Positions 1 to 38,275 of a stretch of DNA of 38,275 bases are shown piece after piece. Position numbers and translations under genes: made by a program. The first letter of the stretch is position 1. Each line of letters opens with the position of its first letter. The notes under the pieces were generated by a model. The model did no database searches and was not told the DNA's origin. It worked only from the letters and a program-made list of their open reading frames with translations. The stretch is taken from contig WJMD01000183.1 in NCBI GenBank assembly GCA_014728125.1, forward strand, positions 1 through 38,275. The letters run 5' to 3'. Origin of the DNA: Candidatus Effluviviaceae Genus V sp. (GTDB lineage: Bacteria; Joyebacterota; Joyebacteria; Joyebacterales; Joyebacteraceae).

Positions 1-2028
1 GGCCGCGTGGCTCGCGTACTGGCCGTAGAGCTCCTCCGGGAGCCCTTCGACGATCGGCGCACCGGGAAGGCTGACGTAGTTGTACCAGGTCTGGTAGTGC
101 GACAGCGTGACCGCTCCAGGGAGCTCGATTCCGGCGTCCGTGATCGAGCCTCCGTGAGCGCCGAGATCGCATGCCTCCCAAAAGAGCGTCCCGCCGCCCG
201 CCACGAATCGCGAGAGCATGACCTGAGATGCGGCGTAGGCATTGTAGAAGGCCTGGGGCTGATCGCTCTGGACAATGACGAGGTCCTCGCCCGGCGTGAG
301 ATCGAGCGACAGCAGGTCATCGGATCCGACGACCTCGTACTGGTTCGGTCCGTCGCCCTCCGTGATCCCCATGACCTCGAGCATCTGATCGAGGATGGCT
401 GGAACGGTCGGCGACCACGGGACCTCGTCGCGGAGTATCACGACATGTGACGCGGTCTCCTCACTCCCTCCGACGTTGACCGCGTGGACGACCGTGTCGT
501 TCAGGTGCCTCGGGTCCCGGACCTGCAGTGCCACCTCGGTGAGACCCCGGGAGTCGAACATCCTGACGGCCGTCTTGATCCGGTTCCAGGACGTGTCCCA
601 CGTACCGTCGTTCTCCCAGTCCCAGCGGACCTCGAGGTCCGTGACCGGGTCGTCCGCGTCGGTGACCGACGTGGCGTCGAACGAAACAGGATAACCGACG
701 GTCGCGAACGGGGGATCGACCTCGAAGGCGGCCTCGGGAGGCGCGTGCGTCCCCGCGTTCGTCATGACGCCGTCAAGCTGGCTGATGCGCTGCGCATCCT
801 CCGGCTTCGCGGCGACGAGCGTCGACACGACGGGAATCCTCTTCTCCCCTCCGGCCACGACCTCCGTCGAGAAGGAAAGACCCTGGATGACCGGGCAGAC
901 GGCCTCCAGGTAGTCCGCGCAGTCCTCGTTCTCCTCGCCCCACAACCACTGGGCGAGGACGTCCGACGCGCCGACGGTCAGACCCATGACGCCCTCGACG
1001 AATCCGTACGTGTCGCCGGAACCCACACGGCCTGCGAGCGCTCCGGTCGCCATCCCGGACAGGTCCAGCTGCGAGGGGTCGGGCGCCGGGGCAACGCCGC
1101 CGCACAGGTTGAGAAGCTCAGCGATCATCCGGGCCGCGTTCCAGGTCGACGCGAGTCCGTCCCCCGTCGATCTGTCGAATGTGCGGAACGAGCCCCGGAA
1201 GAAGGCCACCTCGAACGTGCCGTCCCCGAGGTCGAGCGTCGTACGGGACGCCAGCGCCGCGTCGACGGCCGGAGGCCACGCAGGCGAGACGCGGACTCGG
1301 TTCCTCTCCGAGTTGACGACGAAGAGAAGCGTGTCGCTCCCTCCCATCGTCGTCACCCTGCCGGCGTAGTAGACCGGATCGGGGTTGACGCAGGTGACAT
1401 CATCACCGGGGGCGTCCTCCATCCACGGCGACGCCAGCGACACCATCTCGGCTGGATAATCGTCGAGGACGTCGATCACGAGTTCGCTCGCGAGCTGCAT
1501 GAGCGCCGGCTCGAGGTTGCCGTCGAGCCGCGACGAAGCCGAGCTGGCGACGACCTGTTCGGCCGCGGCCACCACGCTGGGCCAGTCCGTCTTGGACTGT
1601 GCCGCGAGAGCGATCTCAGCGCGGTCCGACGGCGAGAACATCAGGGTATACGGGTTCATCAAGACGAGTGAGAGCGCCGTCGAGGGCGCGTCGATCCCGA
1701 CGCCGGTCGTCTCGTCCGGTCCGGCGGAACCGAGCATGACGGGTGCGCCCGCGGCATCCACGACCGCCAGGATCTGGGTCCCGTCGGTCTCGGGGATCTC
1801 GATGCTGTACGCTCCGTCCGCTCCGACCGGCGCGCGGGAGGCCATCGACACGACCTCGAGGTCGGCCGGATCAGCGGCCGCACCCTCCGGCAGGATGACC
1901 GTGCCGCTCACCATGCGGACGGCCACGCCGTCGGCGGCAGGGCTCGATGGCCCGACCGTGCTGGAGCACGACCCCAGGAGAAGCCCCAGCCCCAGCAGAA
2001 GAAGTGCCCGCATCGTCGAACCCCGCAT
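1..2028 (-). CDS. Large surface lipoprotein with PKD-like domain and C-terminal amidotransferase-like fold (partial)
   Basis: The minus-strand frame is open from an ATG at 2028 through the window's left edge (676 codons seen, C-terminus missing). The N-terminus is a lipoprotein signal: a Leu-rich core followed by L-G-S-C with the lipid Cys at residue 21, so the protein should be membrane anchored and exported. A long region of unrecognised fold follows. Around residues 430-515 lies a PKD/Ig-like domain (VGYPVSFDATS, then RWDWENDGTWD). The last part resembles the GATase-like/ThuA-like domains that follow PKD domains in secreted proteins (VIVQSDQP, FVAGGGTLFWEAC). The ATG at 2013 is an alternative start, but 2028 has the better purine-rich GAGGGGAG upstream. 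Function unknown; probably a cell-surface protein. No catalytic residues can be assigned. Confidence 0.75.
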   Translation of the reverse strand, partial: MRGSTMRALLLLGLGLLLGSCSSTVGPSSPAADGVAVRMVSGTVILPEGAAADPADLEVVSMASRAPVGADGAYSIEIPETDGTQILAVVDAAGAPVMLGSAGPDETTGVGIDAPSTALSLVLMNPYTLMFSPSDRAEIALAAQSKTDWPSVVAAAEQVVASSASSRLDGNLEPALMQLASELVIDVLDDYPAEMVSLASPWMEDAPGDDVTCVNPDPVYYAGRVTTMGGSDTLLFVVNSERNRVRVSPAWPPAVDAALASRTTLDLGDGTFEVAFFRGSFRTFDRSTGDGLASTWNAARMIAELLNLCGGVAPAPDPSQLDLSGMATGALAGRVGSGDTYGFVEGVMGLTVGASDVLAQWLWGEENEDCADYLEAVCPVIQGLSFSTEVVAGGEKRIPVVSTLVAAKPEDAQRISQLDGVMTNAGTHAPPEAAFEVDPPFATVGYPVSFDATSVTDADDPVTDLEVRWDWENDGTWDTSWNRIKTAVRMFDSRGLTEVALQVRDPRHLNDTVVHAVNVGGSEETASHVVILRDEVPWSPTVPAILDQMLEVMGITEGDGPNQYEVVGSDDLLSLDLTPGEDLVIVQSDQPQAFYNAYAASQVMLSRFVAGGGTLFWEACDLGAHGGSITDAGIELPGAVTLSHYQTWYNYVSLPGAPIVEGLPEELYGQYASHAA

Positions 2029-2200
2029 ATGTCCCCGGCTCCCCTCGTTGGCCTCTCTCGCGTCGTGCGCGTTCGCGGCGGCGCGATGAACGACCCATCC
2101 AGGCCGCACCCGCCCGACCGATGTTCTTGCAAGGGACGTACCAAACGGAGGGAAGACGGCCCGCACGATCCCGTCGCCGGGGCTGAATGCCGTTCCGGCA

Positions 2201-2235
2201 TGAAGAAAGGGCCCGCCGCGCGATGCGGCGGGCCC
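2201..2235 (-). terminator. Intrinsic terminator of the carboxypeptidase gene
   Basis: A perfect 11-bp GC-rich stem (2209-2219 with 2225-2235) with a 5-nt loop lies 28 bases past the carboxypeptidase stop. On the minus strand it is followed by TTTCTTCA. A second small hairpin (2187-2192 with 2196-2201) sits just beyond. The rest of 2029-2263 shows no gene and no convincing promoter for the lipoprotein. Confidence 0.8.
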
Positions 2236-2263
2236 CGTTCGGAGTTGAGCTGTTCCTTCGGAA

Positions 2264-4885
2264 CTACCGGAGGACGACGATCTTGCCGTGCCGCGTCTCC
2301 TCGGGCGTCGAGACGCGCACGAAGTACAGACCGCTTCCGAGTCTCCGCCCGGTCTGGTCCCGGCCGTCCCAGGAGAGCTCCGTGCGCCCGGCGCCGACCG
2401 TTCCCGCGAGCAGCGTGCGAACGAGTCGGCCGTCAACGCTGTAGACCTCGACCCGCGCCTCGGTCGCCGCCGGCGACTCGAAGCTGATCATCGTCCGCCC
2501 GGCGAACGGGTTGGGGAGCGGCGGGTGAAGCGCCAGCTTCGCGGGGCCGCCCTCGATGCCCGTATCGTCGACGGTGAACGAGCCGGTCTCCATCAGGGGA
2601 CCGCGCTCGGTGCCGTCGTCGGCGTACGCCGTCCAGTAGTAGGTACCGCTCCCGAGCGACGTACCGACGGTCCACGCGGTCGTCCCGCTCCCCTCGGCAA
2701 CCCCGGTCGTCGAGGTCACGAGACTCGTTCTCTCGGCGTCGTCGTAGACGAGGAACCCGTATGTCAGGACGTCGCCGGCGTCCGCGTCGGTCGCGTTCGA
2801 GACCTCGAGCGCAGGCGTCGGGGTCGAGACGGTTCCGCCGTCCGGCGGGTCGGAGAGGACCGGCGCACCCGGCGGGGCGTTCGAGGGATCGGGTCCGTAG
2901 ATCGTGACGTCGTCGATGTACCAGCCGTCGTCGGTCACATACGCGTCCGAGTTGAACCGGAAGCGGAGCGTGAACTGGTCGGTGCCGACGTACGGTGAGA
3001 GGTCCAGATCGACCTGCTCCCAGCCGCCGTTGTCGCTGTGGTACTTGGGTCCGACCTGAGACCACGTTGCGCCGTTGTCGGCCGAGGCCTCGACGTAGCA
3101 GTAGTCATAGTCGGTCTCGGTGTTCACCCGGTGCCAGAACGAGAGCTCGGCGGCGGCCGCGTTCGAGAAATCGATGGGGGTCGCGAGCTCGATCCACGTG
3201 TTCCGGTAGTTGCCGTAGGAACCCGAGGGGCTGTCCGTGTACGAGTTCGAGGACGAGTGGTACGTCGAGGATGTGAGTCCCCAGTACCCGTCGCTCTCGA
3301 CCCAGTTGCCCGTTCCGCTCTCCATGTCGTCCGAGAAGACGACGGTCGGCGTACCGACCATCCAGGAGATGTCTTCCTCGGCGTAGAAATTGTCGCCCGA
3401 GATCTCCAGCGTCAGCGTCAGACCGTGCCCGTCGGGACACGACGCGTCGAGGGTGAACGAGAACGGATCGGAGCCGTTGTCGGCGGTCGAGAGCGCGGGG
3501 ACCGAGCCGAGCGTCGTCGTCGCGTCGTGGAGCGTGACGTACGCGTCGTCGGTCGAGAGCGTCACGTCGACGTTCGTCATGTCGAGGCCGACGCCCTGAT
3601 TCTCGATGGTCGCGACGAGATCGAGGGTCTCCCCGGCGTCCGGCTCGCCGTCTCCGTCACCGCCCGAGAGCGTGTACTCGTCGACGCCGAGATATCCGCC
3701 GGCCACCCGCGTCACGTAGATCTGCGGCCAGAGGCACTCCTCGTTCAGCCCCGCGATCTCGCTCTCCGCCGGCCAGAACCCGGACCCGGAGACCTCGACG
3801 CAGAGCGAGAGGACGTCGGCGACGCCGTAGGCCCAGTCGCAGGTCGTGCCGCTGCAGTCGTAGAGAATCTCACCGGCCTGTCCGACCTGATACCCGTTGT
3901 ACTTGGCCATCTCGTTGGCCATCGTCCGGAAGAGCGCGTCGTCGGGCGTCTGGTCATTGTAGTCGTAGCCCCACGGCAGAAGAACCATGCCGGCTACCGA
4001 GTGGAAGGTCACGTTCGTGATGAAGTCGCGATCGAGCACGAAGTCCCTGTAGGCCTGGATCTCGGGCTCGGAGAAGCCCGACGGTCCGCAGTAGACGTCG
4101 CTGCAGGGATCGAATGAGATGCCCGAGGTCCCCCACATGTAGTCGTAGTTCCTGTTGGGGTCGACGCCGTAGCAGGACGAGCCCGCGTTGTCCCGCCGGT
4201 TCTTGCGCCACATGCCGCCGCCCGAGGGGTAGGTCGTCTCGTTGTAGACGAAGCCGTCGGGATTGACGACCGGGACGAACCAGATCTCGCGGTTGTCGAC
4301 GAGGAAGGTCGCCTCGGGGTCGGTCCCGTAGTTGGAGCAGAGCCAGGTCATGTAGTGGAGCTGGACCTCGAGCGACATCGGCTCGCGCGCGTGGTGCATG
4401 CCGTCGAAGAAGACCTCCGGCTCCGACTCATCGACGTCGGGGTTGTCGGAGATCTTGATGGCCCAGATCGCCCTCCCCTCCCACGACGCTCCGATCGACT
4501 CGCGGGCCGTCGTGATGAGAGGATAGTCGGCGTGGAGGTCGTCGATGAAGTCGATCATCTCCGAGTACGTGTGGAAGTCGCCGAAGTTCGGTCCGCGGAT
4601 CCGGGACGCGTAGTGACGCTCCATGTCCTCGATCTCGACCGTGATGCGGAGACCCCGCGAGCGGAGTTCCTCCAGCTCTTCCGCGTCTGTCACGATCTGG
4701 ACCATGATGCCCGGCTTCGAGCGCATGACGTCGAGTCCGGGAGTGCTCACGAACTCCCTCCACTCGGCGTACGACTCGAACTCGACGAGCGCCTGGATCT
4801 TCGGGCCCCCGTCGGCCCCGTGGGCCGCCGCGGCCAGCGCGACCAGCGCGAGAGTGAGTACGAAGATGCGGGTCGTCGTTCTCAT
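2264..4885 (-). CDS. Secreted M14 zinc carboxypeptidase with beta-sandwich modules and FlgD-like/type IX-like C-terminal tail
   Basis: The 873-residue protein starts at 4885, where AAGGAG stands 8 bases upstream and a signal peptide follows; the frame runs further upstream but has neither. The peptidase domain spans about residues 103-395: H165-A-R-E168 and H295 are the zinc ligands, N244-R245 the substrate-binding pair and E364 the catalytic Glu, as in carboxypeptidase A. The domain has many Cys, fitting an exported enzyme. Then come a CARDB-like region (about 396-510), a MAM/jelly-roll-like domain (about 512-665), an Fn3-like domain (about 672-772) and a tail at about 785-873 (NPFAGRTMISF, WDGRDQTGRRL, SGLYFVRV). 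This tail resembles FlgD Ig-like and type IX sorting domains. Likely role: extracellular protein degradation. It has its own promoter and terminator. Confidence 0.93.
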   Translation of the reverse strand: MRTTTRIFVLTLALVALAAAAHGADGGPKIQALVEFESYAEWREFVSTPGLDVMRSKPGIMVQIVTDAEELEELRSRGLRITVEIEDMERHYASRIRGPNFGDFHTYSEMIDFIDDLHADYPLITTARESIGASWEGRAIWAIKISDNPDVDESEPEVFFDGMHHAREPMSLEVQLHYMTWLCSNYGTDPEATFLVDNREIWFVPVVNPDGFVYNETTYPSGGGMWRKNRRDNAGSSCYGVDPNRNYDYMWGTSGISFDPCSDVYCGPSGFSEPEIQAYRDFVLDRDFITNVTFHSVAGMVLLPWGYDYNDQTPDDALFRTMANEMAKYNGYQVGQAGEILYDCSGTTCDWAYGVADVLSLCVEVSGSGFWPAESEIAGLNEECLWPQIYVTRVAGGYLGVDEYTLSGGDGDGEPDAGETLDLVATIENQGVGLDMTNVDVTLSTDDAYVTLHDATTTLGSVPALSTADNGSDPFSFTLDASCPDGHGLTLTLEISGDNFYAEEDISWMVGTPTVVFSDDMESGTGNWVESDGYWGLTSSTYHSSSNSYTDSPSGSYGNYRNTWIELATPIDFSNAAAAELSFWHRVNTETDYDYCYVEASADNGATWSQVGPKYHSDNGGWEQVDLDLSPYVGTDQFTLRFRFNSDAYVTDDGWYIDDVTIYGPDPSNAPPGAPVLSDPPDGGTVSTPTPALEVSNATDADAGDVLTYGFLVYDDAERTSLVTSTTGVAEGSGTTAWTVGTSLGSGTYYWTAYADDGTERGPLMETGSFTVDDTGIEGGPAKLALHPPLPNPFAGRTMISFESPAATEARVEVYSVDGRLVRTLLAGTVGAGRTELSWDGRDQTGRRLGSGLYFVRVSTPEETRHGKIVVLR

Positions 4886-5040
4886 CCTGCGGCTCCTTCC
4901 GCTGTGTGTACAGGTGTGCCGCTCATATGACGATGGCCGCCAGCGTCCGTCGCACCGACGGTCTCTCTCATACCTAACCCCGCGCGCCCGACTCTCCAAG
5001 GCCTGACGGCCCGGGAGCCCGTGCGCACGCTCAATACCTT

Positions 5041-5069
5041 ATCATATCACAGATTACGCAGAGAATCAA
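5041..5069 (-). promoter_or_regulatory. Sigma-70 promoter of the carboxypeptidase gene
   Basis: Minus strand TTGATT (5069-5064), 17-bp spacer, TATGAT (5046-5041), with an extended -10 TGA directly before it. Transcription should start near 5034, giving a leader of about 150 bases before the ATG at 4885. The leader holds no reading frame or riboswitch that I recognise. Confidence 0.8.
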
Positions 5070-5080
5070 TGACGGGGCGT

Positions 5081-5806
5081 TCAGCCCCCGTCGGCCCGCA
5101 GCAGGGCCGCGCCCTCGCTCATCGGCGTCCACTCGATGTCGAGGGCCTCGAGCGGCTCCGATGAGACCACCGTGAACTCGTCGCCCGAGCCGATCCACAG
5201 CGTGTAGTAGCGAGGCCGTTCCGTGCCCGGCTCCGCCCGGGCGGCGTAGGCGAGCCGCCGGTCCGTCAGGAGGAAGGAGTTGAGACAGGTGAAGTCGACG
5301 ACCCCGTCGAGCGATGCCTTCAGCGAGCCGACGATGTCGGACGGGTCGGCTCCGGCGAGGACGTGGTGAAAGAGACGCTCGGAGTCGGTGCCGCCCAGGG
5401 GCCGGATGCCCTCGACCGCCAGGAGCGACGACGTGTCCCTGACCGTGCCGTTGTGACAGAAGACCCACTCCCGTCCGTCGAGCACCGCGGTGAACGGATG
5501 GGTATTCTCCCGGGCGACGCCGCTGTCTCCGGTGCCGCGTCTGGCGTGGAGGATGAGAAGCTCCGTGTCGACGCGGGCCGCCGACTCGAACGCAGGATCC
5601 TCGAAGCACGGCTCGACGCCGCGCTCGACACGAACCCGTCCGTCCTCGCACCACGCGACACCCCAGCCGTCGGCGTGGACGAAGTCGGAGCCGCGGTCGC
5701 TGTACTCGTGGTGGAACGGCCGGTTGTCGTTCGACGCCATCGCTCTGAGGCCATCGGTGAGAGCGACGACGTCGAAGCGGCCGGACGCCGCGATCATCCT
5801 GCACAT
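5081..5806 (-). CDS. Class II glutamine amidotransferase (GATase_4/YafJ type)
   Basis: The 241-residue protein begins M-C-R-M, so removal of Met exposes Cys2 as the N-terminal nucleophile of the Ntn-hydrolase class II amidotransferases. Further family signs are HADGWGVAW (residues about 45-53), an Arg/Asn glutamine-binding region ending in ENTHPF, and VFCHNGTVRD for the oxyanion hole. The start at 5806 has GGGAGG five bases upstream and its own promoter; the frame extends further upstream but would bury the Cys. Stand-alone proteins of this family (YafJ, EgtC-like) hydrolyse gamma-glutamyl amides; the exact substrate here is unknown. No ergothioneine genes are nearby. It is divergent from the arginine decarboxylase gene. 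Confidence 0.88.
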   Translation of the reverse strand: MCRMIAASGRFDVVALTDGLRAMASNDNRPFHHEYSDRGSDFVHADGWGVAWCEDGRVRVERGVEPCFEDPAFESAARVDTELLILHARRGTGDSGVARENTHPFTAVLDGREWVFCHNGTVRDTSSLLAVEGIRPLGGTDSERLFHHVLAGADPSDIVGSLKASLDGVVDFTCLNSFLLTDRRLAYAARAEPGTERPRYYTLWIGSGDEFTVVSSEPLEALDIEWTPMSEGAALLRADGG

Positions 5807-5827
5807 GCGCACCTCCCTGAGAGACCG

Positions 5828-5857
5828 ATGATACGCGGGGCGACAGGACCGCGTCAA
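5828..5857 (-). promoter_or_regulatory. Sigma-70 promoter of the class II amidotransferase gene
   Basis: Minus strand TTGACG (5857-5852), 18-bp spacer, TATCAT (5833-5828). The start codon is 22 bases from the -10, so the leader is very short and holds only the GGGAGG ribosome site. It stands back to back with the pdaD promoter. Confidence 0.75.
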
Positions 5858-5895
5858 CGCGGACGGTGTGCGGCCGCAGGACCTGTCCGAGTCGA

Positions 5896-5925
5896 TTGAC
5901 GCCGCTCGGAGCTCGGCGTTATAAT
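5896..5925 (+). promoter_or_regulatory. Sigma-70 promoter of the pdaD-speB operon
   Basis: TTGACG (5896-5901), 18-bp spacer, perfect TATAAT (5920-5925). It is the best -10 box in the window and predicts strong expression. The leader is about 80 bases; I see no clear riboswitch in it. Confidence 0.85.
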
Positions 5926-6011
5926 CCGTCCGGGCTCCGGGCCAACGGGGGGCCGGGACGCTCCGTTCCAGACCATCGAGAGACCTCCCCCGCCGTGTAA
6001 GGAATGCCACG

Positions 6012-6587
6012 ATGAGCAGAGCACCTGAGATCTTCCTGACGAAGGGGGTCGGCCGCCATAAGGAGAAGCTCGCCAGCTTCGAGATGGCCCTCAGGAAGGC
6101 CGGGCTCGCCACGTTCAACCTCGTCCGGGTCTCCAGCATTCTCCCTCCGGGGGCGCGGATCATATCGAAGCGGGCCGGACTGTCGAAGCTGAACGACGGG
6201 CAGATACTCTTCGTCGTCATGTCGGACAACGCGACAAACGAGCCTCACCGTCTGGTGGCCGCCTCGGTGGGCGTCGCCAGACCGAAGGATCCGGGGAAGT
6301 ACGGCTACCTCTCCGAACATCACAGCTTCGGCGAGCGGGAGGGGATCGCCGGGGACTACGCCGAGGACCTCGCGGCGCAGATGCTGGCCACGACGCTCGG
6401 CGTCCCCTTCGACCCGGACTCGAGCTACGACGACCGCAAGGAGATCTGGCGGATCAGCGACGCGATCGTGCGGACGAGCAACATCACGCAGACCGCCGTG
6501 GGGCACAAGGGCGGGATGTGGACGACGGTGGTCGCGGCCGCGGTCTTCGCGGTCCCGCCGCTCAACCTCGGCGACACGACCGCCTGA
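6012..6587 (+). CDS. pdaD: Pyruvoyl-dependent arginine decarboxylase
   Basis: Removes CO2 from arginine to give agmatine, the first step of a polyamine route. The 191-residue proenzyme fits the PvlArgDC family in length and sequence. The VSSILPP motif places the self-cleavage site between Ser41 and Ser42, the latter becoming the pyruvoyl group of the alpha chain. Other family blocks are KRAGLSKLNDGQ and the acidic-His segment YLSEHHSFGE. AAGGAA lies 8 bases before the ATG. The enzyme is common in methanogens and patchy in bacteria, where the PLP enzyme SpeA is more usual. It is followed after 12 bases by agmatinase, which uses its product. Confidence 0.94.
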   Translation: MSRAPEIFLTKGVGRHKEKLASFEMALRKAGLATFNLVRVSSILPPGARIISKRAGLSKLNDGQILFVVMSDNATNEPHRLVAASVGVARPKDPGKYGYLSEHHSFGEREGIAGDYAEDLAAQMLATTLGVPFDPDSSYDDRKEIWRISDAIVRTSNITQTAVGHKGGMWTTVVAAAVFAVPPLNLGDTTA

Positions 6588-6599
6588 GAGGGGCACGCT

Positions 6600-7490
6600 G
6601 TGACCTCTGACCGAGAGCGATGGCCCCAGTTCCTCGGCGTCGAGCCGTCCGACCGCCCGCGGGCGGTCGTGCTCCCGGTTCCCTACGAGGCGACGACCAG
6701 CTATCACGAGGGTACGGCCGGCGGTCCCCGCGCCATTCTCGAGGCCTCGACGCAGGTCGAGCTCTACGACGAACTGGCCGGCGACGAACCGTGGCGCGCC
6801 GGGACCGCGACACGCCCGCCCGTCGACGTCGAGGGCCGACCCGAGGCGGTGCTCGGCCGCATCGCCGACGCGGTCGCGTCCGAGCTCGAACGCGGCGTCT
6901 TCGTCTGCTCACTGGGCGGCGAACACACGGTGACCGTCGGGTGTGTTCGGGGCGCCGCACGCTGCGCAACGGAACTCGTTGTCGTCTCGATCGACGCCCA
7001 TGCCGATCTGCGCGACGAGTACCAGGGCTCCCGGTACAGTCACGCATGCGCGCTCCGTCGGGTCGTGGACGACGGCCACCAGGTGATCGAGGTGGGGGTC
7101 CGCAGCATGTCGGGCGACGAGGCCGGAGCGCTCTCGACTCTCGATATCACCATCATCGATGCGGCCCGCGTCGAGGCCTCGCGCCGGCGCGGTACCGGCC
7201 GGGAGTGGATCGACCGCGTCCGGGATGCGGTCGCCGGGAGGAACGTCTACCTGAGCATCGACCTCGACGGGCTCGACCCGTCGGTCGTCCCCGGCGTCGG
7301 CACACCGGAGCCCGGCGGACTCCTCTGGTACGAAACCCTCGCGCTGATGGACCGCGTCTTCGGAGCTTCCCGCGTCCTCGCCGCGGACGTCGTCGAGCTG
7401 CGACCCGTCGGCGGAGACGCCGTCTCGGCCTTCGCTGCGGCTCGGCTCACCTACAAGATCCTCGGGCACGCCCTCCGCACACCTCGCTGA
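6600..7490 (+). CDS. speB: Agmatinase (ureohydrolase family)
   Basis: Hydrolyses agmatine to putrescine and urea, using the product of the gene 12 bases upstream. The 296-residue length is normal. All manganese ligands of the arginase/agmatinase fold are visible: H109 (GGEHT), D132, H134 and D136 (DAHAD), D221 and D223 (SIDLDGLDPS). It starts with GTG at 6600 after GAGAGGGG. Its last 44 bases overlap the end of the amidotransferase gene on the other strand. A formimidoglutamase or guanidinobutyrase role is possible from sequence alone, but the operon with the decarboxylase argues for agmatine. Confidence 0.93.
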   Translation: MTSDRERWPQFLGVEPSDRPRAVVLPVPYEATTSYHEGTAGGPRAILEASTQVELYDELAGDEPWRAGTATRPPVDVEGRPEAVLGRIADAVASELERGVFVCSLGGEHTVTVGCVRGAARCATELVVVSIDAHADLRDEYQGSRYSHACALRRVVDDGHQVIEVGVRSMSGDEAGALSTLDITIIDAARVEASRRRGTGREWIDRVRDAVAGRNVYLSIDLDGLDPSVVPGVGTPEPGGLLWYETLALMDRVFGASRVLAADVVELRPVGGDAVSAFAAARLTYKILGHALRTPR

Positions 7491-8139
7491 AGAACGCCGC
7501 CGTCCGGGCCAGTACCTCCGCTCCGTCGTGACGGAAACGCGAGCGTTCGAAGCCCTGCCACGCCTCGTCGATCTCCAGCACGTCGTCTCCGTAGCAGGGA
7601 TGGAACTGGAAGCCGTAGATTGGGCACGACCTCGAGCGGATCGCCTCGACCGCGCACGTGTCGGACGCGGCGACACACTCGAAGCCCTCGGGCGCCGCGG
7701 CGACGTGCTCGGCGTTCTGCTCGGGCGCGCGGAAGACGCTCCCCGTGCTCCCGAGAACCGGATCGTCGACGGCGACACGGATGTCGTGGATACCCACGCG
7801 CTTACTCCTCTTCAGAAGCGACGCTCCGAACGCGACGGCGATGAGCTGATGACCGAAGCAGATGCCGAGGACCGGCATCCCGCACAGGGCGGCGTGCCGA
7901 ACGAGCTCCTGCTCCTCGAGCATCCAGGGAAGCTCGTCGCTCACGCTGCGGTCGCTCCCGGCAAGGACGAGCGCGTGCGGCTCAGCATCGAACCGGGACG
8001 CCGTCTTGCTCAGACCCTGAGTCGGGTCGACGATCCGCGTATCGAAAAGGGGCTCGAACGCCTCGGCCAGTCTCTCCGCCCCGTAGCTGGAGTCCGGAAG
8101 GTCGTTAGCGAGAACGACGAGCGCCGGTCCTCCTGACAT
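7447..8139 (-). CDS. Class I glutamine amidotransferase-like protein
   Basis: The 230-residue protein has the class I (GuaA-type) nucleophile elbow GICFGHQ with C94 and the catalytic His in FQFHP (H180). The usual Glu two residues after that His is replaced by Cys182; E189 is the nearest acidic candidate. The ATG at 8139 is preferred because GAGGAG lies just upstream; a GTG at 8151 would include that ribosome site. The gene overlaps the flavoprotein gene upstream by 35 bases and should be translated with it. The 3' end overlaps speB head-on. Stand-alone members act on small amides or gamma-glutamyl compounds; the substrate is unknown. Confidence 0.87.
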   Translation of the reverse strand: MSGGPALVVLANDLPDSSYGAERLAEAFEPLFDTRIVDPTQGLSKTASRFDAEPHALVLAGSDRSVSDELPWMLEEQELVRHAALCGMPVLGICFGHQLIAVAFGASLLKRSKRVGIHDIRVAVDDPVLGSTGSVFRAPEQNAEHVAAAPEGFECVAASDTCAVEAIRSRSCPIYGFQFHPCYGDDVLEIDEAWQGFERSRFRHDGAEVLARTAAFFSEVCGGRARGSCR

Positions 8140-9226
8140 GAAGCTCCTCACAGGTGTTCGTTGAGAACGAAGGAGCGATGCGCCCGGCGAGGCCGCGCAT
8201 CACGGGCGTCATCAGAACGCGCCCGATGAACTCAGACCCCACAGCGTACACGAGGCGCCCGAGGAACCGGAACTCGTTCACCCGGGACAGCGCCCCCCGG
8301 CGAATCCCGTTCCGGTAGTCGGCGAGCGCGTCCTCCCCGGACGCGAGGGCGCTCGCGACGCACTCCGCTGCGGCGCGTCCGCTCTCGACGGCGTGCGGAA
8401 TGCCCTCCCCGGTGATCGGGTCGGCCAGACCGGCCGCGTCGCCCGCAAGCAGCACGCGTTCGCTGCCGAACGGCCCCGCGCGGAGCGGAACCGGGGAGGC
8501 GAACGGGCCCTCCAGGGGATCGTCACCGAATCCCCACTCTCTCAGGAAGCCGGTGAGCGCGGCGCGCAGGCGACGGCCCACCGGTCGCCTCTGGTAGACG
8601 CCGACAGACAGATGATCGCGCTTGGGGAAGACCCAGCCGTAACCGGAGCGAACCGCGCGGAGGTCGAAGATCGCGCGGTTGTGGTGGGACTCGAGTCGTG
8701 AGGCATCGAGGAGCACCCGGACGTAGACGGCGCCGGCCACACGGAGCGGGTCGATACCGAGCGCGGCCCGGCTTCCTCCGGCGGCCCCGTCCGCCGCCAC
8801 GATCCACGGGGCGCTCCACCTGTCGCCGCCGGCTTCGACCACACAGCTCCCGGTCGCGTCCCGGATGCGCGCCGCCGCGCCCTCGACGACGTGGGCCCCG
8901 GCGCGCCGCGCCCTGTCGAGAAGATGAAGGTCGAGCTCGGCCCGCGTTGTCGTGAGCACGGCAGGGACCCCACCCCGCCAGATGAGCTCCGTGTCGTTCG
9001 ACAGGACGATCTCACCAATGCCCGGTCGCGCGTGGACGAGCTCACCCGGAAGCTCCCCGAGAACGGGCATCGCACGGACCGAGATGCCGGCCGCACACGG
9101 CTTCGGACGCGGGAAACGCGCGCGCTCGAGGAGCGCGACCGAGAGCCCGAGACGTGCCGCCCGCTCAGCGCACGATGCGCCGGCAGGGCCTCCCCCGATC
9201 ACGATGAGGTCGCAGCGGTTCTTCAC
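8105..9226 (-). CDS. Geranylgeranyl reductase family flavoprotein
   Basis: A 373-residue FAD enzyme of the geranylgeranyl-reductase/FixC-like group. The N-terminus holds the Rossmann FAD motif GGGPAG (residues 11-16), a family PRPKPCAAG segment follows near 48-56, and the second FAD motif is LLAGDAAGLADPITGEGI near residue 280. The family saturates isoprenoid chains of lipids, quinones or pigments; which substrate is used here cannot be told. The GTG at 9226, with GGAG upstream, lies 14 bases after the metallophosphatase stop. The longer upstream frame is only the out-of-frame coding DNA of that gene. It forms an operon with the metallophosphatase and the amidotransferase. Confidence 0.88.
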   Translation of the reverse strand: MKNRCDLIVIGGGPAGASCAERAARLGLSVALLERARFPRPKPCAAGISVRAMPVLGELPGELVHARPGIGEIVLSNDTELIWRGGVPAVLTTTRAELDLHLLDRARRAGAHVVEGAAARIRDATGSCVVEAGGDRWSAPWIVAADGAAGGSRAALGIDPLRVAGAVYVRVLLDASRLESHHNRAIFDLRAVRSGYGWVFPKRDHLSVGVYQRRPVGRRLRAALTGFLREWGFGDDPLEGPFASPVPLRAGPFGSERVLLAGDAAGLADPITGEGIPHAVESGRAAAECVASALASGEDALADYRNGIRRGALSRVNEFRFLGRLVYAVGSEFIGRVLMTPVMRGLAGRIAPSFSTNTCEELHVRRTGARRSR

Positions 9227-9240
9227 GCTCGCGGCTCCGG

Positions 9241-10992
9241 CTAGTCGCGGACGAAGCGAAGCCGGCCGAAAGTGTGCGGGTCGTAGTCGATCGGCACCTG
9301 CCAATCGGCCGGCGGCCAGCCGTCGGGCTGCTTTCTCCGAAAGTTGAGCCCCACCGAGCCCTGGGGCGGCGCGTCGAGGCCGATCACCTCGAACGGGATC
9401 CGGATCTCCGCCGTCCAGCGGTCCTCGCCGACATCGCCGGACGCTTCGATCCCGCCGTTCCAATCGACATGCGTCGTGTACCACATCGTCTCGTCGAAGG
9501 TGATCCGCTGGTCGAAGACCGTCCCGGCGGGGTTGACGTAGACCTGGTAGACGGCCATCTCGTCCATGTCAGGCTGGATGAAGAACCCCACACAGTCCTC
9601 ACCGTAGACGGGCCCGTCCCGCTCCTGAACGTCGGCGACCAGGTCGTCGACACCCGGATCGTGGCAGACCGCGGCCAGGTAGATATTCGAGTCATCGTAG
9701 CCGAAGAGGAACTCCGTGGCGCCCTCAACGCCCGGCGCGCCGTTCTCGGAGTAGAAGCTGTCCTCGACGCCGGCGTCGCTCCAGCACCGTTCGACGACAC
9801 GGCCGTCGATCACCGGAGCGCTCCCCAGCTCCCCGGCCTCGGCGACGCGGACGACCCGTGGAGCGCCTCCCGCCCGGATAGTGCGGCCGTCGCTCAGCGG
9901 GTACTCCAGAGAGAACGTCGGAACCGGGAAAAGAGGTTCCCGGGAGATCCCGCGGAAGACGACCTCCTCGACCTGGCCCGGCTCCACGGAGACGGGAGCC
10001 GACAGCGGATCGATGCTCCACCCGTCCGGAGTGCTCCACTCGACCGCGCTGCGGAGCGTCTCGGGCGAACGGTTCTCAACGACAACGACGATGTCCCCGT
10101 CGACGCTGTCGCCGTGTTCGAGGACGATCGGGTGTACGCGGATGAGCTCGCCCTCCGCCAGGCGGATCTCCTTCTGGACGGCGATCGTCGAGACGTCCGG
10201 GTCGTGTATCGCGCCCAGCTCTACGATCGCGAGCTCGTGCTCAGCATCATCGACGGTGACCCATCCGAACTGGAAGAACTGCCCGCGGGCGGGTGACCTG
10301 TCCGAACCCAGGACGCCGCCGCCGGAGCTGCCCATCGAGACGTACCGGACTCCGTCGTATTCCGCGGAAAAGTAGTGGTGGAGGTGCCCCGTGAAGTGGA
10401 TGTCGACGTCGTGCGCCGTGAGGATCTCGTGGAGCGGATCGTCCTCACCCAGCGCCAGCGTCTGAGTCCAGAGCGGCTTGTGTGCGAATATGAAGACGCG
10501 CTCCGCGCCGGCCGCTGCGGCGAGATCGGTGTCGAGCCACTCGAGCTGTTCGGGATCGTCTTCCCACGATTCGAGGCGCGAGTTGTCGAGCACGACGAAG
10601 TGTGTGCCGGAATGGTCGAAGGAGTAGAACGGATCGAAGCCCGTTCGTTCTCTGTAGATCTGCTCGGACTCGTCGGACCAGATGTCGTGGTTCCCAGCCG
10701 TCAGATAGACCGGGCAGTCGAGTCGGCCGAGGAAGCTCTCGATCGTGTCCCACTGAGCGTTCGCAAGTTGGTCGTCGTCGGTGTACCCCTCGATCTGATC
10801 GCCGACCGTGACGACGAAGTCGGGGTTGAGTCGCGCGATCTCCTCGATCACCCGGGGGTAGACGCCTTCCGTGTGCCCGCCGGTTCTGTCGCTCAATACG
10901 GCGAAGTGATAACTCGCCCCGCTCCAGACCGGCGCGGCCGCGCCGAGCAACAGGAGCACCGCCAGTACGCTGGTCGCGACTCTCGTTCTCAC
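9241..10992 (-). CDS. Secreted calcineurin-like metallophosphatase with C-terminal CBM9-like domain
   Basis: The 583-residue protein opens with a signal peptide (MRTRVATSVLAVLLLLGAAA). The phosphoesterase domain fills about residues 28-250: D35 (SDRTGG), GDQ at 64-66, GNHD at 100-103, a metal-binding His in FAHKP, and GHLHH. The first motif is D-R-T rather than the common D-x-H, as in other secreted members I know of. The last 200 residues resemble the CBM9/DOMON-like sugar- or haem-binding sandwich (APVIDGRVVERCW, SVGLNFRRKQ). Substrate unknown; probably periplasmic or extracellular phosphate-ester cleavage. GTG start with GGAGG 7 bases upstream. First gene of a three-gene operon. Confidence 0.88.
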   Translation of the reverse strand: MRTRVATSVLAVLLLLGAAAPVWSGASYHFAVLSDRTGGHTEGVYPRVIEEIARLNPDFVVTVGDQIEGYTDDDQLANAQWDTIESFLGRLDCPVYLTAGNHDIWSDESEQIYRERTGFDPFYSFDHSGTHFVVLDNSRLESWEDDPEQLEWLDTDLAAAAGAERVFIFAHKPLWTQTLALGEDDPLHEILTAHDVDIHFTGHLHHYFSAEYDGVRYVSMGSSGGGVLGSDRSPARGQFFQFGWVTVDDAEHELAIVELGAIHDPDVSTIAVQKEIRLAEGELIRVHPIVLEHGDSVDGDIVVVVENRSPETLRSAVEWSTPDGWSIDPLSAPVSVEPGQVEEVVFRGISREPLFPVPTFSLEYPLSDGRTIRAGGAPRVVRVAEAGELGSAPVIDGRVVERCWSDAGVEDSFYSENGAPGVEGATEFLFGYDDSNIYLAAVCHDPGVDDLVADVQERDGPVYGEDCVGFFIQPDMDEMAVYQVYVNPAGTVFDQRITFDETMWYTTHVDWNGGIEASGDVGEDRWTAEIRIPFEVIGLDAPPQGSVGLNFRRKQPDGWPPADWQVPIDYDPHTFGRLRFVRD

Positions 10993-11107
10993 GTCTCCAC
11001 CTCCGTTCGGAGCGTCGACACCCGGTCTCGGGACGCCGGGCGACCAGGTCGGTCGGCGCCGCGAACCGCGGGAAAGCCGTGGCTTCCACCTCGAAAGCCG
11101 TCCCTCG

Positions 11108-11137
11108 ATGCTAGCCGGAACCGCTCGCGTCGGTCAA
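11108..11137 (-). promoter_or_regulatory. Sigma-70 promoter of the metallophosphatase operon
   Basis: Minus strand TTGACC (11137-11132), 18-bp spacer, TAGCAT (11113-11108). The leader is about 110 bases. It stands back to back with the promoter of the zinc-ribbon gene. Confidence 0.7.
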
Positions 11138-11161
11138 CGACTCGGCTCGACAAGAATCTGT

Positions 11162-11189
11162 TTGACAGTCCCGAAGCCGTTGCTAGTAT
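11162..11189 (+). promoter_or_regulatory. Sigma-70 promoter of the zinc-ribbon/DUF2007 gene
   Basis: Perfect TTGACA (11162-11167), 16-bp spacer, TAGTAT (11184-11189), with an extended -10 TG at 11181-11182. Together with the AGGAGG site it predicts good expression. Confidence 0.8.
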
Positions 11190-11239
11190 CGTACGTGCGC
11201 GCGGCGTCCAGACCGACGAGATCCTCAGGAGGAAACGAA

Positions 11240-11593
11240 GTGCCGATCTGCCCGGAGTGCAAACGCGAGTTCTCGAACGGCACCGAGGACTGTCCCGATT
11301 GCAACGTGCCGCTCCTCGCGACCGTCGAGCCCGAGCTCGACGACGGCGACGACGATGACGTCGACGAGAGCGTCGACGAGGATCTTCCCTCGGAAGGTCT
11401 CGTGGTCATTGAGACGGCGGACGACGAGGACGGCGTCGGTCGCCTGCGCGAGTTTCTGGAGGAGAGCGGGATCCCCTGCTTCCTGAGCAACGAGCTCTTC
11501 CCCCACGAACCGGCCAACGCCTGCACCAAGGTCCTCGTCCCCCGCGAGATGGCGAACGACGCCAGGAAGCTCGTCCGGAACTGTCCCAGCTGA
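11240..11593 (+). CDS. Zinc-ribbon protein with acidic linker and DUF2007 domain
   Basis: A 117-residue protein in three parts. Residues 1-21 form a zinc ribbon with C4-x2-C7 and C18-x2-C21. Residues about 30-52 are almost all Asp and Glu and must be flexible. Residues about 58-113 match the DUF2007 'putative signal transducing protein' fold, an ACT-like small domain (VVIETADDEDG, REFLEESGIPCFL). The GTG at 11240 follows a textbook AGGAGG, which decides the start over upstream codons. A regulatory or binding role is likely, but no partner is known. It converges on the adenosine-specific kinase gene. Confidence 0.85.
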   Translation: MPICPECKREFSNGTEDCPDCNVPLLATVEPELDDGDDDDVDESVDEDLPSEGLVVIETADDEDGVGRLREFLEESGIPCFLSNELFPHEPANACTKVLVPREMANDARKLVRNCPS

Positions 11594-11604
11594 CAGGCTT
11601 TTCT
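11581..11604 (+). terminator. Possible weak terminator after the DUF2007 gene
   Basis: A 5-bp stem (CTGTC 11581-11585 with GACAG 11592-11596) spans the stop codon and is followed by GCTTTTCTCC. The stem is short, so this is tentative. Confidence 0.35.
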
Positions 11605-11636
11605 CCGGGTGTGCCGCCGCCTCCCGCCCGTCAAGA

Positions 11637-12119
11637 TCACCGCTTGTAGCCGATCTTCCTGAGGAACTCGAGCCGCTCGCTGACGTCGTCGTCCGTCTCG
11701 ACGCCGCTCGGACTTCCCCCGTCGACGACCCCGAGGATCCCCCTGCCCTGTTCGGTCTCGGCGACGATCACCTGGACCGGATTGGCCGTCGCGCAGTAGA
11801 CGCGGCAGACCTCCGAACAGTTCTTCACCGCGTTCAGAATGTTGATGGGAAACCCGTCGCCCATCACGATCGCAAAACTGTGCCCGGCCCCGACGTCCCG
11901 CATGATCCGCACGGCAACGTCAATGAGTTCCGGGTCGCTCCCGTCCCTTCTGATCAGACGCGGTCCGGACGCCTCCGCGAACGCAAGCCCGAACGTGAGT
12001 CCCGGCGCCGACGACGTCATCGCCTCGTAGAGATCCTCGACCGTCTTGATGAAGTGGCTCTGCCCGATCACGATGTTGGCTCCATCGGGAAACTCCACCG
12101 GAACGACCTTGAGCTCCAT
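11637..12119 (-). CDS. Adenosine-specific kinase (PF04008 family)
   Basis: The 160-residue protein matches the small Adenosine_kin family first found in archaea. Blocks seen are VNIVIGQSHFIKTVEDLYEA-like residues 14-33 (here with ANIVIGQSHF), FGLAFAEASGPRLIR, GHSFAIVMGDGFPINILNAVK and the C-terminal NPVQVIVAE and RGILGVVDG. The family binds adenosine or nucleotides; its physiological role is poorly known. The ATG at 12119 has AGGAGG 6 bases upstream, while the longer upstream frame overlaps the promoter. It is a single-gene unit divergent from the glycosyltransferase. Confidence 0.9.
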   Translation of the reverse strand: MELKVVPVEFPDGANIVIGQSHFIKTVEDLYEAMTSSAPGLTFGLAFAEASGPRLIRRDGSDPELIDVAVRIMRDVGAGHSFAIVMGDGFPINILNAVKNCSEVCRVYCATANPVQVIVAETEQGRGILGVVDGGSPSGVETDDDVSERLEFLRKIGYKR

Positions 12120-12162
12120 GTCTGCCTCCTCGGATGGGATCGTGTTCGCTGTCTCCGGAAGC

Positions 12163-12191
12163 AGTATCGGCCACACCCGGTCCCGCGTCAA
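12163..12191 (-). promoter_or_regulatory. Sigma-70 promoter of the adenosine-specific kinase gene
   Basis: Minus strand TTGACG (12191-12186), 17-bp spacer, GATACT (12168-12163). The leader is about 37 bases. Confidence 0.7.
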
Positions 12192-12208
12192 CCGGGCTCG
12201 AATCATCG

Positions 12209-12238
12209 TTGGCGCGCACCCCGGTCAGGCGTTAGACT
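12209..12238 (+). promoter_or_regulatory. Sigma-70 promoter of the glycosyltransferase gene
   Basis: TTGGCG (12209-12214), 18-bp spacer, TAGACT (12233-12238). It faces away from the adenosine-kinase promoter. The leader would be about 18 bases and hold only the ribosome site. Confidence 0.6.
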
Positions 12239-12262
12239 CGCGACGTTCGGACGGGAGGCACG

Positions 12263-13420
12263 ATGCGCGTTCTCTACATCGCCGAGGTCCAGTGGCGCTC
12301 GCAGGTCTCGAGGAAGCATCATCTCATCCGCCGCTTCCCCGAAGCGTGGAGCGTCTTCTACACTTCGCCGGCGAACGCCGCACGCGGCGAGAACAGCTTC
12401 CGGGTGCGGACCGCGCGTCCCGGCCCGCTCGTCCGCTACGCGACGCTGCCTCTCCCGAAACCGAATGCCCGACTCATGCTGGTCCGGGCGGCCTCCCCGC
12501 TCCTGGCAAGGCTCGGCGAACGCCGGCTCCGGCGGATCGCCACCTCCTTCGAGCCCGACATCGTCATCTGCTCGTACATCTGGGCGCACGGGCCAGTCGC
12601 GCGTCTCGCGGCGGCAGGCACGCCGTGCATCTACGACCTCAACGATCTCCACTATGATTTCTATCCGCACTGCCGCGCGGAGGCCGTTGAGGCGTTCGAG
12701 GCCCTCGTCGACTCGGCCGATGAGGTGGTCTGCTCGTCGGAACGTCTCAGAGCGGTCGCCGGGCGCGGGGTCGTCATTGGAAACGGGGTCGATCTCACGA
12801 CGTTCCGGGGGCGCGAGATGGGCGAGGAGCCCGAGGAACTCGCGCGCTCCCCGCTCGGGGGCCGCGACGCTCTCGTGATCTACGTCGGGTCGATCGACGA
12901 TCGAATCGACTTCAGCGCGCTCGAGCGGACGATCGTCACGGCGGCCGAGGAGGGTTCGGGGCTCGTCTGCGTCGGGAGGATCTTCGATATGGCCCGTGCG
13001 GAGGTCAGGCGGCTCGAGAGAACGTACGGGGAGTCGGTGCTCTTCACCGGACGGATAGACTACGAACGGCTCCCGGACTTCATGTCGAGATGCTCGGTCG
13101 GCGTCGCGCCGTTCGTTCTGAACGAGAAGACGGCGGCGATCAACCCGAACAAGCTCTACACCTACGCCGCCATGGAGCTCAACATCGTGTCGACGCCCTT
13201 CTCCCGCGAGATCGAACGGTACGGCGACCTCGTCTTCATGGCCCGGGAGCCCGACGCGTTCGCCGCGGCCGTCAGAGACGCGCTCGGCGACGCTGAGCGC
13301 CGCCGAGCGGTTCGGCAGACCATCGCGCTGTCCAACAGTTGGGACGAGAAGGCGCGCGAGTACGTCGAGCTCATCGAGCGTCTTCGAGCTGCGCGGGCTC
13401 AGGGAGTCCCGTCCGACTGA
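12263..13420 (+). CDS. GT-B glycosyltransferase (GT4-like)
   Basis: The 385-residue protein has the two-domain GT-B layout. The N-terminal half (VLYIAEVQW, SFEPDIVICSYIW, CIYDLNDLHYDFY) binds acceptor; the C-terminal half starts after VIGNGVDLTTF and holds VIYVGSIDDRIDF and a donor-binding region (APFVLNEKTAAINPNKLYTYAAMELNIVS) with the E-x7-E-like signature weakly kept. Likely adds a sugar to a surface glycan. It stands alone, not in a polysaccharide cluster. GGGAGG lies 5 bases before the ATG. The last 22 bases overlap the convergent lipoprotein gene. Confidence 0.88.
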   Translation: MRVLYIAEVQWRSQVSRKHHLIRRFPEAWSVFYTSPANAARGENSFRVRTARPGPLVRYATLPLPKPNARLMLVRAASPLLARLGERRLRRIATSFEPDIVICSYIWAHGPVARLAAAGTPCIYDLNDLHYDFYPHCRAEAVEAFEALVDSADEVVCSSERLRAVAGRGVVIGNGVDLTTFRGREMGEEPEELARSPLGGRDALVIYVGSIDDRIDFSALERTIVTAAEEGSGLVCVGRIFDMARAEVRRLERTYGESVLFTGRIDYERLPDFMSRCSVGVAPFVLNEKTAAINPNKLYTYAAMELNIVSTPFSREIERYGDLVFMAREPDAFAAAVRDALGDAERRRAVRQTIALSNSWDEKAREYVELIERLRAARAQGVPSD

Positions 13421-13956
13421 ACCTCCCCGGACTCTCCGAGCTTCACTCTTCCGCGGCCGCCCTCGAACACCCCGTCACCCTCCTCGGGCCCGGGTGGCTC
13501 CGCGCCCGCGACCCCTGATGTGTCCCCGCGCGCGTACCACGGCGCGAGATAGAAGTAGATCGTCTCGTGCGTGTCGTAGTAGTCGACCTCGATGTCGACC
13601 CACTCAGCGTAGTAGCCCTCCGCGTAGGCCTCGATGCGGTAGTCGCGTTCCTCGTGTCCGCCGTGGCCGTCATAGTAGACGTACCCCAGGTCGATCGTGA
13701 CGTACCCGTACGGACCGACGCCCCACGAGCCGATGTAGTCCCACGACCACCAGTCCTCCTCGTAGACCTCGACGACCGCCCACGGGAGCGGCGCGCCCGA
13801 GTAGTAGTCGTAGACATAGGCGCGGAGGCTCGCCATACGGGGCGGGCGATGCGACGCATCGCACCACCAGCAGTCTCTCCAGACGATGCAGCCCGACAGC
13901 AGGAGCGGGACGATCACGATGAGAACCGCAACGCTCCATCTCTTCGCTTCTCGGAT
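13399..13956 (-). CDS. Tyr/Asp/Trp-rich small lipoprotein
   Basis: The minus-strand frame opens with the ATG at 13959-13957 (coordinates above allow 13959 as the first base) after GAGGAGG. It encodes about 186 residues: an uncleaved-type lipoprotein signal ending L-L-S-G-C (Cys23), a short Cys/Trp-rich stretch (residues 24-35), then a single beta-rich domain resembling carboxypeptidase-regulatory-like/transthyretin-like folds (SLRAYVYDYYSG, WAVVEVYEEDWW) that is very rich in Tyr and Asp. The tail of about 45 residues is Gly/Glu-rich and likely disordered. Function unknown. It follows the DUF4384 gene by 78 bases and should share its ECF-type promoter, which suggests an envelope-stress role. 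Confidence 0.75.
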   Translation of the reverse strand: MREAKRWSVAVLIVIVPLLLSGCIVWRDCWWCDASHRPPRMASLRAYVYDYYSGAPLPWAVVEVYEEDWWSWDYIGSWGVGPYGYVTIDLGYVYYDGHGGHEERDYRIEAYAEGYYAEWVDIEVDYYDTHETIYFYLAPWYARGDTSGVAGAEPPGPEEGDGVFEGGRGRVKLGESGEVQSDGTP

Positions 13957-14037
13957 CATCGTCAGCCCTCCTCTCGCTCATCTCGGTCCATCGACCGCGG
14001 CGCGTCTTCGTTCAGCGACGCGAACCGTCGTCGGCCG

Positions 14038-15258
14038 TCAGTCCTCTAAGACATCCACCTCGAAGCGGATCCAGCGGATCACCGGCGAATCCCAGCGTCC
14101 GGGCCTCTCCGTGGAGAAGTCGACCACCCGCATCTCGAGCCGTACGCCCTCGCGCTCGAGAAGCTCCTTGTAGACGCGGTCCGTGTCGGGGCGATGTCCT
14201 CTCCGACCCTCGACGTCGATCCGGAAGACCGACTCGATGCGGTCGCCGTCCTCGCGCTCAATGCGGCCCTCGATCTCGGTCGGTTCACCCTCTCTCCCCT
14301 CGACGCACTCGACCACCAGCACGACGTCCTCCACGATCTCCCGGAAGTAGGCATCCTCCTCGTCGTCGATCGTGAAGACGTCGCGGAGAAGCAGACGCCA
14401 CCCCTCGCCGTCGCCCCGCCGGCTTCCATCGGGGCGCGGTTCGTACGATCGGTCGTCGTGGTACCCGTACGGTCGGCCGCCGTACCATCCGTGGCCGTCC
14501 CACCCGTATCCGGCGACGCGGAAGCTGATCTCGTCGCAGGACCAGCGGCGGGGAGCATCGTACCAGGGATCCGGGACCGGCCAGTGACGCGGTGAGGGCG
14601 TCACGACGCGGCCGGGGCGGCCCGGCGAGTGCCGCGGACCGGACCGCCCTTCCACGATGACTCGACCCCGGCGTGAGCGGTGCGGGGGGACCCATGCGCC
14701 GCTCTGTCCGCTGGGCCAGGGAACCTCGTGGGCGCATGCCACGAGGGTCTCAATGCCCCCCGGCCCAGCGATGCGGAGTGAGTACCATCCGTCTCGAGGA
14801 ATCCGATACGTCCTCCCCGGATGAACGAAACTCGAGCCGGACCACCTGTTCGGAAAGAGCACGCGGACGCTTCCGTCCGTCGCATAGTCGATGATCGTGA
14901 CGTGACACGAGCGGTCCACGCGGAAGAAGACCCACAGAGGGTCGCCGGGCGCGTAGACCCCCCAGGGACCACGGTCGACCCAGAGCTGGACTCTCGGCGC
15001 GCCGTGATGGTGCCAGGGGCGCCCGTGTCCCCAGTCGTCCCAGCCGTCCCAGGACGGCTCAGGAACGACGACGACGCGCTCCCTCGCTTCACCGTCGTCA
15101 CGTGGAACGGCGGCGCCTCCGTCCCTCTCGGGGCGGGCCTCCTCGACCGCGATCTCTGCGGCCGGGGAGGCCACGCTCAACGAGAGGAGCACAAGGAGTG
15201 TGAGGAGCGTGGTCCAGAAGATGTGGCGCTCGCCTGCGTTCCGTAGCACGTCTGTCAT
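14038..15258 (-). CDS. DUF4384 domain exported protein
   Basis: The 406-residue protein has an N-terminal hydrophobic signal or anchor (residues about 14-34). The DUF4384 domain is near residues 85-175 (APGDPLWVFFRVDRSCHVTIIDYATDGSVRVLFPN), a fold found in secreted or surface proteins, often beside caspase-like or sigma/anti-sigma genes. The middle is rich in Arg, Trp, Gly, His and Tyr (residues about 190-290) and looks disordered. The C-terminal part (about 300-406) is charged and unassigned. GGAGG lies 7 bases before the ATG. The ECF-type promoter at 15337-15365 is upstream, and the Tyr-rich lipoprotein follows. A role in envelope stress is inferred from this. Confidence 0.82.
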   Translation of the reverse strand: MTDVLRNAGERHIFWTTLLTLLVLLSLSVASPAAEIAVEEARPERDGGAAVPRDDGEARERVVVVPEPSWDGWDDWGHGRPWHHHGAPRVQLWVDRGPWGVYAPGDPLWVFFRVDRSCHVTIIDYATDGSVRVLFPNRWSGSSFVHPGRTYRIPRDGWYSLRIAGPGGIETLVACAHEVPWPSGQSGAWVPPHRSRRGRVIVEGRSGPRHSPGRPGRVVTPSPRHWPVPDPWYDAPRRWSCDEISFRVAGYGWDGHGWYGGRPYGYHDDRSYEPRPDGSRRGDGEGWRLLLRDVFTIDDEEDAYFREIVEDVVLVVECVEGREGEPTEIEGRIEREDGDRIESVFRIDVEGRRGHRPDTDRVYKELLEREGVRLEMRVVDFSTERPGRWDSPVIRWIRFEVDVLED

Positions 15259-15336
15259 GAGACCGCCTCCTTCGTGTTCCGTTCAGGGTCTCTTTGCGCG
15301 ACGGGGCCGGCGAACGACCGTGCCCCTGCTGGAATG

Positions 15337-15365
15337 CTTAGACGCTGTACCCCCGGGCCTATTCA
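15337..15365 (-). promoter_or_regulatory. ECF-type promoter of the DUF4384-lipoprotein operon
   Basis: Minus strand TGAATAG (15365-15359), 14-bp spacer, CGTCTAAG (15344-15337). Both boxes are identical to those before the ECF sigma gene at 17197-17226. The -10 does not look like a sigma-70 box. The leader is about 70 bases. Confidence 0.7.
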
Positions 15366-15398
15366 CGCGACCGCGCGAGCCCCACCGAACGTGCGAAC

Positions 15399-15421
15399 GC
15401 CGGGCGCATCGAGCACCCGGC
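15399..15421 (-). terminator. Hairpin after the sigma/anti-sigma operon
   Basis: A 9-bp stem with one G-U pair (15399-15407 with 15413-15421) and a 5-nt loop lies 31 bases past the stop at 15453 and before the next ECF promoter. No U-run follows, so it may be a leaky or Rho-assisted terminator. Nothing else is seen between 15259 and 15452 apart from the promoter. Confidence 0.45.
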
Positions 15422-15452
15422 GGCCATGGATGGCGACACTGTCGTGAGAGGA

Positions 15453-15962
15453 TCAGCCCTTCGCGCTCAGAGCCAGAATCAGAACGCCGCTCTCGATCTC
15501 CGGACCGCCGAGCAGCACGGTCCCCCCGTTCTCCAGCCGGATCCTCGTCCGTAGAAGGACCTCGGGGTCCTTCGGCGGGCGCCCGTCGTCGGCCGGCTGC
15601 CTTGGAATGTCGCGCGTGAGCGTCACGAGCATCTCGATACGGTGGCGCTCGTCCCCCTCGAACCGCTGGGGCTCGACGACGAGCGTGAACCGCCCGGGTA
15701 TCGCGATGCGGGACGGCTCACCGAAGGTCGTCTGGCTCTGCATGCGGCCAAGAAAGGAATAGCGTGTGTAGGCGAAGAGGCTGGTCAGCTTATCGGCGAA
15801 GCCGGCGAGTCTCGCGTCGACCTTCGGCTCATCGCTCCCACGGCCGGCGGCCGGACTGGATGCGCCGATCGACGTAACCTCGATGCGAATCTCGTCGGAG
15901 CAGTATGCCGGAGCCGCAGAGACGAGAACGGCGATGGCGACCAACACGATAGCAGTTCTCAC
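15453..15962 (-). CDS. Small secreted protein in the ECF sigma operon
   Basis: I do not recognise a named family. With the GTG at 15962 (GGGGAGGAG about 9 bases upstream) the protein has 169 residues and starts directly with a signal peptide ending near APAYCS; a GTG at 15989 would add nine residues. The mature part has a helical stretch (DARLAGFADKLTSLFAYTRY), then a beta-rich region and a C-terminal NGGTVLLGGPEIESGVLILAL that recalls the end of secretin-type beta domains. It follows the anti-sigma gene after 37 bases. Small proteins of this kind occur downstream of sigma/anti-sigma pairs in several delta-proteobacterial-like lineages; a role in signal sensing is only a guess. Confidence 0.72.
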   Translation of the reverse strand: MRTAIVLVAIAVLVSAAPAYCSDEIRIEVTSIGASSPAAGRGSDEPKVDARLAGFADKLTSLFAYTRYSFLGRMQSQTTFGEPSRIAIPGRFTLVVEPQRFEGDERHRIEMLVTLTRDIPRQPADDGRPPKDPEVLLRTRIRLENGGTVLLGGPEIESGVLILALSAKG

Positions 15963-15999
15963 CTTGTTGCGCTCCTCCCCCGTTCCCACCTCGTCCGCG

Positions 16000-16548
16000 C
16001 TACCGGACTCCGATGCCGTCCGCTCCCGGAGCGGGACCGGTCTCCTCGGCGAACACCCAGATGACGGTCATCTCAGGGTCGTCCGAGGTGAAGAACATCG
16101 GCGTGTAACCGGATGTCACCGACTCGATGCTGTCGACGAAGCACTCGTTGCCGGCGGCCGCCGTCCCGACACCTCTGAAGCCGACGGGCCCGAGGACGAC
16201 GAGCAGAAGAAGACCCACGGCGATGGCCCCGGCCGCAGCGAAGGCCAGCCGGCGGTCGACGCGCTGCACCGGACGAGCCTCCGGGGCACGCGTGCGCCGC
16301 CTCGACTCGCGGTCGATGCGGTCGAGCTCCACGGAGAGCTCGCGATCGAACGCCCTCCAGCGCGCGTCTGAAACGCTCGGCGGAGTCGCCTTCTTCAGGA
16401 TTCTATCAAACGCCCGAATCGAGTCAAGTTCGGCCGCGCACGCGGGGCAGCGGTCAAGGTGTCGCTCGACCCTCGCCCTGCGCCGTTCCGAGAGCTCCCC
16501 GTCCACGTACGCTGTGAGGTAGCGCGAGATGCGGCACGTTCCGTTCAT
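16000..16548 (-). CDS. Membrane anti-sigma factor with zinc-finger (ZAS) domain
   Basis: The 182-residue protein holds the sigma factor at the membrane until a signal is sensed. The N-terminal zf-HC2/ZAS motif is complete: C5, H30-x3-C34-x2-C37. A transmembrane segment lies near residues 99-122 (LAFAAAGAIAVGLLLLVVLG), which puts about 60 C-terminal residues outside the membrane. That outer part carries VTSGYTPMFFTSDDPEMTVIWVFAE, typical of small anti-sigma C-termini. The ATG at 16548 is five bases from the sigma stop, so the two are likely translationally coupled. The target is surely the adjacent ECF sigma factor. Confidence 0.92.
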   Translation of the reverse strand: MNGTCRISRYLTAYVDGELSERRRARVERHLDRCPACAAELDSIRAFDRILKKATPPSVSDARWRAFDRELSVELDRIDRESRRRTRAPEARPVQRVDRRLAFAAAGAIAVGLLLLVVLGPVGFRGVGTAAAGNECFVDSIESVTSGYTPMFFTSDDPEMTVIWVFAEETGPAPGADGIGVR

Positions 16549-16553
16549 CGCAG

Positions 16554-17180
16554 TCAGTTCCCCGTTTCTTCCTCCGCCTGCACCGCGTCTCCGGAATCAA
16601 CGTACGGCGCGAGCATCTTCCTCAACTTCTTCCGAGCGTAGTGCAGCCGCGACATCACGGTACCGATGGAGCAGCCGACGACCTCCGCGATCTCCTTGTA
16701 GGACAGCCCCTCGATCTCATAGAGCACGAAAACCGACTTATGATACGGAGGCAGCGCCTCGATCGCCCGCTCGATCTGCTCGCCCAGCTCCCCCGCCAGC
16801 GCGTTCTCCGAGGGGTCGAGGAACGGACCCCGCTCGCCTGGGACCGCGTCGGCGAACTCGGCCACCTCCTCGGGGACCGAACGCGACGCGACCGATCGGG
16901 ACTGCTTCCGCGTGTAGTCGATACACGTGTTCATGGCGATCCGGTAGAGCCACGTTGAGAAGCTGGACCGCCCTCGGAAGCTACCGATGCCACGGTAGGC
17001 CCGGATGAAGACGTCCTGTGCAAGATCGAGTGCCAGGTCGGGGTCACGCGCGAACCGATACGCGACCGCGTAGACGACGTCTCTGTACCGTGTGATCAGC
17101 GCATCGAACGCGTCGCGGTCGCCCGCCTGAGCGGCCCGGACCTGTTCGAGGTCGAGCTCTCGCTTGTCCTGCTCAGGCAT
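16554..17180 (-). CDS. ECF RNA polymerase sigma factor (RpoE-like)
   Basis: A 208-residue group IV sigma factor. Region 2 spans about residues 18-90 (ITRYRDVVYAVAYRFARD, DLAQDVFIRAYRGI, FSTWLYRIAMNTCIDYTRK) and region 4 about 130-192 (LPPYHKSVFVLYEIEGLSYKEIA, then the helix-turn-helix VGCSIGTVMSRLHYARKKL). The linker is rich in Glu, Pro and Ser. It sits directly before its anti-sigma gene. Its own promoter carries two boxes found again before the DUF4384 operon, so it is probably autoregulated and drives that operon. The start at 17180 has a Gly-rich GGGGG ribosome site. Confidence 0.95.
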   Translation of the reverse strand: MPEQDKRELDLEQVRAAQAGDRDAFDALITRYRDVVYAVAYRFARDPDLALDLAQDVFIRAYRGIGSFRGRSSFSTWLYRIAMNTCIDYTRKQSRSVASRSVPEEVAEFADAVPGERGPFLDPSENALAGELGEQIERAIEALPPYHKSVFVLYEIEGLSYKEIAEVVGCSIGTVMSRLHYARKKLRKMLAPYVDSGDAVQAEEETGN

Positions 17181-17196
17181 GATCCCCCGCAGCGTT

Positions 17197-17226
17197 CTTA
17201 GACGGGCGCCCCGTCGGGGCTATTCA
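17197..17226 (-). promoter_or_regulatory. ECF-type promoter of the sigma/anti-sigma operon
   Basis: Minus strand TGAATAG (17226-17220), 15-bp spacer, CGTCTAAG (17204-17197). The -10 box ends 16 bases before the sigma start codon, so the leader is very short. Both boxes match the pair at 15337-15365 exactly. Confidence 0.72.
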
Positions 17227-17307
17227 ACAGCGATATTGGAGCGCGCTCCGGAGAGCGTCGCGCGGAGTGAGCCTCCGTTCACCGCGCGCATCCTCCTGCG
17301 GCACGCG

Positions 17308-18663
17308 CTAGTAGCGGATCTGACCAAACTCCTCGAGCTTGCCCGTGACGATCGATCGGAACTCGGCGAGACGCTCCTCCGTCTTCGCCTCGAACCGCAT
17401 CACGATCACCGGCTGTGTGTTGGAGGCCCGCACGAGGCCCCATCCGTCGCCGAAGAGGATACGGACCCCGTCGACATCGATGACATCGTAGTGCTCGGAG
17501 AAGTACTCGACGGCCTTCTCGACCATCTCGAACTTGACCTCGTCGTTCGTCGTCTCGCCGCGGATCTCCGGCGTCGAGACGTACGTCGGCACGGTGTCGA
17601 CCAGCTCCGAGAGCTTCCTGTCGGTGCGCGAGACCATCTGCAGAATGCGCGCCGCGGAGTATATGGCGTCGTCGAAGCCGAAGTAGTCGTCGGCGAAGAC
17701 CATGTGGCCGCTCATCTCTCCGCCCAGCGGCGCGTCGAGCTCCTTGATCTTCTGCTTGAGAAGCGAGTGCCCGGTCTTCCACATCACCGGCCTTCCGCCG
17801 TGCGCCTCGATGTCCTCGACGAGCGCCTGGGAGCACTTGACGTCGAAGACGATGTCGGCGGCGCCCTCCGCCAGAACCTCACGCGCAAGGAGCGCCAGCA
17901 TCGTGTCGGCGAAGACGACATCGCCGTTCTCATCGACGATGCCGACCCTGTCGGCGTCCCCGTCGAAGCCGATGCCGATGTCGGCGCCCTCCCGCCGGAC
18001 CGCTGAGATCAGGTCCTGGATGTACTCCATGACGGTCGGATCGGGATGGTGGTTCGGGAAATCGCCGTCCGGCTCGCAGAAGAGAGGCACGACGTCGCAC
18101 CCGAGGCTCTCGATGAGATCGGCCGCCAGCAGACTGGCGCAGCCGTTCCCGCAGTCGACGACGACCTTGAGTCTGCGGTCGAGCGAGATGCGTTCCCGTA
18201 CCGCTTCCGCGTAAGCCTCGAGCACGGTCGCCTCCTCGCGGCGGCCCGTGCCCTCCTCGAAGTCCCTCTTCTCGATGAGCTCACGGATGGCCTGGATCTC
18301 AGAGCCGAAGACCGACGCCTTTCCGAGGTTCATCTTGAACCCGTTCATGTCCGGCGGATTATGGCTGCCGGTGATCATGAGCGACGCGTCCACGGGGAGC
18401 TCGAACTCGCTGAAGTAGAGGACCGGCGTGGGAACGACGCCGACGTCCAGGACGTCGACCCCGGATGCTGTTATTCCCGCGGTGATCCTCTCCCTGAAGC
18501 GTCCCGTCGAGTGCCTGACGTCGCCGCCGAGGGCGACCGCTCGGGCGTCGCGCCGTCTGACGTACGTGCCGAAGCCGCGCCCGATGAGCTCCACGGTCTC
18601 GTCCGTGAGGTCCCGGTCGACGACACCCCTGATGTCGTACTCCCTGAAGATGTAGTCCTTCAT
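17308..18663 (-). CDS. manB: Phosphomannomutase/phosphoglucomutase
   Basis: Interconverts 6-phospho and 1-phospho hexoses for sugar-nucleotide synthesis. The 451-residue protein is full length for the alpha-D-phosphohexomutase family with all four domains. The phosphoserine loop is TGSHNPP (S100), the magnesium loop DGDADR (D234, D236, D238), the sugar-binding loop GEMSGH and the phosphate-binding loop RASNTQP near residue 418. GGGGAG precedes the ATG. It is the third gene after trpS and the membrane protein, with a 12-base gap. The bifunctional PMM/PGM type is favoured by EMSGH but is not proven. Confidence 0.94.
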   Translation of the reverse strand: MKDYIFREYDIRGVVDRDLTDETVELIGRGFGTYVRRRDARAVALGGDVRHSTGRFRERITAGITASGVDVLDVGVVPTPVLYFSEFELPVDASLMITGSHNPPDMNGFKMNLGKASVFGSEIQAIRELIEKRDFEEGTGRREEATVLEAYAEAVRERISLDRRLKVVVDCGNGCASLLAADLIESLGCDVVPLFCEPDGDFPNHHPDPTVMEYIQDLISAVRREGADIGIGFDGDADRVGIVDENGDVVFADTMLALLAREVLAEGAADIVFDVKCSQALVEDIEAHGGRPVMWKTGHSLLKQKIKELDAPLGGEMSGHMVFADDYFGFDDAIYSAARILQMVSRTDRKLSELVDTVPTYVSTPEIRGETTNDEVKFEMVEKAVEYFSEHYDVIDVDGVRILFGDGWGLVRASNTQPVIVMRFEAKTEERLAEFRSIVTGKLEEFGQIRY

Positions 18664-18675
18664 CGAGTCTCCCCT

Positions 18676-19410
18676 CTAGATCCCGAGCGCCGACATCCAG
18701 CCGGCTTCGTCGTCATCGTCGTCATCGTCATTCTCACTCGCGTCCTCTCCCGGACGTCCGACAGCGGGCGGCTCCGCCGGCTCGGCCTCGATCCTTCGTC
18801 CGAGAGCCTTCGTCAATAACGCGACCCAGGCCGTCGTGTCGGACACGTTCAGGAGGACGCTCCCCCCGTCGCCGCCGGTCAGCTTGAGCTCGATCATGAC
18901 CGCGTTCGGCTCACGCCTGGTCGTCGCGCCGGTCACGGTCGGGGCGCCGGGTTCGGGGCTCATGATGGCCAGGCGCGTCGCGTCGCCGCTCGAGCTGTCC
19001 ATCAGATAGACGGCGGCGCGCGTCAGCACGAGACGTCCCTTCCTCCGCTTGCCGCGCTTCCCGTCGGACGAGACCGGGCGCCAGGAGACGTTCTTCTCGG
19101 AACCGAGGACTCCCTCGCGCGCCGCCCGCTCCTCCAGCTCGCGACGCTTCCGCGCGCTCCGCGCCCGCTTGACCACCTGGGTCAGGATGCCGATGAGGAC
19201 GGTCGCCACGTACGGCACGACCGCGCCGGCCTTCCGGAACCCTGTGAGGTTGATCCTGTCGAAGTCGAGCTCTGGAATCCCGAATCCGTCGGAGACGGCC
19301 ATCCGGTAGACGATGTAGGCGGCGACCAGGACGGCGAGCACGATGAGCATCCACCGCTCGTCTCGCTCGTGAACTCTCGGTCCGGACTCCCGTGGGCGTC
19401 TGCCGTCCAT
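18676..19410 (-). CDS. Membrane protein with PH-like cytosolic domain and acidic C-terminus
   Basis: I do not recognise a family. The 244-residue protein has two hydrophobic segments (residues about 20-38 and 62-80), then a basic stretch (KRARSARKRRELEERAARE). The part at about 105-205 looks like a small beta-rich domain (VSWRPVS, GRLVLTRAAVYLMDS, AVMIELKLTGGDGGSVLLNV), reminiscent of bacterial PH-like or GRAM-like domains. The tail holds eight Asp in a row. It lies six bases from the trpS stop and has no clear ribosome site, so translation is probably coupled to trpS. Function unknown. Confidence 0.72.
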   Translation of the reverse strand: MDGRRPRESGPRVHERDERWMLIVLAVLVAAYIVYRMAVSDGFGIPELDFDRINLTGFRKAGAVVPYVATVLIGILTQVVKRARSARKRRELEERAAREGVLGSEKNVSWRPVSSDGKRGKRRKGRLVLTRAAVYLMDSSSGDATRLAIMSPEPGAPTVTGATTRREPNAVMIELKLTGGDGGSVLLNVSDTTAWVALLTKALGRRIEAEPAEPPAVGRPGEDASENDDDDDDDEAGWMSALGI

Positions 19411-19416
19411 GATGCG

Positions 19417-20400
19417 CTACCGGTAGCGGATACCGGTCTTGTCGCGAACCTCCTTCATCGTCTCCCTGGCGAGAGACCGTGCGCTGTCCGAGCCGTCGGC
19501 GAGGATCTCCCAGACGCCGTCGGGGTCGTCCAGAAGTTCACTGCGCTTCTCGCGGACCGGCGCGATGAGGTCCTTGACGTGCTTGATGAGGATCCGCTTG
19601 CAGTCTATGCAGCCGATGCCAGCCGTTCTGCAGCCCTCGGCGCACTGTTCGATCTCCTCGGGCGTCGAGAAGATCCTGTGGTAGTTCATGATGTTGCAGA
19701 TGTCGGGGTTGCCGGGATCGGTCCGCCGCTTCCTCGCCGGGTCGGTCGGTGCGGTGGCCAGCTTCCTCTCGATCACGTCGTCGTCATCGTCCAGGTAGAT
19801 GCAGTTGTCGAGGCTCTTGCTCATCTTGTTGACGCCGTCAAGTCCGAGGACGCGGGCGCCGCTCGAGAGGACCTCGGCGGGCTCGGGGAACGTGTCCCCG
19901 AAGATGCTGTTGAAGCGCCTGGCGATCTCGCGCGTGAGCTCGAGATGGGGCACCTGGTCCTCCCCGACCGGGACGATGTCGGACCGATAGAGGAGGATGT
20001 CGGCTGCCATCAGGGCTGGATAACCGAAGAGGCCGAGGTTGACGTTCTCCGGGTGCTGCCTGACCTTCTCCTTGAAGGTCGGGACGCGGGAGAGCCGCCC
20101 CATCGGCGTGATGCAGTTCAGGATCCAGGCGAGTTCGACGTGCTCGGGAACCCAGGACTGGACCATCAGCACGCTCCTCTCCGGGTCGAGCCCCGCCGCA
20201 AGGTAGCTGGCCGCGGCGTCGAGGACCCGGTCGCCCATCTGCGACGGATCGTACCGGACGGTCATGGCGTGGTAGTCGACGATCCCGAAGATCGGCGTGT
20301 AGTCATTCTGGAGTGAGAGCCACTGCTTGATGGCGCCGATGTAGTTCCCTATGTGCAGTCGTCCACTCGGTTGGATCCCGCTGAAGAAGTGCTTTGCCAT
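19417..20400 (-). CDS. trpS: Tryptophanyl-tRNA synthetase, iron-sulfur motif type
   Basis: Charges tRNA-Trp. The 327-residue protein has HIGN (16-19) and KMSKS (192-196) and a normal TrpRS length. The ATG at 20400 gives the usual N-terminus (AKHFFSGIQPSG) with GGGAG upstream; eight extra codons before it are not needed. In the tRNA anticodon-binding region the Cys are C235-x21-C257-x6-C264-x2-C267, close to the C-x22-C-x6-C-x2-C pattern that binds a 4Fe-4S cluster in Thermotoga TrpRS. A five-Asp run (about 204-208) follows the KMSKS loop. First gene of an operon with the membrane protein and manB. Confidence 0.96.
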   Translation of the reverse strand: MAKHFFSGIQPSGRLHIGNYIGAIKQWLSLQNDYTPIFGIVDYHAMTVRYDPSQMGDRVLDAAASYLAAGLDPERSVLMVQSWVPEHVELAWILNCITPMGRLSRVPTFKEKVRQHPENVNLGLFGYPALMAADILLYRSDIVPVGEDQVPHLELTREIARRFNSIFGDTFPEPAEVLSSGARVLGLDGVNKMSKSLDNCIYLDDDDDVIERKLATAPTDPARKRRTDPGNPDICNIMNYHRIFSTPEEIEQCAEGCRTAGIGCIDCKRILIKHVKDLIAPVREKRSELLDDPDGVWEILADGSDSARSLARETMKEVRDKTGIRYR

Positions 20401-20454
20401 GGATGCTCCCAAGCATGTGCTCACGCGTCCGCAAGCGGTCTCACAATGGATGCC

Positions 20455-20484
20455 ATGCTAGCACGACCGCCGCGAGGCGTTCAA
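20455..20484 (-). promoter_or_regulatory. Sigma-70 promoter of the trpS operon
   Basis: Minus strand TTGAAC (20484-20479), 18-bp spacer, TAGCAT (20460-20455). The leader is about 50 bases; it shows no Trp codon cluster that would suggest attenuation, and I see no T-box. Confidence 0.7.
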
Positions 20485-20570
20485 CAGCGCCCGGATCGCG
20501 TGCGCTTGCGGCGTGTCGTCCCCCCGAACGCTCGAGAGCCTCTCTCCTCCCGCTCCCGGCGGATCCGGTG

Positions 20571-22778
20571 TCAGTCCGAACGCAGCCTCCGTACCCTCTC
20601 GATGCCCCGGCGCGCCTCGTCCGAGAGCGGACTGATCGTCAGAACGTAGCTGTATGCCGCTTCCGCCTCGTCCAGGGCGCCGGCGGCCTCATGGTAGACT
20701 CCGACCGCCACGTAGAAGCGCTCAGCGGTCGCCGGCGGGACCTCGGTTTCATCGAGCCGTCTGCGCGCGCGCTCCAGCACCGCCCCGGCCTCGTCCAGCC
20801 GGCCGAGCCCCACGAGCGCGATCGCCCGGTCCGAGAGGTACTGGAAGTCGCCGGGATGCTCCTCGAGAAGCAGTGCGGCGCTCTCGAGCGCCTCATGGTA
20901 ACGCCCCGTGGTCAGGTAGATGCGTGTCAGGAAGGAGCGGTAGTAGGTCTGCTCGTTCGATGCCGACACGGCTCGCTCCATGGCCTCGATGCCGGGGTCC
21001 ACGCGCCCCGACCGCACGAGTGCCTGACCGTACTCGAACCAGTAGGCAGGACGGTCGGAGACCAGACGCGCCGCGGCGCCGAGTTCGTTGACCGCGCGGC
21101 CCCACTCGTTCCGGGCGGCGGCCGCCTTGCCGAGCTCGAAATGGGAGCGGGCGCGCTCTACCGGATCGACCGTCGGTATGATCCGCGTCGCGTCGACCTT
21201 GAGCTCCAGAGGCTCCGACTCCGTGATGAGCTCGAACGTCTGATCGGCCGATTCGATCGGGATCCACTCCTGATAGGCCCATCCTCCGAGGTCGACCGTC
21301 AGCGGCAGAGGCGTCCGGTACGCCTCTCCGTCCTGTCGTATGACCCCCCTGATGGCGTACTGTCCGTCTCCCCTCTTCTCGACATCGAAAGCGAGCGAGT
21401 AGGTCGGCAGGTCACCACGGACGACCCAGTCGTAGACGAACCAGTCGAGGTCCTCGCCCGCGCGCTCCTCGATGGCGCCGATGACCTGGCCGAACGGGAC
21501 CGGCATTCCCCGCCACTCGTCGCTGACCTGTCTGAGACCTCCGCAGAACGCCTCGCTCCCGACGACGAACTCGAGGATCTCGAAGAGCGATGATCCCTTC
21601 CCCTTCGAAAGACGGGGATCATCGAGAGGGTCGTCACCGAGGCAGAGGGTCAGCGGAAGCGTTCCGCCCGACTCGATGAGAGCCCTCACGTACTGGTACC
21701 TGCGCAGCTCCCGGCGCCGGCGGACCTCTTCCTCAGCGCCTGCGGCTCTGAGCCACATGAACTCCGCGTGCCCCGACAGGCCGTCGGAGACGAGGGGTCC
21801 GGCGTCGACACTCCAGCTCCACCAGCTCCGGCTCAGGGAGGCGGCGAGCCGCGCCATGACCGTCGTCTGGCTCGAAGCGGGCGACGGCAGCACGACGAGT
21901 CCCGGGCCGTGCACGGGCTGGGCCGGCCCTGCTCCCGGGCCGGTCCTGACCACGTGCAGCCAGTCGAACGGATAGTCCCCGTAGCATGACTCGAGGAAGC
22001 GTATCAGGTCACGGACGTCGCGGATCGTGACGGACGTTCCGGTCTCCTCGTCGGTGGGGCGATGCAGGCTGACCGACGCATCCCCCCGGAAGCCCCACTC
22101 GCTCTCAATGTCGGCCACGAGCAGAGCGGCCGAGGGTATGGACGTCGCGACGTCCCAGACGTCGCCGACCGGGTACTGCTCCGTCGTCTCGCCCGACGGC
22201 AGCATGCCGGACAGTGCGCCGGTGCAGACGCTGGCGAGCCCTGCCGGGTAGCGCACCGTGATCCTGAGGTTCGCCGGGTCGAATCCGACCGCGTTCGGAT
22301 ACCAGTCCTGCGTCGCCGTCAACAGGAAGAAGGATGACGATGAGCCGGGATGGCCGGCCGCCAGGCCGCGGCCGGCGTACTCGATCACGAGAGTCGCCTC
22401 CCGCACGCCCTCGCCGGGCACGACGACGCGTAGCATATCGTCCTCGCGCGAGAAGCGCAGGGCGCCCCCGTCACCGTCCAGGACCGCCTCCACATCGAGC
22501 GCCCGGTCGAGGGCGAGAGCCGCCCGTCGCCCGTCGAGTGTCAGTGTGATGCGGTCGGTCGCGGCGAGCGACCTCGTCTCCGGGTCGACGTCGATCTCGA
22601 TGACATGCCGGGCGATATCCTGCCGTTCACGACGGGCCGACGACTCGGCCACCCGCACCCTGTCGCGGCTGTAGGCGGCCTTCGCCGCCTCAGTGACGTG
22701 CTCGAGGGCGGGGCCGGCGGCGGGCGCCGCCGATCCGAGCGTGAGCAGGATCAGAACCGTCGTGAGAGCGCGTACCAT
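20571..22778 (-). CDS. Secreted M1-aminopeptidase-like protein lacking the zinc site, with C-terminal TPRs
   Basis: The 735-residue protein has a signal peptide (residues 1-21), an M1-type N-terminal beta domain (about 50-240) and an M1-type helical domain (about 250-450). The zinc motif HExxH, which should precede the W-W pair at 319-320, reads A-S-L-S-R (313-317). The later W-x-N-E-G block reads V-S-D-G, so Glu is Asp332. All zinc ligands and the catalytic Glu are therefore gone, and the protein should be a binding or scaffold protein. Residues about 545-735 hold at least four TPR-like repeats (YWFEYGQALVRSGR, YYRSFLTRIYLTTGRYHEAL, DRAIALVGLGRLDEA). It has its own promoter and no close operon partner. 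Confidence 0.82.
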   Translation of the reverse strand: MVRALTTVLILLTLGSAAPAAGPALEHVTEAAKAAYSRDRVRVAESSARRERQDIARHVIEIDVDPETRSLAATDRITLTLDGRRAALALDRALDVEAVLDGDGGALRFSREDDMLRVVVPGEGVREATLVIEYAGRGLAAGHPGSSSSFFLLTATQDWYPNAVGFDPANLRITVRYPAGLASVCTGALSGMLPSGETTEQYPVGDVWDVATSIPSAALLVADIESEWGFRGDASVSLHRPTDEETGTSVTIRDVRDLIRFLESCYGDYPFDWLHVVRTGPGAGPAQPVHGPGLVVLPSPASSQTTVMARLAASLSRSWWSWSVDAGPLVSDGLSGHAEFMWLRAAGAEEEVRRRRELRRYQYVRALIESGGTLPLTLCLGDDPLDDPRLSKGKGSSLFEILEFVVGSEAFCGGLRQVSDEWRGMPVPFGQVIGAIEERAGEDLDWFVYDWVVRGDLPTYSLAFDVEKRGDGQYAIRGVIRQDGEAYRTPLPLTVDLGGWAYQEWIPIESADQTFELITESEPLELKVDATRIIPTVDPVERARSHFELGKAAAARNEWGRAVNELGAAARLVSDRPAYWFEYGQALVRSGRVDPGIEAMERAVSASNEQTYYRSFLTRIYLTTGRYHEALESAALLLEEHPGDFQYLSDRAIALVGLGRLDEAGAVLERARRRLDETEVPPATAERFYVAVGVYHEAAGALDEAEAAYSYVLTISPLSDEARRGIERVRRLRSD

Positions 22779-22817
22779 GTTCCCTCCCCATGCGGAACGG
22801 GACCCGTCCTGAGCCGA

Positions 22818-22846
22818 ATGGTACCACCGACCCCGCGAAACGGCAA
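22818..22846 (-). promoter_or_regulatory. Sigma-70 promoter of the M1-like gene
   Basis: Minus strand TTGCCG (22846-22841), 17-bp spacer, TACCAT (22823-22818). It stands back to back with the iscU promoter. Confidence 0.65.
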
Positions 22847-22884
22847 CTGAGCCGGCCGCGTTCGGAGCTCCGGGACCCTCCCGC

Positions 22885-22914
22885 TTGACGGACGCTCCAT
22901 CAACGTTCTACCAT
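22885..22914 (+). promoter_or_regulatory. Sigma-70 promoter of the iscU gene
   Basis: TTGACG (22885-22890), 18-bp spacer, TACCAT (22909-22914). The leader is about 30 bases. No IscR-like operator is obvious. Confidence 0.65.
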
Positions 22915-22950
22915 TGGTCGTGGAACGAAACCCGGAAGGAGCACTTCAGG

Positions 22951-23340
22951 ATGACGCCTGTATACAGCGACAAGGTCCTCGACCACTTCAAGAACCCCCG
23001 CAACGTGGGCGAGTTCGACGATCCCGACGGCGTGGGGGTCGAAGGGAACCCCGTCTGCGGCGACCTCATGGAGATCCAGATACTCGTCGAGGACGGTCGC
23101 ATCAAGGACGCGCGCTTCAAGACCTTCGGGTGCGGCTCGGCCATCGCAACGAGCAGCATGGTGACTGAGATGGCGAAGGGGAAGACGCTCGAGGAAGCGC
23201 TCGAGATCACGAGGGAGAGTGTCGCCGGCGAGCTCGACGGCCTCCCTCCGCAGAAGATGCACTGCTCGAACCTCGCGGCGGACGCTCTTCACAAGGCCAT
23301 CAGGAACTACCTGAAGGAACACGGCGAGGACGGTTCGTAG
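22951..23340 (+). CDS. iscU: IscU/NifU-type iron-sulfur cluster scaffold
   Basis: Assembles iron-sulfur clusters and hands them to apo-proteins. The 129-residue protein is a single NifU_N/IscU domain with its three conserved Cys: C36 in NPVCGD (with D38), C61 in FGCGSAIA and C105 in KMHCSNLA. The ATG at 22951 gives the typical N-terminus (VLDHFKNPRNVGEF); AAGGAG lies 9 bases upstream. No cysteine desulfurase or ferredoxin gene is adjacent, so its partner must be elsewhere. Many clients are in this window: HdrA, MvhD, the fumarate-reductase-like iron-sulfur subunit and the iron-sulfur TrpRS. Confidence 0.93.
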   Translation: MTPVYSDKVLDHFKNPRNVGEFDDPDGVGVEGNPVCGDLMEIQILVEDGRIKDARFKTFGCGSAIATSSMVTEMAKGKTLEEALEITRESVAGELDGLPPQKMHCSNLAADALHKAIRNYLKEHGEDGS

Positions 23341-23376
23341 ACGTCCAGGCCGCGACGCCTCCGCGCCGCGTGAGCA

Positions 23377-25647
23377 CTACCGCACGCCGAGCTCGCGGTA
23401 GATGGCCGCATACCGGTAGACCCTTCTCACATAGTCGGCCGTCTCCGGATACCCGATGTCCTCGACGAAGACGTCGGTGTCACCTGAGCCGCTGTAGTTC
23501 CACCATCTCTCGACGCTCTCCGGCCCCCCGTTGTACGCGGCGAGTGCTCTGAGTACGTCGCCCTCGTAATCCTCAATGAGCCCGCTCAGGTAGTATGTCC
23601 CGAACCTCACGTTGGTCTCGGGGTCCAGCAGCAGCCTCGTTGAGTATCCGCGGTGACCGAGGCGCCGTGCCAGCCAGCGTCCCGTCGACGGCATGATCTG
23701 CGACAGCCCCCGCGCGCCCACCCACGAGACGGCCTCCGGTTCGAAGAGACTCTCCTGCCGAATGAGCGAGAAGAAGATGTCGGGCGGGACCGCGCTCCGG
23801 CGGCACTCCCGCTGTACGAGACCGCGGAAGTGGATCGGACAGATCCTCCGACGGAGATGGAGCGGAGCGTCGCCTATCTCGTCGGCCGGCGAGATGCCGA
23901 GCACATGCTCCGCGAGCCGCACGCCCCGCTTGTGAAGTCCGCTCCGCTCGTAGTGCGCTATCAGCACGTCGAGCATCCGCGGGTCGTTTCCGAACGTCTC
24001 CTCGAGCCGCTCGAACTCCCGCTCCGCCGCATCACGCATGTGAAGGGACAGCAGGAGGTCGGCCCTCCTGAAGAGCGCGTCAGTGAGCAGGCGGCGACGG
24101 AGCACGACACGGGCGTCCGGGAAGTAGACCTCCTCGTACCACCGGCCCAGCCATGTCGCGAACTCGAGCGCCTCGGCGCTCGTCACACGGCTTCCGCGCG
24201 CCGGACCGGGCGTCTCCTCACCGAGGATGGCCTGAGCGCGCCGTGAGTAGTAGGAGTCCTTCGAGGCTCGGACGGCCAGACGGAAGAGCTCGGCGGACTC
24301 GGTCTCCTTCCCCAGTGCGTCAAGTGTCTTGGCCGACCAGAAGAGCGCTCTCGAGGCATCGTCCCCGTCCTCCCCGGCGTGCAGGTCGGCGAACGCAGCG
24401 CGGGCGCCTCCCAGATCGCCGCTCTTGTAGAGACAGAGTCCGGCCCGAAAACGCGCGTCGGCGGCCAGACTGGAACCGGGGTAGAGTTCGGAGAGCGAAC
24501 GGAAGTCGACGACGGCCTCGGCCCACCTCTGCTCCTCCTCGAGGTAGCGGGCCTTCTCCCAGAGCGCTCTCGGAGCATCGTCGCTCCCGGGATGGAGCGC
24601 CACGTAGCGGTCGTACGTCGCGAGCGCCTCGGCGTCCCTCCCCGACGCCCTTCTGCAGTAGGCCAGCTTGAGCCACGCGAGATCGTAGTACTCGGACCCG
24701 GGACCGAGCGCCACGACCTCGTCGTACTTCGAAGCGGCGGCGCCGTAGTTTCCGAGACGCTGGTACGAACGTCCGAGGAAGTACGTCGCCTCGGCGAGAT
24801 GCTCCCAGCGGTTGTCGTGGCGCAGATACCACGCGAAGAACTCCTGCGCCTCACGGTACCGTCGTCGGTTGTAGAGCACGAGTCCCTGGCTGTACCTGTC
24901 GGTGAAGGCCCTGGAGAGCGTTCTGGCCTCCGTCATGGCATCGTAAGCCCTCGGCGACCTGGGAAAGTCCTCGACCACCGTCGCGTAGGTCCTCAGGGCT
25001 CCCTCGCGGTCGCCTCGCCGCCGCTGCGCGCGCGCCAGTTCGAGACCGGCCCGCGCCCTCTCGTGGTAGCCGGCGGCCTCCGAGACAAGCACCCTGTACC
25101 ACTGGACGGCCAGGTCGTGTTCACCTGCCTCGAGATAGGCCTTCGCGATGCCCTCGACGGCCAGGAGGTCGAAGATCCCGTCCGTCTCGTCGTCGGTTAC
25201 CTCCCGAAGCAGGTCGATCGCGGCACCGGTGCGTCCGAGTCCGCTCTGACAGGAGGCCATCCTGATGCGGATCAGGTCGGAGACCTCAGGGAGAAGCGGC
25301 AGCGCGGCCTCGTACCGCTCAAGCGCTCCGGCGTGCCGTCCGTCCAGCTCGAGAGAGCGTCCCGCCATGAACCGCGCCTTGAGACCCAGCCGGTAGAAGT
25401 AGAAACCCGGGGCTTCGTTGATGCCGCCGACCCGCGCCGCGACCGAATCGTAGAGTCGCGCCGCCTCGCCGTAGGAGCCGCGCCGGTAGGCGTCTTCCGC
25501 GCGCCCGTAGAGCGAGTCGGCCGCCGCGCGCCACGACGCGGCGGCTCCGCAGGCCAGGGATGCGACGAGTGCGAGCGCGAGCAACGGGAGTGAGAACCGG
25601 AAGAGGCGGCCCGTCCTCCCGCGGTGCAGGTGTCCTGAAGCGGTCAT
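23377..25647 (-). CDS. Soluble-type lytic murein transglycosylase with TPR superhelix
   Basis: Cuts the peptidoglycan glycan chain, releasing anhydromuropeptides. The 756-residue protein has a signal peptide (hydrophobic residues about 18-38; an S-L-A-C near its end could be a poor lipobox). A long alpha superhelix with TPR-like repeats fills about residues 40-590 (YGRAEDAYRRGSYGEAARLY, YFLGRSYQRLGNYGAAASKY, GLCLYKSGDLGGARAAF). The SLT domain is at about 605-756: catalytic E632 in RQES, GLSQIMPSTG, ALAAYNGG and ETADYVRRV. This resembles Slt70. The ATG at 25647 has GGAAGAAG upstream and is 28 bases from the ptsI stop, so the two are likely cotranscribed. Confidence 0.93.
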   Translation of the reverse strand: MTASGHLHRGRTGRLFRFSLPLLALALVASLACGAAASWRAAADSLYGRAEDAYRRGSYGEAARLYDSVAARVGGINEAPGFYFYRLGLKARFMAGRSLELDGRHAGALERYEAALPLLPEVSDLIRIRMASCQSGLGRTGAAIDLLREVTDDETDGIFDLLAVEGIAKAYLEAGEHDLAVQWYRVLVSEAAGYHERARAGLELARAQRRRGDREGALRTYATVVEDFPRSPRAYDAMTEARTLSRAFTDRYSQGLVLYNRRRYREAQEFFAWYLRHDNRWEHLAEATYFLGRSYQRLGNYGAAASKYDEVVALGPGSEYYDLAWLKLAYCRRASGRDAEALATYDRYVALHPGSDDAPRALWEKARYLEEEQRWAEAVVDFRSLSELYPGSSLAADARFRAGLCLYKSGDLGGARAAFADLHAGEDGDDASRALFWSAKTLDALGKETESAELFRLAVRASKDSYYSRRAQAILGEETPGPARGSRVTSAEALEFATWLGRWYEEVYFPDARVVLRRRLLTDALFRRADLLLSLHMRDAAEREFERLEETFGNDPRMLDVLIAHYERSGLHKRGVRLAEHVLGISPADEIGDAPLHLRRRICPIHFRGLVQRECRRSAVPPDIFFSLIRQESLFEPEAVSWVGARGLSQIMPSTGRWLARRLGHRGYSTRLLLDPETNVRFGTYYLSGLIEDYEGDVLRALAAYNGGPESVERWWNYSGSGDTDVFVEDIGYPETADYVRRVYRYAAIYRELGVR

Positions 25648-25675
25648 GAGGTCTTCTTCCGCACGCTTGAGGTGA

Positions 25676-27463
25676 TCAGCCGGTCTGCGCAGATGCCGCG
25701 TCCCCGGCCTGCGGCGCGTCGCCGCTCCCGTCGTGTCCAAGTCCGATGATGCGGCCGACGTCAGAAGCCGTCGGTGCGTCGAGCGCCTGTTCCGCCAGTC
25801 GCCGAGCCTCCTCGGTGTCGGTCCGCCTGATGGCCTGCTTCGTGAAGAGCAGACGGATCGTCGCGACGCTCAGCTCCCGCACTCCCAGGCCGATCAGCAG
25901 CGGGACGTATTCGGGGATGCCGCCCATCTCGCCGCACAGCGCGATCGGCTTCCCGGCAGCGCGGGCGCCCTCGACGGCGCTCCGGATGAGCCCGAGGACG
26001 GCCGGGTCGTGCGGCCTGTAGAGATGGTCGACGAAGGCGTTCCCCCGGTCGACCGCCAGAGCATACTGCACCAGGTCATTGGTTCCGATGCTCAGGAAGT
26101 CGCATTCGCGGGCCAGACGGTCGGCCACCATGGCGGCCGACGGGATCTCGATCATGACGCCGAGGGCGACATCGTCGCTGAACTGCGCTCCCTCGGCGGC
26201 GAGTTCCTCCCTCGCGCGGTCCAGTCTGGACTTCGCCGCCCGGAGCTCGCCGACGGTCGAGATCATCGGCCAGAGAATGCGGACATCGCCGTGAACACCG
26301 GCCCGCAGAATGGCCCGCATCTGCGTGACGAAGAGGTCGGGACGGTCAAGCAGAAGCCGAATCGACCTGTAACCCAGGTACGGGTTGTGCTCCCTGTACG
26401 GGTTCTCGGGACCCACGAACTTGTCTCCCCCGATGTCGAGCGTTCTGATCACGACCGGTCGCCCGTCGAGGGTGTCGACGACGTCGCTGTAGATCCCGTA
26501 CTGCTCCTCCTCGGTCAGGAACATGTTCGCTGCCATGAAGAGCATCTCGGTCCGGAAGAGGCCCACGCCGTCGGCTCCGAGACGAACGGCCTCCCGGGCG
26601 TCCTCGACCGAGCCGATATTGCAGAAGAGACCGATCCGCTCACCGTCGGCCGTCTCCGGCGCCTTGTCGATGAGCGGCGAGAGGTCGGCCCACTCCTTCG
26701 CCTCCTGTTCCTGCAGACCGCGGTAGCGCTGAAGCTCCTCGTCGGAGGGGTTGACGACGATGTTCCCGTCGTCGCCGTCGACGACGAGCGTGTCGCCCGT
26801 CTGTATTCGGTCGAGTCCGTGTTTGATGCCGACGATAGCCGGCACGCCGAGAGAGCGCGCCAGAATGGCCGCGTGGGTCTCCTTGCCGCCGAGTTCCGTG
26901 ACGAACCCGAGGATCCTGCCGCGGTCCATCGACACGGTGTCCGATGCGCGGAGCTCTCTCGCGACGACGATCATCGGATGAACGAGCGGACAGTGTGCCC
27001 AGACACCGAGCATGCGCTCGATGACCCGCTTGCCGATGTCGGTTATGTCGTAAGCACGGTCCCTGAGATAGGCATCGCTCGAACTCGCCAGCACCGAGCT
27101 GACGCGTTTCATCTCGTCCGCGACGGCGGACTCAGCGTTGACGTGCTCCTCTCGGATCCGCCGCTCGATCTCCTCGGTGACCATCCGGTCCTCGAGGATC
27201 ATCGAGTGCACGAGGAAGACGTCGGCCTGATCCTGTCCGAGCTCCCTGGAGATGCGTTCCGCATCCTGCGTCAGCTCGTCCTTGACGAGCGCGACCGCCT
27301 GGTGGAACCGCTCGATCTCGGCGTCGGCCTCGGCCGCGTCCATCTCGACACGCTCGACCTCGTCGAGGATGTCGCCGTAGACGAAGGCCGGACCGACCAC
27401 GATGCCCGGCGACGCCGGGATGCCGTGCAGGACCGTCTGCTTCTGCGCATTGGGTTCGGTCAT
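25676..27463 (-). CDS. ptsI: Phosphoenolpyruvate-protein phosphotransferase (PTS enzyme I)
   Basis: Passes phosphate from PEP to HPr. The 595-residue protein is full length. The phosphohistidine is H197 in GGKETHAAILAR; PEP-site blocks GLFRTEM (301-307), the TLDIGGDK strand and SIGTNDLVQYALAVDR follow, and the catalytic acid Cys is C510 in IALCGEM. A Gly/Ala-rich tail of about 20 residues is extra. No HPr, EIIA or permease gene is near, so this may serve a regulatory PTS. It lies between a CoA-disulfide-reductase-like gene (55 bases upstream) and the transglycosylase. Confidence 0.95.
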   Translation of the reverse strand: MTEPNAQKQTVLHGIPASPGIVVGPAFVYGDILDEVERVEMDAAEADAEIERFHQAVALVKDELTQDAERISRELGQDQADVFLVHSMILEDRMVTEEIERRIREEHVNAESAVADEMKRVSSVLASSSDAYLRDRAYDITDIGKRVIERMLGVWAHCPLVHPMIVVARELRASDTVSMDRGRILGFVTELGGKETHAAILARSLGVPAIVGIKHGLDRIQTGDTLVVDGDDGNIVVNPSDEELQRYRGLQEQEAKEWADLSPLIDKAPETADGERIGLFCNIGSVEDAREAVRLGADGVGLFRTEMLFMAANMFLTEEEQYGIYSDVVDTLDGRPVVIRTLDIGGDKFVGPENPYREHNPYLGYRSIRLLLDRPDLFVTQMRAILRAGVHGDVRILWPMISTVGELRAAKSRLDRAREELAAEGAQFSDDVALGVMIEIPSAAMVADRLARECDFLSIGTNDLVQYALAVDRGNAFVDHLYRPHDPAVLGLIRSAVEGARAAGKPIALCGEMGGIPEYVPLLIGLGVRELSVATIRLLFTKQAIRRTDTEEARRLAEQALDAPTASDVGRIIGLGHDGSGDAPQAGDAASAQTG

Positions 27464-27518
27464 GTCTCGTTCCCCATCGGCGTTCGGGACGCCCTTACAC
27501 GACGCATCGGACGGCGGG

Positions 27519-28895
27519 TCAGCCGACCTTCTTCGCAGCCTGAGAGGCCGCGATGAGCACAGGGTCCCACACCGGCGAGAAGGGAGGCGCGTAGCTCATA
27601 TCGACGGTCGCCAGCTTCCCGACCGTCATCCCGGCGAAGATAGCGGTCGCCACCGAGTCGACCCGCTTCGAAGCACCCTCCGTGCCAACCAGCTGACCCC
27701 CGAGTACCCTGCCCGTCGACCGTTCGAAAACGAGCCGCACGTGCAGCGGGCCCCCGCCCGGATAGGCGCCCGACCGGGAGCGCGATTCGATCGTGACGGC
27801 CCCGCAGTCGAAGCCGTGCTCGCGGGCAGCCTCCTCCGTCAGACCGGTCCCTGCGATCTCCAGATCGAACACCTTCGAGACGTTGGTCCCGGCGATGCCG
27901 CCGAACACCTCGTCGCCGCCGACGGCGTTCGTCCCCGCGATGCGGCCCTGCTTGTTCGCCGTCTGCCCGAGAGGGACCCAGGCCGGCTCACCAGTGACCA
28001 CGTGGTAGTGTTCCGCGCAGTCGCCGGCGGCGTAGACCCGCTCGTCGCTCGTCCGCTGGCGCCTGTCGACACGGATGGCGCCGCCCTCGCCGAGTTCGAG
28101 CCCGGCCGTCCCGGCCAGATCCACGTTCGGCCGGACCCCGACGCCGACGATCGCGATGTCGGCCTCGACGCGCCCGGAGCCGCAGAGTACGTGGGTGAGC
28201 TTCTCACCGTCTCCCTCGAAGCCCTCGACGCCGGAGCCAGTGATGACCGTCACGCCGTTCCGCTTGAGCTCGCCCTCGACGACGGAGGCCATGTCCTCAT
28301 CATACGTCGTCAGAATGCGATCCGCCAACTCGACGAGCGTCACATCAAGTTCGAGACCCGCCAGGGCGTCGGCCATCTCGAGGCCGATGTAGCCTGCTCC
28401 TACGACGACGGCCCGCTCAACACTCTCGCGCTTGAGGTAGAGCTTGATCCGGTCGGCGTCGGGTATCGTCCTGAGGGTGAAGACACCCGGTGAGTCGATG
28501 CCGGGAATCGGTGGGGCGACGGCGGTGGCGCCGGTGCCGATGACGAGCGCATCGTAGCCGAGTTCGCGGGTCGTCGAGTCCTCGACCGTGGCATAGACGA
28601 CGCGGCGCCCCGCGGTGTCGACGGCCACGGCGGGCGTGCCGAGCCGGACGTCGATGTCGCGTTCCTCACGGAACTCGTCGGCGCCCATCGCGATGAGGTC
28701 GTCCCGGTGCTCGACGAGCCCCTCGATGTAGTAGGGTAGCGAGCACGCGCTGTACGAGACGTCGTATCCGCGCTCGAGGACGACGATGTCCAGATCGGGT
28801 CGCATCCGCCGTGCCCTGCTGGCGGCGCTCATCCCCGCCGCGTCGCCGCCGATGACGACGAGTCGGCCGTTCTCGGGAACCGCTTCAGTTGCCAC
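27519..28895 (-). CDS. CoA-disulfide reductase/NADH oxidase-like flavoprotein
   Basis: The 458-residue protein is a two-domain FAD/NAD(P) disulfide reductase with a C-terminal dimerisation domain. The FAD motif is VVIGGDAAGMSAA (residues 13-25), the single redox Cys is C51 in YSACSLPYY, the NAD(P) motif VVVGAGYIGLE is near 165 and the second FAD motif YAAGDCAE near 290. The single Cys places it with CoA-disulfide reductase, NADH oxidase and related persulfide reductases, not with two-Cys reductases. No rhodanese domain follows. The GTG at 28895 has GGAGG 6 bases upstream. Role: redox balance, CoA thiol or sulfur chemistry; which one is unclear. Confidence 0.88.
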   Translation of the reverse strand: MATEAVPENGRLVVIGGDAAGMSAASRARRMRPDLDIVVLERGYDVSYSACSLPYYIEGLVEHRDDLIAMGADEFREERDIDVRLGTPAVAVDTAGRRVVYATVEDSTTRELGYDALVIGTGATAVAPPIPGIDSPGVFTLRTIPDADRIKLYLKRESVERAVVVGAGYIGLEMADALAGLELDVTLVELADRILTTYDEDMASVVEGELKRNGVTVITGSGVEGFEGDGEKLTHVLCGSGRVEADIAIVGVGVRPNVDLAGTAGLELGEGGAIRVDRRQRTSDERVYAAGDCAEHYHVVTGEPAWVPLGQTANKQGRIAGTNAVGGDEVFGGIAGTNVSKVFDLEIAGTGLTEEAAREHGFDCGAVTIESRSRSGAYPGGGPLHVRLVFERSTGRVLGGQLVGTEGASKRVDSVATAIFAGMTVGKLATVDMSYAPPFSPVWDPVLIAASQAAKKVG

Positions 28896-28949
28896 GTGGG
28901 CCTCCGTCCGTCTGTTCGTGGAATCCCGCCCTTCAGCGCTGCTCAGTCA

Positions 28950-28979
28950 GGGGTAGCACATGCGGCGGCGTGCGAACAA
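28950..28979 (-). promoter_or_regulatory. Possible sigma-70 promoter of the flavoprotein-ptsI-transglycosylase operon
   Basis: Minus strand TTGTTC (28979-28974), 18-bp spacer, TACCCC (28955-28950). The -10 is poor, but the position just after the hsp20 terminator fits. Confidence 0.4.
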
Positions 28980-28980
28980 G

Positions 28981-29020
28981 CCCCTCGAAAAAGAACAGGG
29001 GGCGGCCTCGGGCCGCCCCC
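28981..29020 (-). terminator. Intrinsic terminator of the hsp20 gene
   Basis: A 10-bp perfect GC stem (28998-29007 with 29011-29020), 3-nt loop, followed on the minus strand by TGTTCTTTTTCG. It begins 34 bases after the hsp20 stop. Confidence 0.85.
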
Positions 29021-29053
29021 CCCTTGATCGTCCGGCAGACGCCGAGAGAACGT

Positions 29054-29500
29054 CTAGCCGTTCTTGACCTCGACCTTCTTGCCGCGCGCGACCTCGGTCT
29101 TGGGCACCGTGACGGTCAGAACGCCGTCCTTGTGGGTCGCAGCGACCCTGTCGATGTCGGCGCTCCGGGGAAGCGTGAAGATGCGCTTGAAGGAGCCGTA
29201 GCTCCGCTCCATGCGGTAGTAGTTCTTCTCCTTCTCCTCCTCTTCCTGACGCTTCTCTCCGGAGATGACGAGCTGATTCTCGTCGACGCTGACGTCCACA
29301 TCATCCATCGATACGCCCGGAACCTCGGCCGTCACGACGATGGCGTCCTCGGTCTCGGAGATGTCGACGCTCGGGTTCCAGTCGAACTCTGACAGGGAAG
29401 CCGGGGACATCCAGTTTCTGAGGAGTCGGTCGAAAGCCCTGTCGAGCTCATCCTGAACTGCCGGGAGGTTCCTTCTGGGTCTCCAGCGTACCAGCTCCAT
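29054..29500 (-). CDS. hsp20: Small heat-shock protein (Hsp20/alpha-crystallin)
   Basis: A 148-residue holdase chaperone that keeps unfolding proteins soluble. The alpha-crystallin domain covers about residues 40-140 (WNPSVDISETEDAIVVTAEVPGV, LVISGEKR, FTLPRSADIDRV, KDGVLTVTVPK). The ATG at 29500 gives the standard N-terminus (MELVRWRPRRN); AAAGGAGG lies upstream. The final VEVKNG lacks the usual I-x-I motif. A 7-bp inverted repeat with a one-base centre (29551-29565) lies about 50 bases before the start, possibly a leader hairpin or operator; I see neither a CIRCE element nor a clear heat-shock promoter. Single-gene unit with its own terminator. Confidence 0.94.
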   Translation of the reverse strand: MELVRWRPRRNLPAVQDELDRAFDRLLRNWMSPASLSEFDWNPSVDISETEDAIVVTAEVPGVSMDDVDVSVDENQLVISGEKRQEEEEKEKNYYRMERSYGSFKRIFTLPRSADIDRVAATHKDGVLTVTVPKTEVARGKKVEVKNG

Positions 29501-29620
29501 GAACCATGCCTCCTTTCCCCTGCTGAGATTGCGCTGAACCTCGGCCTCGCCGCCACGCCGTGGCGAGCAAGGCCTCACCAACGTCCACGCCTTATGATGC
29601 AGAAGGGGTTCTCGGGTTGC

Positions 29621-29659
29621 ATGGAAAAGCGCCCCCCGGCGGCCGTCGCCGGGGGGCGC
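29621..29659 (-). terminator. Intrinsic terminator of the sigma-S9 peptidase-zinc finger array
   Basis: A 12-bp perfect stem (29629-29640 with 29648-29659), 7-nt loop, then TTTTCC on the minus strand. It ends the leftward array 53 bases after the stop of the zinc-finger gene. Confidence 0.85.
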
Positions 29660-29712
29660 GCTGTGTCTCGTGACGCGGCGAGGGGGGTCTCTCCTTCGCC
29701 TTCCGGGGCGGT

Positions 29713-29976
29713 TCAGCCCTGCCCTTCGTTCCCGCTGTCGTCCCGCTCCATGCACTCGTCGAGGGCGGCACTGAGGCGGCGCCGCACGTCTTCGGGGACC
29801 TCCTGTCTGAACGAGACCCGCTTATGCAGCGTGATCGTTCGCTCGAACGTCCTGAAGAGGGCGCGCGCATCCTCACACGTCTCCATATGCTCCTCGAACT
29901 CTACGCGGACCTCTCGGGAGAGATCCCCGTCAAGATATTCGGAGAGCAGCTTCCAGAACTCCGTGCAGTCGAGCAT
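29713..29976 (-). CDS. Small soluble anti-sigma-like zinc-finger protein
   Basis: An 87-residue protein with the zf-HC2 layout of anti-sigma factors: C4, then H30-x3-C34, but the last ligand, expected at residue 37, is Ala. The C-terminal half is helical and charged (FERTITLHKRVSFRQEVPEDVRRRLSAALDE) with no membrane segment. The ATG at 29976 is chosen over the GTG just before it; the ribosome site is weak for both. It is the last gene after an ECF sigma factor and an S9 peptidase on the same strand, 50 bases past the peptidase stop. It probably binds that sigma factor, perhaps as a redox sensor, but the broken zinc site makes this uncertain. Confidence 0.78.
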   Translation of the reverse strand: MLDCTEFWKLLSEYLDGDLSREVRVEFEEHMETCEDARALFRTFERTITLHKRVSFRQEVPEDVRRRLSAALDECMERDDSGNEGQG

Positions 29977-30026
29977 CACGCCCCCGTCGTCGTGCCTTTC
30001 CCTCGCTCCCCGACCCGCTCGGCCGG

Positions 30027-31964
30027 TCAGGCCTCCCCGCCCGTGTCGACCGGCTCGTAGCGACCACCCATGTGGTCGGCGAGGAACTTCTCAGCCGCTC
30101 CATAGAACCTGAGCCGGTTCTCGGGTCTCGCGAATCCGTGTCCCTCGTCCTCGAAGAGGATGTACTCGACCTCGATCCCCTTCTCACGCATCGCCTCGAC
30201 GACCTGCTCGGACTCCGTCTGCTTGACGCGCGGGTCGTTCGCCCCCTGCGCGACGAGCATCGGAATCTCGATCTGATCGACATGGAACAGCGGAGAACGC
30301 GACTTGAGAAACTCCTCGTCCTCCTGAGGGTGGCCGACCCTCTGGTACATCATGTCGAGCATCGTGCTCCAGTAGGGCGGCACCGTCTCGATGAACGTGA
30401 TGAGGTTGCTCGGTCCCATCGTTGCGACGGCGCACGTATAGAGGTCCGGTGTGAAGGTCGCTCCGGCGAGCGCCGCGTAGCCGCCGTACGAGTGGCCGTA
30501 GATGGCGATGTGCTCGGGGTCGGCGTAGCCCTGGTCGATGGCCCACTGGACCGCGTCCGTCAGGTCGTTCTGCATCGCGCCGCCCCACTCCCTGTTGCCC
30601 GCGTTCAGGAACTCCTTGCCGTAGCCCGTCGAGCCGCGGAAGTTGACCTGCAGACACGCGTAGCCGCGGTTGGCGAGCCACTGGGCCTCCGGGTTGAAGC
30701 CCCATGTGTCCCGGTGCCACGGGCCGCCGTGGACGTTCAGCACCATCGGCAGGTCGCTGCGGCCGGAGTTCGGGGGAAACGTGATGTAGCCGTGCACCTC
30801 GAGGCCGTCGCGGGCCGTGTAGGAGATCGGTTCCATCTCGGCCAGCGTGTACTCAACGATGTCCGAGCGATGGACGAACATGAACTCGCCGACCTGCGTC
30901 TTCCGATCGTAGAGGTAGTAGCTGATTGGACCGTCGTCCTTCACGAAGGCGACGAGCCAGGTGTCGAAGTCGTTTGTCTGGCTGACGACACTGTGCTCCC
31001 CGTCGTCGAGAGCGCGGATCGACTCGAAGTCCCCGGCCACGGATTCGTCGAGGATCTCCCACTCCTCGCGCGCCCGCGTGAAGCTCACGGCCAGCACCTC
31101 CCAGGTGTCGGGGTGGATCATGACGTCGCTCACGTCGTAGGTCGGATCGGACGCGATGACCTCGATCTCCTCGGTCTCGAGGTCGTACCGCACGAGGCGG
31201 CCTGCGTTCGAGTCCCTCGAATCGAGCAGGTACATCGAATCTCCGCTCTTCGTGAACCCGACGGGACCGCTCGTCATGTTGTCGACGGCGTCCCAGGAGA
31301 GCACGTGCTGCCACGTGTCGTCCTCGCTCCCGCGAACCAGAAGATCGGAGCCGCCCTCGGGGTTCATGGCGAGAGCCCCACGGACGAGCATGTTGAAGTC
31401 CGTCACCCAGCCCACGATGTTGCCGGGGTTCCTCGCCGCGATCTCCATCTCGCCCGACGGGATGTCGAGCCGGTAGACATCGTGCAGTCTGGGATCCTGT
31501 CTGTTCATCGCGATCAGCATCGTGTCGGGATGGTGCTTGCTGACGTCGACGACGCGGACCTGGACGCCCTCGAACGGTGTGAGGTCCCTGACTTCGCCCG
31601 TGTCGAGGTTGACGGCGTAGAGCCGCCAGTTCTCGTCGCCGTCCTTGTCCTGGAGGTACATCAGGTGGACGCCGTCGTGCGCCCAGAAGTAGCGGAAGAC
31701 GCCGCGGTTCTCGTCGTGCGTTACCGGCCGGGCGTCGTCCTCCCCGAGCGTACCGACCCAGACGTTCAGCACGCCGTCGACGGGAGCGATGTAGGCGATG
31801 CGTTCGCCGTCGGGAGAGATCCTCGCCCTGGCCTTCTCGGGATTTCCGAAGAGCACCTCGCGCGGGACGAGCTCCACCTGTCCCCCGCCGCACGAGACGA
31901 GGGCGACAGCCATTCCCGCGGCGAGCGCGAGCACGGCGAGCAGACCTGTGAGCCTTCTCTTCAT
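30027..31964 (-). CDS. Lipoprotein S9 family prolyl oligopeptidase/acylaminoacyl peptidase
   Basis: The 645-residue serine peptidase is exported as a lipoprotein (lipobox L-V-S-C near residue 25). A beta-propeller occupies about residues 35-380 ([30 protein letters not shown]) and an alpha/beta hydrolase about 390-640. The triad is S492 (GHSYGGY), D577 (GANDPR) and H609 (EGHGF). The Gly-Gly of the oxyanion site appears in NVHGGPW. AAAGGAAG precedes the ATG at 31964; a longer frame upstream belongs to the sigma gene. It lies 17 bases after the sigma stop. Likely cleaves oligopeptides at the cell envelope. Confidence 0.93.
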
Positions 31965-31981
31965 GGTTGTACTTCCTTTCC

Positions 31982-32602
31982 CTAGGTGACCCCCGCGGCG
32001 CTCGTCTGCGAGCCCGTGCCGCGCTGGTAGTAGTCGCTCAGCTTCTCTCTCAGGAACAGCCGCGCGCGGTGGAGCCGCGACTTCACCGCGGGAACCGACA
32101 ACCCGAGCACGTTCGCCGTGTCGTCGGTCGACAGACCGTGGATGTCGCGGAGCACGAAGACGATCCTGTTGTCGGGCGCGAGTTCGTTGATGTGTTTCGT
32201 GAGAACGGTCGAGAGCTCCTCGTTCATCACGTCGCTCGACGGATCCGTCGTCCAATCAGGTATCTGTCGCGGCACCGACTCGTGACCGATGGTGACCGGC
32301 TTGTCGATCGGGACCGTGTCGAGCTTCTTCTTCCGGATCCGCATGAGGCAGGCGTTCGTCGCGATCCTGTAGATCCACGTCGAGAACTTCGCGTCCTGAC
32401 GAAAGCCCGGCAACGCCTCGAACGCCTTGATGAAGACCTCCTGCAGACAGTCCTCGGCGTCCTCGGGATTGCCGAGCATCTTGAGACAGAGGCCGTAGAC
32501 CTTCGATTCGTGCCGCTCGACGAGCTCGCTGTACGCCTGGCTGTCGCCCTTCTGGGCTCTCGAGACGAGTTCTGAATCGGTGGGAACCGCTTTGTCGTCC
32601 AC
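31982..32602 (-). CDS. Second ECF RNA polymerase sigma factor
   Basis: A 206-residue group IV sigma factor. Region 2 is at about residues 12-85 (LVSRAQKGDSQAYSELVERHESKVYGL, EDAEDCLQEVFIKAFEALPGF, FSTWIYRIATNACLMRIRKKK) and region 4 at about 130-190 (LAPDNRIVFVLRDIHGLSTDDTANVLGLSVPAVKSRLHRAR). The linker is longer than in the sigma factor at 16554. The GTG at 32602 has GGAG 7 bases upstream; a TTG at 32653 would put a strong hairpin inside the gene and has no ribosome site. Next come the S9 peptidase and a zinc-finger protein. No copy of the other sigma factor's promoter boxes is seen here. Confidence 0.93.
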   Translation of the reverse strand: MDDKAVPTDSELVSRAQKGDSQAYSELVERHESKVYGLCLKMLGNPEDAEDCLQEVFIKAFEALPGFRQDAKFSTWIYRIATNACLMRIRKKKLDTVPIDKPVTIGHESVPRQIPDWTTDPSSDVMNEELSTVLTKHINELAPDNRIVFVLRDIHGLSTDDTANVLGLSVPAVKSRLHRARLFLREKLSDYYQRGTGSQTSAAGVT

Positions 32603-32617
32603 TGCGGACTCCGGGCG

Positions 32618-32649
32618 CCGGCCGGGGAAACGCGAGCTCCCCCGGCCGG
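32618..32649 (-). terminator. Strong hairpin between malic enzyme and the second ECF sigma gene
   Basis: A 10-bp perfect GC stem (32618-32627 with 32640-32649) with a 12-nt loop lies between the malic enzyme stop (32665) and the sigma start (32602). No U-run follows on the minus strand, so it may reduce rather than stop readthrough, or protect the upstream mRNA end. Confidence 0.5.
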
Positions 32650-32664
32650 ACAACCGCGAGGAAA

Positions 32665-34020
32665 CTAGAGCTCGGGCGGTGCAGGGATGAGGCCTTCCTT
32701 CATCAGGATGTCGGTCTGGGCCCGAGCCTCTCTGATCTTCTTCTCGGCCATCTCGTACAGCTCATCGCGCGACATTGTAACACGAGCGATGCCCTGCTCA
32801 ATGGCCTTCATGCCGACGGCGGTCGCCTCGCGAGGGAACGTCTCCCACTCCGTCATGTCGGGGACGATGTAGTCCTCGCGGAGTCCCTTATCCTCGGCAC
32901 ACTTGGCGATCTCCTCGGCAGCGGCGATGCACATCTCGTCGGTGATGGTCTTGGCCATGACGTCGAGCGCGCCCCGGAAGATCGCCGGGAAACCGATCGA
33001 GTTGTTGACCTGGTTCGGGAAGTCGGAGCGGCCGGTCGCGACGATACGGGCTCCGGCCTCCTTGGCCTCCCACGGCCAGATCTCAGGCACCGGGTTCGCG
33101 CAGACGAAGACGATGGCGTCCTTCGCCATTTCCTCGATCCACTCCTTCTTGACCGTGTCCGGTCCGGGCTTCGACAGCGCGATGAGGACGTCGGCGCCCT
33201 TCATGGCGTCGGCCGGCGTGCCGACGAGGTTCTCCTCGTTGGTCATCTGAGCCAGCTCCCACTTCTCCTTGTAATCCGGGAGGTACTCGTCCTTCCGGCC
33301 CTCGTGGAGCGTGCCCTTGCTGTCGCACATGATGATCTTGCCCGGGTCGGCGCCCGCGCTGATCAGGAGGTGAGCGATGCGCACGTTCGAGGCGCCCGCG
33401 CCGATCATGGCGATCCGGACCTTGTTGAACTCCTTGCCGACGACCTTGACGGCATTTATGGCGCCGGCGACGGTGATCGCAGCCGTACCCTGCTGGTCGT
33501 CGTGCCAGACCGGTATGTCGAGTGCTTCGCGGACCTCCTCCAGCACGCGGAAGCACTTCGGCTGGGAGATGTCCTCGAGGTTGATACCGCCGAAGGCCGG
33601 ACTGATCAGCCTGGTCGTCTCGATGAGGACGTCGGGGTCCTTCGTGTCGACAGCGATCGGCACGGCATCGACGCCGCCGAGATACTTGAAGAGCAGCGCC
33701 TTGCCCTCCATGACTGGGAGGCTGGCGTGCGCGCCGATGTCGCCGAGGCCGAGGACGCGCGTGCCGTCGGTGACGACGGCGATCGTGTTCCTCTTGTTCG
33801 TGTGCTCGTAGACCTTCTCGGGGTTCGCGTGAATGTCCTTGCAGGGAGCGGCCACGCCCGGTGTGTACCAGATGGAGAAGTCGTCGAGACTCCTGACCAC
33901 GCACTTCGGAACGACCTGGTACTTACCGCCGTAGAATGGATGAAGGACCATTGCGTCGTGACTGGGCTTCTCCGCTTTCTTGACGAGCTCCTCCTTGGAC
34001 ATCTTCTTCATCTCTGCCAC
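32665..34020 (-). CDS. maeB: NAD(P)-dependent malic enzyme (short MaeB type)
   Basis: Converts malate to pyruvate and CO2 with reduction of NAD(P). The 451-residue protein lacks the phosphotransacetylase-like C-terminal domain found in long MaeB proteins. Seen motifs are WYTPGVAAPCKDI, GLGDIGA, MEGKALLFK, FGGINLEDI, HDDQQGTAAI and the Rossmann MIGAGASNVR near residue 205. The GTG at 34020 has GAGGAG 7 bases upstream; a longer frame extends to 34182 but overlaps the protease gene. It follows the fumarate-reductase-like genes, so malate from fumarate hydration could be drawn to pyruvate, or the reverse. Confidence 0.93.
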   Translation of the reverse strand: MAEMKKMSKEELVKKAEKPSHDAMVLHPFYGGKYQVVPKCVVRSLDDFSIWYTPGVAAPCKDIHANPEKVYEHTNKRNTIAVVTDGTRVLGLGDIGAHASLPVMEGKALLFKYLGGVDAVPIAVDTKDPDVLIETTRLISPAFGGINLEDISQPKCFRVLEEVREALDIPVWHDDQQGTAAITVAGAINAVKVVGKEFNKVRIAMIGAGASNVRIAHLLISAGADPGKIIMCDSKGTLHEGRKDEYLPDYKEKWELAQMTNEENLVGTPADAMKGADVLIALSKPGPDTVKKEWIEEMAKDAIVFVCANPVPEIWPWEAKEAGARIVATGRSDFPNQVNNSIGFPAIFRGALDVMAKTITDEMCIAAAEEIAKCAEDKGLREDYIVPDMTEWETFPREATAVGMKAIEQGIARVTMSRDELYEMAEKKIREARAQTDILMKEGLIPAPPEL

Positions 34021-34120
34021 TGCCCTGCTCCTCTCTGCTCTCTTGTAGTGCCTCGTTCGCTGTGCCCCGGGCGGTCCGCGCCGCCCGTCGGTGCGCGCCG
34101 CGTGACGGGCGCCGCGTCGT

Positions 34121-34600
34121 CTACATCCACTCGCTCTCGTGAAGGTGCGAGCCGAACTCCTCGCGGATGATCTGAGCAACAAGCCGCGGGACGGCCTCCC
34201 TGACGGCCGCCCGCTCCTCCTCGGGAGCTCCTCCGCGGGCGACCTCGATGGCGTAGATGGAGATCTCGTCGGGAAGCCAGGACCCCTGCCCCTTCTCGAC
34301 CATCACCCGCGCCCTGTACTCGGCGTCACGTCCCGCGTCCTCCGCATGCTCCAGCTCGAGATCGGAGAGCCCGAGGCGTCTGAGTTCGCCCACGTCCCCG
34401 TCGCCCGAGTCGACGCAGTCGACCACGACCACCTTGTCGTAGCCGGCGGCCAGACCGAACAGGTCGAGCCCGTAGGTCGTCGTCTCGAGAATGTCGACAC
34501 GGGGGTCCCGGAGGAGGGAGTGGACTCCACGAGCCACGGCGAAGCCGACATCGGCTCCGCTCTCCCTCTTGCCCGCCAGACCCACGATGAGCGTCTTCAT
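34121..34600 (-). CDS. Hydrogenase maturation protease-like protein (HycI/HyaD fold)
   Basis: The 159-residue protein has the length and strand order of nickel-hydrogenase maturation proteases, which clip the C-terminus of the large subunit after metal insertion. The N-terminal motif (usually G-x-G-N then an acidic pair) is altered to GLAGKRESGADVG, leaving D17. The VVVVDCVDSG block (D61, D64) is well kept; H85 may be the third metal ligand. Its place next to HdrA/MvhD and fumarate-reductase-like genes supports a link to a nickel-iron hydrogenase, but no hydrogenase subunit is inside the window. It could be a divergent family member with another target. Confidence 0.68.
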   Translation of the reverse strand: MKTLIVGLAGKRESGADVGFAVARGVHSLLRDPRVDILETTTYGLDLFGLAAGYDKVVVVDCVDSGDGDVGELRRLGLSDLELEHAEDAGRDAEYRARVMVEKGQGSWLPDEISIYAIEVARGGAPEEERAAVREAVPRLVAQIIREEFGSHLHESEWM

Positions 34601-34653
34601 GATCCTCGCTGCTCCCGTCGGGAGGGCCTGCTCTTCAGACCGGTCGGTCCCTG

Positions 34654-36267
34654 CTAGCTCAGGACCTTGATGCGGTTCTCGACGACCTTCTCGGGACGGT
34701 AGTCCGGAAGGAGGATCGGCGACTTGCGCTTCTTCGGAACGCGCGCCTTCTTGAGCTCCTCATGGTAGCTCTCGAGGTGCTTCAGCGAGAGCTTCCCGTG
34801 ACGCTTGATCGAGGCGGCGCGCTCGGCGGCCGCGATCCCCGCCCTGCGGCCGAAGACGATCACATCGAGAAGCGAGTTGCCCATGAGGCGGTTCGTGCCG
34901 TGCACCCCGCCCGCGACCTCACCGGCCGCGTAGAGGTTCTTGACCTTCGTCTCGCCGGTGGAGTCGATCTCAAGCCCACCGTTCTGGTAGTGCTGCGTCG
35001 GGTAGATCAGGATCGGCTCGGTCGCCAGATCGATGCCGAACCGCTCGTACTGGCGATACATGGCGGGAAGACGGCTCTTGACCGTTCCCTCGCCGTGCTT
35101 GAGTTCGATCACGACGGTGTCGAGCCAGACCGCGGGCTGTCCCGAGGGCGTCACGATGCCCTTCTTGCGCCCGGCGCATTCGCGGATGATCGCGGCCGCC
35201 TCGACGTCGCGCGTCTCGAGCTCGTAGACGAAGCGGTTCCCCTCGGCGTTGACGATCTGCCCGCCGATGCTCCTGGTCTTCTCGGTGACGAGAAGCCCCA
35301 GAAGCTGCTCGGGGAACGCCGCCCCCGTCGGGTGATACTGGATGGTATCGAGGAACGCGAGCGGCGCGCCGGCGCGGTAGCCCAGCACGAGACCGTCGGC
35401 CGTGGCGCCGTAGTGGTTCGACGTGGGGAAGCCCATGACGTGAAGCCGCCCGCCGCCGCCGGTGGCGAGGATGACGGTCTTGGCCTTGACGATGACGAAC
35501 TCCTCGGTCTCCATATTATAGAGGACCGCGCCCGTGACCTTCCTGCCGTCGGTGAGAAGCTCGTAAGCGGCCGCGAACTCCATGATCGGGACCTCGCGGT
35601 TCTGGACCTCGTCCTTCAGCGTCTTCATGATCTCGCCGCCGGTGTAGTCGCGGCAGGCGTGCATCCTCTTCCGCGACGTCCCTCCGCCGTGGATCGTGAC
35701 CATCGTCCCATCCGGGTCCTTGTCGAACATGACGCCCAGCTCCTCGAGCCAGGAGAGAACCGGCGGCGCGTCCATCACGAGCGCCTCGACGAGGTCGGGG
35801 TCGTTTTTGTAGTGCCCGCCGCCCATGACGTCGAGGTAGTGCGTGGCCGGCGAGTCGTTCTCCTTGTCGGCGCCCTGGATGCCGCCCTGCGCCATGACGG
35901 TGTTCGAGTCACCGAGTCTGAGCTTGGTGACGAGCAGCACGTCCGCGCCCTGTTCCTGCGCGACGAGCGCGGCGGCGGCGCCGGCGCCGCCTCCGCCGAC
36001 CACGAGAACGTCGACATCGTAGTCGACCTCCGTGAGGTCGAGTTTCTTCGGGTCGATGACGCTGTAAGCCTCGAAGACGCTCGCGTACTCCTTCGGAGTC
36101 CTCTCGCCCTTCGACGGCCCCACCTTGATCTCTGCGAACACCTCATCCCGATAGTCCGGGTGATACCCCTCGAGGAGCTTCTGGCGCTCCTCGGGCGACA
36201 TCAGAGGGATCTCCTCCGTGAGCCGGTGCTCCCGGGTCGCCTCGAGACGCTTGATCGATTCGTGCAT
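34654..36267 (-). CDS. Fumarate reductase/succinate dehydrogenase-type flavoprotein subunit (TfrA-like)
   Basis: About 537 residues (542 if the GTG at 36282 is used; its GGAGGAGG is rather far, while the ATG at 36267 has GGAG close by). Residues 1-85 of the longer form are an unusual N-terminal extension. The FAD motif is VVGGGGAGAAAA (94-105). The covalent-flavin His of membrane SdhA/FrdA is replaced by Asn127 (DSNTVMAQGG), so FAD should be bound non-covalently. Active-site blocks remain: QYHPTG, TEKTRSIGG and HGTNRLMGNSLL, the last with the proton-shuttle Arg. This argues for real fumarate or succinate chemistry, as in archaeal thiol:fumarate reductase. It is cotranscribed with the iron-sulfur subunit upstream. 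Confidence 0.9.
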   Translation of the reverse strand: MHESIKRLEATREHRLTEEIPLMSPEERQKLLEGYHPDYRDEVFAEIKVGPSKGERTPKEYASVFEAYSVIDPKKLDLTEVDYDVDVLVVGGGGAGAAAALVAQEQGADVLLVTKLRLGDSNTVMAQGGIQGADKENDSPATHYLDVMGGGHYKNDPDLVEALVMDAPPVLSWLEELGVMFDKDPDGTMVTIHGGGTSRKRMHACRDYTGGEIMKTLKDEVQNREVPIMEFAAAYELLTDGRKVTGAVLYNMETEEFVIVKAKTVILATGGGGRLHVMGFPTSNHYGATADGLVLGYRAGAPLAFLDTIQYHPTGAAFPEQLLGLLVTEKTRSIGGQIVNAEGNRFVYELETRDVEAAAIIRECAGRKKGIVTPSGQPAVWLDTVVIELKHGEGTVKSRLPAMYRQYERFGIDLATEPILIYPTQHYQNGGLEIDSTGETKVKNLYAAGEVAGGVHGTNRLMGNSLLDVIVFGRRAGIAAAERAASIKRHGKLSLKHLESYHEELKKARVPKKRKSPILLPDYRPEKVVENRIKVLS

Positions 36268-36300
36268 GCTCTCCGGATACACTTCGGTTCGCCTCCTCCG

Positions 36301-36981
36301 CTACCGGGGCTCCATGTCCCTGTTGTTGTAGAGCTCCTTGAGCTCCTTCGTCTTCATCTTCTTGAGCTTGACGATCTCCTTCTTGTACTTGCCCTTCTCG
36401 AGCTCGCCGACACGCTTCTCGAGATGCTTCGACTTCTCGGCGACGTATCTCGAGTAGAGCCTTCGCGCCAGGAGCCCCACGTTGTACTGGACGATCTCGG
36501 CGGGGCACCGCGATGCGCACAGGCCGCACAGAATGCAGTCGAACGAGAGATCGGCCGTCTTGGCGATGTCGCCGCGGAGGGCCGTCTGGATGTACTCCAT
36601 GACCTCGATGTCCTGAGGACAGGCCTTCGTGCAGGCGTTGCAGGCCAGGCAGCGGTAGACCTCGGGATAGAGCTTCAATACCGTCTCGGCGTTGGCCTCG
36701 AGGTCCTCGATGTCGTAGCTCGCCTTGTTGCCGGGATAGAACGGCAGCTCCGTGAGGTACATCCCGTCCTGGACCACCTCCTGGCACGCGAGCCCCACCT
36801 TGAGCCGGTAGTCGTCCCTGGTGCGGTAGACGGTGCCGCAGGCCCCGCAGAACGCTCCCCTGCAGCCGCACCCCCGCACGAGTCTGTATCCCGCGTACTC
36901 CATGGCCTTCATGATGGTGAGGTTCGCGGGAACCTCGTACTGCTTTCCCATCACGTAGATGGTGACCATCTCATCTGCCAT
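36301..36981 (-). CDS. Iron-sulfur subunit: 2Fe-2S plus two 4Fe-4S clusters (FrdB/TfrB-like)
   Basis: The 226-residue protein carries electrons to the flavoprotein. A 2Fe-2S ferredoxin domain comes first (C40, C45, C48, C66 in GCGCRGAFCGAC...C). Two ferredoxin-type 4Fe-4S motifs follow: C111/C114/C117/C121 and C149/C152/C155/C159. The last 45 residues are a Lys/Glu-rich helix, probably a coiled coil. It resembles the N-terminal half of archaeal TfrB, but the cysteine-rich HdrB-like half is missing. There is no membrane subunit gene, so the complex should be soluble. GGGAGG precedes the ATG at 36981. It lies 58 bases from mvhD. Confidence 0.9.
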   Translation of the reverse strand: MADEMVTIYVMGKQYEVPANLTIMKAMEYAGYRLVRGCGCRGAFCGACGTVYRTRDDYRLKVGLACQEVVQDGMYLTELPFYPGNKASYDIEDLEANAETVLKLYPEVYRCLACNACTKACPQDIEVMEYIQTALRGDIAKTADLSFDCILCGLCASRCPAEIVQYNVGLLARRLYSRYVAEKSKHLEKRVGELEKGKYKKEIVKLKKMKTKELKELYNNRDMEPR

Positions 36982-37039
36982 CGTGTCGGTCCCTCCCTTG
37001 GCGTCGGCCGCGGCTCACCGGCCGCGACCCGCGGCGCTC

Positions 37040-37630
37040 CTATCGCTTCGCCTTCGCGCGCTTCTTCCCGGTGGACTTCTTCGCCGGCCTCTTCTTCGAG
37101 CCGGCCTTCTTTCCAGGCTTCTTCGAGCCCGACGCCTTCGCCGACTTCTTCTTCGGCTTCTTCGCATCCGACGACGTCCCCGCGGCAGCGTGGGGTGACT
37201 CGAACTCCCGGTCCTTCGGCAGCGGTCGGTCGTCGAGCGTGAGCGGCCCGAGCTCCTTCACGTCCTTCACGAAGTCGTTCATGACACGGACGAGCTTGTC
37301 GCCCTCGGCGGCCGAGATCCACTCGAGCCTCAGCCGGTCCGGCTCGATGCCGAAGTCCTCGAGCATCCGCTTGAGGAGAGAGATCCTCCGCATCGTCTTG
37401 TAGTTGCCGTCCTGGTAGTGGCAGTCGCCGGGATGGCACCCGCCGACGAGGACCGCGTCGGCCCCCTCGCGGAACGCCCACAGGACATGCTGGGGGTCGA
37501 TCCTGCCGCTGCAGTTGACCCGCACCACCACGCCGTTGGGCGGATACTGCTTCCTCGACGTCCCGGCGAGGTCTGCTCCGGCGTACGTGCACCACTTGCA
37601 GAAGAAGCAGACGATTCTCGGCTCGAACAT
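37040..37630 (-). CDS. mvhD: MvhD-type hydrogenase/heterodisulfide reductase delta subunit with Lys-rich tail
   Basis: A 2Fe-2S electron carrier that links a hydrogenase or other donor to HdrA. The MvhD domain is at residues 1-145, with C8, C11, C14, C40, C65 and C70 (ICFFCKWCTYAGADLAG-like start, VNCSGRIDP, GCHPGDCHY). Residues 157-196 are a tail with 18 Lys and 3 Arg in 40, mostly with Ala, Ser, Gly and Pro, like bacterial histone H1-like tails; known MvhD proteins end without it. GGAGG lies 8 bases before the ATG, and only 2 bases separate it from the HdrA stop, so the two are surely coupled. Confidence 0.93.
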   Translation of the reverse strand: MFEPRIVCFFCKWCTYAGADLAGTSRKQYPPNGVVVRVNCSGRIDPQHVLWAFREGADAVLVGGCHPGDCHYQDGNYKTMRRISLLKRMLEDFGIEPDRLRLEWISAAEGDKLVRVMNDFVKDVKELGPLTLDDRPLPKDREFESPHAAAGTSSDAKKPKKKSAKASGSKKPGKKAGSKKRPAKKSTGKKRAKAKR

Positions 37631-37632
37631 GT

Positions 37633-38275
37633 CTAGTCCTCCAGGGCCGCCGTGACCATCCTGTAGATCTGGTTGTCGGTCAGATTTCTCTGCGTGGCCG
37701 ACCCTGACGGGCAGGCCGCGATGCAGGCGCCGCATCCCTCACAGATCGCCTCCTGTATCCGCGCGACCTGTTTCTCATCGTCGAACTCGGCGGCGTCGTA
37801 TGGACAGACCGAGACGCAGACCCGGCAGCCGGCACAGGTGTCCTCGTCAATGACGGCGATGATCGGCTCGCGGTGGTACTCCTCCTCGGCGAAGAGCGCG
37901 GCCACCTTGCTCGCCGCGCCGGACGCCTGGGACACGGCCTCGGGGATGTCCTTCGGCCCCTGCGCCGCGCCGGCAAGATAGAAGCCGGGCGCCAGGCTCT
38001 CGACCGGACGGAGCTTGGGATGGGCCTCCGAGAGGAAACCCCACTCATTCGTGTGGATCTTGAGCTTGTTCGCCAGCTCCCGCGCCGTGGCGCTCGGGAC
38101 CATCCCGAGACCGAGCACGACCATGTCCGCGGCGATCTCGACCTTCTTGCCCGTCAGCGTGTCGACGCCCCAGAGGTAGACCTTCCCGTCCTCCTCGAAG
38201 ATCTTCGAAACCTTGCCCCGCACGTACAGGACGTCGTCCTCCTCGGCGGCGCGCTGGTAGAACTCCTCGTAGCCC
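37633..38275 (-). CDS. hdrA: HdrA-type electron-transfer flavoprotein, C-terminal part (partial)
   Basis: Only the last 213 residues are inside the window; the gene runs past the right edge with no real start here. HdrA carries the FAD that can split electron pairs in heterodisulfide reductase complexes. The visible part shows the end of the flavin-binding domain (VLGLGMVPSATA, GFYLAGAAQGPKDIPEAVSQA) and two 4Fe-4S ferredoxin motifs (CAGCRVCVSVCP and CEGCGACIAACP, bases about 37711-37836). It is immediately followed by mvhD. Neither HdrB nor HdrC is seen on this side; they may lie beyond the edge or be replaced by the fumarate-reductase-like pair. Confidence 0.92.
   Translation of the reverse strand, partial: GYEEFYQRAAEEDDVLYVRGKVSKIFEEDGKVYLWGVDTLTGKKVEIAADMVVLGLGMVPSATARELANKLKIHTNEWGFLSEAHPKLRPVESLAPGFYLAGAAQGPKDIPEAVSQASGAASKVAALFAEEEYHREPIIAVIDEDTCAGCRVCVSVCPYDAAEFDDEKQVARIQEAICEGCGACIAACPSGSATQRNLTDNQIYRMVTAALED

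Follow-up and report, generated by a model that had tools for sequence, protein, structure and literature searches.

The window, i.e., the whole stretch of 38,275 nucleotides that was analysed, carries on its minus strand a gene for an ECF sigma factor and a gene for an exported DUF4384 protein, each preceded by the same pair of short boxes, which are designated here as the putative promoters P1 and P2. The features are, in the order of the minus strand:

17308-18663, minus strand: gene 5' of P1, which we take to be phosphomannomutase-like
17197..17226, minus strand: P1, -35 box TGAATAG, spacer of 15, -10 box CGTCTAAG (exact match and family conservation)
16554..17180, minus strand: ECF sigma factor, 208 aa, regions 2 and 4 (Pfam Sigma70_r2, 4.8e-23; Sigma70_r4_2, 1.3e-18)
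16000..16548, minus strand: membrane anti-sigma factor, 182 aa (Pfam zf-HC2, 4.5e-12)
15453..15962, minus strand: exported 169-aa protein ("x178") from the third gene in the sigma operon, its predicted beta fold being secretin-like (AlphaFold2/Foldseek, conservation)
15337..15365, minus strand: P2, -35 box TGAATAG, spacer of 14, -10 box CGTCTAAG (exact match and family conservation)
14038..15258, minus strand: exported protein of 406 aa with a DUF4384 domain, its gene standing at the head of the second operon (Pfam DUF4384, 6.2e-18)
13399..13959, minus strand: lipoprotein of 186 aa with the lipobox LLSGC, its gene coming next in the second operon (SGCI invariant in an alignment of 13 relatives)

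The sigma protein consists of Sigma70 regions 2 and 4 without any other domain, and its score with the NCBIfam sigma70-ECF model exceeds the cut-off. The same window encodes another sigma factor of the ECF type, with 37% identity (32006-32581, minus strand). The anti-sigma gene is co-oriented and lies 5 bp 3' of the sigma gene, an arrangement which is conserved. Its product has an N-terminal zinc-binding domain, one hydrophobic segment, as read from the sequence, and an exported tail of about 50 aa; in the alignment H30, C34 and C37 were invariant and C5 nearly so. In the tail, C136 was nearly invariant, and the motif TVIWVF was found also in relatives from other phyla. A motif search with the tail failed even on members of the family, the pattern being too narrow.

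The third gene starts 37 bp past the anti-sigma gene and encodes a protein with a signal-peptide-like N-terminus; it is present in single copy, and its third place in the sigma operon is conserved. No confident Pfam family was found for the 169-aa protein. An AlphaFold2 model (pLDDT 85.8) gave secretins of type II secretion systems as top Foldseek matches, with an E-value of 1.1e-4 for XcpQ at a TM-score of only about 0.3. The Pfam profile Secretin (PF00263) scored 12.5 bits, which is under the curated cut-off of 27.5, and sub-threshold matches of this kind were obtained for 7 of 16 third-gene members. The protein thus resembles the core of the secretins GspD, XcpQ and ExeD by the weak profile and the best fold matches, including the segment GGTVLLGGP, but it is short and lacks the N domains, and the TM-scores were low; by these tests it would not be classed as a secretin.

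The DUF4384 protein scored 65.1 bits against a curated cut-off of 27, and its gene was the sole one of this kind per family genome, among the searched genomes possessing any. Its structural model was poor (pLDDT 59.9), and the fold search was unspecific, with mostly Ig-like matches. For the lipoprotein there was no confident or usable Pfam match; its gene followed that for the DUF4384 protein in all relatives where the region was assembled. The earlier note had placed a sigma/anti-sigma operon and a DUF4384-lipoprotein operon behind the boxes, with two exported proteins of the latter under control. Both operons are indeed situated there and both proteins are exported, but the third gene of the sigma operon (15453-15962) had been missed, and with its product the count of exported proteins becomes three.

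P1 (TGAATAGCCCCGACGGGGCGCCCGTCTAAG, 17226-17197, minus strand) lies 16 nt before the ATG of the sigma gene, and P2 (TGAATAGGCCCGGGGGTACAGCGTCTAAG, 15365-15337, minus strand) lies about 79 bp before the ATG of the DUF4384 gene (15258). Since P1 is so close, a leader of about 10 nt would be expected for the sigma transcript if the presumed start positions are correct; a purine-rich ribosome-binding stretch is contained within it. The interval from the third gene to P2 contained no terminator-like site; transcription from P1 may therefore continue into the second operon. The interval 15337-17226, in which the paired boxes had been reported in the same orientation with spacers of 15 and 14, proved to be the exact span of both, and the boxes were exact at both minus-strand sites. 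As had also been claimed, the pair was absent elsewhere in the window: no further match to TGAATAG-N14/15-CGTCTAAG was present, and none occurred in 100 dinucleotide shuffles.

The search was extended to the whole genome (2,519,156 bases, 190 contigs, 97.6% complete). TGAATA-N13..18-GTCTAAG yielded two matches, which were P1 and P2, while the reversed-pattern control yielded none; random occurrence in the genome, named in the earlier note as evidence against a regulon, was thus not observed. With GAAT-N15..20-CGTCTA five matches including P1 and P2 were obtained (control, 3).

Conservation was assessed in a family set of 19 other genomes of Candidatus Effluviviaceae, representing eight genera (taxonomically of the phylum Candidatus Effluviviacota). 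Sigma orthologues with 70-77% identity were present in 17 of the 19. P1 preceded the sigma gene in all 16 genomes with this region assembled, and P2 preceded the DUF4384 operon in all 18 with that region assembled. A P1-like site on another contig was noted in the seventeenth genome, G018. GAAT and CGTC were invariant at P1 and P2 throughout, the spacer columns were on average 51-58% conserved, and the spacing from TGAATA to CGTC was 15 or 16. The pattern TGAATA-N13..18-GTCTA gave 29 matches in the 19 genomes, 24 of them at the two orthologous positions (reversed control, 7); the remaining five had another spacing or lacked the C of CGTC. Where the strict pattern failed, sites were recovered by reading the upstream regions directly. 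Such variants were CGTCAGA at P1 of genus g5, CGTCGAAA at P2 of genus g4, and, in genome G001, CGAATA...CGTCCAAG at P1 and TGAATG...CGTCTAAC at P2. By shuffling, the chance of the relaxed motif was 6e-4 per P2 region. Sigma, DUF4384 and third genes were jointly absent in G004 (96% complete) and G011 (57% complete), as would be expected if the entire locus had been lost or had escaped assembly.

The third gene was also encountered outside the family. A profile of it matched 30 of 290 genomes, and in each of the 12 cases outside the family the gene was located 3' of a gene for an ECF sigma factor and co-oriented with it; in eight of them an anti-sigma motif HxxxCxxC could be recognised between the two genes. 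In G109 (L272), unlike other members, less than 30 bp separate the sigma gene from the third gene behind it, which leaves no room for an anti-sigma gene between them. Two extra cases, found in named records of one Verrucomicrobiales and one Hydrogenedentota genome, brought the number to 14. Nine of these 14 showed xGAATx-N15/16-CGTC before the sigma gene, compared to none of 67 ECF homologues that lacked the third gene, most of which had no recognisable ECF promoter of either kind; the Fisher p value of 8e-9 refers to related genomes, i.e., to non-independent samples. In six of six genomes examined afterwards GAAT[A/T]-N15-CGTCTAA stood directly before the sigma gene, which gave totals of 15 of 20 third-gene operons outside the family and 0 of 67 homologues lacking this gene. 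Across phyla, the presence of the third gene would thus appear to go along with that of the autoregulatory promoter. Among the genomes examined, only those of the family had the DUF4384-lipoprotein operon. In L286-L290, which belong to one phylum, the -10 box 5' of the sigma gene runs into the ATG (CGTCTAATG); the true start codon is therefore probably further downstream.

ECF sigma factors are commonly autoregulated and co-transcribed with their anti-sigma factors, and their -10 boxes are of the CGT type (PMC8103513). When the sites were judged as the sigma factor's own promoters, the -10 core CGTC was invariant, as expected for the ECF type, and the -35 element was GAAT, where GAAC or AAC would be more usual. 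The recognition helix GTVMSRL was considered as an explanation for the GAAT specificity, but it was present also in 17 of the 67 homologues without such a promoter; the helix alone thus fails to explain it.

That each genome contains just two copies might suggest coincidence, or a site at which an unrelated regulator, either repressor or activator, binds. The conserved positions in eight genera and the recurrence before sigma genes of other phyla fit better with a promoter for this sigma factor: both sites were kept in all relatives with variable spacers, and the -35/-10 spacing and the CGTC core are ECF-like. We regard coincidence or an unrelated regulator as very improbable. Somewhat less remote, but still improbable, is the possibility that P1 and P2 are read chiefly by a different ECF sigma factor encoded in the genome, or are shared by several. 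Cross-talk among ECF sigma factors is known, and the genome contains at least three further ECF-type genes, including the one at 32006-32581. However, the site stands before this sigma lineage in several phyla, and its uniqueness in the genome would leave another sigma factor without any further site of this type, even one before its own gene.

A larger regulon, in which weaker sites (variants of GAAT, or CGTC not followed by TAAG) would drive further genes, was likewise considered. The relaxed pattern TGAATA-N15..16-CGTC raised the number of sites by four in this genome and by a few per relative, and in genus g3 a site (TGAATAGGGGCAGA..TCCCCGTCCCAG) was located 135-150 bp before a gene for a PorV-like outer-membrane protein in five of five genomes (L291, L292, L293, L294, L295). 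The bases flanking the latter were as conserved as the site itself, and for this reason it was not accepted as a third promoter; it was confined to g3, where it may mark a further target, and no third target common to several genera was found. Since, moreover, most of 20 other relaxed sites examined in family genomes fell in coding sequence, two promoters are the supported count, and additional ones seem rather unlikely.

The best explanation would accordingly be a compact, positively autoregulated ECF regulon with two promoters, serving exported proteins, which we hold to be very probable on the basis of sequence comparisons. Autoregulation of the sigma factor and control of an exported-protein operon had been proposed in the earlier note; the genome-wide uniqueness, the conservation in eight genera and the recurrence in other phyla support this proposal, with autoregulation itself being inferred. 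The data argue strongly for this sigma factor as the reader of both sites, and the anti-sigma factor is presumably cognate to it. The membrane-bound zf-HC2-type anti-sigma factor would hold the sigma factor until an extracytoplasmic signal sets it free; RNA polymerase with the freed sigma factor would then read TGAATA-N15/16-CGTCTAA at P1, yielding sigma factor, anti-sigma factor and the secretin-like exported protein, and at P2, yielding the DUF4384 protein and the lipoprotein. Feedback would be positive via the sigma factor and negative via the anti-sigma factor. The secretin-like protein could be, at a guess, a periplasmic sensor partner or an effector. The response might protect or remodel the cell envelope, a guess drawn solely from the exported nature of the products. 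More tentatively, the sigma factor, the zf-HC2 anti-sigma factor and the secretin-like protein could form one undescribed module of several phyla, tied to GAAT[A/T]-N15-CGTCTAA, with the secretin-like protein sensing an outer-membrane signal or relaying it to the tail of the anti-sigma factor; this is possible, though we would not favor it.

The phylum, known to date through metagenome assemblies, thereby gains a regulon and a promoter that can be tested. The example shows that a circuit conserved in eight genera can be predicted from two short boxes in a single raw window, and it links a conserved exported protein without a confident Pfam family to a defined regulatory module that occurs in several phyla. 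The rarity of the pattern in these genomes also makes the sigma/promoter pair a candidate part for orthogonal expression. Literature on a GAATA/CGTC ECF group or on DUF4384 regulation provided nothing usable, the search not covering the group motifs of the large ECF reclassification.

Among known systems, sigma-E/RseA of E. coli and SigW/RsiW of Bacillus likewise have sigma factors of regions 2 and 4 only, a neighbouring anti-sigma gene, a promoter of their own operon with a CGT-type -10 box, and exported target products. In contrast, two promoters were found here, the -35 element is TGAATA, the third gene is secretin-like, the exported tail of the anti-sigma factor is short, and no RseB-like gene was seen. 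With zf-HC2 (ZAS-type) anti-sigma factors, C5, the H30-C34-C37 motif and the hydrophobic segment are shared; the conserved short exported tail CIVDSIE...TPMFF...DPEMTVIWVF is different, and scores were under the cut-offs of named NCBIfam equivalogs. Other DUF4384 proteins have the domain match beyond the Pfam cut-off in common, but the protein described here has a further beta-rich domain and is paired with a lipoprotein. The kind of system is already known; the less expected part is the cross-phylum module of sigma factor, anti-sigma factor and secretin-like protein with a GAATA-type -35 element.
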